Source: Alphaproteobacteria bacterium (GTDB lineage Bacteria > Pseudomonadota > Alphaproteobacteria > Rhodospirillales > WMHbin7). Taken from it: a DNA stretch of 64,000 bases. Below are positions 1-64,000 of this stretch, in pieces. The position numbers were made by a program, and so were the translations under genes. Positions within the stretch are counted from its first letter, which is position 1, and each line of letters begins with the position of its first letter. The notes under the pieces are model-generated. The model made no database searches and was not told the DNA's origin. It saw nothing but the letters and a program-made list of their open reading frames with translations. Location of the stretch: contig JADGAX010000001.1 of assembly GCA_015231795.1 (NCBI GenBank), forward strand, positions 372,001 to 436,000. The letters run 5' to 3'.

Positions 1-2
1 TC

Positions 3-956
3 GCCTTGGCTTCGGCCAAGGAAATGCTGATCTTCGGACGCGGCCTGATCGGCTTGGGCGTCGCCGCCTGCCTGATGGCCTCGATGAAGGGCTTTACGCA
101 ATGGTTCGCCGCCGAACGCCTGCCGCTGGTCAACGGCCTGTTACTGGGTTGCGGCGGTTTGGGGGCGCTGGCCGCCACCGCCCCCGTCGAATTCGCCTTG
201 CAGCATACGGGCTGGCGCAATCTGTTCTTGCTGCTGGCGGGGGCCACGCTGCTGTCTTCCGCCGTCATCTTCTTCGTCATGCCCGACCGCAAAGCGGAAC
301 GCGGCGCGGGCCAGAATGAAAGCGTCAGCCAGCAGATCGGAGCGCTGAAAATCATTTTCAAAAGCCCTGTCTTTTGGGGCATCGCCCCCGGCTCGGCGCT
401 GATCCAAGCCAGTTTCATGGGCATTCAGGGTCTGTGGGCGGGGCCTTGGCTGCGCGATGTGGCCGGTCTTTCGCGCCCGGAAGTGGCGGGCCACCTGTTC
501 GCCATGGCCGGCGCCGTCGCCTTGGGCTTCGTTTCGATGGGGCTGCTCGCCGACTGGCTGCGCCGCCACAAGATCAGCCCTCTCGCGATTTCCCTGGCGG
601 GAATGATCCTGTTCCTACTCGTTCAACTGGCCCTTGTCTTGGAAGCGACGTCGCTGGCCTTGCCGCTTTGCCTGCTGTTCGGCTTCCTGGGCACGTCGGG
701 GGCCTTGAACTATGCCAGCCTCAATCAGCTTTTCCCGCCCAACATGGCTGGGCGCGTGGCGACCAGCTTCAATCTGCTGGTCTTCGCCGCGACCTTTGCC
801 TGCCAGTGGGGCATGGGCGCCGTGATCGGCCTGTGGCCCGCCGAGAACGGCCATTACGACAGCCAGGCCTACGCCGCTTCGTTTGGCCTGATGCTGGGTT
901 TGCAGGTGATCGGCGTCGGCTGGATCGTCTATTCACGCAGAAGGCATAGGCTATGA
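3..956 (+). CDS. MFS transporter, 5'-truncated by window edge
   Basis: The frame is open to the left edge, so the true start and the first membrane helices lie outside the window. About 316 residues are visible with roughly ten hydrophobic segments and a charged central cytoplasmic loop (around MPDRKAERG) separating two halves, the usual layout of major facilitator proteins. The tail RRRHR is cytoplasmic and positively charged. The substrate cannot be told from sequence. Its stop overlaps the ATG of the following dehydrogenase (ATGA), which suggests a shared transcript and possibly transport of an organic acid or sugar acid, but that is inference. Confidence 0.8.
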   Translation, partial: ALASAKEMLIFGRGLIGLGVAACLMASMKGFTQWFAAERLPLVNGLLLGCGGLGALAATAPVEFALQHTGWRNLFLLLAGATLLSSAVIFFVMPDRKAERGAGQNESVSQQIGALKIIFKSPVFWGIAPGSALIQASFMGIQGLWAGPWLRDVAGLSRPEVAGHLFAMAGAVALGFVSMGLLADWLRRHKISPLAISLAGMILFLLVQLALVLEATSLALPLCLLFGFLGTSGALNYASLNQLFPPNMAGRVATSFNLLVFAATFACQWGMGAVIGLWPAENGHYDSQAYAASFGLMLGLQVIGVGWIVYSRRRHRL

Positions 957-1909
957 AACATCGGCTGATCGTCACGCGCCGCCTGCCGGAAACGGTCGAG
1001 GAACGCATCAAACGCGAATTCGACGCATGGATTCCCGAGCAAGACAAACCGATGAGCGGCAAGGAGTTGCTGGAACTGGCCGCAGGCGCCAACGCCCTTC
1101 TGGTGACTCCCACCGAACGCATCGACGCCGACTTGATCGCCCTCCTCCCCGCATCGGTCAGGATCGTCGCCACATTCTCGGTCGGCTACGATCATATCGA
1201 CCTTCCGGCTGCCAAGAAGCGCGGCATCGCGGTTACCCATACGCCGGGCGTTCTGACCAACGCCACGGCAGAAATCGCCCTGTTGCTTATCCTGGGCGCG
1301 GCCAGGCGCGCCCACGAGGGCGAAATGATCATGCGCGACGCCAGTTGGACCGGCTGGACGCCCACCCAACTGCTGGGCTGCGAGTTGGCTGGCAAGCGCC
1401 TGGGCATTCTGGGCATGGGACGCATCGGCCAAGCCGTGGCCGACAGGGCGCGCGCCTTCGGCATGTCCATTTTCTATTCCAACCGCCGCCGCCTGCCTCC
1501 CGACCAGGAAAAGGGCGCTACCTTTTGCCCCGATCCCGAAGCGATGCTGGCGCGAATCGACATCCTGTCCCTGAACGCGCCATCAACCCCCGAGACCTGG
1601 CATTTTCTGGACGAACGGCGCATTTCGTTGATGAAACCAGGGGCCATCGTGGTCAATACCGGGCGCGGCCCCCTGATCGACGACGACGCTCTGATTGGCG
1701 CCCTGAAATCCGGCCACATCGCCGCAGCCGGATTGGATGTCTATGAAAACGAACCCAAGGCGCATCCCGGCTACCGGGAACTGCCAAACACGTTCCTACT
1801 GCCGCATCTGGGCAGCGCCACCACCGAAACCCGCAATGCCATGGGCATGATGGCGCTGGACAACATCCAAGCCGTTCTTCAGGGGTTGGCTCCACCCAAC
1901 GGTCTGTAA
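953..1909 (+). CDS. D-isomer-specific 2-hydroxyacid dehydrogenase (glyoxylate/hydroxypyruvate reductase type)
   Basis: A complete 318-residue protein of the D-2-hydroxyacid dehydrogenase family, which reduces 2-oxoacids such as glyoxylate or hydroxypyruvate with NAD(P)H in the cytoplasm. The Rossmann motif is GILGMGRIGQAVADRA near residue 150. The catalytic set is visible: Arg in NTGRGPLIDDDAL, Glu in the ENEP segment, and His in LLPHLGSAT. NRRR after the second beta strand of the Rossmann fold, instead of an Asp, suggests NADPH preference. The ATG overlaps the MFS stop by four bases, so the pair is probably co-transcribed. The exact substrate is unresolved. Confidence 0.9.
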   Translation: MKHRLIVTRRLPETVEERIKREFDAWIPEQDKPMSGKELLELAAGANALLVTPTERIDADLIALLPASVRIVATFSVGYDHIDLPAAKKRGIAVTHTPGVLTNATAEIALLLILGAARRAHEGEMIMRDASWTGWTPTQLLGCELAGKRLGILGMGRIGQAVADRARAFGMSIFYSNRRRLPPDQEKGATFCPDPEAMLARIDILSLNAPSTPETWHFLDERRISLMKPGAIVVNTGRGPLIDDDALIGALKSGHIAAAGLDVYENEPKAHPGYRELPNTFLLPHLGSATTETRNAMGMMALDNIQAVLQGLAPPNGL

Positions 1910-1938
1910 CAAAACATTTTTCTTCCACTTTTTTGTTC

Positions 1939-1979
1939 AAGGCGGAGCCGAGCGGTTCCGCCTTATTGCGTTTCGCAAT
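1939..1979 (+). terminator. Tandem hairpins after the dehydrogenase gene
   Basis: AAGGCGGA at 1939-1946 pairs with TCCGCCTT at 1957-1964. Directly behind it ATTGCG (1965-1970) pairs with CGCAAT (1974-1979). A T-rich stretch lies before rather than after the first stem, so this is a probable terminator or transcript-end structure, not a textbook one. A third small hairpin, ATGTTG/CAACAT, follows at 1998-2016. Confidence 0.5.
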
Positions 1980-2021
1980 GCGACACCCATTCCGATGATG
2001 TTGTATTTTGCAACATTCCTG

Positions 2022-2050
2022 TTGACGGGTAGGTCGCACAGGAATATCAC
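2022..2050 (+). promoter_or_regulatory. Candidate sigma70-type promoter for the TSUP operon
   Basis: TTGACG at 2022-2027 and TATCAC at 2045-2050 are separated by 17 bases. The site lies about 105 bases before the TTG start of the TSUP gene, in a gap that follows the terminator-like hairpins. The match to the -10 consensus is modest. Confidence 0.35.
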
Positions 2051-2155
2051 GGATATCTAAATTATCGGTCTCGCTTCGCCCCTGGCCATTGGCAATCAAT
2101 ATGGGCCGCAGGGAGACAAATTGGGCAACATCCTTAGAAAAAAAGGAAATCCAAG

Positions 2156-3106
2156 TTGCATCCGCATCCTCTGCTGCGCATCCTTTCCCTGGCCGCCTTC
2201 ACCTTGATCTTGTTGAACGCCGACCTCGCCCTGGCCGCCGACCTGCCAACCGGCGCCGAGGAAGGCTTGCCCTGGTGGGGCTGGGCCGCTTTGCTATTCG
2301 TCGTCACCTTCTTCCTGGGAATCGTGGCCGTTCTGGGCGGCGTGGGCGGCGGCGTGCTGTTTGTGCCGATCGTTGGCGGATTCTTCCCCTTCCATCTCGA
2401 TTTTGTGCGAGGCGCCGGTCTGCTGGTGGCGCTGGCGGGCGCCCTGGCGGCAGGCCCCGGCCTGTTGAGCAGCGGCATGGCCAGCCTGCGTCTGGCCGCT
2501 CCCTTGGCCTTGCTGGCCTCGGCATCCGCCATCGCCGGGGCCATGATCGGCTTGGCCTTGCCCACCAATGTCGTGCAACTGGCGCTGGGCACCACCATTT
2601 TGGGCATCGTCGTTCTGATGTTCCTGGCCAAGAAGTCGGAGTTCCCCGAAGTCGCCAAGGCCGACAGCCTGTCGGCGGCCCTGAAAATGAACGGCGTTTT
2701 TACCGACGCCTATTCCGGCAAAAGCGTCGACTGGCGAGTGCATCGCACGCCGCAGGGTTTGGCCATGTTCGTCGTGATCGGCCTGATGGCGGGCATGTTC
2801 GGGCTTGGCGCCGGATGGGCCAATGTGCCGGTGCTCAATCTGCTGATGGGGGCGCCGCTGAAGGTTTCTGTGGCGACCAGCAAATTCATGTTGTCGATCG
2901 TCGATACCGCCGCCGCCTGGGTCTATCTGAACCAGGGCGCGGTTCTGGCCATCATCGCCGTTCCCTCGATCATCGGCATCATGCTGGGGTCGCTGGTCGG
3001 CGTGCGTCTGCTTAAGCGCACCAACGCCTCGGTGGTGCGCAAGGTGGTGATCGGCATGCTGTTGCTGGCCGGGGGACGCGCCCTCTTGAAGGGCCTGGGA
3101 ATCTAA
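2156..3106 (+). CDS. TSUP-family membrane exporter (sulfite exporter TauE/SafE type)
   Basis: A 316-residue polytopic membrane protein of the TSUP (TauE/SafE) family, which moves sulfur-containing anions or sulfonates out of or across the inner membrane. It starts at a TTG with an AAGGAA ribosome site seven bases upstream; residues 1-28 look like a signal peptide or first helix ending ALA before ADLPTG. Family features are two glycine-rich halves (GGVGGGVLFVPIVGG near residue 63 and GLGAGWANVPVLNLLMG near 222), each followed by several helices. A hydrophilic loop of about 40 residues joins the halves. Next genes encode a small membrane protein and a universal stress protein, probably in one operon. 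The substrate is not determinable here. Confidence 0.85.
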   Translation: MHPHPLLRILSLAAFTLILLNADLALAADLPTGAEEGLPWWGWAALLFVVTFFLGIVAVLGGVGGGVLFVPIVGGFFPFHLDFVRGAGLLVALAGALAAGPGLLSSGMASLRLAAPLALLASASAIAGAMIGLALPTNVVQLALGTTILGIVVLMFLAKKSEFPEVAKADSLSAALKMNGVFTDAYSGKSVDWRVHRTPQGLAMFVVIGLMAGMFGLGAGWANVPVLNLLMGAPLKVSVATSKFMLSIVDTAAAWVYLNQGAVLAIIAVPSIIGIMLGSLVGVRLLKRTNASVVRKVVIGMLLLAGGRALLKGLGI

Positions 3107-3119
3107 AGGAGTAAGACCA

Positions 3120-3587
3120 ATGGACATGACCTTGCCGTCCGTCGCATCCGCCAAAACGACCGAAACGGTCTCGCAGCCCCAAACTTTGGCCGTTTCGCAA
3201 GAGCAGCTTATCTACGCCAACCTGCTCGATATCGGCATGAAGGCGGGCATGGCGCTCCTGATCGTCTCGTTCGGACTGTATGTTTCGGGAATCTTGTCGC
3301 CGCTGGTTCCCTTGAACGAACTGCCGAACTACTGGTCCATGCCGGTCAATCAGTATTTGACCGCCACGGGCGTCGGCACCGGCTGGAGCTGGGTCAAGCT
3401 GATCAGCCATGGCGACTTCCTGAACTTCATCGGCATCGCCTTTCTGTCCGCGGTGACCATCGCATGCTATTTTCGCATCATTCCGATTCCTTTTCGCAAT
3501 GGGGAACGCGTTTTCACCGCCATTTTGGTGATTGAAACGCTTGTCCTTATCCTGGGGGCCTCGGGCATCCTGGTCATCGGCCACTGA
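3120..3587 (+). CDS. Small membrane protein next to TSUP exporter, DUF1634-like
   Basis: 155 residues with a polar N-terminal tail of about 38 residues and three predicted membrane helices (about 38-60, 97-117 and 131-152). Position right after a TauE/SafE gene, size and topology resemble DUF1634 proteins, which are often found beside such exporters; this assignment is by context and topology, not by a diagnostic motif. ATG at 3120 is preceded by AAAGGAGTAAG, a strong ribosome site. It starts 13 bases after the TSUP stop and ends 13 bases before the stress-protein start, so all three genes look co-transcribed. Function unknown; perhaps a partner subunit of the exporter. Confidence 0.65.
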   Translation: MDMTLPSVASAKTTETVSQPQTLAVSQEQLIYANLLDIGMKAGMALLIVSFGLYVSGILSPLVPLNELPNYWSMPVNQYLTATGVGTGWSWVKLISHGDFLNFIGIAFLSAVTIACYFRIIPIPFRNGERVFTAILVIETLVLILGASGILVIGH

Positions 3588-3600
3588 CGGAGATTACCGC

Positions 3601-4443
3601 ATGTCCTCGCTCGATCCCCTGGCCCGCATGGATAGAATCCTGGTCTCCAGCGACGGCTCCGAATTCAGCGAAGGCGCTGTCCGGCTTGCCATCGCGGTCG
3701 GCGTCAAGTCGGGCGCCAAACTTTTCGCCATGACCATGGTGAAAACCAATCCCGAATATGAAACCATTGCGCCGCAACTGGTGGCCCAAAAGGCGGCGGA
3801 GTCCCGCGCGCATCTGGAATCCGTCGTGGCCAGGGCCAAAGAGGCAGGCATCGCCTGCGAACCCATCCTTTGCCATGGCGACGAACCCTCGCGCGAGACC
3901 ATCGATGCGGCGCGCAAGGTCAATGCCGATCTGATCGTGATGGGACGGCGCGGAAGGCGCGGCTTGGCGCGGCTGATGGTTGGCGACGCCACCGTCAAGG
4001 TGATCGGCAAGGGACCCTGCAGCGTTCTGGTGGTCCCCCAGGCTTCCCAGATGTGGACCAGCCGCATCTTGCTGGCCACCGACGGATCGCGCTTCAGCGA
4101 CGCGGCGGCCGTAACGGCCAGCATGGTCGCCAAATGCTGCCATACGGCGGTCAGCGTGGTGACGGCCCTGGTTCCCAGCCACAATGAGAAGCGCCAGCAG
4201 GAAGGCCGCGATTCGGTGGCCAAAATCGTTGCTTACTTGCGTGATCAGGGAATCGAGGCGGAGGGCGAGGCTTTGCCCGGCGAACCCGATCAAGTGATCG
4301 TGGAAGCCGCGCAACGCAAGGCCGCCGGCTTGATCATCACCGGCACGCACGGGCGTACCGGCTTCGACAAGGTTCTGGTGGGCAGCGTTTCCGAACGCGT
4401 CATCGGCAAGACCGCCTGTCCGGTTCTGGTGGTCAAGGCCTGA
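3601..4443 (+). CDS. Tandem-domain universal stress protein (UspA x2)
   Basis: A cytoplasmic protein of 280 residues with two Usp domains in tandem. Each carries the ATP-binding G-2x-G-9x-G signature: GRRGRRGLARLMVGDA in domain 1 and GTHGRTGFDKVLVGS in domain 2. Each domain begins with the usual strand (RILVSSDGSEFSE and RILLATDGSRFSD). The start at 3601 was chosen because it follows GGAG and because the longer reading has 23 residues unlike any Usp N-terminus. Usp proteins respond to nutrient, redox or metabolic stress. Third gene of the TSUP operon, which hints at a link with stress from sulfur compounds (inference). Confidence 0.9.
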   Translation: MSSLDPLARMDRILVSSDGSEFSEGAVRLAIAVGVKSGAKLFAMTMVKTNPEYETIAPQLVAQKAAESRAHLESVVARAKEAGIACEPILCHGDEPSRETIDAARKVNADLIVMGRRGRRGLARLMVGDATVKVIGKGPCSVLVVPQASQMWTSRILLATDGSRFSDAAAVTASMVAKCCHTAVSVVTALVPSHNEKRQQEGRDSVAKIVAYLRDQGIEAEGEALPGEPDQVIVEAAQRKAAGLIITGTHGRTGFDKVLVGSVSERVIGKTACPVLVVKA

Positions 4444-4495
4444 GAACAGACCTGCCGTCTTGCCCGCCTGCGGCCAGCATGCCACCATGCCGGGC

Positions 4496-5896
4496 ATGAA
4501 TTCGCTTCGCAGAAAAATCATCTTCGGCTATCTGGCCGTCGGCCTGTTCGTGTTCGCACTGTCGCTGGCGGCCATCTACGAACTGTGGCGGCTTGAACGC
4601 GATCTGGCGACCGAGGAATCCTTGTATTCGCTGGTCGATGCCGTGATGGAGGCTAGGCGCTTCGAGAAGAATTACATTCTTTACCAGGGGGCGAGCGATC
4701 TGGAGCAAAACGCCTTCTATGTCCGCCAGGCATCCCGCCTGCTAGACAGCCATGCCGAAATTCTGAGCGTCATCGATGCGCCGGAAATCGGCCCCCGCCT
4801 TGCAGCCTTGCTTGAAGGCTACAGTCAAGCGCTGGATGTTTTCGTCAAGAAGCCTACCGACGCCAACGAAGCTATGCTGCGTACTTTTGGCAAGGAAATG
4901 ACCGAGGCGGCTCATCAGTTGGCGGCTTGGCGCAGAAGCGATCTGCACCGCGCCATGACGCTGCACCGCTACATCCTGATCGGCGTGGTGGCCGGTGGCC
5001 TGGCCCTGATCTTGATATCGGGCACGCTGGTTTCGCTAAGGGTTACGCGCCCGCTTCGCCAAATGCAAAGGCGCATGGAGGAAATCGCAGCGGGCGAACG
5101 CATGACGCAGATCGACCTTCCTTCGAATGATGCGGAAATCCGTTCGCTGACGGATGCGTTCAACCGGGTGCTGGGCGAGTTGGAGTTGCGCAGCCAGCAA
5201 ATGCTGGTTTCGCAGAAGCTGGCCTCGCTGGGCGTCATGCTTTCAGGCGTCGCCCACGAACTGAACAACCCGCTGTCCAACATCTCGACCTCGTGCCAGA
5301 TTCTTCTTGAGGAAGGAAAGGACGCCGATCCGGAATTCCTGCGCTGGCATCTGGCGCAGATGGACGAGCAGACGGAACGGGCCAAGCGCATCGTGGCCTC
5401 GCTGCTCGATTTCAGCCGCCATCAGCGCTTCATGAAGGAACATGTGGGTCTGAAGCCGCTGGCCCAAGAAACGCTGTCCTTCGTGCGCGGCCAGATGCCA
5501 AGCGGCGCCGCCATCGACATGGACATTCCCGACGATCTGACCCTGCCCGCCGACCGGCAGCGGCTGCAACAAGTGCTGATCAATCTGCTGAAAAACGCCG
5601 CCGAGGCCTGCGGCGCCGAAGGCCGGGTTCGACTTCGCGCCTGGACGCAAGACAAGATCGCGATGATCGAGGTGGCCGACAACGGCAGCGGCATCCCCGC
5701 CGCCGACCTCCCGCATATCTTCGATCCTTTCTTCACCACGAAGGAGGTCGGTCGGGGGTCCGGCCTGGGTCTGTTCATCGTTCACGACATCGTGAAAAAG
5801 CATGGCGGCGCGATATCGGTGACCTCGCCCCCCGAGGGCGGCACAGAGTTCTTGATCCGACTTCCGCTTGATGACAACACTATCGGCCAGACCTGA
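4496..5896 (+). CDS. Membrane-bound sensor histidine kinase with HAMP domain
   Basis: About 466 residues: a short cytoplasmic start, a membrane helix (IIFGYLAVGLFVFALSLAAI), a periplasmic helical region of about 140 residues, a second helix (ILIGVVAGGLALILISG), a HAMP linker (VTRPLRQMQRRMEEIAAGE), and a kinase core. The phosphoacceptor His is near residue 254 in GVAHELNNPLSN; N box LINLLKNAAEA, G1 DNGSGIPA and G2 GRGSGLGLFIVHDI are intact. It should autophosphorylate in response to an unknown signal. ATGs at 4487 and 4496 are both possible starts; no strong ribosome site decides. The stop is followed at once by the ribosome site of the NtrC-like regulator, its probable partner. Confidence 0.88.
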   Translation: MNSLRRKIIFGYLAVGLFVFALSLAAIYELWRLERDLATEESLYSLVDAVMEARRFEKNYILYQGASDLEQNAFYVRQASRLLDSHAEILSVIDAPEIGPRLAALLEGYSQALDVFVKKPTDANEAMLRTFGKEMTEAAHQLAAWRRSDLHRAMTLHRYILIGVVAGGLALILISGTLVSLRVTRPLRQMQRRMEEIAAGERMTQIDLPSNDAEIRSLTDAFNRVLGELELRSQQMLVSQKLASLGVMLSGVAHELNNPLSNISTSCQILLEEGKDADPEFLRWHLAQMDEQTERAKRIVASLLDFSRHQRFMKEHVGLKPLAQETLSFVRGQMPSGAAIDMDIPDDLTLPADRQRLQQVLINLLKNAAEACGAEGRVRLRAWTQDKIAMIEVADNGSGIPAADLPHIFDPFFTTKEVGRGSGLGLFIVHDIVKKHGGAISVTSPPEGGTEFLIRLPLDDNTIGQT

Positions 5897-5906
5897 AGGA
5901 GGCATA

Positions 5907-7199
5907 ATGGCGGATCAGGGCCGGTTGCTGATCGTGGACGACGAGAAGGTGGCGCTCAAGAACCTCGAGCATGTGCTGAGGAAGGAGGGCTATGACGTCG
6001 TTTGCGCGCAGACCGGCCAGGCTGCCATCACGCGCATCGGCAAGGAAAGTTTCGACGTCGTCCTGACCGATCTGCGCATGGAGCGCATCGACGGCATGCA
6101 GGTCTTGAAATCCTGCCGCGAACTTTCGCCCTCGACCGAGGTCGTCATGATCACCGGCTTCGCCACCGTCGACAGCGCCGTCGAGGCCATGCGCCAGGGC
6201 GCCTTCAGCTATGTCGCCAAGCCTTACCGGCTAGACGAGGTGCGCCGCGTGGTGGCCGAGGCCCTGGACCGCGTGAAGCGCCGACAGTCCCTGGCAGCCA
6301 TGAGCGAGAGCAAAACCGGCGACGAAGCCTTTCTGACCCGCACCCCCGCCCTTCAGCGCGTGCTGACCACCGCCAGACAGGTGGCGGCTCTCGATTGCCC
6401 GGTCCTGATCCTGGGCGAACAGGGAACCGGGCGGCGCGCTTTGGCCAGAACCCTGCATCAGTTGGGCGCCCAGGCGGATGCGCCCTTTCAAATCCTGCGA
6501 TGCAGCGCCCATGACAACGTGGCCCTGGAAGCCATGCTGTTCGGCAGCCAGGCCCCTCAGAGCGGCACCTTGCTGCTGGAGGAAGTGGAAATGCTGCCAG
6601 CCGCTCTTCAGGCAAGACTGGCCATGGCGCTCGACCAGCCCGGCGGCGACGAGGCGCACGCCTTGAAGCCGCGCCTGCTGGTCAGCAGTTCGGCCGATCT
6701 GGACGGGGCGGTCAAGGACGGCGTCTTTCGCCAAGACCTGCATCTGATGCTGCGGGTGGTCACCCTGACCTTGCCCCCCTTGTCTCAACGCACCGGCGAT
6801 ATTCCCCTGCTGGCCCTGCATCTTCTGGGCAAAGCGTGCGCGGAAAACGGCAAGACCTTGCTTCGCATCTCGGACGACGCGCTCGATCTGCTGGCCGCCT
6901 ACGATTATCCAGGCAATGTGCGTGAACTGGATACGGTGATCAGGGGCGCCGTGGCGGTTTGCGACGGCGCCACCATCGAACCGCGCCATCTGCCGCCCAG
7001 CGTGCGCCACGCCAATCGCGAAGCCAGAAGCAACCGGCTGCAAACGCTGGAGGAGCGCGAGCGCGAATACATCATGTGGGTGCTGGAAGAAGTGGGCGGC
7101 AACCAGACCTTGGCCGCCAAGGTGCTGGGCATCGACCGCGCCTCGCTCTGGCGCAAGCTGAAGCGCTATGAAAACGAAAAGGGAAAGGAAGAGGGTTAG
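5907..7199 (+). CDS. NtrC-family response regulator with degenerate sigma54-activator ATPase domain
   Basis: 430 residues: receiver domain (LLIVDDEKV at the start, phosphoacceptor Asp in VVLTDLRMERIDG near residue 54, conserved Lys in VAKPYR), central AAA+ domain from about residue 150 to 350, and a Fis-type helix-turn-helix (NQTLAAKVLGIDRASLWRKL). The start follows AAGGAGG at 5896-5902. The central domain is unusual: Walker A reads GEQGTGRR with Arg for the catalytic Lys, Walker B reads TLLLEEVE with Glu for Asp, and the stretch that normally holds the GAFTGA sigma54-contact loop is missing between AMLFGS and SGTLLLEE. It therefore probably does not work as a classical ATP-driven sigma54 activator; like TyrR or Rhodobacter NtrC it may control another polymerase form. 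Partner kinase lies just upstream. Confidence 0.88.
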   Translation: MADQGRLLIVDDEKVALKNLEHVLRKEGYDVVCAQTGQAAITRIGKESFDVVLTDLRMERIDGMQVLKSCRELSPSTEVVMITGFATVDSAVEAMRQGAFSYVAKPYRLDEVRRVVAEALDRVKRRQSLAAMSESKTGDEAFLTRTPALQRVLTTARQVAALDCPVLILGEQGTGRRALARTLHQLGAQADAPFQILRCSAHDNVALEAMLFGSQAPQSGTLLLEEVEMLPAALQARLAMALDQPGGDEAHALKPRLLVSSSADLDGAVKDGVFRQDLHLMLRVVTLTLPPLSQRTGDIPLLALHLLGKACAENGKTLLRISDDALDLLAAYDYPGNVRELDTVIRGAVAVCDGATIEPRHLPPSVRHANREARSNRLQTLEEREREYIMWVLEEVGGNQTLAAKVLGIDRASLWRKLKRYENEKGKEEG

Positions 7200-7206
7200 G
7201 TTTTCT

Positions 7207-7352
7207 CGGCCCTAGCGCACGATCATTTAACTCCGAGTCACTCCGTGACGCGGAGTTAAACGTGAATCGTTCGCTAAAACAAATAGGTAGAGCAGATTCA
7301 CGTCTTCAATCAAAGCCGTTTAACGGCTTCTATTGAAGACGATCTGCTCTAG
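7207..7352. repeat. Structured intergenic repeat, copy 1 (two hairpins)
   Basis: A 146-bp element that also occurs at 13807-13953, about four-fifths identical by eye. Hairpin 1 (7226-7260) has arms TTTAACTCCG/CGGAGTTAAA with an inner GTCAC/GTGAC stem. Hairpin 2 (7289-7350) has nested arms AGAGCAGAT/ATCTGCTCT, GTCTTCAAT/ATTGAAGAC and AAGCCG/CGGCTT. The two copies differ by compensatory pairs, so the fold, not only the sequence, seems conserved. The element ends in CTAG. Its right edge overlaps the last codons of the convergent GH17-like gene. It recalls palindromic mosaic elements of alphaproteobacteria, but no named family is claimed. Confidence 0.85.
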
Positions 7353-9021
7353 CCTTCATCACCGCCGCGACATGCGGAGCCGACAGCAAAACCAGAAGAC
7401 CGGCCAGAACCAATATCTGACAATTGGACACCGTCCCGGCCAGGATCAGCGGAATCTGCTCGTTCAAGCTGGGATGCATTTTGACGAAATCGTCGCCGAT
7501 CAGGGCAAGGCCCTCGCCCACCAGGCTGTCGGCTCCCGCCAGCGGCAAAAGCACGGCCAGCCAGCGATCACCCTTGGCACCGCCGAAGGCCGTCAGGCCC
7601 GACAAGGCGTTGCGGCATTCGGCCCCGGCCAGCTTGGCCATGGCCGCCAGCCCCAAAACCGCCGCCGCCAGGATGGCGATTTGCGCAACAGGAATGTCGC
7701 GATAACGTCCGTCATGGGCCAACGCCACCGCCATGACCACGGCATAGACGGCGAAAACCGCCATCAGACGGCGCAGCCATAAGGGCGGCGCTTCCAGCCT
7801 TTCCGCGGTCCAGGCGGCGGCTTGGCGCACGCTGCCCAGACAAAGCACGATCAGCGCCGCCCCCACGATCAGAGGAGAGGCCGTCGTCCATAGGGTGAAG
7901 GCCGCCCCCCAGGAGACCGAGGCGTAACGAACGAACAACGCCGCCAGCAATTGGGCGAAAACGATGGTTCCCAAAGCCAGGACAAGACGGCCCTCCAGCA
8001 GATCGCGCCGGAAAGGCGCCAGCAGCAGCAAGGCCAGCAGGATCGACCAGCCAGCCTTCCATTTCCAGGCGGGATCCTCCGAAACCCCTCCCACCAGCGG
8101 GAATTTCTGCGCGCGATCGGCATCGATCAGCCCCCATTTGGCGCCCACCGTGCCTTCGAGATTGTATTTCCAATTCTGATCGTAGGCCTCGACCAGATTG
8201 TAATCGAAACCGTTCTTGATGGATGTCTCGACCAGCGAACGCAGATGCTTGGCGGCGTTCACATTGCCGGGCGCCGCAGGCCCCCTCTGGCGGCCCTGGG
8301 TCGGCCATCCCGCCTCGCCGATCAAGATCGGCTTGCCGGGAAAAGCCTGGCTCATGATCTGGTGGATTTTCTCGAAATGCGGACCCACGCCATCGACGCT
8401 CACGGGTTCGTCTTCCCAGTAAGGCAGGATATGGATGGTGATGAAATCGACTTCCTGGGCCACTTCGGGATGTTTCAGCCAAAAGGCCCAGACATCGGCA
8501 TAGGAGACCGGCTGCTTCACATTGGCCTTCACCCTGCGGATGTAGGAAATCAGCTTGTCGGGCGTCAGATCGCGCCGCAGAAGCACTTCGTTGCCCACGA
8601 TGACGCGCTCGACGGTATCGGGATAATCATGCGCCAACTGAATTAGCGAGTCGATTTCGGCGTCGTTGGTCTTGCGCCCTTTCTCGGTCGTGTCGCTGGT
8701 GATCCAAGCACTTTGAATGACCTTGATGCCGTATTTGGCCGCCAGCGGCGGCACCGCCTCCATGCCCTCGCGGCTGGTATAGGTGCGCACGGAACGCGTC
8801 AATCCCTTCAGGCGCGCCATGTCTTCTTCAATCTGTTCGCGCGTCGGATAGACCTGGGTCAGCGGGCTTTGTCCGTCGCGGAACGGCGCAAACGACATGC
8901 TGGCGATCTGGCCCGCGACATCCGGCCCTGTCTCTCGCTCGCGATTGGGCCATCCCCAGCCCAGCACCGCCAGTTCGGCGGCCACGATGAATCCGATCAG
9001 CAGCAAGAAAGTGCGTTTCAT
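7330..9021 (-). CDS. Membrane protein with GH17-like (beta-1,3-glucanase/glucanosyltransferase) domain
   Basis: 563 residues: an N-terminal signal anchor (FLLLIGFIVAAELAVLGWGW), a glycoside hydrolase family 17-like domain to about residue 310, then about eight hydrophobic segments. The likely acid/base Glu is in RVIVGNEVLLR and the nucleophile Glu in PILIGEAGWPT, the two GH17 hallmarks. Such domains cut or rearrange beta-1,3-glucans in the periplasm; together with the GT39-type gene just upstream on the same strand it may shape a periplasmic or surface glucan. The last seven codons (ARADRLQ and stop) lie inside the structured repeat at 7207-7352, so the native C-terminus was probably replaced. 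Convergent to the NtrC-like gene. Confidence 0.82.
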   Translation of the reverse strand: MKRTFLLLIGFIVAAELAVLGWGWPNRERETGPDVAGQIASMSFAPFRDGQSPLTQVYPTREQIEEDMARLKGLTRSVRTYTSREGMEAVPPLAAKYGIKVIQSAWITSDTTEKGRKTNDAEIDSLIQLAHDYPDTVERVIVGNEVLLRRDLTPDKLISYIRRVKANVKQPVSYADVWAFWLKHPEVAQEVDFITIHILPYWEDEPVSVDGVGPHFEKIHQIMSQAFPGKPILIGEAGWPTQGRQRGPAAPGNVNAAKHLRSLVETSIKNGFDYNLVEAYDQNWKYNLEGTVGAKWGLIDADRAQKFPLVGGVSEDPAWKWKAGWSILLALLLLAPFRRDLLEGRLVLALGTIVFAQLLAALFVRYASVSWGAAFTLWTTASPLIVGAALIVLCLGSVRQAAAWTAERLEAPPLWLRRLMAVFAVYAVVMAVALAHDGRYRDIPVAQIAILAAAVLGLAAMAKLAGAECRNALSGLTAFGGAKGDRWLAVLLPLAGADSLVGEGLALIGDDFVKMHPSLNEQIPLILAGTVSNCQILVLAGLLVLLSAPHVAAVMKARADRLQ

Positions 9022-9027
9022 AGCGTC

Positions 9028-10686
9028 CTAGCGTCCTTCGCCGTGAATGGAGAGATAGCGCCGATCCCTGACCAGGGCCAGCGGCACGCCGAAGCGCTGA
9101 ATCTTGGCGATGGTCCGCCCCTCGGATTTCTTGTGGCAGTCCTCAACGGTGTACGTGATCATGAAATCGGCCTCCTCCAGCCTCTTCGTATAGACCAGTT
9201 GTGGCGAAAAGTAATAATAAGCGGAAAGAGCATGGCCGCATACCGCGACTTTCCATATCTTATTTTCGCCGCCCAGTTCGGCCTGCTCATTATCGACGTA
9301 ATCAGCCAGCGCCAGCGTCGCCTCGCGCAGCGAATTGCTCCAATAATCCATTTCCCACTTGCCTTCGGCCCCGGCCACCCCGCCCACCAATTGGTTGTAG
9401 AAGATGTATTGATGCGGATGCAGCATGGCCATTTGCCATGCCAGGACGACCATCAGCCCCATCAAGATGACCGTGAAGCCCCGCCCAAACCAATGATGAA
9501 AGCGCCACAGCGATTCCCACACCCTGTCCAAGGCAAAGGCCGCCAGCACCACCAGCGGAGGAACGACGAACAGGAAATGCCGCAGCCCGTTATAGGCGGT
9601 GGGGCGCATGAGAACGAACATGAACAGGGGAAACAGAGCGGTCAGGGCGGTCAGAAATAAATTCATGCTGCCTTGTGGGAAGGGCACCCCATGGCGCCGA
9701 TCCTTCAGCCAGAACAAAAACATAACGGCGCCAACGGCCAATCCCGCCAGGACGATCTCGGGCAAGGTGGCGACCAGATAACCGGGAATGTAGGAGGCCG
9801 GCAGATGATCGGCCGTATAGACCTGCCCGCCCATATTGGTCTTGATGCCAATTCCCAGCGTGGAAAAGCCCAACAGGGCGCGCAGTGGGTTCAGGAAGTC
9901 CTGATAGGACCAGGGCCAAAGGACGGCCATCACGGCATAGGCCAGCGCCAAGGGCATCAGGATCGAGCGCAGCATGACCAGGGATTCGCGCCACAGAAGA
10001 CTTAGGCTTTTCAAGCGGATGTAAAGGCCAAGCAGACGCAGCCCTAGGCCCAACCCCAGATAGAACAGCATGAGCAATGCGCCCGCCCGAATGCCCATGG
10101 CAACGCCCAGCGCGATGCCAAAACCGATGCGCGCCGAACGAGAGGGCATGGGCAATTCTTGGACAAGTCGGCAAAGATAATAAAGCGCCCACAGCATCGC
10201 CGAGGCGAAGGGCGCATCCTTGGGATTGTTGAACATATGACCCCAGAAAGGCGGGGTCAGGGCCAGCAGGACCAGAGCCAGGACTCCGGCCCGCTCACCG
10301 CCCAACAGACGCCCCAGCCGCCAGACTCCGGCCAAACCCACGACGCCCAGCACGCCGCCCAGCAGGTGGCGCGTTTCGAAAACGCCCAGCGGCGAAACTT
10401 CGTTGGCGATGGCGGCCAACAGATCGAAGAAGCCGCCATAATGAAACAGGTCCAGATATTCCAGCGCCGAGCGATCTTGAAAGAACGAGGTGTAATAGGC
10501 CAGAATCATCCGCCCATATTCGTTCTGCACCGCCTCGTCATGGGTAATGCCGTAATCGCCGAACAACAGCCCAACCAGAATAAGCGCCGCCACCAACAGG
10601 GCGATGCCCAGGTCATCATAAACATCGCCGCTCCAATGGAGCGGCGAGCCTGACCGGGCCGTGGGAAGATCGCTTTTCAAACTCAT
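9028..10686 (-). CDS. GT39/ArnT-like polyprenyl-linked glycosyltransferase, integral membrane
   Basis: A 552-residue protein with about eleven hydrophobic segments. Early in the first periplasmic loop it has DYGITHDEAVQNEYG, the acidic motif (Asp/Glu after helix 1) typical of GT-C enzymes such as protein mannosyltransferases and ArnT, which transfer sugars from lipid carriers on the outer face of the inner membrane. The C-terminal 90 residues form a soluble periplasmic part. It ends seven bases before the GH17-like gene starts, so both are likely in one operon. Its start lies 47 bases from the divergent gpt start, sharing a short promoter region. Acceptor and donor unknown. Confidence 0.75.
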   Translation of the reverse strand: MSLKSDLPTARSGSPLHWSGDVYDDLGIALLVAALILVGLLFGDYGITHDEAVQNEYGRMILAYYTSFFQDRSALEYLDLFHYGGFFDLLAAIANEVSPLGVFETRHLLGGVLGVVGLAGVWRLGRLLGGERAGVLALVLLALTPPFWGHMFNNPKDAPFASAMLWALYYLCRLVQELPMPSRSARIGFGIALGVAMGIRAGALLMLFYLGLGLGLRLLGLYIRLKSLSLLWRESLVMLRSILMPLALAYAVMAVLWPWSYQDFLNPLRALLGFSTLGIGIKTNMGGQVYTADHLPASYIPGYLVATLPEIVLAGLAVGAVMFLFWLKDRRHGVPFPQGSMNLFLTALTALFPLFMFVLMRPTAYNGLRHFLFVVPPLVVLAAFALDRVWESLWRFHHWFGRGFTVILMGLMVVLAWQMAMLHPHQYIFYNQLVGGVAGAEGKWEMDYWSNSLREATLALADYVDNEQAELGGENKIWKVAVCGHALSAYYYFSPQLVYTKRLEEADFMITYTVEDCHKKSEGRTIAKIQRFGVPLALVRDRRYLSIHGEGR

Positions 10687-10733
10687 GGATCGGAAGACTA
10701 TCAGGGCTTTCCCTGGCTTGCTATAACTGGATC

Positions 10734-11210
10734 ATGCCAGATACGCGCCATGAAAATGCCGGTCAGACCGCCCTTTTCCACCTGGGATGGGAGCGTTTCC
10801 ACCATGATTCCTTGAAACTTTCCAAACGGTTGAAAGATATGGGGCGCGATTGGGCCGGTTTGGTGGCGATCACCAGGGGCGGCTTGGTCCCCGCCATGAT
10901 CGTTGCCCGCGAACTGGGCCTGCGCAAGATCGAAACCCTGTCCATCGCCAGTTACGACGGCCAGCGTCAGGGTGAAGCCCATGTGCTAAAGAAAGCCAAG
11001 GCGGCGATGGCGGATGGCGGACAAGGCTGGCTGGTCATCGACGATCTGACCGACAGCGGCGTGACGGCTAGGCTGGCTCGCAAGCTCTTGCCGCATGCCT
11101 TTATCGCCGCCGTCTACGCCAAACCCAAGGGCGCGCCCTCTCTCGACCTGTTCGCCGAAGACATCGAACAGTCGGTCTGGGTGGTTTTTCCTTGGGATGA
11201 CGATCAATAA
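10734..11210 (+). CDS. gpt: Xanthine-guanine phosphoribosyltransferase
   Basis: 158 residues matching the length and motifs of Gpt, which converts guanine, xanthine and hypoxanthine with PRPP into nucleotides (purine salvage, cytoplasm or membrane-associated). Visible marks: AITRGGLVPAMIVARELG near residue 45, the PRPP motif VIDDLTDSGVTA near 103, VYAKPKGAPSLDL, and the family ending WVVFPWD. ATG at 10734 is the first in-frame start after the divergent gene. Expressed alone as far as can be seen; the next gene lies about 100 bases away behind a probable FNR-type site. Confidence 0.9.
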   Translation: MPDTRHENAGQTALFHLGWERFHHDSLKLSKRLKDMGRDWAGLVAITRGGLVPAMIVARELGLRKIETLSIASYDGQRQGEAHVLKKAKAAMADGGQGWLVIDDLTDSGVTARLARKLLPHAFIAAVYAKPKGAPSLDLFAEDIEQSVWVVFPWDDDQ

Positions 11211-11232
11211 TCGCACAAACCAAGGCAAAGCG

Positions 11233-11246
11233 TTGATCCAGGTCAA
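11233..11246 (+). promoter_or_regulatory. FNR/FixK-type binding site before the TonB operon
   Basis: TTGATCCAGGTCAA matches the FNR/CRP-family consensus TTGAT-N4-ATCAA at nine of ten positions. A possible -10 (TATGAC, 11266-11271) lies about 26 bases from the site centre, giving a start near 11279 and placing the site close to -40, the position used for class II activation. It lies 64 bases before the DUF2946-like gene. Regulation by oxygen level is inferred. Confidence 0.55.
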
Positions 11247-11309
11247 CCAGAATCGCCGGTTGCAATATGACGATTGACAGCGCGTCCGGCGCGTCACAAA
11301 TTCCGCCTC

Positions 11310-11726
11310 ATGACGGGGACCAAGCAACGTTTTTCACACAGAGCAGGAACGACGCGCCGACGCGCCGTGGCTTGGCTCGGCTTGGTCATTTTCTCGTTCA
11401 ACGTCTTGTCCAGCGCCCTGCTGCCAATGCCTGCCATGGCAAATGCGTTGAATGACGGACGCGGCGCCTATGTCGTCTGCACAGCGGCTGGCATGATCGA
11501 ATTCGATCGGAGCGGCGTCCCCATCGACAAGGGCCACGACAGCGATCAAATTTGCGTCTTCTGTCTGCCTCTGTGTCATGGCGGCGTCAATGTTCCGCCG
11601 ACTTTCGTTCTGGCCGAAGCCCATTTGCTGGCTTCAGGCGCCATCCTTCCTGCTAGCGACATTCGTGAAGCCGCCTCCCCACGACTTACCGGCTCATCGG
11701 CCCCCCGCGCCCCTCCTCAAGCCTGA
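11310..11726 (+). CDS. Small exported Cys-containing protein, DUF2946-like
   Basis: About 138 residues with a twin-arginine-rich start (RRRAV), a hydrophobic stretch (WLGLVIFSFNVLSSALLPMPAMA) and a likely cleavage after AMA. The mature part has one Cys in YVVCTAAGM and three more in CVFCLPLCHGG, then a helical, alanine- and proline-rich tail. This Cys pattern and the place next to a TonB receptor fit DUF2946 proteins, which occur in metal (often copper) uptake or handling loci; the function is not established. The ATG at 11310 was preferred over a TTG-type start further up because it begins directly before the signal sequence. Likely first gene of the TonB operon. Confidence 0.65.
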   Translation: MTGTKQRFSHRAGTTRRRAVAWLGLVIFSFNVLSSALLPMPAMANALNDGRGAYVVCTAAGMIEFDRSGVPIDKGHDSDQICVFCLPLCHGGVNVPPTFVLAEAHLLASGAILPASDIREAASPRLTGSSAPRAPPQA

Positions 11727-11790
11727 TTCCTGGAATATGAACGGCCTTGCGTCGCTCCAGTAAATGGAGTTGCGGGGCGACAGGATGATT

Positions 11791-11815
11791 CTTCAGGCGC
11801 GTTTTTCGCCTGAAG
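11791..11815 (+). other. Leader hairpin before the TonB receptor gene
   Basis: CTTCAGGCG (11791-11799) and CGCCTGAAG (11807-11815) form a perfect nine-pair stem with a seven-base T-rich loop, ending 20 bases before the receptor ATG. A smaller stem, CTCCA/TGGAG, lies at 11755-11769. It may limit read-through from the preceding gene or protect the receptor mRNA. No cobalamin box or other known riboswitch core was seen. Confidence 0.5.
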
Positions 11816-11835
11816 CGGTACTTGAGGGGATCAAG

Positions 11836-13797
11836 ATGAAAAAGACAATGCGCATCGCCGCCTTGCTGGCGCCAGCATTGGGCTGTGGCGCTCAGGCTTA
11901 TGGTCAGGAAGTTCTCGATGATGTTTGGGTTACGGCAACCCGCTCGGGCACCTCGCTCGACCGCACCGGCAGTTCGATCACCGTCATCGACAGCCAGAAA
12001 ATCGAGGCCAAGCAGACGAGCAAAGTAGAGGAACTGTTGAAAGCCACCCCTGGCGTCAGCGTTGTGCGCTTCGGCGGCGCCGGTGGATCGTCGCAAATCA
12101 ATCTGCGCGGCACTAATTCGAACCATACCACGGTACTGATCGACGGCCAGCGCGCCAACTTCCAGGACCCATCCTCCTACACCTTCGATTTCGACTGGAT
12201 GCAAACGGACAATATCGAGCGTATCGAGATTCTGCGCGGCCCCTCGGCCGGGCAATGGGGCGCCGACACCATCGGCGGCGTGGTCAACATCGTCACCAAG
12301 AAGGGCAAGGGACCTGCAAAGGTGACGCTGACCGGAGAATATGGCAGCTTCGACACCGACCGCGAAAGCCTGGGCGTAACCGGCGGCGGCGAACGCTATG
12401 ATTACAATCTCAACGTCTCACGCTTCTCTACGGGCGGCTGGTCAATCGCCTCCAGCGACCGAAATTTCGGCACGGAAAGGGACAGCACACAAAACGCCAC
12501 CTACCAAGCCAAGATCGGCATTTCGCCCACCGACAACAGCGAAATCGAAGCTAGGTATGCCCATACCGATTTCGAAACCGACCTTGACGGAACCCGCACC
12601 GGCGGCGGCACGCAAGACACCAACCGCGGCAAGTACAAGCATGTCGATTCCGGACATGTAAAGGGGACGCTGGGCCTGTTCGACGGCTTTTGGACCCAAA
12701 CGGCGACCGCGTCGATGATGAACAACGACCAGTGGAACACCGGGGGCACAACCACGCGATGCACGACCGGCCAGCCTGCGCCGCTTTGCACAGGCTACGA
12801 CTCGTCATCGACCAGCTTTTCCTGGCAAAACGATCTGAAGTTCAACCAGAACAACACGACGACAATCGGCGTCGAGACGCTGCGCGAAACCTATATGCAA
12901 AAATATTATCAGCAAGGTGGCCGCATCGCCGCCGATACCGAAGTGTGGACCAACGCAGGATACATTCAACACCAGACCAGACTGTTTGACGTGCTTGACC
13001 TGACCGGTGGATATCGAGGTGCCGACCACCAGACCGCCGGTTGGCACCCCACTTATTTCGGCAACGCCGCCTATCATCTGCCGACGAATACGACGCTGAA
13101 AGGATCTTACGGCACCACCTTCAAGGCGCCGTCGCATTATCAGATATATTATCCATCCGGCACCAAGAATCTGGAACTGCTGCCTGAGGAAGGCCGCGGC
13201 TGGGACGTTGGCTTCGAGCAGAAATTTCTGACCGGCAAGCTGAAGACCGGCGCCACCTATTTTCAAAACAACATCCGAAACCTGATCGAGTATGTCAGTT
13301 CCGCCACGCAGTACCAGAACGTCAGCGAGGCCACCACCTACGGCGTCGAGACCTTCTTGAACTATCAGGTTTTCGACGAGTCCGGCAGTTCGCTGTCTGT
13401 GGCGCCGAATTACACTTACACCCGCGCTTACAGCCGCGCGGAAAGAGAGGAATTGACCCGCAGGCCACGCCACGCCATCGGCAGCAACGTCAACTACCGA
13501 TTTTTTGAAAAGCGGGCGCAGGTGAACATGTCGGCGACTTACCAGACGGATTTTCACGAATCGCGCTCGTCCACCACAACCAGATATCCGGTCAAGAATG
13601 GCGAGTACTTCAAGATCGATCTGGCAAGCAGTTATGACGTCACCGACAATTTCCAGCTTTTCGGTCGCGTCGACAATCTAACAGACAGCTATATCGAATC
13701 CGCCTATGGCTATGCCGAAAGCGGCGGCATCGGCGTTTTCGCAGGCGTGAAAGTAACCTTCGAGCCAGGCAAGTTCTTGACCGGCGAAGGGAAATGA
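11836..13797 (+). CDS. TonB-dependent outer-membrane receptor
   Basis: A 653-residue receptor: signal peptide to about residue 24 (cleavage near AYGQ), TonB box DDVWVTAT, plug domain (ITVIDSQKIE, RIEILRGPSAGQWGADTIGGVVNIVTKKG) to about residue 170, then a 22-strand-type barrel rich in aromatic and Asn/Thr residues. A BtuB-like overall pattern is visible, but ligand identity (metal chelate, haem or cobalamin) cannot be read off. The protein continues eleven residues beyond the last barrel strand (VFAGVKVTF). ATG at 11836 has GAGGGGA six bases upstream and starts the signal peptide, so it was chosen over the longer reading at 11764. TonB, PepSY, ExbB and ExbD genes follow directly. Confidence 0.92.
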   Translation: MKKTMRIAALLAPALGCGAQAYGQEVLDDVWVTATRSGTSLDRTGSSITVIDSQKIEAKQTSKVEELLKATPGVSVVRFGGAGGSSQINLRGTNSNHTTVLIDGQRANFQDPSSYTFDFDWMQTDNIERIEILRGPSAGQWGADTIGGVVNIVTKKGKGPAKVTLTGEYGSFDTDRESLGVTGGGERYDYNLNVSRFSTGGWSIASSDRNFGTERDSTQNATYQAKIGISPTDNSEIEARYAHTDFETDLDGTRTGGGTQDTNRGKYKHVDSGHVKGTLGLFDGFWTQTATASMMNNDQWNTGGTTTRCTTGQPAPLCTGYDSSSTSFSWQNDLKFNQNNTTTIGVETLRETYMQKYYQQGGRIAADTEVWTNAGYIQHQTRLFDVLDLTGGYRGADHQTAGWHPTYFGNAAYHLPTNTTLKGSYGTTFKAPSHYQIYYPSGTKNLELLPEEGRGWDVGFEQKFLTGKLKTGATYFQNNIRNLIEYVSSATQYQNVSEATTYGVETFLNYQVFDESGSSLSVAPNYTYTRAYSRAEREELTRRPRHAIGSNVNYRFFEKRAQVNMSATYQTDFHESRSSTTTRYPVKNGEYFKIDLASSYDVTDNFQLFGRVDNLTDSYIESAYGYAESGGIGVFAGVKVTFEPGKFLTGEGK

Positions 13798-14606
13798 GGA
13801 CGGCTCCGGCCCTGGCGCAGGATCGTTTATCTCCGAGTCACCCCGGTGACCCGGAGATAAACGTGAATCGTTCGCCAAGACAAATTGCTAGAGCAGATTC
13901 ACGCCTTCAATCGATGCCGACAAACGGCTTCGATTTTAGGCGACCTGCTCTAGTCACGCCAAAGGATGTCCGCTTTGGCGCGATCTCGCTGGCCCTGCAT
14001 CTGGCGGGCGGCATGGCACTGCTTTGGAGTGGCGGCATGCCGCTTCCAAGCAGGCCATCCCTGCCCGGCCCATCCTTCCAACTGGTGGCCGCACCGCCGC
14101 CCGTCGCGGCGCCGCCCTTGCCACAAGTCGTTCCGCAAACGACGCCCGTATCGAAGGCCAAGGCCAAGCCCGCAAAGCCGGTTCTGGCGCAAACGCCTAC
14201 CGCAAAACCCGTCGCGGCCCCTGTCGCCCAGGAACCGGCCATCGACAGCGCTGCGCAGGCAGCACCCGCCGTCGCCAGCCCTGCCGCGAATTCCGGCCCG
14301 GTTGTCGATGACTTCCAGCGCGTTTCCTATCTCGACCGGTCCCTACCTCTTTATCCGATATCGGCCCGCAAGCGCGGCATCGAAGGACGCGTTCTTTTGC
14401 ATGTGGACATCGACCCCATGGGCCTTCCGGCACTCATAAAAATTGCCAAAAGCAGCGGCTCGGAAGCCCTGGACAAAGCGGCAATGGAAGCCGTACGGCA
14501 ATGGAAATTCAAGCCGGCGCGCCGGGGACATCATGCGGTCGCCGCCAGCGTCACCATCCCCATTCACTTCAAGCTCGACGGCACCGTCGTCGCCGACGCC
14601 CAATAG
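13794..14606 (+). CDS. tonB: TonB energy transducer with in-frame repeat near the N-terminus
   Basis: Links the ExbB/ExbD proton motor to the outer-membrane receptor. From about residue 58 it shows one membrane helix (ISLALHLAGGMALLWSGG), a Pro/Ala/Lys-rich periplasmic spacer, and a C-terminal TonB domain (YPISARKRGIEGRVLLHVDI, AVRQWKFKPARRG). ATG at 13794 overlaps the receptor stop (ATGA). Codons about 5-53 come from the structured repeat at 13807-13953, which is 147 bp long and keeps the frame; without it the protein would begin MRTALTPKDVRFG. An inner ATG at 13914, also within the repeat, is an alternative start giving 230 residues. Which start is used is unknown. Confidence 0.85.
   Translation: MRTAPALAQDRLSPSHPGDPEINVNRSPRQIARADSRLQSMPTNGFDFRRPALVTPKDVRFGAISLALHLAGGMALLWSGGMPLPSRPSLPGPSFQLVAAPPPVAAPPLPQVVPQTTPVSKAKAKPAKPVLAQTPTAKPVAAPVAQEPAIDSAAQAAPAVASPAANSGPVVDDFQRVSYLDRSLPLYPISARKRGIEGRVLLHVDIDPMGLPALIKIAKSSGSEALDKAAMEAVRQWKFKPARRGHHAVAASVTIPIHFKLDGTVVADAQ
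13807..13953. repeat. Structured repeat, copy 2, in frame within tonB
   Basis: A 147-bp relative of the element at 7207-7352. Hairpin 1 (13826-13861) has arms TTTATCTCCG/CGGAGATAAA; hairpin 2 (13890-13951) has AGAGCAG/CTGCTCT, GCCT/AGGC, AATCG/CGATT and GCCG/CGGC. Compared with copy 1, the pair A-T (7230/7256) is T-A here (13830/13857) and T-A (7303/7339) is C-G (13904/13940), so pairing is kept while bases change. The frame through it on the plus strand is fully open. Confidence 0.85.
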
Positions 14607-14615
14607 GAGGTTGCC

Positions 14616-15809
14616 ATGCGTTCTGCAGTCTTATTCATCCACCGCTGGGTTGGCATCACTGTTCTGTTCTTCCTGGCCATCGCCGCCATCACCGGCGCCA
14701 TCATCGCCTTCAACAAGGAACTCGACCGCGCCATCAATCCGGAATGGAATTACGTGACCCCCACCGGCGCGCGTTTGTCTCTGAACGATCTTGTCGCCAA
14801 GATGCACGAGCGCTTCCCCGAAGCCCGCGTCACCTATGTACGCATCGACGAGCCAGAAGACCGCTCGTTTCGCTTTCTGGTCAGCCGCAAGCCCGGCGAC
14901 GGCGAAGGAACCAAGCTCATCAACCAACAGGTCTTCGTCAATCCGTATGATGGCAAAATTTTGGGGACGCGCCGCAGCGGCACCTTCTCGGTTGACCGGC
15001 CCAACCTGATCCCCTTCCTTTCCAAGCTTCATTACACGCTGTTCCTGGGCGATTTCGGCAAATGGCTGATGGGATTTGTGGCTCTGGCCTGGCTGATCGA
15101 CCATTTTGGGGCCGCCTATCTGTCCTTCCCGAACCTGAAGAACTGGAAGAAGTCGTTTCTGCTGCGCTGGCGCTCTGGGGGCTACAAGCTCAATTTCGAT
15201 CTGCACCGGGCGGGCGGGCTGTGGTTCTTCCCCATCTTGTTCGTGCTGGCCCTGACCAGCGTCGAGCTCAATCTGAAAGCGCCTTTCGTTTGGGTGGTGT
15301 CGCAATTCTCCTCGCTGACCTCGAAGAACTGCGTCTGCCATGTTGATCCCAACGCCAACTGGGCGGCCAACACCAGTTCTTGGGACGGCGCCGTCGATCT
15401 GGCCCGCAACCTGATGCCGAACCTCTCGCCCAGCAGCGTCATGTTCTATCCCGACGAGGGCAAGTTCCGCATTTCGATGCGTGGCCCCGACGACATCTCG
15501 GACGCCGGCATGACCTATGTCTATATCAACGCCGTCACCGGCAAGCAGTTGATGGTTTTTGACCGCAGCGACGAGACTGGCGGCGACACGTTCATGGCCT
15601 GGATGTATCCGCTGCACAATGGCCGCGCCTTCGGCTTGGCGGGCCAGATCGTCATCAGCCTGACCGGAATTCTGCTGACGGTGATCTGCGTCACCGGCCT
15701 AGTCATCTATTTCAAGAAGCTGGGGGCCAGGAAGGCCGGTCGGCAGTTGAGGTTGAAGCAGCAGACAACCGCCGCCGCCCCAGCCCTTGAAAACGAGGCC
15801 GCCCAGTGA
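14616..15809 (+). CDS. PepSY-domain transmembrane protein (iron-uptake associated)
   Basis: 397 residues of the PepSY_TM family: helix 1 with a conserved His (IHRWVGITVLFFLAIAAITG), a PepSY region around residues 45-130, a helix near 150 (LMGFVALAWLIDHFG), another near 200 with FDLHRAGGLWFFPILFVLALTS, a second periplasmic region with a CVCH motif near 236, and a C-terminal helix (AGQIVISLTGILLTVICVTGLVIYF). Such proteins accompany TonB receptors and are thought to reduce or release imported ferric compounds at the inner membrane. The start follows TAGGAGG with ideal spacing, ten bases after tonB. Its stop overlaps the GTG of exbB. Conserved His residues could bind haem (inference). Confidence 0.82.
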   Translation: MRSAVLFIHRWVGITVLFFLAIAAITGAIIAFNKELDRAINPEWNYVTPTGARLSLNDLVAKMHERFPEARVTYVRIDEPEDRSFRFLVSRKPGDGEGTKLINQQVFVNPYDGKILGTRRSGTFSVDRPNLIPFLSKLHYTLFLGDFGKWLMGFVALAWLIDHFGAAYLSFPNLKNWKKSFLLRWRSGGYKLNFDLHRAGGLWFFPILFVLALTSVELNLKAPFVWVVSQFSSLTSKNCVCHVDPNANWAANTSSWDGAVDLARNLMPNLSPSSVMFYPDEGKFRISMRGPDDISDAGMTYVYINAVTGKQLMVFDRSDETGGDTFMAWMYPLHNGRAFGLAGQIVISLTGILLTVICVTGLVIYFKKLGARKAGRQLRLKQQTTAAAPALENEAAQ

Positions 15810-16507
15810 GCGAACAAATCGGACTTCTCACTTTTCTTGAACGCAGCGATGCCATAGCCCAAAGCGTGGCCTTGCTGCTGCTGCTGCTGTCGCTGGCCAG
15901 TTGGTGGGTGATCGCGGCCAGGATGCTGGCGCAACTGCGCCTCAACCGCTGCCTGGGGCGTATATTCACCAGCTTCTGGGCGGCATCGTCCCTGGATCAG
16001 GCGTTGGCCCAGATGCGAGACCAGGACAGCACAGGCCTGTTCTTCGGATTGGCCGAAACCGCGGCCAATGCCGCCGACATGCAGGCCAGACATCAGGAAC
16101 AAGGCATTGGATCGGGCGTTTCCAACAGCGAATTGCTGACCCGTGCCATGCGCAATTACATCGTCCATGCCCAGGCCAAGATCGAAAGCGGGCTTACCTT
16201 CCTGGCCTCGGTCGGCTCGACGGCGCCCTTCATCGGTCTGTTCGGAACGGTGTGGGGCATCTACCACGCCCTGGTCGGGCTGGCAGGAGCCACCCATGTG
16301 GTGCTGGACAAGGTGGCGGGGCCGGTCGGCGAGGCTTTGATCATGACGGCGGCGGGCCTGTTCGTAGCCATTCCCGCCGTGCTGGCCTACAACGCGCTCA
16401 ACCGCGCCAACCGGCTGATTCTGGCCCAATTGGACGGTTTCGCGCACGATCTGCACGCCTATCTGATGACCGGGGCGCGCATCAACACCTTGCCTAAGCG
16501 GAGCTGA
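15806..16507 (+). CDS. exbB: ExbB/TolQ-type proton channel subunit
   Basis: 233 residues with three membrane helices: one near residues 14-36 (VALLLLLLSLASWWVIAA), and two in the C-terminal half (GLTFLASVGSTAPFIGLFGTVWGIY and EALIMTAAGLFVAIPAVLAYNAL). The APFIGLFGTVWGI motif is diagnostic for the MotA/TolQ/ExbB family. It forms the inner-membrane motor with ExbD that energises TonB. The GTG start overlaps the previous stop (GTGA). Placement in a TonB operon favours ExbB over TolQ. Confidence 0.9.
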   Translation: MSEQIGLLTFLERSDAIAQSVALLLLLLSLASWWVIAARMLAQLRLNRCLGRIFTSFWAASSLDQALAQMRDQDSTGLFFGLAETAANAADMQARHQEQGIGSGVSNSELLTRAMRNYIVHAQAKIESGLTFLASVGSTAPFIGLFGTVWGIYHALVGLAGATHVVLDKVAGPVGEALIMTAAGLFVAIPAVLAYNALNRANRLILAQLDGFAHDLHAYLMTGARINTLPKRS

Positions 16508-16509
16508 CG

Positions 16510-16920
16510 ATGTCCTTCGGCGGTTTCAACGACAACAACAGCCAGCCCATGGCCGACATCAACACGACGCCGCTGGTCGACGTCATGTTGGTGTTGCTGG
16601 TGATTTTCATCATCACCGCCCCTTTGTTCAACGAGGCGGTACCCATCGACCTGCCCCAGACCAGCGCCAGCCGGATCGAGGAAAAGCCGACCGTGCTGCG
16701 CGTCTCCCTGGACAAGGAAGGACTGTTGTCAGTGGACAACGTCCCTATCGCCATTGAGGCGTTCGAAGCCCGCTGCCGCGAAATTTTGGCCAGCAACCCC
16801 AAGGCAGAAATGCATCTTCGGGCCGAACGGACAACGCTGTACGAACAGGTGGCCAAAATCATGGCCCTGGCCCAGAAGGCTGGGGTCGAAAAAATCGCCT
16901 TCGTCACCAATCCGGGATAG
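16510..16920 (+). CDS. exbD: ExbD/TolR-type motor subunit
   Basis: 136 residues: a short cytoplasmic tail ending ADINTTPLVDVMLVLLVIFI, in which the Asp of VDVML is the proton-carrying residue of the ExbD/TolR family, one membrane helix, and a periplasmic domain of about 90 residues. Starts two bases after exbB. Last gene of the TonB operon; its stop lies within a hairpin shared with the convergent glycosyltransferase gene. Confidence 0.9.
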   Translation: MSFGGFNDNNSQPMADINTTPLVDVMLVLLVIFIITAPLFNEAVPIDLPQTSASRIEEKPTVLRVSLDKEGLLSVDNVPIAIEAFEARCREILASNPKAEMHLRAERTTLYEQVAKIMALAQKAGVEKIAFVTNPG

Positions 16921-16934
16921 GTCTGGCCTATCCC
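16914..16934. terminator. Bidirectional hairpin between exbD and GT2 genes
   Basis: GGGATAGG (16914-16921) pairs with CCTATCCC (16927-16934) around a five-base loop. Both convergent stop codons fall inside it. There is no clear T-run on either side, so it may act as a weak terminator or mRNA end. Confidence 0.5.
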
Positions 16935-17851
16935 TGACCCGGCGCCGGATAGGACAGGTAGATCATGCGTTTGATCTCGCGCCGCCCACGGGTGACATTG
17001 TCCAGGATGAAGCCCGAAGCCAGCGACAGAAAGGCCAGGATCATGATGCTGGCCGACAGGATGGCGGTGGGAAAACGCGGCACCAATCCGGTTTCCAGAT
17101 AGGTCAGGATGACCGGCAGGGCCAGCAGCAAAGCCAGCACGGCCATCAAGGCCGACAGGCCGCCAAAGAAGAACAGCGGGCGCTCTTCCTTGGTCAGGCG
17201 GATGATCATCTTCAAGATACGCCAGCCATCGCGATAGGTGCTGAGTTTGCTGACCGATCCGGGCGGACGGGCGAAATAAGGCGTTTGCACCTCGGCCACC
17301 GGCATATTGAGACTGAGGGCATGCACAGCCAGTTCGGTTTCGGTTTCAAATCCGTGCGACAGCGCCGGGAAGGATTTTGCAAATCGGCGCGAAAAAACGC
17401 GATAGCCCGACAGCATGTCCTTGAAACGGTCGCCGAACAGCCAAGCCACCGTGCCGGTGATCAGATGGTTGCCGAATTGGTGCCCCGAGCGGAAGGCGCC
17501 CGCCTCTTCGGTATGCAGGCGCGTGCCCACGACCATATCAAGGTTTTCGTCCACCAGTTTTTGGATCATGGCAGGCGCGCTGGGCGCGTGATAAGTGGCG
17601 TCGCCATCGGCCATGACATAGATGTCGGCTTCGATGTCGGCGAACATGCGCCGCACCACATGGCCCTTGCCCTGCAAATTCTCGCTTTTCACGACAGCGC
17701 CCGCCGCCTTGGCGAATTCGATCGTGCGGTCCTTCGAATTGTTGTCATAGACGTAAACGATGGCGCCCGGCAGGGCCTTATGAAAATCCTCCACCGTTTT
17801 CGTGATGGCGGCTTCCTCGTTGTAGCAGGGAATCAGTACGGCGACGCGCAT
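16928..17851 (-). CDS. Family 2 glycosyltransferase (polyprenyl-phosphate sugar transferase type)
   Basis: About 307 residues. The N-terminal GT-A domain has AVLIPCYNEEAAITKTVEDF, VYDNNSKDRT and the metal-binding DXD-like YVMADGDATY; two C-terminal membrane helices (LFFFGGLSALMAVLALLLALP and FPTAILSASIMILAFLSLASG) resemble DPM1/GtrB-like enzymes that load sugars onto polyprenyl phosphate. ATG at 17851 follows GGAAGG and starts the first beta strand, so the 13 extra residues of the longest reading were dropped. It could supply the sugar carrier for GT39-type transferases such as the gene at 9028-10686 (inference). Confidence 0.85.
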   Translation of the reverse strand: MRVAVLIPCYNEEAAITKTVEDFHKALPGAIVYVYDNNSKDRTIEFAKAAGAVVKSENLQGKGHVVRRMFADIEADIYVMADGDATYHAPSAPAMIQKLVDENLDMVVGTRLHTEEAGAFRSGHQFGNHLITGTVAWLFGDRFKDMLSGYRVFSRRFAKSFPALSHGFETETELAVHALSLNMPVAEVQTPYFARPPGSVSKLSTYRDGWRILKMIIRLTKEERPLFFFGGLSALMAVLALLLALPVILTYLETGLVPRFPTAILSASIMILAFLSLASGFILDNVTRGRREIKRMIYLSYPAPGQG

Positions 17852-18048
17852 GAAAGCCTTCCATAAATCGTGTGGTTGCAATAAATACACCGTTAGTAGG
17901 CATGCCGCAACGCATCATGCGCTTGCCATCCAACATCTAATCAATTCATCAACAATATGTCTTTTTTAAGTTCGGCCAATCGCGGCTTTCCAGACGGCGG
18001 CCATACCGCTAGCATCCAGCCAACCGAATTCTGGAAAGACGCCGCTAA

Positions 18049-18459
18049 ATGAACCAAATCGAGTCCCTGCCCTTTCACGTCCTCATCATCGACGACCAGA
18101 AGTCGATGCGCAGCATCATTCGTCAGCTTTTGAACCAGGGGCGCATCAATCTGGTCAGCGAGGCGGAAAACGGCCAGCAGGCGCTCGATATGCTGATCGG
18201 CAAAAAAGTGGGGATTCCCGACGTCATTTTGTGCGATCTGTACATGGACAAGATGGACGGCATGCAGTTCGTCAATCACGTCCGGCGCGACCGCGACAGC
18301 GACTACCACCAGATTCCCGTGCTTCTTCTGACCGGGGAAAAGGACCCGTTCGTCCTTGACGTCGCCAAACAGGCGGGGGCTACAAAGGTTCTAAGCAAGC
18401 CGATCTCGTCGGAACGACTGATCAAGGAAATCACCACCGCCATCGGTTATGCGGGCTGA
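18049..18459 (+). CDS. Single-domain CheY-like response regulator
   Basis: 136 residues made only of a receiver domain: acidic pair in VLIIDDQKSMRSII, phosphoacceptor Asp in VILCDLYMDKMDG near residue 62, Thr in LLLTGEKD and Lys in VLSKPIS. No output domain, so it acts by protein contact or as a phosphate relay. ATG at 18049 sits after a 190-base gap that separates it from the divergent GT2 gene. No cognate kinase is adjacent. Convergent to nifW. Confidence 0.88.
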   Translation: MNQIESLPFHVLIIDDQKSMRSIIRQLLNQGRINLVSEAENGQQALDMLIGKKVGIPDVILCDLYMDKMDGMQFVNHVRRDRDSDYHQIPVLLLTGEKDPFVLDVAKQAGATKVLSKPISSERLIKEITTAIGYAG

Positions 18460-18461
18460 GG

Positions 18462-18800
18462 CTAACGCTTGACCGCCACCTGATCGAGGGCCACGAAGCC
18501 CCGGCCCGATCCTTGAACGCCGCCTGATCCACAACCGCCGCCCGAGAACACCTTGAATAGCTTGGCCTGCCTGGGATCGATGCCCGTGAAGACCTCGTAG
18601 GCCTCGGCCAGCAGGCGGCGCGCCAGGGGGCGGTTCATCTTTTCGCCCGCCAGTTCCGCCTTGGTCATCCGGATATTGAACTCCTTCAAGACATGCAGGC
18701 GGGCCACATTCAGGCGAGCCGGTTCGAAGGGAACGTCAAGTTCCTTGAAGAAATCCTCGGCGCTGGAAAGCCCCTTCAGATCAAGCGTGACATCACACAT
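18462..18800 (-). CDS. nifW: Nitrogenase-stabilising/protective protein NifW
   Basis: 112 residues. The N-terminal part carries the NifW pattern: LSSAEDFFKELDVPFEP followed by LNVARLHVLKEF. NifW binds the MoFe protein and is thought to protect it from oxygen. The C-terminal 25 residues are Gly-rich with GGGCGSGG. The ATG at 18800 was chosen because AGGAG lies eight bases upstream; a GTG at 18809 would overlap that site. It follows nifV by 11 bases and its ribosome site is built into the nifV stop (TAGGAG), so the two are co-transcribed. The structural nif genes are outside the window. Confidence 0.85.
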   Translation of the reverse strand: MCDVTLDLKGLSSAEDFFKELDVPFEPARLNVARLHVLKEFNIRMTKAELAGEKMNRPLARRLLAEAYEVFTGIDPRQAKLFKVFSGGGCGSGGVQGSGRGFVALDQVAVKR

Positions 18801-18811
18801 TTCGCGCACTC

Positions 18812-19999
18812 CTACGCAGTGAATCGGTTGACGGCGGCAAGATCGGCAAACTGGCTGGAAACGACGGGAATAGCGCTGGTATCCAACAAGAAACGCTCCA
18901 GATCACCCCTGGCTGGCGCATGTTTGGTCATGACGGCATGCCTGCGCACGCGCGACAGAATGGCCCTGGCCTGCGCCTCGCCCAGCGCCACGCCCAGTTC
19001 GGCATAGGCTTCGCGCACGGAAGCTAGGCCAGAATGTTTGCCCAGCACGAAACGATGTTCGCGCCCCACCAGATGCGGATCGATGCCCTGGTAAGTGGCG
19101 CGATTCTTCAACAGCCCTTGAACATGGATGCCCGCCTCGTGGGTGAAGACGGCCGAGCCGACGATGCTTTTGCTGGGCGGCACCGGGCGGCCGGAAGCCT
19201 CGGCCACCAATTGCGACACTTCCGGCAATTGATGCGTATCCACCTGACAATCGATTCCGTAAAGATGCGACAACGCCATCACCACTTCTTCCAGCGGCGC
19301 ATTGCCAGCCCGCTCGCCCAGCCCGTTGACCGTCGTGCTGACATGCGTGGCCCCGCCTTTCACGGCGGCCAGCGAATTGGCGTTGGCCAGTCCCAGATCG
19401 TCATGGGCGTGAATTTCCAACTCGAACGCCTCGCCCACGGCGGACCTTAGGGCGGCAAAGGCGTCTCTGGTGGCGAAAGGATCGAGAATGCCCAGCGTGT
19501 CGGCATAGCGAAAGCGCCTAGCACCCGCGTCGCGGGCGGCACAGGCGACCTCGGCCACGAAGGCGGGATCGGCCCTTGAAGCATCCTCGCCGCCGATGCT
19601 GACCTGCAAGCCGCGCGCGACGGCGCTGGCAATCAGACGAGTCATTTCCGCCAGCAACTGGGCGCGGCTTAGGTTCATCTTGGCTTTCAACTGGATGTCG
19701 GACACCGGCAAGGTCAGATGAACCGACGAAAGCCCCACCGCTTCGGCGGCCAGGATGTCTTCTTGCCTCAAACGGCACCAGCCGATCAGACGGGCCTTCA
19801 GGCCCGCGCCGACGATGGCCCGAATGCCCCGGCATTCTTCCTCGCCCATGGCGGGAATGCCGACTTCCAATTCCTGCACCCCGGCCTTGTCCAGCGCCCT
19901 GGCGATGGCCAGCTTCTCGGCAACGGTAAAGGCCACGCCGGCAGTCTGTTCGCCGTCGCGCAGGGTGGTGTCGTTAATGGCAATGCGCACTCCTGACAT
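18812..19999 (-). CDS. nifV: Homocitrate synthase NifV
   Basis: A 395-residue enzyme of the DRE-TIM metallolyase family that condenses acetyl-CoA and 2-oxoglutarate to homocitrate, the organic ligand of the nitrogenase FeMo cofactor. Visible marks are [17 protein letters not shown] at the start, [29 protein letters not shown] with metal-binding His residues, [17 protein letters not shown], and [11 protein letters not shown]. The nif context (IscA-like before, nifW after) separates it from 2-isopropylmalate synthase. ATG at 19999 follows a GGGAGGCGGCG stretch. Expected to be expressed only under nitrogen fixation from the sigma54-type site upstream of the IscA-like gene. Confidence 0.92.
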
Positions 20000-20011
20000 C
20001 GCCGCCTCCCG

Positions 20012-20344
20012 TCAACCACAACTGAAAGACTGGCCGCAACCGCACTTGCCCTTGGCGTTGGGGTTTTCGAACACGAAACCGGCGCCCGCCAAATCCTCGA
20101 CGAAATCGACATTCACGCCATCCAGCATCGGCTGGCTGGTGGGATCGACGAAAACCCTGACATCGCCGAAACGGTAAATGCGATCGCCCGCCTGCGGCTG
20201 GTCGTCGATGCCCATGCTGTAGCGAAAACCCGAACAGCCGCCCGAAGCGACCATAATGCGCAGGCCGCCACTGGCCTCGCCCGCGCCGTCCAGCAGATGC
20301 TTGATCGCGCCAATGGCGCTATCGGTCAGAACCATCATAGGCAA
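20012..20344 (-). CDS. Nif-associated A-type Fe-S carrier (IscA/HesB-like)
   Basis: 110 residues of the A-type scaffold family with the three conserved cysteines: one in VASGGCSGFRY near residue 35 and CGC in GKCGCGQSFSCG at the C-terminus, with an extra final Cys. Such proteins hand Fe-S clusters to apo-proteins; this one probably serves nitrogenase assembly because nifV and nifW follow in the same direction. AGGAGG (20346-20351) precedes the start, which was taken at the first ATG after it. Twelve bases separate it from nifV. Confidence 0.9.
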   Translation of the reverse strand: MPMMVLTDSAIGAIKHLLDGAGEASGGLRIMVASGGCSGFRYSMGIDDQPQAGDRIYRFGDVRVFVDPTSQPMLDGVNVDFVEDLAGAGFVFENPNAKGKCGCGQSFSCG

Positions 20345-20376
20345 CCTCCTGTGGGTTACGTTCCTACCTTTCTCCT

Positions 20377-20393
20377 TTCAAGCCGCATGCCAA
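20377..20393 (-). promoter_or_regulatory. Sigma54 (-24/-12) promoter for the iscA-like/nifV/nifW group
   Basis: On the minus strand TTGGCATGCGGCTTGAA fits the consensus YTGGCACGRNNNTTGCW with correct GG-to-TG spacing and three mismatches. It lies about 33 bases before the first gene. No clear TGT-N10-ACA NifA site was found in the 140 bases further upstream, so activation by NifA is plausible but unproven. Confidence 0.6.
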
Positions 20394-20442
20394 CACCAAC
20401 CATATGATTTACAACGATTTAGCTGGGTGACGTCTTGAATGG

Positions 20443-20463
20443 AACCCGACAGGACGTCGGGTT
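20443..20463. other. Inverted repeat in the nif/PepSY divergent region
   Basis: AACCCGAC (20443-20450) and GTCGGGTT (20456-20463) form an eight-pair stem with a five-base loop. It lies between the nif promoter and the PepSY-kinase operon, 60 bases before the PepSY start. It could be an operator for the response regulator or an mRNA structure. Confidence 0.4.
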
Positions 20464-20522
20464 TCGGACAGGATCGACGTTTTTCACCCTGCGTTCAGCT
20501 TGGCCATGGATATAATCGGGCC

Positions 20523-20843
20523 ATGCAACCTTTGGCCTTGTTTCTATCCCTGTTGATTGCCGCCGCCCCCGGCGCCCTGGCTGATTCCATCAGCCAGGAC
20601 GAGGCGCGCGAAGCCGTGAAAAAGGGAGACATCCGCCCGCTTTCCGACGCCATCGCTAAAGCCGAATCGGCTTATCAGGGACATTTGCTGGACGCCGAGT
20701 TGGAGCGCGAAGACGGTAAATACGTTTATGAAATCAAGATGATGACCAAGGAAGGCTGGCGCAGGAAACTCTATCTTGATGCGCAAACGCTAGAGATTAT
20801 GAAGGAAAAGGCCAAGCCGCCCCACGACAAGAAGGGCAAATAG
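20523..20843 (+). CDS. Small periplasmic PepSY-domain protein
   Basis: 106 residues: a signal peptide (cleavage likely after GALA near residue 20) and one PepSY domain (ISQDEAREAVKKGDIRPLSDAI, YEIKMMTKEGWRRKLYLDAQT). Such proteins sit beside PhoP/QseB-type two-component genes and may modulate the sensor in the periplasm. ATG at 20523 begins the signal peptide; the longer reading from 20439 adds 28 residues without signal character. It ends two bases before the response regulator start. Confidence 0.8.
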   Translation: MQPLALFLSLLIAAAPGALADSISQDEAREAVKKGDIRPLSDAIAKAESAYQGHLLDAELEREDGKYVYEIKMMTKEGWRRKLYLDAQTLEIMKEKAKPPHDKKGK

Positions 20844-20845
20844 TC

Positions 20846-21517
20846 ATGCGCCTTTTGGTGATCGAAGACGACAAACGTCTGGCCGAACAGCTTAAGAACG
20901 CCCTGACCGAGGCGGGTTACGCGGTGGACCAAGCCTTCGATGGCGAGGAAGGCCATTTCCTGGGCGATACCGAACCTTACGACGCCATCGTGCTTGATCT
21001 TGGCTTGCCAAAAATGGACGGGGTTTCCGTCCTTAAGCAATGGCGCAAGGACGGCCGGACCATTCCCGTCCTGATCCTGACCGCCCGCGACGCCTGGAGC
21101 GAGAAGGTGGCCGGTTTCGATGCCGGGGCCGACGATTATCTGGCCAAACCCTTCCATATGCAGGAGTTGCTGGCCAGATTGCGGGCCTTGATCCGCCGCT
21201 CGGCGGGCCAGGCTTCACCGCTTTTGGAATGCGGGCCGCTGGCTTTCGACACCAGCAGCGGTACCTGCACGCTAGGCGGTCGCGACATTCCCCTGACCGC
21301 CCATGAATCGCGTATCATCGGCTATCTGTTGCATCACAGGGGCAAGATCGTGTCGCGCACCGAACTGACCGAACATGTCTACGCCCAGGATTTCGACAGG
21401 GATTCCAATACGATAGAGGTGTTCATCGGCCGCTTGCGCAAGAAGTTGGGCGAAGGGCTGATCCGCACCCACCGAGGCCAAGGCTATCGTCTGGCGGAGC
21501 CGGATGAACCTGCCTAA
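20846..21517 (+). CDS. OmpR-family response regulator (PhoP/QseB-like)
   Basis: 223 residues: receiver with MRLLVIEDDKRLAEQL, phosphoacceptor Asp in AIVLDLGLPKMDG near residue 51, Lys in YLAKPFHMQELLARL; then a winged-helix DNA-binding domain (LTAHESRIIGYLLHHRGKIV, VFIGRLRKKLG, IRTHRGQGYRL). It should bind direct repeats near its target promoters when phosphorylated by the kinase whose start overlaps its end by 14 bases. Confidence 0.92.
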   Translation: MRLLVIEDDKRLAEQLKNALTEAGYAVDQAFDGEEGHFLGDTEPYDAIVLDLGLPKMDGVSVLKQWRKDGRTIPVLILTARDAWSEKVAGFDAGADDYLAKPFHMQELLARLRALIRRSAGQASPLLECGPLAFDTSSGTCTLGGRDIPLTAHESRIIGYLLHHRGKIVSRTELTEHVYAQDFDRDSNTIEVFIGRLRKKLGEGLIRTHRGQGYRLAEPDEPA

Positions 21518-22850
21518 CCCGCCCACCGCCTCGATCCGCAAACGCCTTGTCCTGTTGTCGGGTCTGTGGCTGGCCGCCGCCTTGCTGGCGACCGGCCTTT
21601 TGCTGGTGCATCTGTTCAAAATCCACGCCGAGGAAGCCTTTGACGCCGAACTGTCCGGGCAGATCGAGGAACTGGCGGCGCTGGCCGACCTGAACATCGA
21701 AGGCCAAGCCGCTATCGACCGTCCCCCCGCCGATCCGCGCTATGGGCGGGCCTATTCGGGCTGGTACTGGCTTTTGCTGCAAGACGGCAAGGAAGCCGCC
21801 CGTTCCCGTTCGCTGTGGGATGGTGAATTGGTCTTGCCCGCCCCGCTGCCCGCCGAAGCCTTCAATCTGACCGGCCCCAGGGGCGAGGATCTACGCGCCC
21901 TGACAAGGTCCATTCGCCTGACGGAGACGTCGCCGCCCCTGGTCTTTCTGGCGGCAGGCCCCCAGCAACGCATCCATGCCGCCAGTTGGGATTTCGCGGG
22001 TCACATCGCCCTGACCTTCTTTCTGCTGGGTGGCGGCTTGATCGCCGCCATCCTGATTCAGGTGACATGGGGCTTAAAGCCCCTGCAACGGCTGCGTCAG
22101 TCCCTGGCCGAAATCCGGGTCGGCAAAAGACAGCATCTCGATGGAAGTTTTCCATATGAAATCAGCCCGCTAACTGACGGCATCAACGAATTACTCGACC
22201 ATAATGCAAAAACCGTCGAGCGGGCGCGCACCCATGCGGGCAATCTGGCTCATGCTTTGAAGACCCCTCTGGCGGCCCTGATGAACGAAGCCCACGCGAT
22301 GCCCGGCCCCGAGGGGGAGAGATTGCAAATCTTGGCCAGCGAAATGAACGCCAGCATCACCCACCATTTGAAGCGCGCCCGCATCGCGGCGGCCAAGGGT
22401 GTGCTGGGCAGCCGCACGGAACTGGCGGAAACGGCGTCGCGGCTGGTTCAGACCATCGGCAAACTGAAGGCCGGACGAAGCCTGAAGGCGACATTGGAAG
22501 GCGAGCGCGGCTTGTGGTTCCAGGGCGAGCGCCAGGACCTGGAAGAAATGCTAGGGGTGTTGATCGAAAACGCCTTCATCTGGGCGTCAACGCGGGTCAG
22601 GGTAACTTTGGGTCAGGCGGCGGAACAGATCAGCGTGACGATCGAGGATGACGGCCCCGGCATCCCCCAGGAACGCCAAGCCGAGATGCTTGAGCGCGGC
22701 AAGCGGCTGGACGAAAGCGTGCCCGGCAGCGGATTGGGCCTGTCCATCGCCCTGGATCTGGCCGAAGCCTATGGCGGCAAGCTGGAACTGGGCGTTTCGG
22801 AGCTGGGCGGACTTGCCGTGCGCCTGGAGCTTCCCAAAGCCCAATCTTGA
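21504..22850 (+). CDS. Sensor histidine kinase partner of the OmpR-type regulator (PhoQ-like layout)
   Basis: 448 residues: helix 1 (RLVLLSGLWLAAALLATGLLLVHL is split by a Leu-rich core), a periplasmic domain of about 120 residues, helix 2 (IALTFFLLGGGLIAAILIQV), HAMP-like linker, and kinase core. The phosphoacceptor His is in NLAHALKTPLAALMNEA; N box LIENAFIW, G1 DDGPGIPQERQ, G2 GSGLGLSIALDLAEAYGG. The HALKTPL box places it with PhoQ/QseC-type kinases. The periplasmic part could sense cations, peptides or the PepSY protein encoded two genes upstream; the ligand is not known. Confidence 0.9.
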   Translation: MNLPNPPTASIRKRLVLLSGLWLAAALLATGLLLVHLFKIHAEEAFDAELSGQIEELAALADLNIEGQAAIDRPPADPRYGRAYSGWYWLLLQDGKEAARSRSLWDGELVLPAPLPAEAFNLTGPRGEDLRALTRSIRLTETSPPLVFLAAGPQQRIHAASWDFAGHIALTFFLLGGGLIAAILIQVTWGLKPLQRLRQSLAEIRVGKRQHLDGSFPYEISPLTDGINELLDHNAKTVERARTHAGNLAHALKTPLAALMNEAHAMPGPEGERLQILASEMNASITHHLKRARIAAAKGVLGSRTELAETASRLVQTIGKLKAGRSLKATLEGERGLWFQGERQDLEEMLGVLIENAFIWASTRVRVTLGQAAEQISVTIEDDGPGIPQERQAEMLERGKRLDESVPGSGLGLSIALDLAEAYGGKLELGVSELGGLAVRLELPKAQS

Positions 22851-22914
22851 TCCCCTGTTGCCGTCTCCCATCTCTACTCCTATGCTGCGCCCCCGCATTT
22901 TGGAGTAGCCTTGC

Positions 22915-23868
22915 ATGACCGCGCCTCGCCACGACTGGACAACCAACGAAATCGAAACGCTGCTGGCGCTGCCTTTGCTCGAATTGGTGTCGAAGGCCCA
23001 CGAGATCGCCAAGGCCAATACCGACAACCAGGGCGTTCAACTGGCGGCTCTGATGAACATCAAGACCGGGGGCTGCGCCGAGGATTGCTCCTATTGCAGC
23101 CAGTCGGCCCATCACGAGGCCCTGGATATCACCCGCACGCCCTTAAGCCGTTTGGACGAGGTGGTGATGGCCGCCAAAGAGGCCAAAAAGCAAGGAACCG
23201 TCCGCTTTTGCATGGGCGTCGCCGGGCGAGAAGTGACCGATGGCCCTGAATTTGAAGCTGTTCTCGAAATGGTGCGCGCCGTTCGCGCCCAGGACATGGA
23301 ACCTTGCCTGACCATGGGCATGCTGAAACCGCGCCACGCCAAAGCGCTGAAGGCGGCGGGGCTGCAATCCTACAACCACAATATCGACACCAGCCCCGAA
23401 TATTACGGCCAGATCATCACCACCCGCACCCTGGAAGACCGGCTGGAAACCCTGGCCATCGTGCGCGAACAGGGCATCGATCTGTGCACCGGGGTCATCA
23501 TCGGCTTGGGCGAAAGCCTTGCCGACCGCGCTTCGGCGCTGCGCGTGCTGGCCAACATGAACCCGCACCCCGAAAGCGTGCCCATCAACGCCCTGGTCGC
23601 CATCGAAGGCACGCCGCTCGAAGAGCGCGAAGACGTCCCGCCGCTCGACTTCGTGCGCATGATCGCCACGGCAAGGATCGTCATGCCCCGCTCGCGCATC
23701 CGGCTTGCCGCCGGGCGCAGGCGCCTAAGCCCGGAGGCCCAGGCGCTTTGCTTCCTGGCCGGGGCCAACTCGATCTTCTACGGTGAGCGTCTTTTGACCA
23801 CGGACAATGCCGACCCTGACCAGGACCGCGCTTTCCTTAGGGAATTAGGGGTGCAGGTTCCAGCCTGA
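22915..23868 (+). CDS. bioB: Biotin synthase
   Basis: 317 residues. Radical-SAM enzyme that inserts sulfur into dethiobiotin. The CxxxCxxC cluster motif is CAEDCSYC near residue 47, followed by QSAHH; other BioB marks are YNHNIDTSPEYYG, GVIIGLGE and the Arg-bearing RIRLAAGRRRLSPE near the second cluster. Cys in RFCMGVAGR and CLTMG also match cluster ligands of the Fe2S2 site. No other bio genes are adjacent. It starts 64 bases after the kinase gene with TTGGAGTAGCC as a ribosome site. Confidence 0.95.
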   Translation: MTAPRHDWTTNEIETLLALPLLELVSKAHEIAKANTDNQGVQLAALMNIKTGGCAEDCSYCSQSAHHEALDITRTPLSRLDEVVMAAKEAKKQGTVRFCMGVAGREVTDGPEFEAVLEMVRAVRAQDMEPCLTMGMLKPRHAKALKAAGLQSYNHNIDTSPEYYGQIITTRTLEDRLETLAIVREQGIDLCTGVIIGLGESLADRASALRVLANMNPHPESVPINALVAIEGTPLEEREDVPPLDFVRMIATARIVMPRSRIRLAAGRRRLSPEAQALCFLAGANSIFYGERLLTTDNADPDQDRAFLRELGVQVPA

Positions 23869-23928
23869 GGGGGTTGCGGCTATCCTGCCCGCCCATTATG
23901 ATGCCGGACTTTTTCAAAGGGTTGACCG

Positions 23929-25818
23929 ATGCTTGAAGCACTGCACAACGCCTCCAAGACCTGGGTGGTCAAAATCCTCCTGGCCTTGCTGATCGTCAGT
24001 TTCGCCGCCTGGGGCGTTGGCGACGTCTTCAAGCGAGTCACGTCCGACAACACGGCCGCCGACGTGGGCGACCGCGTCATCACCATTCAGGAACTGGCCA
24101 AGAGTTTCGACCGCGAGGTCAAGCGCCTGCGCCCGTTGTTCGGAAACAAGCTCACCAACGAGCAGGCCCGCCAGATGGGTCTGCTGGACCGTTCGCTGGA
24201 GCAATTGGTGGCTCGCAACCTGATCGAGCTTGAAGCCAAGCGTCTTGGTCTTTCGGTGGGCGACGGCGAATTGCAGCAGATGATCAGAAGCATTCCCGCC
24301 TTCCAAGGCGAGAACGGCGGCTTCGACAAAAACCTGTATCTGAGCACGCTTGGCGACAACAACATGTCCGAGCAGGACTTTCTGAAGCTGCTGCGCGGCG
24401 ATGTCGTGCGCGGCCAACTGTTAAGCGCCATCAGCGGCGCCGTGCCGGTTCCCAACGTGCTGGTCAACGAGGTCTTCGCCCACCGCCATGAAAGACGCGT
24501 GGCCGACATGCTGGTTGCCGAGGCGGCGTCCATGACCGCCCCCGCCTTGCCCGCGGACAGCGTTCTGGCCGAGTTTCACAAGGCCAACGCCGCCCAGTTC
24601 ACGCAGCCGGAAACAAGGCAAATCCAGGTTCTGCACGTCACCTTGGACAATCTGGCGCAAGAGGCCAAGCCTTCCGACGCCGATGTCGAGGAAGCCTACC
24701 GGGTGCGCGTTGCGGAATTCGCCGAACCGGAAAAGCGCGTCGTTCTTCAGATGCTGTTCGACAATGCCGACAAGGCCAAGGCCGCCAGCGCCCGCCTGGA
24801 CAAGGGCGAGTCTTTCGTCAAGGTCGCCAAGGAAGAAGCGGGCATGGACGAGCCTTCGACCCTTCTGGGCCGCATCGATCGGCGCGATCTGCCAGCCGAA
24901 CTGTCCTCGCCCGTCTTCTCACTGCCCAAGGATGGCGTGACGGCGCCGATCAAATCGCCCATGGGTTGGCATCTTCTGAAAGTGACGGGCATCAATCCGT
25001 CGACGTCGAAGCCCCTCCAGGACGTCAAGGAACAGATCGCCGCCGAACTGGCCCAGGAAAATGCGGGCAAGGCGCTCAGCACCCTTTCGGCGCAAATCGT
25101 CGATGAAGTGGCGGGCGGCTCGCACATCGAAGAGGCCGCCAAGAAGTTCAACATCAAGCTGACCTCCTTCGGTCCCCTGGACGCCAAGGGCCGGGACATG
25201 ACTGGCGCTCCAGTCAAAAAACTGCCAGCTCCCAACAAACTTCTGGAATTGGCCTTTTCCACGCCGGAAGGGTCCGACAGTCCGGTCATCGAATTGGATG
25301 ACGGCATTCTGGGCGTCAAAGTCGACAAAGTGACCCCCGCCGCCTTGAAGCCGTTCGCCGAGGTGCAGGGACAAGTCAAGGCCCTGTGGCAGGAGAGCGA
25401 GCGGCGCAAGATAGCCGTCGAGCGCGCCCAGAAGGCCCTGGAACGTTTGAAGGCGGGCGCCGCATTGGGAAGCGTGGCGCAGGAACTGGGTTTGAAGATC
25501 AAATCCACGCCGCCCTTCACGCGCGATTCCCAGCCCAATGAACACGGCCTGCCCCCCAAGCTGGTGGCCGACATGTTCAAGGCCAAGCCGGGCGACGCCG
25601 CGATGTCGATCACCCAGGAAGGCGCCATGGTGGCGCGCCTGGGCAAGGTCGTGGCAGCCGACATCAAGAACAACGCCGATCTGCGCACCGAAATCGCCCA
25701 GGGGCTTGAGCAAGGACTGTCCGCCGACCTGATCGATCAGTACACCAGCGCCCTGGCGGCGCGCTATGGGGTGAAGAAGCACGAAAAGACAATCAACAGC
25801 TATTTCGACAGACCATGA
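23929..25818 (+). CDS. ppiD: Membrane-anchored periplasmic folding factor, PpiD/SurA-like
   Basis: 629 residues: a short cytoplasmic tail, one membrane helix (VVKILLALLIVSFAAWGVGDV), a SurA_N-like helical part, a parvulin-type region around residues 230-350 (RQIQVLHVTLDNLA, VLQMLFDNADKAKAASARLDKG, PIKSPMGWHLLKVTGI) and a second PpiD-like region. PpiD works with the SecYEG exit in folding exported proteins. It may have little isomerase activity, as in the family. Its stop overlaps the trpE ATG (ATGA), an arrangement seen in other alphaproteobacteria. Confidence 0.88.
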   Translation: MLEALHNASKTWVVKILLALLIVSFAAWGVGDVFKRVTSDNTAADVGDRVITIQELAKSFDREVKRLRPLFGNKLTNEQARQMGLLDRSLEQLVARNLIELEAKRLGLSVGDGELQQMIRSIPAFQGENGGFDKNLYLSTLGDNNMSEQDFLKLLRGDVVRGQLLSAISGAVPVPNVLVNEVFAHRHERRVADMLVAEAASMTAPALPADSVLAEFHKANAAQFTQPETRQIQVLHVTLDNLAQEAKPSDADVEEAYRVRVAEFAEPEKRVVLQMLFDNADKAKAASARLDKGESFVKVAKEEAGMDEPSTLLGRIDRRDLPAELSSPVFSLPKDGVTAPIKSPMGWHLLKVTGINPSTSKPLQDVKEQIAAELAQENAGKALSTLSAQIVDEVAGGSHIEEAAKKFNIKLTSFGPLDAKGRDMTGAPVKKLPAPNKLLELAFSTPEGSDSPVIELDDGILGVKVDKVTPAALKPFAEVQGQVKALWQESERRKIAVERAQKALERLKAGAALGSVAQELGLKIKSTPPFTRDSQPNEHGLPPKLVADMFKAKPGDAAMSITQEGAMVARLGKVVAADIKNNADLRTEIAQGLEQGLSADLIDQYTSALAARYGVKKHEKTINSYFDRP

Positions 25819-27320
25819 AGTCCCTTCCCGCATTCGACGCCTTCGCCCGCAACTATCGTGACGGCAAGCCCCAGGTCGTCTGGACGCGTCTGATCGCCGA
25901 TCTGGAAACGCCGGTTTCCGCCTATCTGAAACTGGCCGAGGGCCGCCCCAACAGCTTCTTGCTTGAATCCGTCGAAGGCGGCGCCGTGCGCGGACGCTAT
26001 TCGCTGATCGGCTTGAAGCCGGATCTAATCTGGCGCTGTCGGGGCAATCAGGCGGAAGTCAACCGCGACGCCCTGAAAAGCGCCGAGGGATTCTTGCAAG
26101 ACGATCGGGGCGCCATCGACAGCCTGCGCGCCCTGGTGGCCGAAAGCGCCATCGACCTGCCGCCCGAACTGCCCCCCATGTCGGCAGGACTGGTTGGCTA
26201 TATGGGCTACGATACCGTGCGCCTGATGGAACGCCTGCCCGACGCCAATCCCGATCCCTTGGGCGTGCCCGACGGATTGTTTGTGCGCCCCACCATCATC
26301 GCCATCTTCGACAATGTCGACGCGATGGTGACCGTGGTGACGCCCGTGCGCCCCAGGCACGGCGTTTCCGCCGAAGCCGCCTATGACCTGGCCGCCGAAC
26401 GTCTGGCCGACACGGTGGCCGATTTCTCGCGCCAATTGCCCTATCGGCGCGAAGTGGCGGACGAAACCGCAAAACTGCCGGACCCCCAGGCCAACACGAC
26501 CAGCGAGGAATTCCACGCCATGGTCGCCAAGGCCAAGGACTACATTCTGGCGGGCGACATTTTTCAGGTGGTGCTGGGGCTGCGCCTGTCTGTCCCCTTC
26601 AAGCTGCCCCCCTTCTCGCTTTACCGGGCGCTAAGGCGCACCAACCCCTCGCCCTTCCTGTTCTTCCTGGATTTCGGCGGCTTTTCCATCGTGGGGTCCA
26701 GCCCCGAGATTCTGGTCAGGCTGCGCGACGGCGTGGTGACCATCCGCCCCCTGGCGGGCACGCGCAAGCGCGGCGCAACCCCCGAGGAAGACAAGGCCCT
26801 GGCCGCCGACCTATTGTCCGACCCCAAGGAACTGGCCGAGCATCTGATGCTGCTGGACCTGGGCCGCAACGATGTGGGCCGGGTGGCCAAGATCGGTTCG
26901 GTGCGCGTGACCGATCAGATGTCGGTCGAATATTATTCCCAGGTCATGCATATCGTGTCGAACGTGGTGGGGCGCATCGACCCCAAACACGACGCGATGG
27001 ACGCCTTGATGGCCGGTTTTCCGGCGGGCACCGTTTCGGGCGCCCCCAAGGTGCGGGCCATGGAGATCATCGACGAGTTGGAGCCGGTGCGCCGCAGCTT
27101 CTATGCCGGATGCATCGGCTATCTGGCCGCCAACGGCGCCATGGACACCTGCATTGCGCTGCGCACCTCGCTGATCAAGGACGGCACGATGTATGTTCAG
27201 GCCGGGGCGGGCATCGTTTATGACAGCGTGGCCGAATCCGAGTATCAGGAATGCATGAACAAGGCCCGGGCCTTGATCCGCGCCGCCGAGGAAGCCGTGC
27301 GCTACTCGCCTGCAAATTAG
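25815..27320 (+). CDS. trpE: Anthranilate synthase component I
   Basis: 501 residues. Makes anthranilate from chorismate with the TrpG amidotransferase. The Trp feedback-binding segment is visible as NSFLLESVEGG near residue 36, and the catalytic chorismate-binding part has IVGSSPEILVRL, RPLAGTRKRGATPEED, LLDLGRNDVGRV, FPAGTVSGAPKVRAMEII and GAGIVYDSV. No fused glutamine amidotransferase; trpG must be elsewhere. Overlaps ppiD by four bases. Confidence 0.95.
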   Translation: MKSLPAFDAFARNYRDGKPQVVWTRLIADLETPVSAYLKLAEGRPNSFLLESVEGGAVRGRYSLIGLKPDLIWRCRGNQAEVNRDALKSAEGFLQDDRGAIDSLRALVAESAIDLPPELPPMSAGLVGYMGYDTVRLMERLPDANPDPLGVPDGLFVRPTIIAIFDNVDAMVTVVTPVRPRHGVSAEAAYDLAAERLADTVADFSRQLPYRREVADETAKLPDPQANTTSEEFHAMVAKAKDYILAGDIFQVVLGLRLSVPFKLPPFSLYRALRRTNPSPFLFFLDFGGFSIVGSSPEILVRLRDGVVTIRPLAGTRKRGATPEEDKALAADLLSDPKELAEHLMLLDLGRNDVGRVAKIGSVRVTDQMSVEYYSQVMHIVSNVVGRIDPKHDAMDALMAGFPAGTVSGAPKVRAMEIIDELEPVRRSFYAGCIGYLAANGAMDTCIALRTSLIKDGTMYVQAGAGIVYDSVAESEYQECMNKARALIRAAEEAVRYSPAN

Positions 27321-27409
27321 TCTTTTTGCTCATGTTTCTTTACACTCCCTTCAGAAAATCGGCTTAAGATTTATTCTAGGAAAAGAGCCTCTAGGGGGAA
27401 GACCCGGCC

Positions 27410-29278
27410 GTGGCAAACCAGAACGACGAAGATCATGGCTTAAGAGCCCCCAGCTTTCCGCTTCACGACCGGCGTCGGCGCCGTCCCGAGGAATTGCTTC
27501 CGCCCAAGGGGCAACTTGCCGGATGGATCGAGTTTTTCCCAAAATTCCTGCGCCTGGCGGGTCCCTATTGCCGCAGCGAAGAGGCGTTTCAGGTCTGGTG
27601 GCGCACGGCGGTGCTGGTCGTTCTGACCGTCGCCTCGGTCAGCTTGGCGGTGGCCCTCAACAAATGGAACGAGGCCCTGTTCAACGCGCTGGAATTGCGC
27701 GAGATGCATCGCTTCTTCTTCCTGATCGGCATCCTGGGGCTGATCATCGTTTTAAACGTCAGCGTCGGCACCCTGCATCTCAGGTTCAAGCGCCGCCTGC
27801 AAATCGGCTGGCGCAATTGGCTGACCAAGCGTTTGATGAATGAATGGATGAGCCATGGGCGGCATTATCTGGTGACCCATATGCCGGGCGACCACAACAA
27901 TCCCGATGGCCGCATCGCCGAAGACATCCGCATCACCACCGAAACCGCCATCGATTTGGCGGGATCGCTGCTCTACTGCATTTTGCTGCTGATCAGTTTC
28001 GCCAGCATCCTGTGGACATTGTCCGGCCCGCCCGAAGTTCAGTACGGCAGTTTCTCCTTTTATCTGCCCGGCCATCTGGTCTGGATCGCCATCCTGTACG
28101 CCATGGTCGGCACCGGCATTGCCATGGTGCTGGGCTATCCCCTGGTCAGGGCGGCCAATCAGCGCCAGACCGCCGAGGCCGACTTTCGCTATAGTCTGGT
28201 TCATGCTCGCGAAAACTCGCTGCCCATCGCGCTGTTGCGCGGCGAACGGCACGAGCGGGGCATCTTCTCGTGGCTGTTCAAACTGGTCACCGTGGCCTGG
28301 GACAAGCAGACTCAGGCGCTCACCTATCTGTTCATGTTCTCGACCGCCTGGTCGATCCTGGCCGCCATTTTCCCGATCATGGTGGCCGCCCCTCGCTATA
28401 TCGCCCACGTCATCACCCTGGGCGTTCTGATGCAGACGGCGCAGGCTTTCCAGCAGATGGTGGCCGCCCTGTCCTGGCCGATCGACAATTTCGCCAACAT
28501 GGCCGCTTGGCGCGCCTCGGTGGAGCGCGTCCAGAATCTGCACCACGCGCTTGACCATCTGGCCGACCGCGTCGATGCGCCGGGATGGGAACGCATCGAC
28601 GTCGCAAGCGGCGACTTGCCCGTCCTTTCCTTCAAGAATTTCGAACTTGCCAGCGCCGACGGCGACATGGTGATCAGCAAATTCACCGCGGACATCGCCC
28701 TGGGCGAGAAGATTCTCGTCGATGGCGAACCCGGCGCGTCGGTCAATCTGTTCAAGGCGGTGGCTGGTCTTTGGCCATGGGGGAGCGGAAAGATCGAACT
28801 GCCTAAGGACGGGCGCATTTTCATCATGTTGCAGCACCCATTCCTGCCCGAGGGCAAGCTGAAATCATGCATCTGCTATCCGGCGGAAGAGTTCACCTAT
28901 GAAGAGGACGTCGCACGCCACGCCTTGGTTCGCGTCGGCCTGACACATTTGGTCGACCGTCTGGAAGAACATGACAAATGGGATCAGATTCTGTCGTCGG
29001 CAGAACAGCAAAGGCTGAGTTTCGCTAGGCTTCTCATCCAGCGCCCCGACTGGATTTTCATCCAGGAAGCCCTGGACGCCTTGGACCCGATCGGCGAGGC
29101 CGACATGATGGAACTGCTGAAATCGGAATTCGCCGGCTCCACCGTGATCACCATCGGCCACCATGCCGGGTCGGTCGGCTATTATCAGCGCGTGCTGACG
29201 CTTTACCGCAAAAACGGTTACGCCGTCATCGAGGATTCGAAAGACGAGCAATCCGGCCAGATCGACGAAAGACGGTAG
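27410..29278 (+). CDS. ABC half-transporter of the YddA/BacA-related type with degenerate ATP motifs
   Basis: 622 residues: an ABC_membrane_2 domain with about six helices (marks FKRRLQIGWRNWLTKRLMNEW, NPDGRIAEDIRI, EADFRYSLVHARENSLPIAL) and a C-terminal nucleotide-binding domain. Relatives move peptides, very long-chain lipids or cofactors. The ATP site looks broken: the Walker A place reads GEPGASVNLFK without the Lys-Ser/Thr, the signature is LSSAEQQR (Ala for Gly) and Walker B is WIFIQEALDALD (Gln for Asp). The Q-loop (MLQHPFLPEG), catalytic Glu and H-loop (IGHHAGS) remain. The protein may pair with another subunit or have a non-transport role. The ORF itself is intact and normal in length. 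Confidence 0.85.
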   Translation: MANQNDEDHGLRAPSFPLHDRRRRRPEELLPPKGQLAGWIEFFPKFLRLAGPYCRSEEAFQVWWRTAVLVVLTVASVSLAVALNKWNEALFNALELREMHRFFFLIGILGLIIVLNVSVGTLHLRFKRRLQIGWRNWLTKRLMNEWMSHGRHYLVTHMPGDHNNPDGRIAEDIRITTETAIDLAGSLLYCILLLISFASILWTLSGPPEVQYGSFSFYLPGHLVWIAILYAMVGTGIAMVLGYPLVRAANQRQTAEADFRYSLVHARENSLPIALLRGERHERGIFSWLFKLVTVAWDKQTQALTYLFMFSTAWSILAAIFPIMVAAPRYIAHVITLGVLMQTAQAFQQMVAALSWPIDNFANMAAWRASVERVQNLHHALDHLADRVDAPGWERIDVASGDLPVLSFKNFELASADGDMVISKFTADIALGEKILVDGEPGASVNLFKAVAGLWPWGSGKIELPKDGRIFIMLQHPFLPEGKLKSCICYPAEEFTYEEDVARHALVRVGLTHLVDRLEEHDKWDQILSSAEQQRLSFARLLIQRPDWIFIQEALDALDPIGEADMMELLKSEFAGSTVITIGHHAGSVGYYQRVLTLYRKNGYAVIEDSKDEQSGQIDERR

Positions 29279-29362
29279 ATTCCGCGCAACCAAGCGGATC
29301 ATTCAAAGAGAAGACGTCCAAAAAAACCCAATATTTCACAAGAGTAGATTAAAAATATATTT

Positions 29363-29391
29363 TCGACGGGCAGTTGAATTTAGGCTAAAAT
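29363..29391 (+). promoter_or_regulatory. Candidate sigma70-type promoter for the PAS kinase gene
   Basis: TCGACG (29363-29368), 17 bases, then TAAAAT (29386-29391) with GC just before it. It lies 57 bases before the kinase ATG in an AT-rich gap of about 170 bases. Confidence 0.4.
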
Positions 29392-29447
29392 ACCCCCACG
29401 ATATCTAAGACCAATCGATCCGCCTAGAGAATCGAAACCCTAATCCT

Positions 29448-31532
<2,085 letters not shown>

Positions 31533-31538
31533 GGACGA

Positions 31539-32669
31539 TTACACCCGGCTGAGAGCGCCCACGAAGCCCAGCAGTTCCTCGCGCGCATCCGTGATCGGCG
31601 CCAACGTCAGCAAGACCATTTCATCCAACAGGATTTCAAGCGAAACAGTTTCGCCATCCAACAGCTTGTCCATCGCCCCGGTCAGAACTCCGCCGATGGC
31701 AACCGGCAGACTGTCCGGCGCATGCTGGCCCAGCATGGCGAAGGGAGCCTTGTCGACCAATTTCCCGAAAGCCAGATTGCAGCCCAAAATGACGCATTCC
31801 GTGTCGAGATAGAACAAGGGCAGCGCCACGGCATCGATCATGCGTTGATGAAAGTCCAATTGGCGGCGCAGCACATCGAAGGCTTGCTGACGGTCGCTGA
31901 CGTCGCGATAGGCCACCACGGCGCCCTCAATCCCATCCGCTTGGCCTCGCATCGGATTGACGATGTAATCGACGGGAATCGGCGTTCCATCCTGGCTGGT
32001 CAGGAAAACATCCGAAACATGACGGACCTGACCATCCGCCAGCGTCTTGGCGATCTGGCTGCCTTCGAACAGGCACAGCCTGCCGTCGGCATCGATTTCC
32101 CTGAAGGCCGTCTGCGGGAATCGTCCCATCACGTCGTCACTGGCAAGCCCCGTCATGCGCAGAATTTCAGGATTGAGAAAGACGGTTTTGCCCGACGCGT
32201 CAAGCCCCACAACCCCCTCGCCCAGCGAGCTTAGAATCTGATCGTGGCGGTGATGCAGCCGCTCGATGGTCAGTTGGCTGGCTTTGCGATATTCGGCATA
32301 AAGAATGGCGCGCCTTAGTTGATCGCCATCGGCATGGCCCTTGACCAGATAATCCTGAGCGCCCTCTTTGACGGAATCATAGCCTACCTTGGCGTCGTCA
32401 AGACCGGTCAGGACCACGATGGGAACCGCAGGCGCCGCCTCCATGACAGCACGCACCGTGTTCATGCCAAACGAGTCGGGCAAGGACAGGTCCAACAGCA
32501 CAGCATCAATGCCGCCCGCGGCAAGTCGCTCCTTGGCGACTGCCAAGCAATCGGCATGGACGACGTCGAATTCGACCAGAGTTTCCGAGGCCAAGGCAAG
32601 CTGAACCAACCTGGCGTCTCCGGCATTGTCCTCGACAAGAAGTACGCGCATGTGACGAAGTTCGCTCAT
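31539..32669 (-). CDS. Response regulator with receiver and PAS domains
   Basis: 376 residues: receiver (MRVLLVEDNAGDARLVQLAL, Asp in DAVLLDLSLPDSFG, Lys in YLVKGHA) and two PAS segments (about 140-250, with GLDASGKTVFLNPEI, and about 265-370, with DTECVILGCNLAFGKL). No catalytic output domain is seen. ATG at 32669 begins the receiver; the longest reading adds 16 residues that lack homology. It converges with the kinase gene, ending six bases from it, so the two may form a pathway. It ends with LVGALSRV-like helix. Confidence 0.82.
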   Translation of the reverse strand: MSELRHMRVLLVEDNAGDARLVQLALASETLVEFDVVHADCLAVAKERLAAGGIDAVLLDLSLPDSFGMNTVRAVMEAAPAVPIVVLTGLDDAKVGYDSVKEGAQDYLVKGHADGDQLRRAILYAEYRKASQLTIERLHHRHDQILSSLGEGVVGLDASGKTVFLNPEILRMTGLASDDVMGRFPQTAFREIDADGRLCLFEGSQIAKTLADGQVRHVSDVFLTSQDGTPIPVDYIVNPMRGQADGIEGAVVAYRDVSDRQQAFDVLRRQLDFHQRMIDAVALPLFYLDTECVILGCNLAFGKLVDKAPFAMLGQHAPDSLPVAIGGVLTGAMDKLLDGETVSLEILLDEMVLLTLAPITDAREELLGFVGALSRV

Positions 32670-32688
32670 GATGGATGCTTTCCGTTTG

Positions 32689-33297
32689 TCATGTTCCAGT
32701 GGGCCTTCTTTCCGCATCTCTGTTCTTGTCGCCCAGCGACCAGATTTTAGGCATGATCATTTCCGGCTGGACCCGACGGTGGTCCGGCCCCTTCAAGCTC
32801 TTCATTTCATGGCGACGCCGATCCGGCCCCATGAAGGACTTTGCCTTGACGAACGGCCTGGGATGGAAAACCGCGCTGATGATGCGGACATACAAAGCCT
32901 CGGCGGAAATCGGCTTGGCCAAGAATTCGTTGACGCCGACGTCCCTGGCCCTGGAAACGATGTAGCGCTCGGTATGACCGGTCAGCATGATGATCGGCAT
33001 CAAAGGATTATGGCTGTCGCTGCCTGTTCGAATCAGGCGGGTCAGATCGATGCCATCCAGCAAATCCAACGCGTATTCCGTAATCAGAAGATCGTAGGGA
33101 CTGACCTTCAACTCGTTGATGGCGCTTGGCCCATCGTTTGTTTCTTGCACGTTGCGCATGCCAAACGCGCGCAGCACGCCCTTCAGCAAGGTGCGCATAT
33201 GCCTGTTTCCATCGACGATCAGACAACTGACGCGCTCCAGCGCGTGCACGGTCTGATCGACGGAGGCTTGAATGCTGACGCCATTCGTCAAAGTCAT
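32689..33297 (-). CDS. Receiver-domain protein with Glu in place of phosphoacceptor Asp
   Basis: 202 residues: a receiver-like domain (about 20-145) followed by a polar tail with two repeats of the type GPDRRR/GPDHRR. The acidic pocket is changed: VSCLIVDGNRHMR has one Asp only, and the phosphorylation position reads LLITEYALDLLDG, Glu for Asp. Thr (IMLTGHT) and Lys (FLAKPIS) remain. The Glu may mimic a phosphorylated state, making output constant, or the domain serves as a scaffold. It lies 19 bases upstream of the receiver-PAS gene and is probably co-transcribed. Confidence 0.8.
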   Translation of the reverse strand: MTLTNGVSIQASVDQTVHALERVSCLIVDGNRHMRTLLKGVLRAFGMRNVQETNDGPSAINELKVSPYDLLITEYALDLLDGIDLTRLIRTGSDSHNPLMPIIMLTGHTERYIVSRARDVGVNEFLAKPISAEALYVRIISAVFHPRPFVKAKSFMGPDRRRHEMKSLKGPDHRRVQPEMIMPKIWSLGDKNRDAERRPTGT

Positions 33298-33428
33298 GAA
33301 AACAGACTCGAATCAAGATGATCGAACAATGAAAACTAGCACGACCCAGCCGTTCTTACGAACGGCTAAATAGTGGTCATATAACCGCCAAGCGACTGGC
33401 AGGCCACCACCGCTTCGTTTTTGTCCAT

Positions 33429-34364
33429 TTATCGAAGTCCAAAATGGTCATTAAGTCGTTGGCTCCATCTGCGCCATTCTAAGTCCCATGCGCCGTCATG
33501 GTCTATCCCCTGCACAGTCACCAATTTGAAGGAAGGGGCATACTTTCCTTTCCACTGACATGATTTTGCTTTGCTCTGTCTTTCCTCGACAGAAGTCTGC
33601 AATTTCGCAAGATAGCTCTCGACCACGCGAGGGGGAACGACATCGTCATCCTCACCGGCTAGATGCAATTGCGGCACGCAAAGAAGAAAGGACGTAAAAT
33701 CGACCGGACTTAGTGACTCTCGCAGCGGGCCAATCTTATTGATAGCGGTCCAAAGGTCGATATCGAGGGGGGCCGCTACCGTTGCCAACAATGCAATGTC
33801 TTGCCGCCTTGCAGCAATCAGAGCCGCCATCACGCCCCCGCCCGAATAACCGACCAGTTGAATGCCGTTATGCTCTTTGCCAAATGCGATTTCGTCGATA
33901 GCGGAATCGACGGCTTGCACCAACTCAGGCGAGAAACGGGCATAAGTCCAATGACGCGTCTCGCAGCCAGAAGAATGCCTGCCCGCGAACTGGCAAGGTC
34001 GCGCCAGATAATGTGTCGCCAGCGGATCAGCCAGGGCCATTCTGAGCGCCACCGGGTTTCGCGGCGAAGGATCAGAAGACGGCGTGGACGGCGACGTCCA
34101 TGAATAACCGTCTCCTTCGATATAGATGCGCAAGAATGTCCCGTTTTGCCGCGCTGGCGCGCGAAATCCCTGCAAGGAAAACCTTGCCGCGTCATTGGCG
34201 ACAAAAGGAGACCAGCCGCCACTCTTCGCCAGCCCCTCGGCATGGCTGTAGCGCGACTCGAATGGAAGGGGCGTAGCGCAGCCGTTCAAGACAAGCGCCA
34301 GAAGGCATACACAAGAAAAAACGGCCAGTCCGATGGGACTGGCCGTTTGATATTTTGATTTCAC
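33429..34364 (-). CDS. Lipoprotein with alpha/beta-hydrolase fold
   Basis: 311 residues: lipoprotein signal peptide with lipobox VLNGC near residue 29, then an alpha/beta-hydrolase-like domain with nucleophile elbow GYSGGG near residue 172, a late Asp in HLAGEDDDVVPP and His in GIDHDGAW, completing a Ser-Asp-His triad. Likely anchored in the outer membrane; substrate unknown. Four Cys are spread in the mature part (CQFAG, SSGCETR, LLCVP, SCQW), perhaps in disulfides. ATG at 34364 is the only start that gives the complete signal peptide, yet the terminator of the upstream gene lies across codons 6-18. Base composition is lower in GC than in the flanking core genes. Confidence 0.75.
   Translation of the reverse strand: MKSKYQTASPIGLAVFSCVCLLALVLNGCATPLPFESRYSHAEGLAKSGGWSPFVANDAARFSLQGFRAPARQNGTFLRIYIEGDGYSWTSPSTPSSDPSPRNPVALRMALADPLATHYLARPCQFAGRHSSGCETRHWTYARFSPELVQAVDSAIDEIAFGKEHNGIQLVGYSGGGVMAALIAARRQDIALLATVAAPLDIDLWTAINKIGPLRESLSPVDFTSFLLCVPQLHLAGEDDDVVPPRVVESYLAKLQTSVEERQSKAKSCQWKGKYAPSFKLVTVQGIDHDGAWDLEWRRWSQRLNDHFGLR
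34311..34346 (-). terminator. Intrinsic terminator of the barrel gene, inside the next gene's start
   Basis: On the minus strand ACGGCCAGTCC (34346-34336) and GGACTGGCCGT (34331-34321) form a perfect 11-pair stem with a four-base loop, followed by TTTTTTCTTGT (34321-34311). It is a strong rho-independent terminator for the barrel gene ending at 34371, but it falls within codons 6-18 of the lipoprotein gene. Confidence 0.8.
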
Positions 34365-34370
34365 TCAGGT

Positions 34371-35822
34371 TTAGAAGTTCAGGCGGATCGCACCGACGAC
34401 CGACCATTGGTTGGTGTGGTCGCGCATCACCGGGGCCGAAGCCTCGATTGAACCGACTGACACGTCGCCCATATAGAACCTCGTGCCTGCCTTAAGCAGA
34501 ACGTCGTCGCTATCAGGCGAATTGCCGTCCGAGAAATCATAGCGATAGGCAGCGCCTGCATATGGTTCGAACACATTGGCGAACAAATATCCAACGCGAC
34601 CGCCCAGCGAGGCCCGACCAAGACGGGCATCATGCGAAAGAACTTTGTTGGAGTTGCTTTCGGTGAAGGCATCCTTCTTTTCCCAGGCGTACAGAGTGCC
34701 AAGGGTAGCGCCAAGACGCCAGTTGTTGATGTTCTTGTCCGCATTTAGGTTCAACTGTCCGAAATAGCGGGCACCATCAGTTTTGCCCGTGATTGTGGAG
34801 TTGTCGCCCGGATCAATGCGGTCCATGTCATAAGACAGGTTGCTGTAACCGGCAGTCAAATCTGCGCTGAACATCTCATCAATGATGAGGGCAGCATAGG
34901 GAGCAACCGTCCAGCCGCTACCATCAAAGTTGCCGCGATTGAACTTCGTATCGAGGCTGACATCTTCCCAAGCACCGCTAAGGCCGATGAATAGTCTCTG
35001 GGTAACACGGTAATCGATGCCCGCAGCACCCGTCCAAACGCGACCGTCAAAGTTGTTGTCGCTGCGGTTATAATTGATGTGGCTATAACCACCGCTCAAC
35101 CAAATGCCCCACTTGGCGGGCGCATTGCCGGCAGCAAGACCGCCATCCTCGTCGAAGTTCAATTCGACACCCTTGGCGCTAAGCCCAGGCATAACCGTCG
35201 ACGAGTTCGCGCTCATCAGCGCCACGACGTCGGAAACCGTTCCAGTGCGTGACTGCGACTCGACGGATTGAGGAGTCAGCCACCTTTCGCTGGCGCTGGA
35301 CTCTCCGGAAGCCAAGATAGGACGCGCACGCGAGGCGGAAGTCGAAGCGTTCTCGGCGGTTGCGCTAGAGACGACCTGCGCCTCTTGCGGGGCAGCGCCC
35401 TCAAACTTCTCGAACTCGTAGCCGTTCAGGAACTGGTCGCGCTGCAGCTTGGCCAGACGCAGACGCTCTTCCTCAGCCTTCTTGGTGCGCAGACCATCCA
35501 ACAACGTCACATTCTCGGCCTTCTTCTGGGCCGCCATCTGACGACTGACAGAACGAGTGATGTTGTTGACGCGATCCGAGATCAGGCCGACGGTCTGCGT
35601 CGTCGCAGCCTTCAACACTTCGTTCGACACCACTGCAACGCTGTTCTTTGCCGCATTCGTGCCGCATTCGGCACTGTAGGTGCTCGAACCTGAGCCGTAA
35701 GTGTCGGAGTAGCCGCCACCGCAAGGGGCGCCGCTGGTTTGCTGACCGGCAATTGCTTGCCCCGTAACAAGCAGCATCACAGCGCCGCTAAAAAGTGCTG
35801 AACGCAAGTAAACGTTCTTCAT
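34371..35822 (-). CDS. Autotransporter-type outer-membrane beta-barrel protein
   Basis: 483 residues: signal peptide to about residue 24 (TGQAIA), a low-complexity passenger with a Cys pair (CGGGYSD, SAECGTN), a coiled-coil-like stretch (RSVSRQMAAQKKAENVTLLDG, shortened here), and a C-terminal autotransporter barrel of about 260 residues ending WSVVGAIRLNF with the terminal Phe. Barrel repeats such as YDMDRIDPGDN and YFGQLNLNADKN are visible. It may display the short passenger on the surface or be a plain barrel. ATG at 35822 starts the signal peptide; the longest reading is 41 residues longer without support. GC is lower than in the flanking core genes. Confidence 0.82.
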   Translation of the reverse strand: MKNVYLRSALFSGAVMLLVTGQAIAGQQTSGAPCGGGYSDTYGSGSSTYSAECGTNAAKNSVAVVSNEVLKAATTQTVGLISDRVNNITRSVSRQMAAQKKAENVTLLDGLRTKKAEEERLRLAKLQRDQFLNGYEFEKFEGAAPQEAQVVSSATAENASTSASRARPILASGESSASERWLTPQSVESQSRTGTVSDVVALMSANSSTVMPGLSAKGVELNFDEDGGLAAGNAPAKWGIWLSGGYSHINYNRSDNNFDGRVWTGAAGIDYRVTQRLFIGLSGAWEDVSLDTKFNRGNFDGSGWTVAPYAALIIDEMFSADLTAGYSNLSYDMDRIDPGDNSTITGKTDGARYFGQLNLNADKNINNWRLGATLGTLYAWEKKDAFTESNSNKVLSHDARLGRASLGGRVGYLFANVFEPYAGAAYRYDFSDGNSPDSDDVLLKAGTRFYMGDVSVGSIEASAPVMRDHTNQWSVVGAIRLNF

Positions 35823-36010
35823 GAGACAACCCCGCGTCAAAATATCGATCATCAAACCCCAGAGGGGCGATACCCCTCTCAGAACTAATTGATCTTGTCC
35901 CATATTTGGTTTGGCAATGACAGGGCTTTTCACTATTACAGACATTTTCCGCCCCCCTGTTGCACCACCGCAACAGACCGCGACTAATTAGCAACCAATC
36001 TCTTTTGCTC

Positions 36011-36277
36011 TTATTGATTTTTCATTTGATCAATATTTGGGCGTTCATCTTGCGCAGGGGACAGTATTTCCTTGTCTTCAACCTTGCTCTCACCCTGGCG
36101 AGGTGAGCCAACCGGCTCTGTTCGCACGGTTTCAGACTTGGGGCGGACGGGAAGCGTTTCCATCCTTTCCTTCAATAACTGGGGACTTACCTGGCGCACT
36201 GCATCGACAGCCAAGACGGGGGCAATCCCACCCATCGTCAAAAGTGACAACGCGGCAAGAAAGAAGGTTGTTTTCAT
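36011..36277 (-). CDS. Small exported protein of unknown function
   Basis: 88 residues: signal peptide (FFLAALSLLTMGG with cleavage near VLA at residue 23) and a highly charged, Pro-, Lys- and Glu-rich mature part without Cys, probably disordered. ATG at 36277 has GGAGG eight bases upstream, which decides the start. It lies 190 bases before the barrel gene on the same strand. I do not recognise a family. Confidence 0.65.
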   Translation of the reverse strand: MKTTFFLAALSLLTMGGIAPVLAVDAVRQVSPQLLKERMETLPVRPKSETVRTEPVGSPRQGESKVEDKEILSPAQDERPNIDQMKNQ

Positions 36278-36402
36278 GGCGGGCCTCCAGAGTGTAGCTT
36301 TCGAGATAGTGTAACCGTTAAAGATGCGCTTTCTGTCAAGGAAATATATATGTACCCTCCTGCCTGCAGGCAATTGGCTTACCGCCTTTATTTTTTTCGG
36401 AA

Positions 36403-38481
36403 ATGACTGGACCGGACATGCCCCTCTCAATGACGCCTAAACAAAAAATGGGGGCTGCCTACGATGAAGGCAGAACACTACTTGCCAGAGCGACTTTTTT
36501 TCTACCCGCCTTGGCTACATTGTTGGTTTGTTCTGGACAGTTCATTTTTCTAATGGCCATAGAACCTATCGGTTCTACGGGGATTTGGTATCAGTCAGAA
36601 CCAGTCATCATCTCCTTCCTCATTATGGGATTCCTGTCATGGCTTCTTCTAACGGCAGGGCTTCTGCATCGTCCCAAACAAGCATCCAGCCTCATAGCGA
36701 ATCCCGCATTTTTTCTGCCATTGGCTGCTGGGCTTTGGGGTGGAGTCGTCGCCATCTTGTCCCCCTCACCGGGGCTGGCATTACTAGGGTCACCACAACT
36801 CGGGCAAGGCCCGATGACATTTTTGGCAGCTGCGGGCGCTTCGGGAGCCACCCTACTGTTTATCGCCCCCAACCCTAGATCGCGAATGTTGGTTTGCTGG
36901 GCAACGGCATTATCCACCGCTTTGCTCGTCATGCTGATGTTCTTGGGCGACAGGTCGTGGCAGCCCTATTTCTTTAAAGATTTTCTCGTCTTTCACGCCC
37001 TGTTCGGATGGCTTGTTCTCATGCTGTGGGGGCCGCGCAACCTTGTTGTCAAACTTATAATCTCCCTCATTGGCATCGGAATCGTCTACCTGTCGGACAA
37101 TCGAACCGCTCTGGGCGCGCTGGCAATCGTGGCATCGGTCACCTTCCTTGCATTTCGCTTTCAACGCAGCGTTCCTGGCTGGGTCCTGAAAACGGCCATG
37201 GTCGCCATGCCGACCGGCCTGGTTTTGATCAGCTTGATCCTTTCATTGCTGTTGCCGCTGAAGATCGTCAGCCTGCAGGGCTATTCCGATACATCGGCGC
37301 TGGCCTCCCGCGCGATGCTGATAGAAGTCGTCAAGAAGGAAGTCAAAGAAAATCCATGGCGACTGATCGTCGGCCAGGGTTGGGGGCATTATACGCAGCA
37401 ACTTCTTTCGCACCTTCGCCTGCACACGATCAAAACGTATTTCGACTTATCGAACGAAGACCGGCTTCACCACTGGGACGCCACGATCAGAGTGGACTTT
37501 CACAGCCATAACGAGGTGGTCGAAGCGCTGTCGGCTGGCGGAATGCCTGCGGCGGCACTGGCGATTCTTCCCCTGGCTTTCCTTGGCTGGCGAACGAGAT
37601 CAAGACGCTGGCCGGTCGTGGCAGCCGCGATGGCCGGTTGGGCGTTCTTGCAGGGCTTCTGGTTCATGCTCCCCATTTCGCTGCCGTTGATGGCCGTGGC
37701 GACAGCCTCAGCTGGACGCCCGCTTTTCCATCCACCGGCCTTAAGCAAGCACGCGAAGCCCTGGCCAATCATCTGCCTGACAATCGCCGCCTTGCTGCTC
37801 GGGGCCATCATGGTTCTGAAGAATGACGCTAACAACGGCAGGGAGGTCCTCAACCATCGTCTCGACGCCTCGATCGACAAAGAGGTTGCCGCTTGCGATT
37901 CGCCGCTTGCCAACCACGCCAGAGGCCATCTTCACCACGCAAACATTCTGCGCCGCCTAGGAAGCGATGTTGTATCGATACTGTCCGCAGGTCGGAATTT
38001 GCGCGAAGGCGTCGTTGAGCGACTGGACCGAACACTTTGCCATGCTCGAGACGCTGCGCAATATCCAAGCGGCTTGGTGCTGGGAGTGGCCGCAATCGGC
38101 GTCTATTCGGATATTGCCTACAGCGACGCATCCGAAGGGTTCGAGCCAATTCGAATCAAGCTGCTATCCGGTTGGCAAACGACATTGGAAAGAGTGCTTG
38201 CCCAAGCACCTGAAAGAACGGATCTGGCCGTTCCATATTTTTCCTGGCTTCTAGCGAAAGGCGACGAGGCGACTCTCGCCAAGTTTGCCCAATCGCTTCT
38301 GTCGCGCAAGGGGGACGACCCTGTTGGCCTGTGGTTCTCCGGCATCGTTATGCTCGCTTATCCGGAAACGTCTTCCCAGGGAATCGAGCGCATGCTGCGC
38401 GCAATCGACCTGGGAATCGAGGAAGTCATGCCGCTCGACAACCACATCCGAACGCAGATCAAGGAATGGCGCGTACAATAG
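36403..38481 (+). CDS. O-antigen ligase/polymerase-like membrane protein
   Basis: 692 residues: ten or more hydrophobic segments in the first 420 residues, then a long helical soluble part. The periplasmic loop holds FHSHNEVVEALSAGGMPAAAL, shaped like the H(x)HNxxxE motif of WaaL/Wzy-type proteins, and RASSM-like GYSDTSALASRAML before it; these enzymes join or polymerise lipid-linked glycans. The C-terminal part (from about 460) resembles TPR-type helical repeats found in such fused forms. Starts at 36403, 36418 or 36430 are all possible; none has a good ribosome site. Its substrate glycan is unknown. Confidence 0.75.
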   Translation: MTGPDMPLSMTPKQKMGAAYDEGRTLLARATFFLPALATLLVCSGQFIFLMAIEPIGSTGIWYQSEPVIISFLIMGFLSWLLLTAGLLHRPKQASSLIANPAFFLPLAAGLWGGVVAILSPSPGLALLGSPQLGQGPMTFLAAAGASGATLLFIAPNPRSRMLVCWATALSTALLVMLMFLGDRSWQPYFFKDFLVFHALFGWLVLMLWGPRNLVVKLIISLIGIGIVYLSDNRTALGALAIVASVTFLAFRFQRSVPGWVLKTAMVAMPTGLVLISLILSLLLPLKIVSLQGYSDTSALASRAMLIEVVKKEVKENPWRLIVGQGWGHYTQQLLSHLRLHTIKTYFDLSNEDRLHHWDATIRVDFHSHNEVVEALSAGGMPAAALAILPLAFLGWRTRSRRWPVVAAAMAGWAFLQGFWFMLPISLPLMAVATASAGRPLFHPPALSKHAKPWPIICLTIAALLLGAIMVLKNDANNGREVLNHRLDASIDKEVAACDSPLANHARGHLHHANILRRLGSDVVSILSAGRNLREGVVERLDRTLCHARDAAQYPSGLVLGVAAIGVYSDIAYSDASEGFEPIRIKLLSGWQTTLERVLAQAPERTDLAVPYFSWLLAKGDEATLAKFAQSLLSRKGDDPVGLWFSGIVMLAYPETSSQGIERMLRAIDLGIEEVMPLDNHIRTQIKEWRVQ

Positions 38482-38516
38482 AAAAGCCGCACATCAAAAC
38501 GACACGCTCATGCCGA

Positions 38517-38951
38517 CTAATCCTTGCCAACTTTGTGCAAGGCGGCGTGAATGCCCATAAGCAAGGCCTGACCGACGGCGCCGCCATCGCCGGACAATTT
38601 CTTGGCAAGCACCAATTCCATGGATTCCGTCAGCACATGCAGCACATCCATGTCCCTGGCGTCTTTGGGCAGGCCCGATTCCAAGAAGCGCACGGCCAGA
38701 AGGCCGATCTCAGAGACCAAGGGATATCCGAAAGTCGACCCCATATCCTGAAGCGCTTGAAAAGACATGGACAAATTGCGCGCCGCCGCGACATCTTGCG
38801 ATTGGCGGAAGCTGCGATAAGCCGCCATCATGGCCTTCAGGTCCTCTGTGACCCAATCGGCGTAACTCCCCTCGCCCGTCTCACTTAAGAAAAGATTCGC
38901 TTGGGCGACCGGATCGCCATGCGAAGTTGCTGAACTCGTTTGTTCGCTCAT
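38517..38951 (-). CDS. Small helical protein of unknown function
   Basis: 144 residues, nearly all alpha-helical by composition, without signal peptide, membrane helix or Cys. Conserved-looking segments include LSMSFQALQDMGSTFGYPLVSE-type text (given here in part: FQALQDMGSTFGYPLV). The size and helix pattern recall Hpt-like four-helix bundles, but the conserved His context (HxxKG) is not seen. ATG at 38951 follows GGAGGTCTGCC on the minus strand. It stands alone, convergent with the O-antigen ligase-like gene. Confidence 0.6.
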   Translation of the reverse strand: MSEQTSSATSHGDPVAQANLFLSETGEGSYADWVTEDLKAMMAAYRSFRQSQDVAAARNLSMSFQALQDMGSTFGYPLVSEIGLLAVRFLESGLPKDARDMDVLHVLTESMELVLAKKLSGDGGAVGQALLMGIHAALHKVGKD

Positions 38952-39055
38952 GGCAGACCTCCATTAGCGATTTCTCCACTCTTACAGTGTAAAATTAGCA
39001 GATATCAAGCGGTTTCACGCATGCCCATTGCTGGAACATGCCATGCCGTAAAAGC

Positions 39056-40384
39056 TTAACCGATCAGTTTGGCGTACCAGCCGGCCGAAGATTTCGGCGT
39101 GCGTTTCTGGCTTTCGAAATCGACGTGAACCAGGCCGAACCGGTTGCCGTAGCCTGATCCCCATTCGAAATTGTCCAGGAAAGACCAGACGAAATAGCCA
39201 CGCACGTCGGCCCCTTTCTCCATCGCCTCATACATGGCGCCGATGAAAAGTTTTAGGTAGGTGATGCGCCTGGGATCGTCCACCTCGCCATTGGCGTCCA
39301 CCTTGTCCTCGCCGCCGCAGCCATTCTCGGTGACATAGATGGGCAACTTGTAGCGGCTGGTCAGGCGCAGCAACAGATCGCGAAAGGCTTCGGGATAGAT
39401 GGCCCAGCCCACTTCGTCGTTTTTGTCCTTTTCGGGCGAATCGCCCCAACCGAACCCCCAGATGCCTTTGGGATCGGCTTTGGCGAAGATGGGGCCATAG
39501 TGATTGAGGCCCAGCCAATCGACGGGGCGCGAAATTCTGGCCATGTCGCCGGGCTGTATATATGGCTCGATGGCCTTGCCGATCTGGGGCGGGTAGTAGC
39601 CCAGCAATTGAGGGTCGGGAAAGGCCAGATTCCAATGTTCGTCAAGTAGGCTGGCGGCGGCGCGGTTCTCGGGCGTGTCGGTCTCGGGCCAGACATCCTG
39701 GATATTGTAGATCATGCCCAGCTTGGCATCCGGCACTAGATCGCGCAGCACGTCGATCCCCGCCCCATGCGCCAGATTGACGTGATGAATGGCCTTCAGA
39801 TGCTGTTCGCGGTCGACGATGCCGGGCGCCGCCCAGGGAATGGAATAGCCGAACAGCGTAAAGACGCAGAATTCGTTGAAGGTGGCGAAATGTTTTACCC
39901 GATCGCCATAGCGTCTGGCGATCAGGGCCGCGTAATCGGCAAACCAGCCCACGCTGTCGCGGTTGGCCCAGCCACCCAGATCGTGCAACGCCTGGGGCAG
40001 ATCCCAATGATACAGACACAGCCAAGGCTGGATGCCATTTTCCAGCGTCTTGTCGATCACACGATCATAGAAATCGAGTCCCTTCTCGTTGAGCTGGCTG
40101 ATCTTGCCCTTGGGCAGCACGCGCGGCCATGACACCGAGAAGCGATAAGCCTTGGCGTTCAAGCGTTTCAGAAGATCGATATCCTCGGCGTAGCGGTGAT
40201 AATGGTCGCAGGCCACGTCGCCGGTATCGCCGTTCGCCACCTTGCCGGGAATGCGGCAATATGTATCCCAGATGCTGGGGCCGCGCCCGTCTTCGGCCAC
40301 GGCGCCTTCGACCTGATAGGCCGAGGTCGAAAATCCCCACAGAAAGTCCTTGGGCCAGGAAGCCTTGGCTGGATCGATGCTCAT
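39056..40384 (-). CDS. GH1 beta-glucosidase
   Basis: 442 residues of glycoside hydrolase family 1. Acid/base Glu is in HFATFNEFCVF and the nucleophile Glu in YVTENGCGG; the N-terminal family signature FLWGFSTSAYQVEGA and the C-terminal WSFLDNFEWGSGYGNRFGL are complete. It hydrolyses terminal beta-glucosyl units, probably cellobiose-type sugars, in the cytoplasm (no signal peptide). ATG at 40384 has a GGGGGG stretch five bases upstream; a second ATG at 40411 would add nine residues. Not in an operon with transporters here. Confidence 0.92.
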   Translation of the reverse strand: MSIDPAKASWPKDFLWGFSTSAYQVEGAVAEDGRGPSIWDTYCRIPGKVANGDTGDVACDHYHRYAEDIDLLKRLNAKAYRFSVSWPRVLPKGKISQLNEKGLDFYDRVIDKTLENGIQPWLCLYHWDLPQALHDLGGWANRDSVGWFADYAALIARRYGDRVKHFATFNEFCVFTLFGYSIPWAAPGIVDREQHLKAIHHVNLAHGAGIDVLRDLVPDAKLGMIYNIQDVWPETDTPENRAAASLLDEHWNLAFPDPQLLGYYPPQIGKAIEPYIQPGDMARISRPVDWLGLNHYGPIFAKADPKGIWGFGWGDSPEKDKNDEVGWAIYPEAFRDLLLRLTSRYKLPIYVTENGCGGEDKVDANGEVDDPRRITYLKLFIGAMYEAMEKGADVRGYFVWSFLDNFEWGSGYGNRFGLVHVDFESQKRTPKSSAGWYAKLIG

Positions 40385-40523
40385 GCTTACCCCCCGATTG
40401 ATCGAACTCATTGGAAACCTAGCATTTTCTCAAGCAGCCCGCCATGGGGCGAAACAGGGTAAACGCTTCCTTAAGAAGGTGATAACATGATGGTGCTGTC
40501 CAATTCACAGTCAGGAAGACGCC

Positions 40524-41117
40524 ATGCCCCGCTCTGAGCTTTCGCGCCGTGACATTCTGACCGGCGCCGCCGCCGCCGCCACCTTGGCCGCCCTGCCTGC
40601 AAAGGTGTTCGCGGCAGGTAAAGACGACGATGGAAAGACCTTTTCCAAAAACGAGATCATGCAAAAGGCCGAAGGATTTTTCGGAGCCACCACCAAGGGG
40701 CTGGCCGAAGTGATCGAAAAGGCCTTCGCCGATCACGGGCGGCCCAATGCGCTGATCTTGGGATCGGAGGCAGGCGGCGCTTTCGTGGTGGGCGTTCGGT
40801 TTGGCGAGGGCCAATTGGAGCGCAAGCAAGGCGCTGGTCGCAAGCTGTACTGGCAAGGTCCCTCGGCGGGCTTCGATTTCGGCGGCAACGCCTCGAAGGT
40901 CTTCACGCTGATCTATCATCTGAACAGCGCCGACGAATTGTTCCAGCGATTCCCTGGCGTCGATGGCAGTCTTTATGTGGTGGCCGGAGCCAGCCTGAAC
41001 TATCAGCAAAGCGGCAGGATCATCCTGGCCCCCATCCGCACCGGCGTGGGCTTGCGCGCAGGGGCCAATGTCGGCTACGTCCATTACACCCGCGAGCATT
41101 CCTGGATACCGCTGTGA
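40524..41117 (+). CDS. EipA/DUF1134-family periplasmic envelope protein
   Basis: 197 residues: signal peptide with Tat-like SRRDILTGAAAAATLAALP and cleavage near FAA, then a small beta-rich domain of the DUF1134 family with ALILGSEAGGAFVVGVRFG, LYWQGPSAGFDFGGNASKVF and VGLRAGANVGYVHYTRE. In Brucella the family member EipA is needed for envelope integrity and virulence; the molecular task is unknown. The family is mainly alphaproteobacterial. Its TGA overlaps the GTG of ubiX. Confidence 0.85.
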   Translation: MPRSELSRRDILTGAAAAATLAALPAKVFAAGKDDDGKTFSKNEIMQKAEGFFGATTKGLAEVIEKAFADHGRPNALILGSEAGGAFVVGVRFGEGQLERKQGAGRKLYWQGPSAGFDFGGNASKVFTLIYHLNSADELFQRFPGVDGSLYVVAGASLNYQQSGRIILAPIRTGVGLRAGANVGYVHYTREHSWIPL

Positions 41118-41689
41118 ACCAAACCCTACCGCTGGTCGTCGCCATTACCGGGGCCAGCGGCGCCGTCTATGGCATCGAAGCCCTGAAAGCGCTTAGGTCA
41201 GCCAAAATCCCCACGCATCTGGTCTTGAGCCAGGCTGCGACGCAGACCATCAAGCTGGAAACCAAAACCAACGACCAGGCAGTGCGCGACCTGGCCGATC
41301 AGGTTTACGACGAAGGCGACATCGCGGCCGCCATCTCTTCCGGCTCCTTCAAGACCAGGGGCATGCTGGTTGCCCCCTGTTCGATAAAAACCCTGTCGGG
41401 CATCGCCAATTCATATGCCGACGGGTTGATCGTGCGGGCCGCCGACGTCACCTTGAAAGAGCGCCGTCCGCTGGTGCTGATGGTGCGCGAAACGCCGCTG
41501 CACAGGGGACATCTGGATCTGATGCTGCGCGCCGCCGATATGGGGGCCATCATCCTGCCCCCCCTGCCCGCCTTCTATCACCAGCCGAAATCGGTGCTCG
41601 ACATCGTGCATCAATCGGTGGGCAAGGCGCTTGATCTACTGGGGATCGAGCACAATCTGTTCAAACCATGGAACGGCCCCCATGGATAG
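41114..41689 (+). CDS. ubiX: Flavin prenyltransferase UbiX
   Basis: 191 residues. Makes prenylated FMN, the cofactor of the UbiD decarboxylase in ubiquinone synthesis. Marks are AITGASGAVYGIEALKAL at the start, the FMN-phosphate binding APCSIKTLSGIANSYADGLI near residue 94, and MVRETPLHRGHLDLMLRAA. Catalytic Glu of the RETP motif is present. GTG start overlaps EipA's stop. The following small membrane gene overlaps its last codons by eight bases. Confidence 0.92.
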   Translation: MNQTLPLVVAITGASGAVYGIEALKALRSAKIPTHLVLSQAATQTIKLETKTNDQAVRDLADQVYDEGDIAAAISSGSFKTRGMLVAPCSIKTLSGIANSYADGLIVRAADVTLKERRPLVLMVRETPLHRGHLDLMLRAADMGAIILPPLPAFYHQPKSVLDIVHQSVGKALDLLGIEHNLFKPWNGPHG

Positions 41690-42032
41690 GGTTCAGGTCA
41701 TCAGCACCCGCCAATTCGCCGCCATCATCCTCGCAACCGCCTCCATGGTCTGGCTGATGGGCGGCATCTCGGTCTTTTTCGCCATTCACGTCTCGGACAA
41801 TCCCCTTTTGGTTCCCGGCGGCGACGGTTTGGTCGGGCGGAGCCTGCGCGGTCTGGTTGATATCTTGCCCTTCTCCTGCGCCGTCGCCCTGATTGGCGGC
41901 TGGATTGGCTTTGCCAGGAACCAACTGCCGCTTGCCTTCAAGTTGCAAGCCGTTCCCTTTCTGCACCTGATCTTGATCGCATTGGCGATCATTCCGGTCA
42001 TTTTTCTGTGTGGCGCCGATAATTGTTTCTAA
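41682..42032 (+). CDS. Small three-helix membrane protein of unknown function
   Basis: 116 residues with three hydrophobic helices (about 13-35, 62-80 and 92-110), a Pro/Gly-rich loop (PLLVPGGDGLVGR) and two Cys near the end (FLCGADNCF). ATG at 41682 overlaps the ubiX stop, implying translational coupling. I do not recognise a family. Confidence 0.6.
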   Translation: MDRVQVISTRQFAAIILATASMVWLMGGISVFFAIHVSDNPLLVPGGDGLVGRSLRGLVDILPFSCAVALIGGWIGFARNQLPLAFKLQAVPFLHLILIALAIIPVIFLCGADNCF

Positions 42033-42140
42033 GAAAAGACTTTTTATACAAAATTCCTCGATATGTTATATGTCTATTACTTGATTGCCCTCTCTGAAGA
42101 ATAGACAATGACCGCCTGATAAATGCTTGAGGATGGGCGC

Positions 42141-45128
42141 ATGCCGGTCATTGGATTTCGTTTTGCCGTCCTTGGCGCTTTGCTGGGCATCGTGAACATT
42201 GCCCTGGCGGTTGTCCTTGTCATCGTGCATCAGGCCAATGTCGAAGCTGCTCGCCAGACCGCCGTCGATCTCTTCGGCCAAATCGGCGCGAAGATCGAAG
42301 AGCAGATTCAAAGCAGCATGAATCTGGCCATGACGACGGCCGACGTGGTCAGCAACTTGCGCGACCTGTCCGAACCGCAATCGGGAAGCCCGCTCGAACA
42401 TCCCGCCTTCGGGCAATTGCGCGCCATACAGAAGATCAATCCCAGCCTCTATTCGCTTTATGTCGGCTATGAAGATGGCGGCTTCTTGCAATTGATCGCC
42501 GTGCGCAACAAGGAAACCGTCATCAAAACGATCAACGCGCCCGAGGGCACGCAGGAAGCCAGACGCATCATCCAAGGTCAAGGGGCCGCCCGGGTCGAAT
42601 TATGGGCCTTCACGGACGATGCGGGAAAGGTATTGGGTGTGCGCCGCAACGAGGCGCCCGCCTACGATCCCCGCCAACGTCCATGGTTCGCGACCGCCAA
42701 GACGGCGGACGATACGTTTCTGTCCGACCCCTATATTTTCAATTCACAACCCAAACCCGGAATCACGGTTTCCAGGCGCATGAAAAGCGGACAGGGCGTT
42801 GCGGGCGTGGACATCGCGCTTGACGGCCTAAGCCAGCTTGCCGCCAGCCAGAAGATTTCCGCAAACGGTCGGGTCATCCTGACCGATGCGCAGAACCACG
42901 TGCTGGGCGCCTCGGATGACGTGCTGGGAACCTCCCCGCCCCTGACCGGCTTGGCCGACATCTCGCACCCGCTGGCCAAGCTGGCCAGCAAACATGCGTC
43001 CCAAAAAGACGAAGGCATCGTATCGGACGGCAAGTCGGAATTCCTGTCGCGCCATTTCCGCTGGCAGGGCAGCGGCAAGGAAATCAACATTCACGTCCTG
43101 GCTCCCTTTGACGATTTCGCCGGGCACATTCGCCGCATCGACAGCTTCATTCTTCTTTTCTCGCTGCTGGTTGTGGGAGCCACGATCCCGGCAGGCATTT
43201 GGGTTGCGCGCCAATTGAGCAAAAGCATCGTCGAACTGGCGGGCGACGCCGAAAGAATCCGCGAGTTGGACTTTACCGGAGAGGTTCCGCCGCCGACGCC
43301 CATTCGCGAAATCCAAACGCTGACGGCTGCCTTCGCCGTCATGAAAAAGCAGATATTGGAACGTACCCGTCTTCTGGGCGCCTCGCAGGAAACCTTGCGC
43401 CGCCTGATCGAGCTTGGCATTTCGTTGGGGGCGGAGAGCAGTTCCGGGCAATTGTCAGAAACGGCCTTGGCCGAAGCCATGCGCCTGACCGGAGCCGAGG
43501 GCGGCACGCTTTACATCCGCCATAACGAAAAACGGCTGCAGTTGGCCATCATCCGCAACAGCCCGCTCGAACTGTCGGTTGGCGGACGCGACGGCGACGA
43601 CATGGAATTGCCCGAGCTTGACCTTTGGAACCCGGACGACGACACGCCCATCCGCGACAATTTCATCGCCGACGCCGTGCATGGCGGCCAGGTGATCGCC
43701 ATCGACGACGTTCGTAGTTGGACAAAGCACGACATGCAGGGCGTGATCGAGTTCGATGAGGTGACGGGATACGAAACAAAATCCATGTTGATCATCCCCC
43801 TAACCACGCCGAACGGCGACGTCATCGGCGTTCTTCAATTGATCAACATGAAGGCTGAAGGCGGAAACTTTTCCTCGCACCGAAGCGCTTCGCAGCGTCA
43901 CGTCATGGCCCTGGCCAGCCAGGTGGCTGTGGCCCTGCAAAACAGGGTTCTGATCAAAGCCCAGGAAAACCTGATCGACGGCATGGTCGATATCATTTCA
44001 TCGGCCATCGACACCAAAAGCCCCTATACGGCCGGGCATGCCAGCAGGCTGATGGAAATCGCCGTCATGCTGGCCGACGAGGCCGGCAAGTCGCAAGAGG
44101 ACGCCTTCTCGGATTACGAAGTGCCATCAAGGGACGCAAGGCGCGAGTTGCGCACCGCCGCCCTGTTGCACGATTGCGGCAAAGTGACGACGCCGGAATA
44201 TGTGGTCGACAAGGCCACGAAGCTGGAGACCATCCACAACCGCCTGCATGAAATAAGAACCCGTTTCGAGGTGCTGCTGCGCGACGCTGAAATAGACAGA
44301 TTGAGGGCACTGGCCGATGGCGAGGACGAGGATGCCGCCAACCAAGCGTTCGCAGAACGCCGCGACGAGTTGCAAGACGATTTCGCCTTTGTCGCGCAAT
44401 GCAATGTCGGTGCCGAACAGATGCATGGCGACGACATCGAACGCTTGAAGCGGATTGGCACGACGACTTGGCTTCGCTATTTCGACGATCGGCTTGGCCT
44501 GTCGGTCGAGGAACTTCGCCGCTTAAAGGATGCGCCAGCTCCACCCATTCCAGCGGTAGAGCCGTTGCTTTCCGACCGACCCGAGCACCGCATCCCCTGG
44601 ACGGGCCGCGAAAAGTTTCACGACCCAAGCTGGAAGTTCGCGCTTTCGATTCCGAGAGTCATGTATGACCGGGGCGAAATCTACAACCTGTCGATTTCTC
44701 GCGGCACGCTGACGGCCGAAGAAAGGTTCAAGATCAACGAGCACGCCATCCAGGGCGTCGTCATGTTGAACAGCATGTCCTTCCCTGCCCAGTTACGCAA
44801 CGTGCCCGAGATCGCAGGCGCTCACCACGAAGCCATCAACGGCAAGGGCTATCCGCGCGGCATCAAGAAGGACGACATGTCGGTCTCGGCGCGCATTCTG
44901 GCCATCGCCGACATTTTCGAAGCCCTGACCGCCGCCGACCGCCCTTACAAGAAACCGAAGTCGTTGTCGGAATCCATCGACATTCTGGCCGGTTTCAGGG
45001 ACCGCCAACATATTGATCCCGATTTATTCGCGCTTTTCCTTCGCACGGGTGTATACCGGCGCTATGCGGAATCGTTCCTGCAACCGGAACAAATCGATGC
45101 CGTCGACATTGAAAAGCATCTGAACTGA
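42141..45128 (+). CDS. Cache-HAMP-GAF-HD-GYP protein, c-di-GMP phosphodiesterase-like
   Basis: About 995 residues: helix 1, a periplasmic Cache-like sensor of about 300 residues (YVGYEDGGFLQLIAVR, DPRQRPWFATAKTADDTF), helix 2 (FILLFSLLVVGATIPAGIWVA), HAMP, a GAF domain (about 415-580), and a C-terminal HD-GYP domain. HD reads LLHDCGKVTTPEYVVDKATK and GYP reads EAINGKGYPRGIKKDD, with ADIFEALTAADRPYKK after it; such domains hydrolyse c-di-GMP. About 160 residues are inserted between the HD part and the INEHAIQGVVML segment. ATG at 42141 was chosen because TTGAGGA lies seven bases upstream. Confidence 0.88.
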   Translation: MPVIGFRFAVLGALLGIVNIALAVVLVIVHQANVEAARQTAVDLFGQIGAKIEEQIQSSMNLAMTTADVVSNLRDLSEPQSGSPLEHPAFGQLRAIQKINPSLYSLYVGYEDGGFLQLIAVRNKETVIKTINAPEGTQEARRIIQGQGAARVELWAFTDDAGKVLGVRRNEAPAYDPRQRPWFATAKTADDTFLSDPYIFNSQPKPGITVSRRMKSGQGVAGVDIALDGLSQLAASQKISANGRVILTDAQNHVLGASDDVLGTSPPLTGLADISHPLAKLASKHASQKDEGIVSDGKSEFLSRHFRWQGSGKEINIHVLAPFDDFAGHIRRIDSFILLFSLLVVGATIPAGIWVARQLSKSIVELAGDAERIRELDFTGEVPPPTPIREIQTLTAAFAVMKKQILERTRLLGASQETLRRLIELGISLGAESSSGQLSETALAEAMRLTGAEGGTLYIRHNEKRLQLAIIRNSPLELSVGGRDGDDMELPELDLWNPDDDTPIRDNFIADAVHGGQVIAIDDVRSWTKHDMQGVIEFDEVTGYETKSMLIIPLTTPNGDVIGVLQLINMKAEGGNFSSHRSASQRHVMALASQVAVALQNRVLIKAQENLIDGMVDIISSAIDTKSPYTAGHASRLMEIAVMLADEAGKSQEDAFSDYEVPSRDARRELRTAALLHDCGKVTTPEYVVDKATKLETIHNRLHEIRTRFEVLLRDAEIDRLRALADGEDEDAANQAFAERRDELQDDFAFVAQCNVGAEQMHGDDIERLKRIGTTTWLRYFDDRLGLSVEELRRLKDAPAPPIPAVEPLLSDRPEHRIPWTGREKFHDPSWKFALSIPRVMYDRGEIYNLSISRGTLTAEERFKINEHAIQGVVMLNSMSFPAQLRNVPEIAGAHHEAINGKGYPRGIKKDDMSVSARILAIADIFEALTAADRPYKKPKSLSESIDILAGFRDRQHIDPDLFALFLRTGVYRRYAESFLQPEQIDAVDIEKHLN

Positions 45129-45150
45129 CGGCAGCCAAGGAGACGTTGAC

Positions 45151-45531
45151 ATGGTAATTCACGCCATCAGGTGGTCGGACGAAATGACCGTCGGCATGCC
45201 TGCCTTGGACGAAGATCATCGCAGGCTGGTCGTCTTGATGAACAAGGTCATCGCGGCCTGCTATGCGGGCGTCGGCAACGCCATGATCAATACGGCCATG
45301 AACGAGCTTGAAGCCTATACCAAGGAACATTTCGTGCGCGAGGAAACCTTGCTGGAAGCTAAGAACGATCCGAATCTGGCGGCGCACAAGCAGCAGCACC
45401 AGGAACTTATATCCCAGCTTGCCGAAATGAAGTCGCAAAAGCACGGAACGGAGATCATCCCCATTCTTTACCGCTGGCTGGTCGTCCATATCATGGAAAC
45501 CGACCGCGGCTACAGCCACCTGTTTCGCTAA
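45151..45531 (+). CDS. Bacteriohaemerythrin
   Basis: 126 residues with the full di-iron ligand set of haemerythrins: DEDHRRLVVLM near residue 22, HFVREETLLEA near 60, AAHKQQHQEL near 76, and HIMETDRGY near 112. It reversibly binds O2 in the cytoplasm and is common in motile microaerophiles, for sensing or storing oxygen. Starts 22 bases after the HD-GYP gene behind AAGGAGACG, so the two are likely co-transcribed, linking oxygen to c-di-GMP control (inference). Confidence 0.92.
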   Translation: MVIHAIRWSDEMTVGMPALDEDHRRLVVLMNKVIAACYAGVGNAMINTAMNELEAYTKEHFVREETLLEAKNDPNLAAHKQQHQELISQLAEMKSQKHGTEIIPILYRWLVVHIMETDRGYSHLFR

Positions 45532-45540
45532 CTCGGACAG

Positions 45541-45744
45541 CTACGCCTTGCCGAGACAGGTGAAACCGGCATCCTCAATGGCGTTCGAGATCAAGACCTC
45601 ATCGTCGCAGCCCGCCACGGCAACCGTCTTGGCTTCCAGGTCAACCGCGACCTGGGCCGTGGGCGCCGACGACTTGATGGACTTCTCGACCGAGGCCGCG
45701 CATTTGCCGCAGGACATGCCGTCGACGCGATAGGTTATGGCCAT
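45541..45744 (-). CDS. Heavy-metal-associated (HMA) copper-chaperone-like protein
   Basis: 67 residues forming one HMA domain: AITYRVDGMSCGKCAASVEKS holds the metal-binding CxxC. Typical size for CopZ/MerP-type chaperones without signal peptide, so cytoplasmic. A second Cys pair (GCDDE, FTCLGKA) is unusual. ATG at 45744 follows GAGGAG; the longer reading from 45849 has no family support. It lies 12 bases downstream of the polysaccharide deacetylase gene. No P-type ATPase is in view. Confidence 0.85.
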   Translation of the reverse strand: MAITYRVDGMSCGKCAASVEKSIKSSAPTAQVAVDLEAKTVAVAGCDDEVLISNAIEDAGFTCLGKA

Positions 45745-45755
45745 GTGTATCTCCT

Positions 45756-46961
45756 CTATGGTTTCTTGCCAGCCAGCATCGACTGGCGCTTGACGATGGC
45801 GCTGACGGGAACCAGGACGAATCCCTTCGCCTCCAGCGTCGCAAGCCATGTCGCCAGCGCCTCTATGGTGGCGTCGTGCGGATGCCCGATGGCGATGGCA
45901 TGTCCATATTGGCGGGCGAAGTCTTCCAGCTTGGCCAATTGCGCATCCACCGCCGACCGGCTGATTTCATTATCCAGGAACACATTGCGCTCGGCAAAGG
46001 GAATGCCGATCTCGCGGGCCACTTCGCCTCCCGCCGACTGGGCCGAGGTGCGGGAGTCGAGAAACAGCAATCCTCTGGCCTGCAGGTCCGACAACACCAC
46101 GCGCATGCTGGCGCGATCGGCGGTGAACTTGCTGCCCATGTGATTGTTGACGCCGACAAAGTTGGAAAATTGCGACAGATCGCGCTCTAGCCTGTTGCGG
46201 ATTTCCTCGACCGACAAGCCCAGCTTCAAGAGATTGCTTTCCGGCCCCGGATCGTAATTGGCCCCCACCGGCTCCATCGGAACGTGAACCAGCAATTCAT
46301 GGCCCTTGGCGCGCCCTGACGCCGTTTGGGCTTGCAATTCCTGGGCATAGGGCAAGAAGGCCAGAGTCAGGGGGGCCGCCAAATCGATCACGCGCGCGGT
46401 GCGCCTGCGGTCCAGCCCCAGATCGTCGATCACCACGGCGATCACCGGCTTGCCGCTGCCGGCGCCGGGCGGCACGGGCACCGCATGGGCCAGCCAGGGC
46501 GGCGGCGCGCCGGTCCCGCTGACCAAAGGCGGCGGCGCCACGATCCTGGCGTCGGGAATGGCGGTGGCGACATAGGGACCGCTTTCTGGCGGCACGGTCA
46601 ACTTGCTAGGCGCCGGGGGAACGGGCTTGGCCGCTGGCGAAGGCCCAGAGGGTTTCGCTTGTTGAATCTGCGTCGCTTCCGCTGGCGCCTGAGGCGTTGC
46701 TTGAGGCTGAATCTGCGTCTGAATCTGCGGCTGTGGCGGCGGCGTCACCAGAACCGATCCAGGCATCTGGGACGCCACTTCGAGCGGCAGGTCATTGCGC
46801 TTATTGTCGCCAACCCAACTTCCGAAACCAACGCCCAGGAAGATGCCGATCGCCAGAAGCAACAGCAGGGCCACGGGCTTTTGGCCACGCATCAACCAGC
46901 CCGAAACGACGCTTGAATATCCCTGGCTTGACGATGGACGGCTGCGGCTTCGCTTGGTCAA
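45756..46961 (-). CDS. Divergent polysaccharide deacetylase family protein (YibQ/DUF610-like)
   Basis: 401 residues: cytoplasmic charged start, one membrane helix (VALLLLLAIGIFLGVGFGSWVG), a Pro/Gln-rich periplasmic linker of about 100 residues, and a C-terminal NodB-like domain (VIAVVIDDLGLDRRRTARVI, LLVHVPMEPVG, GVNNHMGSKFT, LLFLDSRTS, AIAIGHPHDATIEAL). Family members act on envelope glycans; activity unproven. Its start overlaps the secF stop by four bases, so it rides on the yajC-secDF transcript. Confidence 0.85.
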   Translation of the reverse strand: MTKRSRSRPSSSQGYSSVVSGWLMRGQKPVALLLLLAIGIFLGVGFGSWVGDNKRNDLPLEVASQMPGSVLVTPPPQPQIQTQIQPQATPQAPAEATQIQQAKPSGPSPAAKPVPPAPSKLTVPPESGPYVATAIPDARIVAPPPLVSGTGAPPPWLAHAVPVPPGAGSGKPVIAVVIDDLGLDRRRTARVIDLAAPLTLAFLPYAQELQAQTASGRAKGHELLVHVPMEPVGANYDPGPESNLLKLGLSVEEIRNRLERDLSQFSNFVGVNNHMGSKFTADRASMRVVLSDLQARGLLFLDSRTSAQSAGGEVAREIGIPFAERNVFLDNEISRSAVDAQLAKLEDFARQYGHAIAIGHPHDATIEALATWLATLEAKGFVLVPVSAIVKRQSMLAGKKP

Positions 46962-47911
46962 GGAGCCTCGGCGGCCTGTTCGTCATCGGCGCCGCCGGAT
47001 TGCTTGCCTTTGACGATCTGGCGCAAGTTGAAATGATAAAGTACCGGCATGGCGACATAGATCGAGGAATAGGTGCCGACGATCACGCCCCACAACATGG
47101 CCGCCGAAAAGCCGCGGATCACCTCGCCGCCGAACAGGAACAAGGATAGGACAGAGACGAAGACCGTGCCGTTGGTCAAATAGGTGCGGGCCAGCGTTTC
47201 GTTGATGCTGAGATTGATGATGTCGTAGGCGGGCATCGTTTTGAACTTGCGCAAATTCTCGCGCGCCCGGTCGTAGGACACCACCGTATCGTTGATGGAA
47301 AAACCGATGATGGTCAGGATGGCGGCAACGCTGGTCAGGTTGAATTCAAGCCCCGTGACCGAGAAAACGCCCAGCGTGGTGATGGCGTCGTGGAATGTGG
47401 CGATCATGGCGCCCAGGCCGAACTGCCATTCGAAACGAAACCAGACATAGACGCTGATGGCCAGAACAGACAGGACAACGGCCAGGATGCCGCCCTGGAT
47501 CAGTTCCTCACCCACCTTGGGACCAACGAATTCGGTGCGACGGTAATCATAGCCTTCGCCCAAGGCCGTCTTTACCTTGGCGACAGCCAACTGCTGCTCG
47601 GCCTCGCCTCCGGCCTGTCGTTGCAGGCGCACCAGAACCAAGTCGGGTGCGCCGAATTCCTGCAACGCCACTTCGCCCAATTGAAGGCCTGATACGGTGG
47701 ATCGCATATGGGCCAGATCTGCCGGTCCATTCTGATGTTTGACCTCCATCAGAATGCCGCCAGCGAAATCGACGCCCAGATTAAGCCCCTGCGTGGCCAA
47801 TGAGACGATGGACCCCAGAACCAACACGGTCGTAAAGGCATAGGCGATCAAGCGCTTCGAAACGAAGTCGTACTTGGTGTCCTGCGGCAGGAAACGGCGA
47901 ACCAGCTTCAT
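46958..47911 (-). CDS. secF: Protein translocase subunit SecF
   Basis: 317 residues: six membrane helices and a periplasmic loop. Family marks are GVDFAGGILMEVK near residue 47, and the C-terminal TIIGFSINDTVVSYDRARENLR and SINETLARTYLTNGT. With SecD it uses the proton gradient to pull proteins through the Sec channel. It starts 13 bases after secD. Confidence 0.95.
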   Translation of the reverse strand: MKLVRRFLPQDTKYDFVSKRLIAYAFTTVLVLGSIVSLATQGLNLGVDFAGGILMEVKHQNGPADLAHMRSTVSGLQLGEVALQEFGAPDLVLVRLQRQAGGEAEQQLAVAKVKTALGEGYDYRRTEFVGPKVGEELIQGGILAVVLSVLAISVYVWFRFEWQFGLGAMIATFHDAITTLGVFSVTGLEFNLTSVAAILTIIGFSINDTVVSYDRARENLRKFKTMPAYDIINLSINETLARTYLTNGTVFVSVLSLFLFGGEVIRGFSAAMLWGVIVGTYSSIYVAMPVLYHFNLRQIVKGKQSGGADDEQAAEAP

Positions 47912-47924
47912 GGCGTTTCCACTT

Positions 47925-49490
47925 TCAAATCGGCAAGGCTTTGGGCCGGGCGTATTTCAGCCACAGCGAGATCATCAGTTGCACGACCAGAATGGCCGTG
48001 AACATCGAGGTGAACAATCCAATCGCCAGGGTAACGGCAAAGCCGCGCACCGGGCCGGTTCCGAACTGGAACAGCAGAACGGCGGCGATCAGGGTGGTCA
48101 GCTGGGAATCGACGATGGTCACCAAAGCGCGCTTGAAACCCGCCGTGCAGGCGGAAACGATGCCGCGCCCAAGGCGGAATTCTTCCCGCATGCGCTCGTA
48201 GATCAGCACGTTGGCGTCCACCGCCATGCCCATGGTGAGAACGATGCCCGCGATGCCCGGCAGGGTCAGCGTCGCCCCCATCATCGACAACAGACCCAGC
48301 AGCAAGATCAGGTTGACGACCAGGGCGATATTGGCGAAAACGCCGAACAGGCCATAGATCAGCAGCATGAAGATGGCGACTAACATCAGACCGATCGCGC
48401 TGGCGACCTTGCCAGCATAGATCGAGTCGGCGCCCAGATCGGGTCCGACCGTGCGTTCTTCCAAAATGGTGAGCGGAGCAGGCAGCGCGCCAGCGCGCAG
48501 CAACAAGGCCAGATCGTTGGCCGTCTGCGCGGTGAAGCTGCCGGAAATCTGCCCCGACCCGCCCAGAATGGGTTCGCGGATCACGGGTGCGCTGATCACC
48601 TTGCCGTCGAGCACGATGGCGAACTGCTTGCCCGCGTTTTCGGTGGTGATCGCGCCGAACTTCTTGGCGCCCTGGCCGTTGAAGCGGAAATTGACCACCG
48701 CTTGGCCTTCCGTAAAGCCGGCACTGGCGTCGACCAGCGCTTCGCCGCCCAACTCCACCTTGCGACGGATCACGACGATCCTGGCCCCTTCGCCATTGCG
48801 GCCTTCGGTTTCATGCAGGACTTCGGACCCCGGCGGCACGCGACCGGCATAGGCGTCTTGCGGGCTGACGCCATGATCGACCAGATGGAAAGTGAGTTTG
48901 GCGGTCTTGCCCAAAAGGCTTTTCACATGTTCCGGATTCTCGACGCCCGGCAATTGCAGCAAGATGCGATCCTCGCCCTGGCGGACGATGGTGGGTTCGC
49001 GCGTGCCCATTTCGTCGATTCGCCTGCGTACGATCTCGATCGACTGGCCCAGAACGGCGCGCCGTTTTTCGTTGATGGCGAATTCCTGATAGCGCAGCGA
49101 CATGGCGCCGTTCTCGGCCTCGGCGATCTCGGTCCCGGCATCCAGCTTGCGCAAAAGGTCGCGGGCCTTTTCACGCTGATCCGCTTCGGGAATGGTGACG
49201 CGCAAGCCGTCGGCGTCGGCGCCTAGGCCGATATAGCGGATATTCTCCTTGCGAAGCGCCGTGCGGGCCGATTCAACCAGCGACACCGCCTGTTCCTTGA
49301 ACACCGCCTTCAGATCGACTTCCAGCAGCAGATGCGACCCGCCCTGAAGATCAAGCCCCAGATTGACCGGCTTCAGCCAAGCGGGCATCATCGCAAGCGC
49401 GCTGGCCGGAAGCGCGTTCGGCAAGGCGAAAAGCGCCCCTCCCAAACAAACCAGGGCAACCAGAATCAGCTTCCAGCTTTCGATGCGCAT
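47925..49490 (-). CDS. secD: Protein translocase subunit SecD
   Basis: 521 residues: N-terminal helix (LILVALVCLGGALFALP), the LGLDLQGGSHLLLEVD motif near residue 43, a periplasmic head of about 280 residues, and five further helices with ADSIYAGKVASAIGL, PGIAGIVLTMGMAVDANVLI and YERMREEFRLGRG. ATG at 49490 starts the first helix; the 26 extra residues of the longest reading are unsupported. Follows yajC by about 20 bases. Confidence 0.95.
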   Translation of the reverse strand: MRIESWKLILVALVCLGGALFALPNALPASALAMMPAWLKPVNLGLDLQGGSHLLLEVDLKAVFKEQAVSLVESARTALRKENIRYIGLGADADGLRVTIPEADQREKARDLLRKLDAGTEIAEAENGAMSLRYQEFAINEKRRAVLGQSIEIVRRRIDEMGTREPTIVRQGEDRILLQLPGVENPEHVKSLLGKTAKLTFHLVDHGVSPQDAYAGRVPPGSEVLHETEGRNGEGARIVVIRRKVELGGEALVDASAGFTEGQAVVNFRFNGQGAKKFGAITTENAGKQFAIVLDGKVISAPVIREPILGGSGQISGSFTAQTANDLALLLRAGALPAPLTILEERTVGPDLGADSIYAGKVASAIGLMLVAIFMLLIYGLFGVFANIALVVNLILLLGLLSMMGATLTLPGIAGIVLTMGMAVDANVLIYERMREEFRLGRGIVSACTAGFKRALVTIVDSQLTTLIAAVLLFQFGTGPVRGFAVTLAIGLFTSMFTAILVVQLMISLWLKYARPKALPI

Positions 49491-49512
49491 CCGCTTTATC
49501 CAGACCTGACGA

Positions 49513-49932
49513 TCAGTCTTTCTTGCCGGACAGCAACTTGCCCAGCATCGAGCCGCCCTTGCCTTCATTGGCGGGCTTGGCCGCGTCGCCGTCGCCAGCG
49601 TCCTTGCCCACCGGCTCGGACTTCGACAACACCGCGGTGATCGTGTCTTGAATGACCTTGACCTTCACATTCTCGGCGATCTCGACGATGACTTCGCCGT
49701 CTTGCACCTTGACGATCTGGCCGATGATGCCGCCGCCGGTCACCACCTTGTCGCCGCGTCGCAACGCGCTCAGCTTGGCCTTGTGTTCCTTCATCTTCTT
49801 TTGCTGCGGACGGATCAGCAGGAAATAGAAGAGGATGAAAATCAGAACCAGCGGCAGCAGCGATTGCAGCGAATCCATTCCACCGCCGGGGGCAGCGGTT
49901 GCGGTCTGGGCGAGCGCCTCGGAAATCAGCAT
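49513..49932 (-). CDS. yajC: Sec accessory subunit YajC
   Basis: 139 residues: a single membrane helix (LLPLVLIFILFYFLLIRPQQKKMKEH is the core region, cited in part: LIFILFYFLLIRPQQKKMK) followed by a YajC domain (LRRGDKVVTGGGIIGQIVKV) and a charged tail of about 45 residues, longer than in E. coli. It joins SecDF. A Gly/Ala-rich start looks like an N-terminal signal extension typical of alphaproteobacteria. First gene of yajC-secD-secF. Confidence 0.92.
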   Translation of the reverse strand: MLISEALAQTATAAPGGGMDSLQSLLPLVLIFILFYFLLIRPQQKKMKEHKAKLSALRRGDKVVTGGGIIGQIVKVQDGEVIVEIAENVKVKVIQDTITAVLSKSEPVGKDAGDGDAAKPANEGKGGSMLGKLLSGKKD

Positions 49933-50032
49933 CGGATACTCCTTCAGAATTTGGGGCGACTATACAGACAGCGCACGGCTTTGCAAACCTTGACTATTGG
50001 CTTTTTTGTCCTATGTGGGTAGGGTCGTTTCC

Positions 50033-50884
50033 ATGAACGAAATGGACCTACTGCGCCGCATCGCCGAAGCCCTGGAGCGCCTCGCCCCGGGTCTTAAGCC
50101 ATTGAACGACCTTCATAAGGCCGACGCCTTCGTCTGGCATGCGCAAACGCAAGCCTTGCAGCCCGTGCCCAAGGTCAACCGGGTGCCGCTAGCGCTTCTG
50201 AAGGGCATTGATGGACAGTGCGGCAAATTGCTGGACAACACGCGCCGCTTTTCCTTGGGATTGCCCGCCAACAACGCCCTGCTGTGGGGGGCCAGGGGAA
50301 CCGGCAAAAGCTCGTTGGTAAAGGCCGTGCATGCGGCAATCAACCAAGACTCCCCGGGGGCCTTGGCGCTGGTGGAAATCCACCGCGAGGATATCCCCTC
50401 GCTGCCTCGCCTGCTTGGCGTGCTGAAACAAAGCGGGCGGCGCTGCGTGCTGTTTTGCGACGACCTGTCCTTCGACGCCCAGGACGACGCCTACAAATCG
50501 CTGAAGGCCGTGCTGGAAGGCGGCATCGAGGGCAGGCCCGCCAATGTCTTGTTTTACGCCACCTCGAACCGTCGCCATCTGATGGCCCGCGACATGATCG
50601 AAAACGAGCGCTCGACGGCGATCAATCCCGGAGAGGCGGTCGAGGAAAAGGTCTCGCTCTCCGACCGTTTCGGGCTGTGGCTTGGCTTTCACAATGCCGA
50701 CCAGGACACTTATCTGTCCATGGTCAACGGCTATGCCAAGGAATATGGGCTGAAAATCGCCCCCGACGCCCTGAAGCGCCAAGCGCTGGAATGGTCGGTC
50801 ACCCGCGGATCGCGCTCGGGCCGCGTGGCTTGGCAATTCATCCAGGATCTGGCTGGCCAACTGGGCCAAAAAATCGAAGAGTAA
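50033..50884 (+). CDS. DUF815-family AAA ATPase
   Basis: 283 residues: helical N-terminus, then a P-loop domain with Walker A GARGTGKSSLVKAVHAA near residue 88, Walker B CVLFCDDLSFD and a sensor region (LFYATSNRRHLMARD). Known only as a family of predicted ATPases that often neighbour yajC in alphaproteobacteria; function not established. ATG at 50033 opens the conserved helix; an upstream start at 49997 would add 12 residues. Divergent from yajC and convergent with the nlpD-like gene. Confidence 0.85.
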   Translation: MNEMDLLRRIAEALERLAPGLKPLNDLHKADAFVWHAQTQALQPVPKVNRVPLALLKGIDGQCGKLLDNTRRFSLGLPANNALLWGARGTGKSSLVKAVHAAINQDSPGALALVEIHREDIPSLPRLLGVLKQSGRRCVLFCDDLSFDAQDDAYKSLKAVLEGGIEGRPANVLFYATSNRRHLMARDMIENERSTAINPGEAVEEKVSLSDRFGLWLGFHNADQDTYLSMVNGYAKEYGLKIAPDALKRQALEWSVTRGSRSGRVAWQFIQDLAGQLGQKIEE

Positions 50885-50889
50885 CCGCC

Positions 50890-51705
50890 CTATCCATCCA
50901 CCAATTGCGTCACCGGATCGACCGGTCTGGAATTGTGGCGCAATTCGAAATGCAATTGCGGGCTTGTCACCAGCCCAGTGGCGCCGACCCTGGCGATGGC
51001 CTGGCCACGATCCACCCGGTCGCCCTTGCCGACCAGCAGCAGATCGTTATGGGCATAGGCCGACACCCAGCCATCTTGATGCTTGACCAGCAGCAGATTG
51101 CCAAACCCCTTCAACTCGCTGCCCGCAAAGACCACCACGCCATTCTCGCTGGCCCGCACATAAGCGCCGCGCTTGGCGCCGATATTGATGCCGTCATTGT
51201 TCTGGCCCTTGCCAGTCACGCCGAAACCTTCGACCAGCGGCCCTTTCACCGGCCACAAAAAGCCCTTGCCCGCCTTGGGCCGGGGTTCGGGAAAAACCAG
51301 CGCAGCCGGTTCAGGCCCAGGCCTTGCCGCCGGGGTTGGTTCGGGGTCAGAGCGGGTCATGGGCGGCCTGGATGGCATGAAGGCCGCACTTTGAACGGGG
51401 GGCTGGGAAACGGGCAATTTCAAACGCTGGCCGACCAGCAGCTTGAAGGGGGCGGACAATCCGTTCAGATCGATGATACTTCGCATGTCCACCTGATGGC
51501 GGCGCGACAGGGCGTAAACCGTGTCGCCTTTGGCGACCTCGATCATGCCGGGGGGCAAGGGCTGGCGCTGGGCGGACTGCTGCGGCGCCGATGGCTGCTG
51601 GCGGCCTGAGGGCTGGTTCCACCAAGGATCGGGCACATGGGAATAGCAGCCGGACAGCGCCGCCGCCAAAACCAATCCCAACCATAATTTGCCCAATTTA
51701 CCCAT
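50890..51705 (-). CDS. nlpD: NlpD-like LysM/LytM lipoprotein (amidase activator type)
   Basis: 271 residues: lipoprotein signal with lipobox LSGC near residue 19, a LysM domain (VAKGDTVYALSRRHQVDMRS, ending GQRLKLP), a Pro-rich linker, and a C-terminal LytM (M23-like) domain with GFGNLLLVKHQDGWVSAYAH, GDRVDRGQAIARVG and PQLHFELRH. The first zinc ligands are lost: GINIGAKRGAYV has Asn where active enzymes carry His and Asp. As in E. coli NlpD it should activate a cell-separation amidase, not cut the wall itself. Normally directly follows pcm; here about 2 kb of inserted DNA separate them. Confidence 0.88.
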   Translation of the reverse strand: MGKLGKLWLGLVLAAALSGCYSHVPDPWWNQPSGRQQPSAPQQSAQRQPLPPGMIEVAKGDTVYALSRRHQVDMRSIIDLNGLSAPFKLLVGQRLKLPVSQPPVQSAAFMPSRPPMTRSDPEPTPAARPGPEPAALVFPEPRPKAGKGFLWPVKGPLVEGFGVTGKGQNNDGINIGAKRGAYVRASENGVVVFAGSELKGFGNLLLVKHQDGWVSAYAHNDLLLVGKGDRVDRGQAIARVGATGLVTSPQLHFELRHNSRPVDPVTQLVDG

Positions 51706-51741
51706 ATTATCTATTTGGGCGAAAAGAATTGAGAAAGGGTT

Positions 51742-51764
51742 AAGCCCCCTACCCTTCTCCGGCC
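51742..51764. repeat. Short direct repeat A (pcm 3'-end sequence)
   Basis: AAGCCCCCTACCCTTCTCC and the following GGCC. It recurs at 53786-53808 at the end of pcm (one mismatch) and, with an extra CCCTACC, at 52432-52460. On the minus strand it encodes the AGEG-stop ending of hepT, of the pcm fragment and of pcm. It probably marks the outer edge of the inserted DNA. Confidence 0.65.
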
Positions 51765-52108
51765 AAAGTCTCTACTTCATCAATCAAGCGGGGCAGCTTC
51801 GCCAACAATTCGGGAATAAAGACGCGCACTGTTTCATAGATGCGGTCCAGCTTCAGGCCGAGATAGTCGTGCGCCAAAACATTTCGCATGCCGATAATCT
51901 GCCGCCAGGGAATCTCAGGATGTCGGTCGACAATCTCTTTGGGGACACGACGCGAAGCCTCGGCCAACATTTCCAGCGCATGGAAAACCGCGAATTTCGT
52001 TTTGGTATCCTGCGTGAAATCTTCAAAGGTAACGTGATCGAGAAACTGACGCGCCGCCTCGGCGAATTCCTGCATGTCGGCAAGATAGAGGACGGGGTCA
52101 CGCTTCAT
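51749..52108 (-). CDS. hepT: HepT-like RNase toxin (DUF86)
   Basis: 119 residues, all-helical, with the HEPN active-site motif R-x4-6-H in GMRNVLAHDYLGLK near residue 80. HepT-type toxins are RNases or are kept inactive by nucleotidyl transfer from the partner MNT antitoxin. Its ATG overlaps the MNT stop (ATGA). The last codons (AGEG) are the same as those of pcm, as part of repeat A, so its native C-terminus may have been replaced at insertion. Confidence 0.88.
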   Translation of the reverse strand: MKRDPVLYLADMQEFAEAARQFLDHVTFEDFTQDTKTKFAVFHALEMLAEASRRVPKEIVDRHPEIPWRQIIGMRNVLAHDYLGLKLDRIYETVRVFIPELLAKLPRLIDEVETLAGEG

Positions 52109-52398
52109 ACCATCACGGCTTCCTTGAGAATGTAAGGCGCAATGCGCGGCTTGAGCGCCTCTTTCTCGGCCAGATCGACATTGATCCCTACGGCATCGCC
52201 GATTTCCTGTTGCAGGCGAACGAAATCGATCAAGGTCATCCCGTCGCCCAATTCGACCAACAGGTCAAGATCGCTTTCCTCACTCTGCTCGCCGCGAGCG
52301 TAAGAGCCGAAAACCCCCATCGAGCGCAAGGGATAGCGCAGTTCAAGCATCGGCTTGATCTGGCGAAGTGTCGTCAATATCTGATCCAGGCTGCGCAT
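52105..52398 (-). CDS. mntA: MNT-type nucleotidyltransferase antitoxin
   Basis: 97 residues of the minimal nucleotidyltransferase family: GSYARGEQSEESDLDLLVELG near residue 31 (cited in part: GSYARGEQSEESDLDLL) holds the GS and the DxD catalytic acids. Such proteins add AMP to a Tyr of HepT-type toxins and thereby silence them. Located upstream of hepT with a four-base overlap, the classical order of the pair. Confidence 0.9.
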   Translation of the reverse strand: MRSLDQILTTLRQIKPMLELRYPLRSMGVFGSYARGEQSEESDLDLLVELGDGMTLIDFVRLQQEIGDAVGINVDLAEKEALKPRIAPYILKEAVMV

Positions 52399-52441
52399 AG
52401 GGGCATTCTAGCGCAAGTAATGGAGGCAAGGAAGTCCCCTA

Positions 52442-52704
52442 CCCCTACCCTTCTCCGGCCACGCCGGGCAATAGGGGCACGAAGCGAACGCCGAACAGGC
52501 TTTCGATTTCGAAGTCGGTTTCGGTGCGGGTGTATTTCACCAGATGCTGCTCGCCATTCTCGTCGCCCAAAGGGGCGACCAGAATGCCGCCGACATCCAA
52601 CTGATCTAGCAAAACCTTGGGCACGTCGAAGGGAGCGGCAGTCAGAATGATGCGATCGAAGGGCGCTTGTTCGGGCCAGCCCTTGAAGCCGTCGCCGCAC
52701 AGGG
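52442..52704 (-). pseudogene. Duplicated 3' fragment of pcm
   Basis: 263 bp that match 53790-54052, the end of the intact pcm gene, with about six mismatches and no indel (about 98 percent identical by eye). It still reads as the last 80-odd codons of Pcm (for example GGILVAPLGDENGEQHLVKY) with the AGEG-stop ending but lacks the catalytic Rossmann part and any start. It forms the right-hand boundary of the HepT/MNT block and the left-hand boundary of the cyclase-like gene. The stretch 52399-52764 holds nothing else that I can recognise. Confidence 0.85.
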
Positions 52705-52764
52705 GGCAAGCCTGCCACTTATCGACCTGTCAGAAATACCGGGGTCCGCATTTTGGAACTCTAA

Positions 52765-53553
52765 CTACCTGAAGAAGCCTTGGTCAGTCCCGATCCGCCC
52801 CATCGCTTCAGACCAATCAAAATCACTGACTGCCCTGGGATTGAAGCTATTGTCCACGAGAACCGCAAGAAGCCCTTGATGATGGCGCTTCAACATTTTC
52901 CAAGTATTCAGGTACTTCCGCCTGACCTTAGTCGCGAGCAGCATATCGTTCATGTGGTGGTGTATACTTTCTAGGTAATGGATATCGTAGGCGATAAGAT
53001 AAAGCAGGTCTGTCTCAATGATCCATTCAGGCGGGATCGGATATTCTCGCCGCATCAAACTGATGTCCTTTAAGTTTTGCATAATGTGGACGAACTGGTA
53101 TTGCTTATTAAACGGGGTCAGCTGAAAAATATTGCTGTATGGACATACGATGTTGTCCATAAACAGACCGGTGCATTGAATCTCTTTCTCAGCTTCGTGG
53201 GCACGGATTAGCCCCTCTCCGTAGTACGCCTCTATATTCTTCATGGGCTGATGATTGAAGTCGCCGTAGGTGATGTATCCCCGAAAGTGGATGTCCATGC
53301 TGATACAGCGATAGAACAGGTCTTGGGCGAACTCGCAGAGGTACATTACGCCGTACTGGACATCGAAAAGAGATGTTGGTTCAGGCATGTTGTAGACAAG
53401 AATCGTATCCGAGAAGACAATGACCTTGAAATCTGGATGCCGGTGCGCGTTCAGAGCGTCAATGATCTCATAGAGGCGATCAACGTTGCCACGCTTCACA
53501 ACCGGATCGCTGAAGCCAAGGATGTCAATATAAAGCAAGAACTTTTCGGGCAT
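52765..53553 (-). CDS. Orphan protein with class III nucleotidyl-cyclase-like motifs
   Basis: 262 residues from ATG 53553 (TTG at 53562 is possible). Motif order resembles class III cyclases: FLLYIDILGFSDPV with Asp10, VIVFSDTILVY with Asp49, then HFRGYITYGD with Arg91 and Gly97, followed by EAYYGEGLIRAHEAEK near residue 110, which lines up with the R-x-G-x-x-x-G ... yyG-x-x-x-n-x-A segment of those enzymes. Asp10 and Asp49 would be the metal ligands. The last 130 residues are unlike known domains. It is more AT-rich than its neighbours, shows no membrane helix, and sits alone between the two pcm repeats. Possible link to phage defence by nucleotide signalling is inference; no effector gene is present. 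Confidence 0.6.
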   Translation of the reverse strand: MPEKFLLYIDILGFSDPVVKRGNVDRLYEIIDALNAHRHPDFKVIVFSDTILVYNMPEPTSLFDVQYGVMYLCEFAQDLFYRCISMDIHFRGYITYGDFNHQPMKNIEAYYGEGLIRAHEAEKEIQCTGLFMDNIVCPYSNIFQLTPFNKQYQFVHIMQNLKDISLMRREYPIPPEWIIETDLLYLIAYDIHYLESIHHHMNDMLLATKVRRKYLNTWKMLKRHHQGLLAVLVDNSFNPRAVSDFDWSEAMGRIGTDQGFFR

Positions 53554-53789
53554 TGGCGGCAACCGCAGCGTTGTCTATTTTACTGCCGAGCAGTTTGCCT
53601 TCATTTACCCAACCCTACAATCACCACACGCACTTATTTTATCAAATGAGGGGGTTTGCACTGTAAACGTATTGGCAGAAGGTGGGGTGTCCGCTCAAGA
53701 CCTTGCGAATGTATTGTCCGCTTTGCCGATACGGCGCACTACGTCCGCGCCGTCATTATTCTTGGGAATAGATTGTCTTTGGGGGAAGC

Positions 53790-54052
53790 CCCCTACCCTT
53801 CTCCCGCCACGCCGGGCAGCAGGGGCACGAAGCGAACGCCGAACAGGCTTTCGATTTCGAAGTCGGTTTCGGTGCGGGTGTATTTCACCAGATGCTGCTC
53901 GCCATTCTCGTCGCCCAAAGGAGCGACCAGAATGCCGCCGACATCCAACTGATCCAGCAAAACCTTGGGCACGTCGAAGGGAGCGGCGGTCAGAATGATG
54001 CGATCGAAGGGCGCTTGTTCGGGCCAGCCCTTGAAGCCGTCGCCGCACAGGG
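53790..54052 (-). repeat. Direct repeat C: 3' end of intact pcm
   Basis: The parent copy of the fragment at 52442-52704. The two define a 1,085-bp insert (52705-53789) carrying the cyclase-like gene. The gap 53554-53792 upstream of that gene is AT-rich and holds no further gene. Confidence 0.85.
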
Positions 54053-54433
54053 TGGTGATGTTGTGCAAACGCAGTTCCTTGAACCGTTCCTCGGCCTGCT
54101 TCATCAAGGGCCGGTGGCGCTCGATGGTGTAAACGCGCCTGGCCAGCTTGGACAAAATCGCCGTCTGATAGCCCGAACCGGTGCCGATCTCCAGCACCTT
54201 CATGCGGTCGCCCAGATTCAGCGCCTGGGTCATCAAGCCCACCACCAAGGGCTGGCTGATCGTCTGGCCGCAGCCGATGGGCAGGGCGTTGTTGTCATAG
54301 GCCTGATCGAGAAAGCTGTATTCGACGAACTTCTCGCGCGGCGTCAGCTCGATGGCCGACAGAACCTTGGTGTCGATCACCCCTCCGGCGCGCAAATCCA
54401 TCAGCAGGCGGATCTTGCGCGACGAGACGATCA

Positions 54434-54434
<1 letters not shown>
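53793..54434 (-). CDS. pcm: Protein-L-isoaspartate O-methyltransferase
   Basis: 213 residues. Repairs isoaspartyl residues using SAM. Marks are TKVLSAIELTPREKFV, GQTISQPLVVGLMTQAL, the SAM motif VLEIGTGSGYQTAILSKLA near residue 80, and the conserved PFDRIILTAA and GGILVAPLG. ATG at 54434 overlaps the surE stop (TGATG). Its last 263 bases are duplicated at 52442-52704. Normally nlpD follows; here inserted DNA separates the two. Confidence 0.95.
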
Positions 54435-56685
<2,251 letters not shown>

Positions 56686-57507
56686 TCAACTCTCGTTGAA
56701 ATCGGTTTCCGGCAAAGCGCCGTCGTCATCCTCGCCTTCGGCTTCGCGCTTCTTCTTCTCGACCAGCTTGCAAGAATAGATCGAGATTTCGTAAAGCAGC
56801 ATCATCGGCACGGCCAGCCCGATCTGGCTGATCACGTCGGGCGGAGTCAAGATGGCGGCGGCCACGAAGATCAAGACGATGGCGTAGCGGCGCTTTTCGG
56901 CCAAGCCCTTCGACGTCACCAGCCCCACGCGGGCCATCAAGGTCAGCAGCACCGGAAGCTGGAAGGCGATGCCAAAAGCGAAGATCAGCTTCATCACCAG
57001 CGTCAGATATTCGCCGACCTTGGCTTCCAACTGAATGGGCAATCCACCGTCAAGTGGTTGGGCTTCGAAAGACAGCAGGAACTGCCAGGCCATGGGGATG
57101 ATGAAGTAATAGACCAACGCCGCACCCATCAGGAACAGCAGCGGAGTGGCGAACAAGAACGGCAGGAAGGCCTGGCGTTCGTGCTTGTACAGGCCGGGGG
57201 CTACGAAAGCCCAAAGCTGTCCGGCGAAAACCGGAAACGAGAAGAACAGCGCCGTGAACATGGCGACGCGCACATAGGTAAAGAAGGCTTCGGTCAGCGC
57301 GGTGTAAATCATGCGCCGGTTGCCGCCCATGCTTTCGAAAATATCGGTCAGCGGCTGCACCAGGAAGCCATAGACGTGATTGGCGAAGTAATAGCTGACG
57401 AAGAAGGCGACCACAAAAAAGGCCATCGACCACATCAGACGATTGCGCAGCTCGATCAGATGCTCGAGCAACGGCATCTTCTTTTCGTCGCTGGATTCCT
57501 CGGTCAC
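56686..57507 (-). CDS. tatC: Twin-arginine translocase subunit TatC
   Basis: 273 residues with six helices: [17 protein letters not shown] opens the conserved cytoplasmic start with the invariant Glu, [13 protein letters not shown] marks the fifth loop region. Forms the Tat receptor that recognises RR signal peptides. GTG start overlaps the tatB stop (GTGA). A charged C-terminal tail ([12 protein letters not shown]) extends beyond the last helix. Nine bases separate it from serS. Confidence 0.95.
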
Positions 57508-57893
57508 GACTTGGCCTCAGGCTGTGTCTCTGGCTGGGCGGTAGGTGGTTCGTCCGCCGGGGCATCGCTGGGCGGGGGCAGGACGGCAGCCGCATTGGTT
57601 TGATGGTTTTCGATGGAAAGGGCGCTGGCGACCTCGCCCTTGGGATCGACGGCGCGCTCGATCTCGGCTTGCACATTGACGGTGTTGAAGGCCTGCGCCT
57701 GTTTGCGCAGATCGTCCAATTCCGATTCGCGCATCATGTCGTCGACGCTTTTTTGGAACTCGCCCGCCATCGCGCGCGCTTTGCGGGTCCATTGGCCCAT
57801 CACGCGCAGCACTTTGGGCAGATCCTTGGGGCCGATGACCACGAGCGCGATCACGGCAATCACCGCCACTTCTGAGATATCAACGTCTAACAC
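57504..57893 (-). CDS. tatB: Twin-arginine translocase subunit TatB
   Basis: 129 residues: single N-terminal helix ([21 protein letters not shown]) with conserved Glu and Gly-Pro hinge, amphipathic helix, long Ala/Pro-rich tail. GTG start (57893). Lies between tatA and tatC. Confidence 0.93.
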
Positions 57894-57923
57894 GCTTTGG
57901 CCCGTCCGGTTGGGACCAGGGGA

Positions 57924-58160
57924 TCAGTGCTTGGCCGCTTCGTCCTTTTGAACGGGCGCGGCATTGGCCTGGGCCTGATTGTCGATCGTCTTGGGGGACT
58001 CTTCGGCCTTCGCCTCGTCTTCGTCCTTCAGGCCCGACTTGAACGCCTTGACGCCCTTGGCCATGTCGCCCATCAGGCGCGGCAGCTTGCCCGCTCCGAA
58101 CAGGAGCAGAACGATGATCAGAACGATAACCCAATGCCAAATGCTTCCAAAGCCACCCAT
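57924..58160 (-). CDS. tatA: Twin-arginine translocase subunit TatA
   Basis: 78 residues: helix [20 protein letters not shown] followed by [20 protein letters not shown], the typical TatA hinge and amphipathic helix, then an acidic tail. First gene of tatABC-serS-surE-pcm on the minus strand. Confidence 0.94.
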
Positions 58161-58336
58161 GATACGCCCTCTTGCTAGCCCTTTTTGGTTAGGACGCGGA
58201 TCATCGCAGATGCAGCCCGCAGCCGCAACGGTTTGAAGCGCCCTTGTTTTTACAGAAAATCGGTGCGCTGACCGCCCCTTGATTTCACACTACGCTTATG
58301 GGTAAGAAAAAACTACCCAGAGGAATTGGATTCGGC

Positions 58337-58366
58337 TTGAAAATCACCATCTACTCAGCGTAAATA
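58337..58366 (+). promoter_or_regulatory. Candidate promoter before the chemoreceptor gene
   Basis: TTGAAA (58337-58342), 18 bases, TAAATA (58361-58366), about 87 bases before the start. The rest of the 58161-58452 gap is AT-rich with no gene; a small GCGG/CCGC hairpin lies near 58420-58433. Confidence 0.35.
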
Positions 58367-58452
58367 AACACAAAACGACCTCAATCGACAATTATAGAAC
58401 AATAACAAACAATAAAACTGCGGCAAAGTCCGCAGGCGCGCTGGAGATGGAG

Positions 58453-59853
58453 ATGAATTTTACACAAGAAGCCGCAAGCGTCCCGCAGGACGTCGCCGAG
58501 AAAATGGCCCGCCATGTCAGTCAGTTGTGGGGGCAACTGACCGAGGTGGCGGGCGACATCGCTACCGTAACCCAGGAATTCAAGCATCAGGCCGACCGTT
58601 TCGGCGGCCTTAAATCGGCGGCCGAGGATCTGTCGCGCACCAACGCGCTGATCGGCGCGTCGGCTGGCGAGGCGCATCAGGTCTCGGAAAACGCGGCCCG
58701 CATGACCCAACAATCCACCCAAACCCTGAAAACGGCGGAATCCGACATCAGGGCCTTGGTCGAAAGCGTCAATCATATCGAGGAAAGGCTGAAGGGGCTT
58801 AGCGCCTCGCTGGCCCGAGTGGACAAGGTGTCGACCGAAATCGAAACCATCGCCCGCCAAACCCGTCTGCTGGCGCTGAACGCCACCATCGAGGCCGCCC
58901 GGGCCGGAGAAATGGGCAAGGGATTCGCCGTCGTGGCCAGCGAGGTCAAGACCTTGGCCGCCCAGACCAGCCAAGCCACCTCATTGATCGCCGAAACGCT
59001 GACCGACCTGTCCAGCTTAAGCGCGCAATTGACCGAGGAAAGCATCACCAGCCGCGAGAGGGCCACTCGCGTTTTGGCCTCGACCGAGGCGCTGGTCAGC
59101 ACGGTGGGCGGGGTCAGCGACAAATTCGCCGAAGTCGACAAGCATGTTTCAGGCATCGCCGACACGACCCAGCATTGCGACCAGGACCGGGCCGTCATGA
59201 GCCAGGCGATCTTGGACATTTCCCAGGACATGGGGCAGGAAAGCCATCATCTGGCCAGCGCCAGCCAGCGCCTGGACAGCCTGTTGTCCAGCGGCGAGGA
59301 GTTGATGTCGCTGGTGGTGGGCCAAGGATTGCCGACGCCGGAAACGCCCTATGTCCAAATCGTCAGGGCGACGGCGGAACTGATCTCGCAGCGTTTCGAA
59401 AAAGCGGTCGCCGACCGGGAAATTTCGCTTGGCGATCTGTTCGACGACAATTACCAGGAAGTTCCGGGCACCAATCCCAAGCAGGTGAAAACCCGCTTTA
59501 CCGATTTTACCGACCGCGTGTTGCCAGAATTCCAAGAACCCATCATCGCGAAGGATGCAAAAATCCTGTTTTCCGCAGCCGTCGACCGCAACGGCTATCT
59601 GCCCACCCACAACAAGAAATATTCGCAGCCCCAGGGCAACGATCCGGTCTGGAATACCGCCAACTGCCGCAACCGCAGAATTTTCAACGATCCGACCGGT
59701 CTGGCCTCGGCCAAGAACACCAAGCCCTTCTTTCTGAAAACCTACAAGCGCGACATGGGCGGCGGCAAGCTGGTGATGTGCAAGGAATGCTCGGCTCCGA
59801 TCATGGTTCAGGGCCGTCATTGGGGCGGCTTGAGACTGGCTTTTCTGCTGTAG
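58453..59853 (+). CDS. Soluble chemoreceptor-like protein with C-terminal sensory domain
   Basis: 466 residues without membrane helix. The middle part has the methyl-accepting signalling tip: [21 protein letters not shown]-type text (cited: [20 protein letters not shown]) and [18 protein letters not shown], flanked by long heptads. After residue 330 a separate domain follows with [45 protein letters not shown] and a [10 protein letters not shown] ending; several Cys/His suggest a redox or metal-binding sensor. ATG at 58453 is preceded by GGAG at 6 bases; 58447 is adjacent and less good. Its end overlaps the convergent ArsR gene by 53 bases. Confidence 0.85.
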
Positions 59854-60505
59854 AAACTTCTACGGGAAGACCAGAAGCCCGCCATTCCGGCATGCCGTCT
59901 TGCAGTCGGCTGGCAGGCAGGCCCTGCTCGCGAAGGAACGCCACCGCCTCATAGGCCAGGACGCAATACGGTCCCCGGCAATAAGCGACGATTTGGCTGC
60001 CTTTCGGCAGATCCTTCAGCCTTCTTTTCAGGTCCTTCAGCGGAACGTTCAAACTGCCGGGAATGTGCCCGGCGGCAAATTCCTGTTCAGGCCGAACGTC
60101 AAGGACGGTCACCAACCCATCCTTCATGCGCTGGACGAGATCGCTCCTGGTAACAGGTTCCAGCCGATCCTTTTCCTTGAAATAACCTTGGACGACCAGC
60201 CCGACCTCGGCCACATGCCGCTCGGCGGTCTGGCGCAGGGCCGCCAGCAAAGCCAGAACGTCGTCGCCGGACAGATAATAAAGCACCTGTTGCCCCGACT
60301 TCCTGGATAGGACCAAACCAGAACGCCTGAGCGCGTGAAGATGCTGCGACGCGTTGGCGATGGCAAGTCCTGCCGCCTTGGCCAATTCATCGACGCTGCG
60401 CTCGCCTTGGGCGATCAGCTCCAGCAGATCAAGCCGGTGCGGGTTCGACAAGGCCTTGCCCAACACGGCGAACTGTTCAAGCAGCTTCAGCTTCGGGCTA
60501 ACCAT
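59801..60505 (-). CDS. ArsR-family regulator fused to rhodanese domain
   Basis: 234 residues: winged-helix ArsR domain (residues 1-100; [40 protein letters not shown]), linker, then a rhodanese domain ([36 protein letters not shown]). The rhodanese Cys of CRGPYC is the likely site of persulfide; the HTH part has no Cys, so it does not sense through a dithiol as BigR/SqrR do. It probably represses its own gene and the divergent TSUP operon until reactive sulfur appears. ATG at 60505; longer reading unsupported. Confidence 0.85.
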
Positions 60506-60695
60506 GCCATCTCTCTTTGTTGATTTGACATTATCTTCCGCTTTCAGAGCGAGCTTCAAGAAGCGTCTTTGGTTCCGCACCTTGATTTAGGCCTAAAGGC
60601 ATGCGCTTGACGTCATTCATGGTCGATCGCATTGCGACAAAGGCAAGTCTGCCTCCCCTACCATCTTCGTAAAAGCACAGAGGCAACGACCTCGC

Positions 60696-60743
60696 TTGAC
60701 AGTCTCGCGCCTAAATTATAGTATTCAATTGAATTGTAGAATA
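60696..60743 (+). promoter_or_regulatory. Promoter with palindromic operator for the TSUP-DsrE operon
   Basis: TTGACA (60696-60701) is followed by an AT-rich -10 zone (TATAGT at 60717-60722 or TAGTAT at 60719-60724). Over and after it lies ATTCAATTGAAT (60723-60734), a 12-base perfect palindrome; TATTC and GAATA also frame 60722-60743. The overlap of promoter and palindrome suits repression by the divergently encoded ArsR protein. Confidence 0.5.
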
Positions 60744-60762
60744 TCAGCAAAGGTGCTGGATC

Positions 60763-61557
60763 ATGTCGCCATTAGCCATTCTAGCCGGACTCGCAACCGG
60801 CCTTATGCTGGGCCTGTTCGGAAGCGGCGGTTCGATCATCACACTGCCTGCCCTGCTCTATCTGCTGGACGTGCCGACGAAATCGGCCATTGCCATGAGT
60901 TTGGGGATCGTTGGCGTTACGGCGGCCATCTCCGCCGTCACCCACTGGCGGCGCGGCAACGTCGACATGCCCGTTGCCGCCGTCTTCGGCTTGTTCGGCG
61001 TGGTGGGAACCTATGGAGGCGCAAAATTGGGCGTAATCACGCCCGATTTGGTACAGCTCTTGTTGTTCGCCGCCATCATGTACGCGGCCTCCTGGCGCAT
61101 GTTCAAACCAGGGCATGTGGAACCGAAAACAGCCAACCTGATCAGGCTCGACTGTCAAGGAACTGCCTCCTTGATCTGCTTCGATTACACGCGGGTTGGG
61201 CATGTGGCCTTGCATGGCATCGTCGTTGGCGTCCTAACCGGCATGGTGGGCGTGGGGGGTGGATTCCTGATCGTGCCAGCCTTGGTTTTGTTGTCCGGCT
61301 TGCCGATGAAGCAAGCCACGGGAACCTCTTTGGTCATTGTGTCCGCAAAATCATTTGCCGGTTTCGCGGGTTATTTGGGAGCCATCGAGATCGACTACAA
61401 CCTGATGGCCATCTTTACGGCCATCGCCATCGCCGGAAGTTTCGCCGGAACCGCCATCTCGAAACATCTGTCGGCGGAAAAGCTGAAAAAAGGATTTGCC
61501 GTCTTTTTGGTCGTGGTGGCCAGTTATATCGTCATCAAGGAAACGATGCTGGGGTAA
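60763..61557 (+). CDS. TSUP-family exporter (TauE/SafE type), second copy
   Basis: 264 residues with about eight helices and the two glycine-rich segments GLFGSGGSIITLPALLYLL and GMVGVGGGFLIVPALVLLSG. Distinct from the copy at 2156-3106: no signal peptide and a shorter middle loop. Expected to export or take up sulfur anions (sulfite, thiosulfate) across the inner membrane. First gene of a run of five genes with DsrE and a cysteine desulfurase; behind the ArsR-type operator. Confidence 0.88.
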   Translation: MSPLAILAGLATGLMLGLFGSGGSIITLPALLYLLDVPTKSAIAMSLGIVGVTAAISAVTHWRRGNVDMPVAAVFGLFGVVGTYGGAKLGVITPDLVQLLLFAAIMYAASWRMFKPGHVEPKTANLIRLDCQGTASLICFDYTRVGHVALHGIVVGVLTGMVGVGGGFLIVPALVLLSGLPMKQATGTSLVIVSAKSFAGFAGYLGAIEIDYNLMAIFTAIAIAGSFAGTAISKHLSAEKLKKGFAVFLVVVASYIVIKETMLG

Positions 61558-61559
61558 GC

Positions 61560-61856
61560 ATGAAAATCACCATTGTCTCGAAGAAGCCGCCCGGTGGTCG
61601 CTGCACGCTGTATGGCTATTACGCCCAGGTCGTCGCAGATGCCTTGGGCGGAGCCATAGAAACGACCTTTCCGGGGCCAGAGGATGAGGTCCAGCCCCCA
61701 GGATTCATGCTTGAAGACCGTCTGATCATACCCGCAGACGGCTTGATCCTATCGCCATCCGACGTGCATGATGGGCTTGGCAAGGACGGTTCGCCAAGTC
61801 TGCTGGCGCGACTGGAAGAGGCCGAAGCGCGTTTCATGGAGGAATGCGACAAATGA
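61560..61856 (+). CDS. Small protein of unknown function in sulfur operon
   Basis: 98 residues: KITIVSKKPPGGRCTLYGYY at the start, a middle with two short hydrophobic parts and FPGPEDEVQPPGF, and a helical end with a second Cys (EECDK). Starts two bases after the exporter stop; its stop overlaps the DsrE start (ATGA). Cys15 in a PGGRC turn could carry sulfur, but I recognise no family. Confidence 0.65.
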   Translation: MKITIVSKKPPGGRCTLYGYYAQVVADALGGAIETTFPGPEDEVQPPGFMLEDRLIIPADGLILSPSDVHDGLGKDGSPSLLARLEEAEARFMEECDK

Positions 61857-62206
61857 AAGCCGTCATCATTCTCAACGAAGGCCCCTATGGTTCGGAACGC
61901 AGCTACAACGGCATGCGGCTGGCCAATTCGCTGCGCAAGCACGATCCGCAAGGCGTCGTCATGGTTTTTCTGATGGGCGACGCCGTCAGTTGCGCCCATG
62001 CCGGACAGAAGCCGCCGGAGGGATTTTACAACATCGGCAAAATGATCCATCGCTTGATCGACAGCGGCGGGCAGGTTTTGCTGTGCGGCACTTGCATGGA
62101 TGCGCGCGGCCTTGCTGAAAGCGAACTCGTGGCAAACGCCAAGCGCAGCACCTTGGACGAGCTTACCATCATTACCCTCGCCGCCGACAAGGTCTTGACG
62201 TTCTGA
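61853..62206 (+). CDS. DsrE-family sulfur-transfer protein
   Basis: 117 residues of the DsrE/DsrF/YchN fold: AVIILNEGPYGSERSYNGM at the start, VVMVFLMGDAVSCA, and the key LLCGTCMDARG near residue 80 with two Cys, the likely persulfide-carrying site. Such proteins relay sulfur between enzymes. Overlaps both neighbours by one to four bases, so it is translated together with the small protein and cysteine desulfurase. Confidence 0.88.
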   Translation: MKAVIILNEGPYGSERSYNGMRLANSLRKHDPQGVVMVFLMGDAVSCAHAGQKPPEGFYNIGKMIHRLIDSGGQVLLCGTCMDARGLAESELVANAKRSTLDELTIITLAADKVLTF

Positions 62207-63339
62207 TGGACGATCCGGTTTATCTCGACTTCAACGCCACCACGCCGGTCGATCCGGATGTCGTGGAAGCGATGCAGCCCTTCTTTCACGCCCATTTCGG
62301 CAACCCTTCCAGTGGCCATGTCTTCGGACTGAGAGCCAGGAATGCCGTTGATAGGGCGCGTGAGGAGGTGGCCGCCCTGCTCAATGCCGATGCGCAAGAA
62401 ATCTTCTTCACCAGCGGCGGCACCGAAGCCAACAACATCACCATCTTGGGAACCGCTTGCGCAAATGAGGTCAAGGGGCGGATGCTGCACTCCGCCATCG
62501 AGCATCCATCCGTGACCAATCCCTGCCGCTTTCTGGCCCTCAAGGGCTGGGCGATCCAAACGCTTCCCGTCGATGAACATGGCATCGTCTCCCTTGCCGC
62601 CGCCGAGAATGCGCTTGATGCTGGCATCGCCTTGCTGTCGGTCATGCACGCCAACAACGAGACCGGCTCCTTGCAGCCGATCCGTGAACTGACGCGGCTG
62701 GCCCATGCGAAAGGGATCATGACGCATTGCGACGCCGCGCAATCCATCGCCAAATTGCCGATTGACGTCAAGGAACTGGGCATCGACGCCCTGTCTTTGG
62801 CGGGTCACAAAATGTACGCCCCCAAGGGAATCGGCGCATTGTACATCAGCAAAGGCGCGCCCATCGCGCCGATCAATTTCGGTGGCGGACAGGAACGCGG
62901 CATCAGGCCCGGCACGGAAAACGTGGCCCTGATCGTGGGGCTGGGCAAGGCCTGCGCCTTGGCTGCGGGCAGGCAGGCCGAGGATGCCAAGCGCCTGTGG
63001 AATCTGAAAGATCGCCTGTGGTCGCGCTTGCTGTCCGGCGTTCCAGGATTGTCGCTCAACGGAAGCCTGGAAATATCATTGCCCAATACGCTGAACGTGA
63101 GCTTTCCTGCTGTGGCTGGCAACGCCTTGCTGAACGCCGCCCCTGCCATCGCCGCCTCAACCGGATCGGCTTGCCATGACGGCAAAGAAGCTCCATCCTC
63201 GGTCCTGACCGCCATGGGATTAAACCGGGACAGAGCTTTGGGCGCCGTCCGGTTGACGCTGGGGCGAACGACCACCGAAAAGGACATCGATGCCGCTGCG
63301 AACGCCCTCGTCAAAGCCTGGAGGCAACTTGCCGGATAA
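62206..63339 (+). CDS. Cysteine desulfurase (NifS/IscS family)
   Basis: 377 residues. PLP enzyme that frees sulfur from cysteine as an enzyme persulfide. Marks are YLDFNATTPVDPDVVEAM, FTSGGTEANNITILG, SVMHANNETGSLQPI, the PLP Lys in SLAGHKMYAPKGIG, GGGQERGIRPGTEN, and the active Cys in ASTGSACHDGKEAPSSVL. Start overlaps the DsrE stop by one base. Not next to isc or nif genes; the operon context suggests it serves persulfide traffic with DsrE. Confidence 0.93.
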   Translation: MDDPVYLDFNATTPVDPDVVEAMQPFFHAHFGNPSSGHVFGLRARNAVDRAREEVAALLNADAQEIFFTSGGTEANNITILGTACANEVKGRMLHSAIEHPSVTNPCRFLALKGWAIQTLPVDEHGIVSLAAAENALDAGIALLSVMHANNETGSLQPIRELTRLAHAKGIMTHCDAAQSIAKLPIDVKELGIDALSLAGHKMYAPKGIGALYISKGAPIAPINFGGGQERGIRPGTENVALIVGLGKACALAAGRQAEDAKRLWNLKDRLWSRLLSGVPGLSLNGSLEISLPNTLNVSFPAVAGNALLNAAPAIAASTGSACHDGKEAPSSVLTAMGLNRDRALGAVRLTLGRTTTEKDIDAAANALVKAWRQLAG

Positions 63340-64000
63340 GGAAAGCCAAGCGCCCATCCTGGCGCTCAAGAATTCGCAAGCGCCTTCCGTCTTTGAACCG
63401 GCCAATCTGTTGCGCGAAGCTAGGCGTCAGCGCGAGCTTGACCATGCCGAAGTGCCCGAGCTTTGCCTGCTCGATCCCGACGGCGACATCGTGCGTTTCC
63501 TGAAACGAACGGGACAGGCCGAAGCGGTTTCCCATTGGGCCTGCTACCATTCGCAAATGTGGCGCTTTACCTGGGAAGGCCAAGAGTTCGGCATTGTCGG
63601 CTGCGCCGTCGGGGCGCCCTATGCCGTCCTGGTGGCCGAACAAATGTTCGCCAGCGGCTGCCGCTTTCTGATCAGCATCACTTCTTCGGGACGAATTGCG
63701 CCCCTGCCCCACTCCCCTTGCTTCATCTTGATCGAGCAAGCGCTTAGGGATGAAGGAACCAGCTACCATTATCTGCCGCCATCACGCCATGTCGAGGCGG
63801 ACGCGCTTGTTTTGGAACGGCTTGCTTCCTTGAAAGAAGTGCGCAGGGGAACCACCTGGACCACCGACGCCCCCTATAGGGAAACCGAAGAAGCCATCGC
63901 CGCCCACAGGAAGGATGGCATCCTCGCCGTCGAGATGGAGGCGGCGGCGCTCTACGCCTTTTCAAAGGCGCGGAACTGTCCCCTGGTCTGCTTTGCCCAT
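63290..64000 (+). CDS. Nucleoside phosphorylase (PNP/UDP family), 3'-truncated by window end
   Basis: 237 codons are visible, open to the edge. Marks: ANLLREARRQRELDHAEVP and CLLDPDGDIVRFLKRTG at the start, FGIVGCAVGAPYAVLVAEQM, and the purine-binding AVEMEAAALYAFSKAR near the end; also WTTDAPYRETEEA. This family cleaves ribonucleosides, S-methylthioadenosine or related with phosphate. ATG at 63290 lies inside the end of the desulfurase gene, 50 bases before its stop, with AAGGA upstream; a TTG at 63329 after GGAGG is an alternative. Last visible member of the sulfur operon. Confidence 0.8.
   Translation, partial: MPLRTPSSKPGGNLPDKESQAPILALKNSQAPSVFEPANLLREARRQRELDHAEVPELCLLDPDGDIVRFLKRTGQAEAVSHWACYHSQMWRFTWEGQEFGIVGCAVGAPYAVLVAEQMFASGCRFLISITSSGRIAPLPHSPCFILIEQALRDEGTSYHYLPPSRHVEADALVLERLASLKEVRRGTTWTTDAPYRETEEAIAAHRKDGILAVEMEAAALYAFSKARNCPLVCFAH

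Follow-up and report, generated by a model that had tools for sequence, protein, structure and literature searches.

The final stretch of the 64,000-nucleotide alphaproteobacterial sequence analysed here (the window) places a gene of the nucleoside phosphorylase superfamily at the end of a set of sulfur-handling genes, and raises the question of what such a protein does there. The initial annotation had described a divergent, six-gene sulfur-trafficking operon in which a phosphorylase might salvage sulfur from a thio-nucleoside such as methylthioadenosine (MTA). All six genes are present in the orientation that it gave, with tight or overlapping junctions, and together they form a genuine, compact bacterial operon. 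As to its purpose, the reading that we prefer, at a probability of roughly 40%, is a reactive-sulfur response operon whose nucleoside phosphorylase-I (NP-I) family protein would clear the nucleoside left by SAM-dependent sulfur methylation.

An ArsR-rhodanese regulator lies on the minus strand (59801..60505; 234 aa from ATG 60505). Its frame is open to GTG 60580, but ATG 60505 is the likely start because, in relatives L010, L038 and L039, the long form shows homology only from residue 25-27 onward; in L043 it does so from residue 16, and the sister protein (G003) aligns along the whole length. The other five genes are on the plus strand. A TSUP/TauE-type sulfur-compound exporter (60763..61557; 264 aa; PF01925, E 7.6e-49) ends at 61557, nearly contiguous with the ATG at 61560 of U98, a 98-residue protein with a predicted thioredoxin-like fold (61560..61856). 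U98 overlaps a DsrE/DsrF-family gene (61853..62206) by 4 nt (ATGA, 61853-61856), which in turn overlaps a NifS/IscS-like cysteine desulfurase gene (62206..63339; 377 aa) by 1 nt (TGATG, 62206). A further overlap joins the desulfurase frame to that of NP-I (PNP_UDP_1). The NP-I gene (63329..64000 within the window) runs past the window end to L004:8111, or 64111 on the window scale, and is followed by an alpha/beta hydrolase gene (L004:8127-9026). Although the NP-I frame is open from ATG 63290, translation probably starts at TTG 63329, which is preceded by GGAGG; GGAGGCAACTTG at this start is identical in the sister genome G003.

The DsrE protein contains CGTCMDARG and has YchN (1jx7) as its closest solved relative, while the TusD model TIGR03012 gives it 28.7 bits against a cut-off of 89.25. 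The desulfurase has an Aminotran_5 domain, and its STGSAC active-site loop, which holds the Cys, aligns with that of IscS (4r5f); it scores below cut-off with the curated NifS (427.2 bits, cut-off 530.75) and IscS (368.5 bits, cut-off 643.2) models.

U98 is kept in G003 (90% identity), in a second sister genome, G001 (60%), and at locus L049 (51-54%), and this retention, with a dN/dS of 0.25 against G003, marks it as a real gene. Cys15 (in PPGGRC) and Cys96 are invariant in the four free-standing copies, and a fused domain in G804 keeps the first only. A further match in G021 (L008/L011) covers 41 aa of a frame only 45 aa long, next to one that resembles a peptidyl-prolyl isomerase, and was taken as a remnant. 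The U98 model (pLDDT 76.8, built on two sequences) is weakly thioredoxin/SelW-like: its top folds include 2fa8, 2obk and 2npb (Z 5.4-5.5, rmsd 3.2-3.4, 73-76 residues aligned) as well as 3dex and 2ojl, which we take to be SelW-related, their structure titles not saying so. Foldseek returned mainly GST-family chains (E 0.03-0.2), with mouse SelW at rank 19. Membership of the SelW/Rdx family, raised by eye and by fold rank, was not adopted: none of the four U98 sequences matched in a Pfam scan, a PDB sequence search gave no useful match, and hhalign against five Rdx proteins gave a probability of 0.2%, at low power (Neff 1.6 and 1.9; two of seven Rdx loci, with in-frame TGA, were excluded from the profile). 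With its invariant Cys15 and thioredoxin-like model, U98 is a possible sulfur carrier.

The NP-I protein matches the PNP_UDP_1 domain at 88.6 bits (cut-off 25.1), and the predicted structure of its L049 orthologue (pLDDT 94.6) has the NP-I fold (1odi, Z 24.2, rmsd 2.8, 218 aligned). The part encoded in the window (237 of 273 aa) scores below the cut-off of each of the nine NCBIfam models listed for it, the best curated DeoD/UP score being 29.8 bits against 230; an MTA/SAH-nucleosidase model is not among the nine. The residues that we take to bind phosphate in NP-I phosphorylases, Gly20, Arg24, Arg43 and Arg87, are missing from all 40 family sequences compared: Gly20 is replaced by Pro in 39/40, Arg24 by Ile, Leu, Val or Met in 40/40, Arg43 by Tyr in 39/40 and Arg87 by Ser in 38/40, with a few Phe, His or Thr as minority replacements and with the alignment near Gly20/Arg24 uncertain by a few residues. 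The Arg-to-Ser change also appears in profile alignments against solved UP, MTAP and PNP structures. The ribose-binding Glu181 is retained, and the position of E. coli Mtn Glu12, in the same uncertainly aligned N-terminal region, holds Asp in 40/40. As the phosphate residues are lost throughout, the protein probably acts as a nucleosidase rather than as an MTA phosphorylase. The salvage role first proposed for it has behind it the PNP_UDP_1 match and a Sulfolobus MTA phosphorylase among the nearest solved relatives, but with the phosphate site dismantled, Asn in place of the catalytic Asp, the nine sub-threshold scores and an operon in which no further gene of methionine salvage was recognised, we hold it to be very unlikely.

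That Asn, which aligns in 40/40 sequences with Asp204 of E. coli PNP and Asp197 of E. coli MTAN, also bears on the substrate. Asn in place of this Asp favours 6-oxopurines or pyrimidines over adenine, which argues against adenine nucleosides. Together with a uridine-phosphorylase-like RDEGTSYHY motif, it suggests a 6-oxopurine or pyrimidine base and so lends something to the idea that the nucleosides cleaved are thiolated or methylthiolated ones, such as those released when tRNA is degraded, and that their sulfur is recovered or exported by means of the operon, an idea in keeping with the association of NP-I with desulfurase and DsrE. We nevertheless consider it quite unlikely: none of the operon genes was recognised as coding for a nucleoside kinase, thiouracil desulfidase or nucleoside transporter, 40/40 NP-I sequences lack the uridine phosphorylase Gln/Arg loop, and methyltransferase fusions to NP-I would go unexplained.

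These fusions emerged from the wider family, which has at least 581 confirmed loci among bacterial and archaeal genomes sampled at species level. Neighbourhoods were counted around the best 80 of the 581, a sample biased to close homologues that still spans many phyla plus Archaea; several contigs are short, and per-kb lengths were used in the comparison. Within 4 kb of NP-I, against 4-10 kb away, we found 25 versus 1 ArsR-rhodanese matches (22/80 loci), 17 versus 0 for DsrE (16/80) and 10 versus 0 for desulfurase (10/80), and methyltransferases of types MT_L010 (14/2), MT11 (10/0) and MT9 (8/1) behaved likewise. Where a query matched the locus from which it was taken, that match was removed (L060 for MT11, L079 for MT9, L059 for SQR, L105 for PDO and MFS). 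No clear excess near NP-I was seen in the 80 loci for MT7 (0/1), RHOD_L043 (1/2), TSUP (1/0) or SQR (4/1, p 0.16), and the YeeE query had no match. Any SAM methyltransferase lies within 4 kb in 30/80 loci, a sulfur gene (regulator included) in 33/80 and either in 45/80. Furthermore, a methyltransferase lies on the same strand within 350 nt in 15/80, counting the fused L067 and L126, and three proteins fuse the two domains in both orders (methyltransferase-NP-I in L060; NP-I-methyltransferase in L067 and L126). The link of NP-I to SAM chemistry rests on these adjacent and fused methyltransferases. In G001 and at L049, a methyltransferase occupies the place held in the window by DsrE and desulfurase.

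The same counts bear on whether the genes merely share an island and a common signal, with no biochemical tie between NP-I and sulfur or methyl transfer. Gene order around NP-I varies widely, and 35/80 loci score no methyltransferase and no sulfur gene inside 4 kb, a count that takes in L060 and L079, whose methyltransferases were excluded as query sources, and that also weighs against the reading that we prefer. In place of such neighbours, L050 and L108 carry genes for arsenosugar-type glycosyltransferases and L093 carries SelD. The fusions in both orders and the close same-strand methyltransferases speak against mere co-residence, which we judge unlikely.

Sulfur trafficking, a shared regulator and an association of the genes that is kept across genomes are all supported. 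Conservation of the gene set is divided. The core of regulator, DsrE, desulfurase and NP-I gene recurs and is old, whereas the exact set, found in two genomes of one genus, is young. The possibility that the genes are scattered in relatives without shared regulation, raised with the initial annotation, fails for the core but not for the exact set, in which U98 is rare. A relative of the window TSUP lies close to NP-I in only 1/80 loci. At L058, another TSUP-like gene, missed by this query, was spotted by eye.

The regulator has an ArsR winged helix (NF033788, 72.2 bits, cut-off 55) and falls below the cut-off of the BigR model (44.1 against 155). The two conserved SqrR/BigR-type cysteines were sought in its ArsR part, where there is no Cys; its only cysteines, C176 and C181, lie in the rhodanese motif CRGPYC, and the CRG[PA]xxC pair occurs in 14/14 proteins (the window regulator and 13 relatives). 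The ArsR part, Cys-free in the window protein and 11/13 relatives, thereby lacks metalloid-binding cysteines, which tells against an arsenic or selenium response in which the ArsR-type regulator, a methyltransferase and NP-I act in methylation of either element. Beyond the ArsR family itself, that scheme can draw on the arsenosugar-type glycosyltransferases encoded close to NP-I at L050 and L108 and on SelD adjoining NP-I in L093, but DsrE, desulfurase and persulfide-dioxygenase-like genes recur as neighbours, and we hold it to be very unlikely. An arsenosugar nucleoside phosphorylase step is named in no title of the literature search devoted to it.

A sigma-70-like promoter (60696..60724, plus strand) precedes the TSUP gene, with TTGACA (60696-60701), a 17-nt spacer and TAGTAT (60719-60724), and an operator-like 20-bp palindrome, ATTCAATTGAATTGTAGAAT (60723..60742, plus strand), covers the -10 end and the start region; it is the only copy in the genome. 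The same 20-bp motif, written ATTCAATTnATnnATTGAAT, was found in the divergent region at 10/10 loci hand-picked for inspection (L068 and L091, where ArsR matches are also divergent, were not among them), the L038 copy being imperfect. In the 80 loci minus four training loci (L049, L078, L083 and L089), it occurs in 12/19 with an ArsR-rhodanese match and 2/57 without (Fisher 1.2e-7; Fisher and binomial values assume independent loci, which these are not fully), against 3/228 shuffled regions. Stricter matrix scores gave 11/19 versus 1/57 and 10/19 versus 1/57. The palindrome fell below threshold in 7/19 held-out loci with a match, including the haloarchaeal L068 and L091. From this distribution we infer that it is the operator of the ArsR-rhodanese regulator.

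In the reactive-sulfur reading that we prefer, the repressor would occupy this palindrome over the promoter, and sulfane sulfur derived from sulfide, probably captured by the C176/C181 rhodanese pair, would release it from DNA as a persulfide signal. Induction by reactive sulfur is probable. The derepressed operon would then supply the TSUP exporter, a persulfide relay of desulfurase, YchN-like DsrE and perhaps U98, and an NP-I-fold protein acting as a presumed hydrolase, which would most likely cut the N-glycosidic bond of a nucleoside from SAM-dependent sulfur methylation. This clearance would take place during sulfide or persulfide stress, and a first guess at the substrate is S-adenosylhomocysteine (SAH). 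AhcY is the usual route for SAH, and the full AhcY encoded in the same genome counts against it, as does the invariant Asn. The window operon has no methyltransferase, so NP-I there would serve methyltransferases elsewhere or act on a related nucleoside; a search of the genome for a close homologue of the G001 methyltransferase found none, the best match having 38% identity over part of its length, and both points weigh against the reading.

The NP-I enzyme is uncharacterised and recurs beside sulfur and methyl-transfer genes in very different microbes. More broadly, and tentatively, it may represent a widespread subfamily turned from phosphorylase to nucleosidase for reactive-sulfur methylation, under a one-component rhodanese-domain sensor of sulfane sulfur whose operator is kept across phyla. 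If so, there would be a dedicated by-product enzyme for sulfide stress and for the methylation of sulfur, which yields methanethiol and dimethylsulfide, and a family placed here only in the phosphorylase superfamily would gain a testable function. There would also be a new mode of persulfide sensing, with genomes searchable by a single operator and a single protein family. Neither the gene cluster nor an ArsR-rhodanese fusion sensor is named in the titles and abstract openings of the open-licence literature searched.

Among known systems, the proposed partners of NP-I resemble, by description only, the SAM-dependent H2S/MeSH S-methyltransferases MddA, MddH, MddM1/M2 and TMT1A/B; PMC12904073 reports that H2S or MeSH induces the mdd genes, and ‘nucleosid’, ‘phosphorylase’ and ‘gene cluster’ are all absent from its main text. 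The U98 model shares with SelW/Rdx proteins a Cys just ahead of helix 1, but lacks their CxxC/U. The regulator has an ArsR fold and sulfur-linked targets in common with the persulfide-sensing repressors SqrR, BigR and YgaV. SqrR is described as sensing through two conserved cysteines and BigR through Cys42/Cys108 (PMC9774590), and YgaV as co-transcribed with the rhodanese YgaP (PMC9774250), whereas in the window protein the rhodanese is fused and the ArsR part is free of Cys. The NP-I protein shares its fold and expected hydrolysis with E. coli Mtn (MTA/SAH nucleosidase), as well as an acidic residue at the Glu12 position, and differs in its Asn at Asp197. With E. coli DeoD and Udp and T. thermophilus PNP (1odi), it shares the fold and the EME ribose-binding motif, but the family is set apart by its lost phosphate residues, an altered base pocket near the invariant Asn and a Trp-Thr-Thr-Asp stretch, a conserved N-terminal extension (about residues 22-50) and its methyltransferase fusions.

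The operon runs rightward beyond the end of the window, and the remainder was found in the same genome on L004, the locus that continues the window. It encodes a TSUP protein (60763–61557), a 98-residue protein, U98 (61560–61856), DsrE (61853–62206), a cysteine desulfurase (62206–63339), a PNP-superfamily protein, NP-I (from a probable TTG start at 63329, behind GGAGG, to L004:8111) and, last, an alpha/beta hydrolase (L004:8127–9026). The overlapping junctions reported in the initial annotation are present, at 4 and 1 nt. An ArsR–rhodanese fusion (59801–60505) is encoded leftward, across a divergent region of 257 bp. Genes that by eye we take to be tatA-tatB-tatC-like (56686–58160) and a chemoreceptor-like protein with an MCPsignal domain (58447–59853) flank the operon.

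Within the divergent region, a promoter (TTGACA-17-TAGTAT) is followed by the palindrome ATTCAATTGAATTGTAGAAT, which occurs once in the genome, allowing three mismatches. A similar 20-bp palindrome lies in the divergent region of all ten loci inspected (the window, L009, L010, L049, L038, L039, L043, L078, L083 and L089), imperfectly in L038. In G001, the divergent region also contains two long inverted repeats (L010:8145–8455), hairpin-like and by eye resembling MITEs. A query built from ten aligned NP-I orthologues recovered at least 581 relatives from a species-level genome collection, and the best 80 of these, whose record titles place them in Proteobacteria, Chloroflexi, Bacteroidetes, Actinobacteria, Acidobacteria, Lentisphaerae, haloarchaea and others, were kept. 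Applied within 7 kb of NP-I to the other 76 of these 80 loci, a matrix of the inspected palindromes matched 12 of 19 loci that have an ArsR–rhodanese hit, against 2 of 57 that have none; of 228 shuffled regions, it matched 3. Its matches extend to records from Chloroflexi, Bacteroidetes and Lentisphaerae; in the remaining 7 of 19, including haloarchaeal L068 and L091, no palindrome was found within that distance. We regard an operon under shared regulation as probable (roughly 80%).

Within the genus, G003 has identical gene order (protein identity 90–98%). G001 reads TSUP–U98–methyltransferase–NP-I–hydrolase, so that a methyltransferase occupies the place of DsrE and the desulfurase, and L049, from a MAG of another proteobacterium, reads TSUP–U98–methyltransferase–NP-I. 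NP-I matches (E ≤ 0.001) occur in 22 of 385 genomes of the class, with orthologues at 53–62% in seven besides our own.

Around the best 80 of at least 581 NP-I relatives, hits within 4 kb versus 4–10 kb numbered 25 versus 1 for ArsR–rhodanese, 17 versus 0 for DsrE, 10 versus 0 for desulfurase, 17 versus 1 for MFS transporters, 11 versus 3 for persulfide-dioxygenase-like and 7 versus 1 for FA-hydroxylase-like proteins, and 14 versus 2, 10 versus 0 and 8 versus 1 for three methyltransferase types. Queries for a fourth methyltransferase (0 versus 1), a single rhodanese (1 versus 2), TSUP (1 versus 0) and SQR (4 versus 1) showed no clear excess. Of the 80 loci, 30 have a methyltransferase within 4 kb, and 15 have one in the same orientation no more than 350 nt away, counting fused L067 and L126. 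In 35 of the 80, the 4-kb span was scored as free of methyltransferase and sulfur genes alike, a count that includes the query sources L060 and L079, where a methyltransferase is nevertheless present. Other neighbours of NP-I include SelD (selenide, water dikinase; L093:8760–9995), directly upstream in Methylobacterium sp. J-077, and TIGR04282 arsenosugar-type glycosyltransferases at L050:9288–9977 (147.2 bits) and L108:11403–12164 (135.4 bits; curated cut-off 134). A membrane protein of about 200 residues, DoxX/DoxD-like by eye, adjoins NP-I in L054, L064, L096, L108 and L120; NCBIfam gave no match for the L108 protein.

Methyltransferase and NP-I domains share a single frame at three loci, in both orders: methyltransferase first in an Acidobacteria MAG (L060:2568–4013), and last in Saprospiraceae (L067:2025–3428) and Chitinophagaceae (L126:2802–4175) MAGs. 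The fused methyltransferases are all of one type (MT11), and two further types occur near NP-I as separate genes. Since SAH is the product common to different methyltransferases, we propose it, or another SAM-derived nucleoside, as a possible though somewhat doubtful substrate.

The initial annotation had suggested a PNP-type phosphorylase that might serve sulfur salvage from a thio-nucleoside such as methylthioadenosine (MTA). The L049 NP-I model (pLDDT 94.6) adopts the NP-I fold, aligning with 1odi over 218 residues (Z 24.2, rmsd 2.8). Against E. coli DeoD, with an N-terminal alignment possibly a few residues off, the phosphate-binding residues Gly20, Arg24, Arg43 and Arg87 are replaced across 40 sequences by Pro, Ile/Leu/Val/Met, Tyr and Ser, with F, H or T in a few; Ser90 and Glu179-Met180-Glu181 are kept. 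These replacements argue against a phosphorylase. When the family is aligned by profile to solved structures of uridine phosphorylase, MTA phosphorylase and PNP, the Arg-to-Ser change appears again. Asn at the Asp204/Asp197 position in all 40 sequences counts against an adenine nucleoside, and AhcY in the same genome against a need for NP-I on SAH, making 'nucleosidase', which we favour slightly, likelier than any particular substrate.

U98 occurs in 4 of 100 relatives (own genome counted), one being a 41-residue remnant (L008:1501–1623, G021) beside a peptidyl-prolyl isomerase-like frame. Across 398 genomes of the phylum it was found in three: our own, G021 (the remnant) and G804, as a C-terminal domain of an MFS transporter (L134:1423–3132, minus strand) followed by TSUP-like and rhodanese-like frames. 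No match was found in G002, of the same genus (genome 81% complete). Four free-standing copies share an invariant PPGGRC motif and an invariant cysteine close to the C-terminus; the fused domain retains only the PPGGRC cysteine. The model (beta-alpha-beta-beta-beta-alpha-alpha, pLDDT 76.8) has, among its top six fold matches, three titled SelW or Se-binding (2fa8, 2obk and 2npb; Z 5.4–5.5) and two more, 3dex (Z 5.8) and 2ojl (Z 5.5), that are presumably SelW-related; scores in this range also arise from chance arrangements. Sequence tests of U98 for a SelW relationship failed. As a working guess, U98 may be a single-cysteine thioredoxin-like sulfur carrier.

The window regulator has cysteines only within CRGPYC, and the CRG[PA]xxC pair is present in all 13 relatives checked; one extra Cys lies in the ArsR part in L083 and L089, and C-terminal of the rhodanese domain in L057 and L105. 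SqrR is described as sensing through two conserved cysteines and BigR through Cys42 and Cys108 (PMC9774590). The window regulator, if a persulfide sensor, would thus sense elsewhere.
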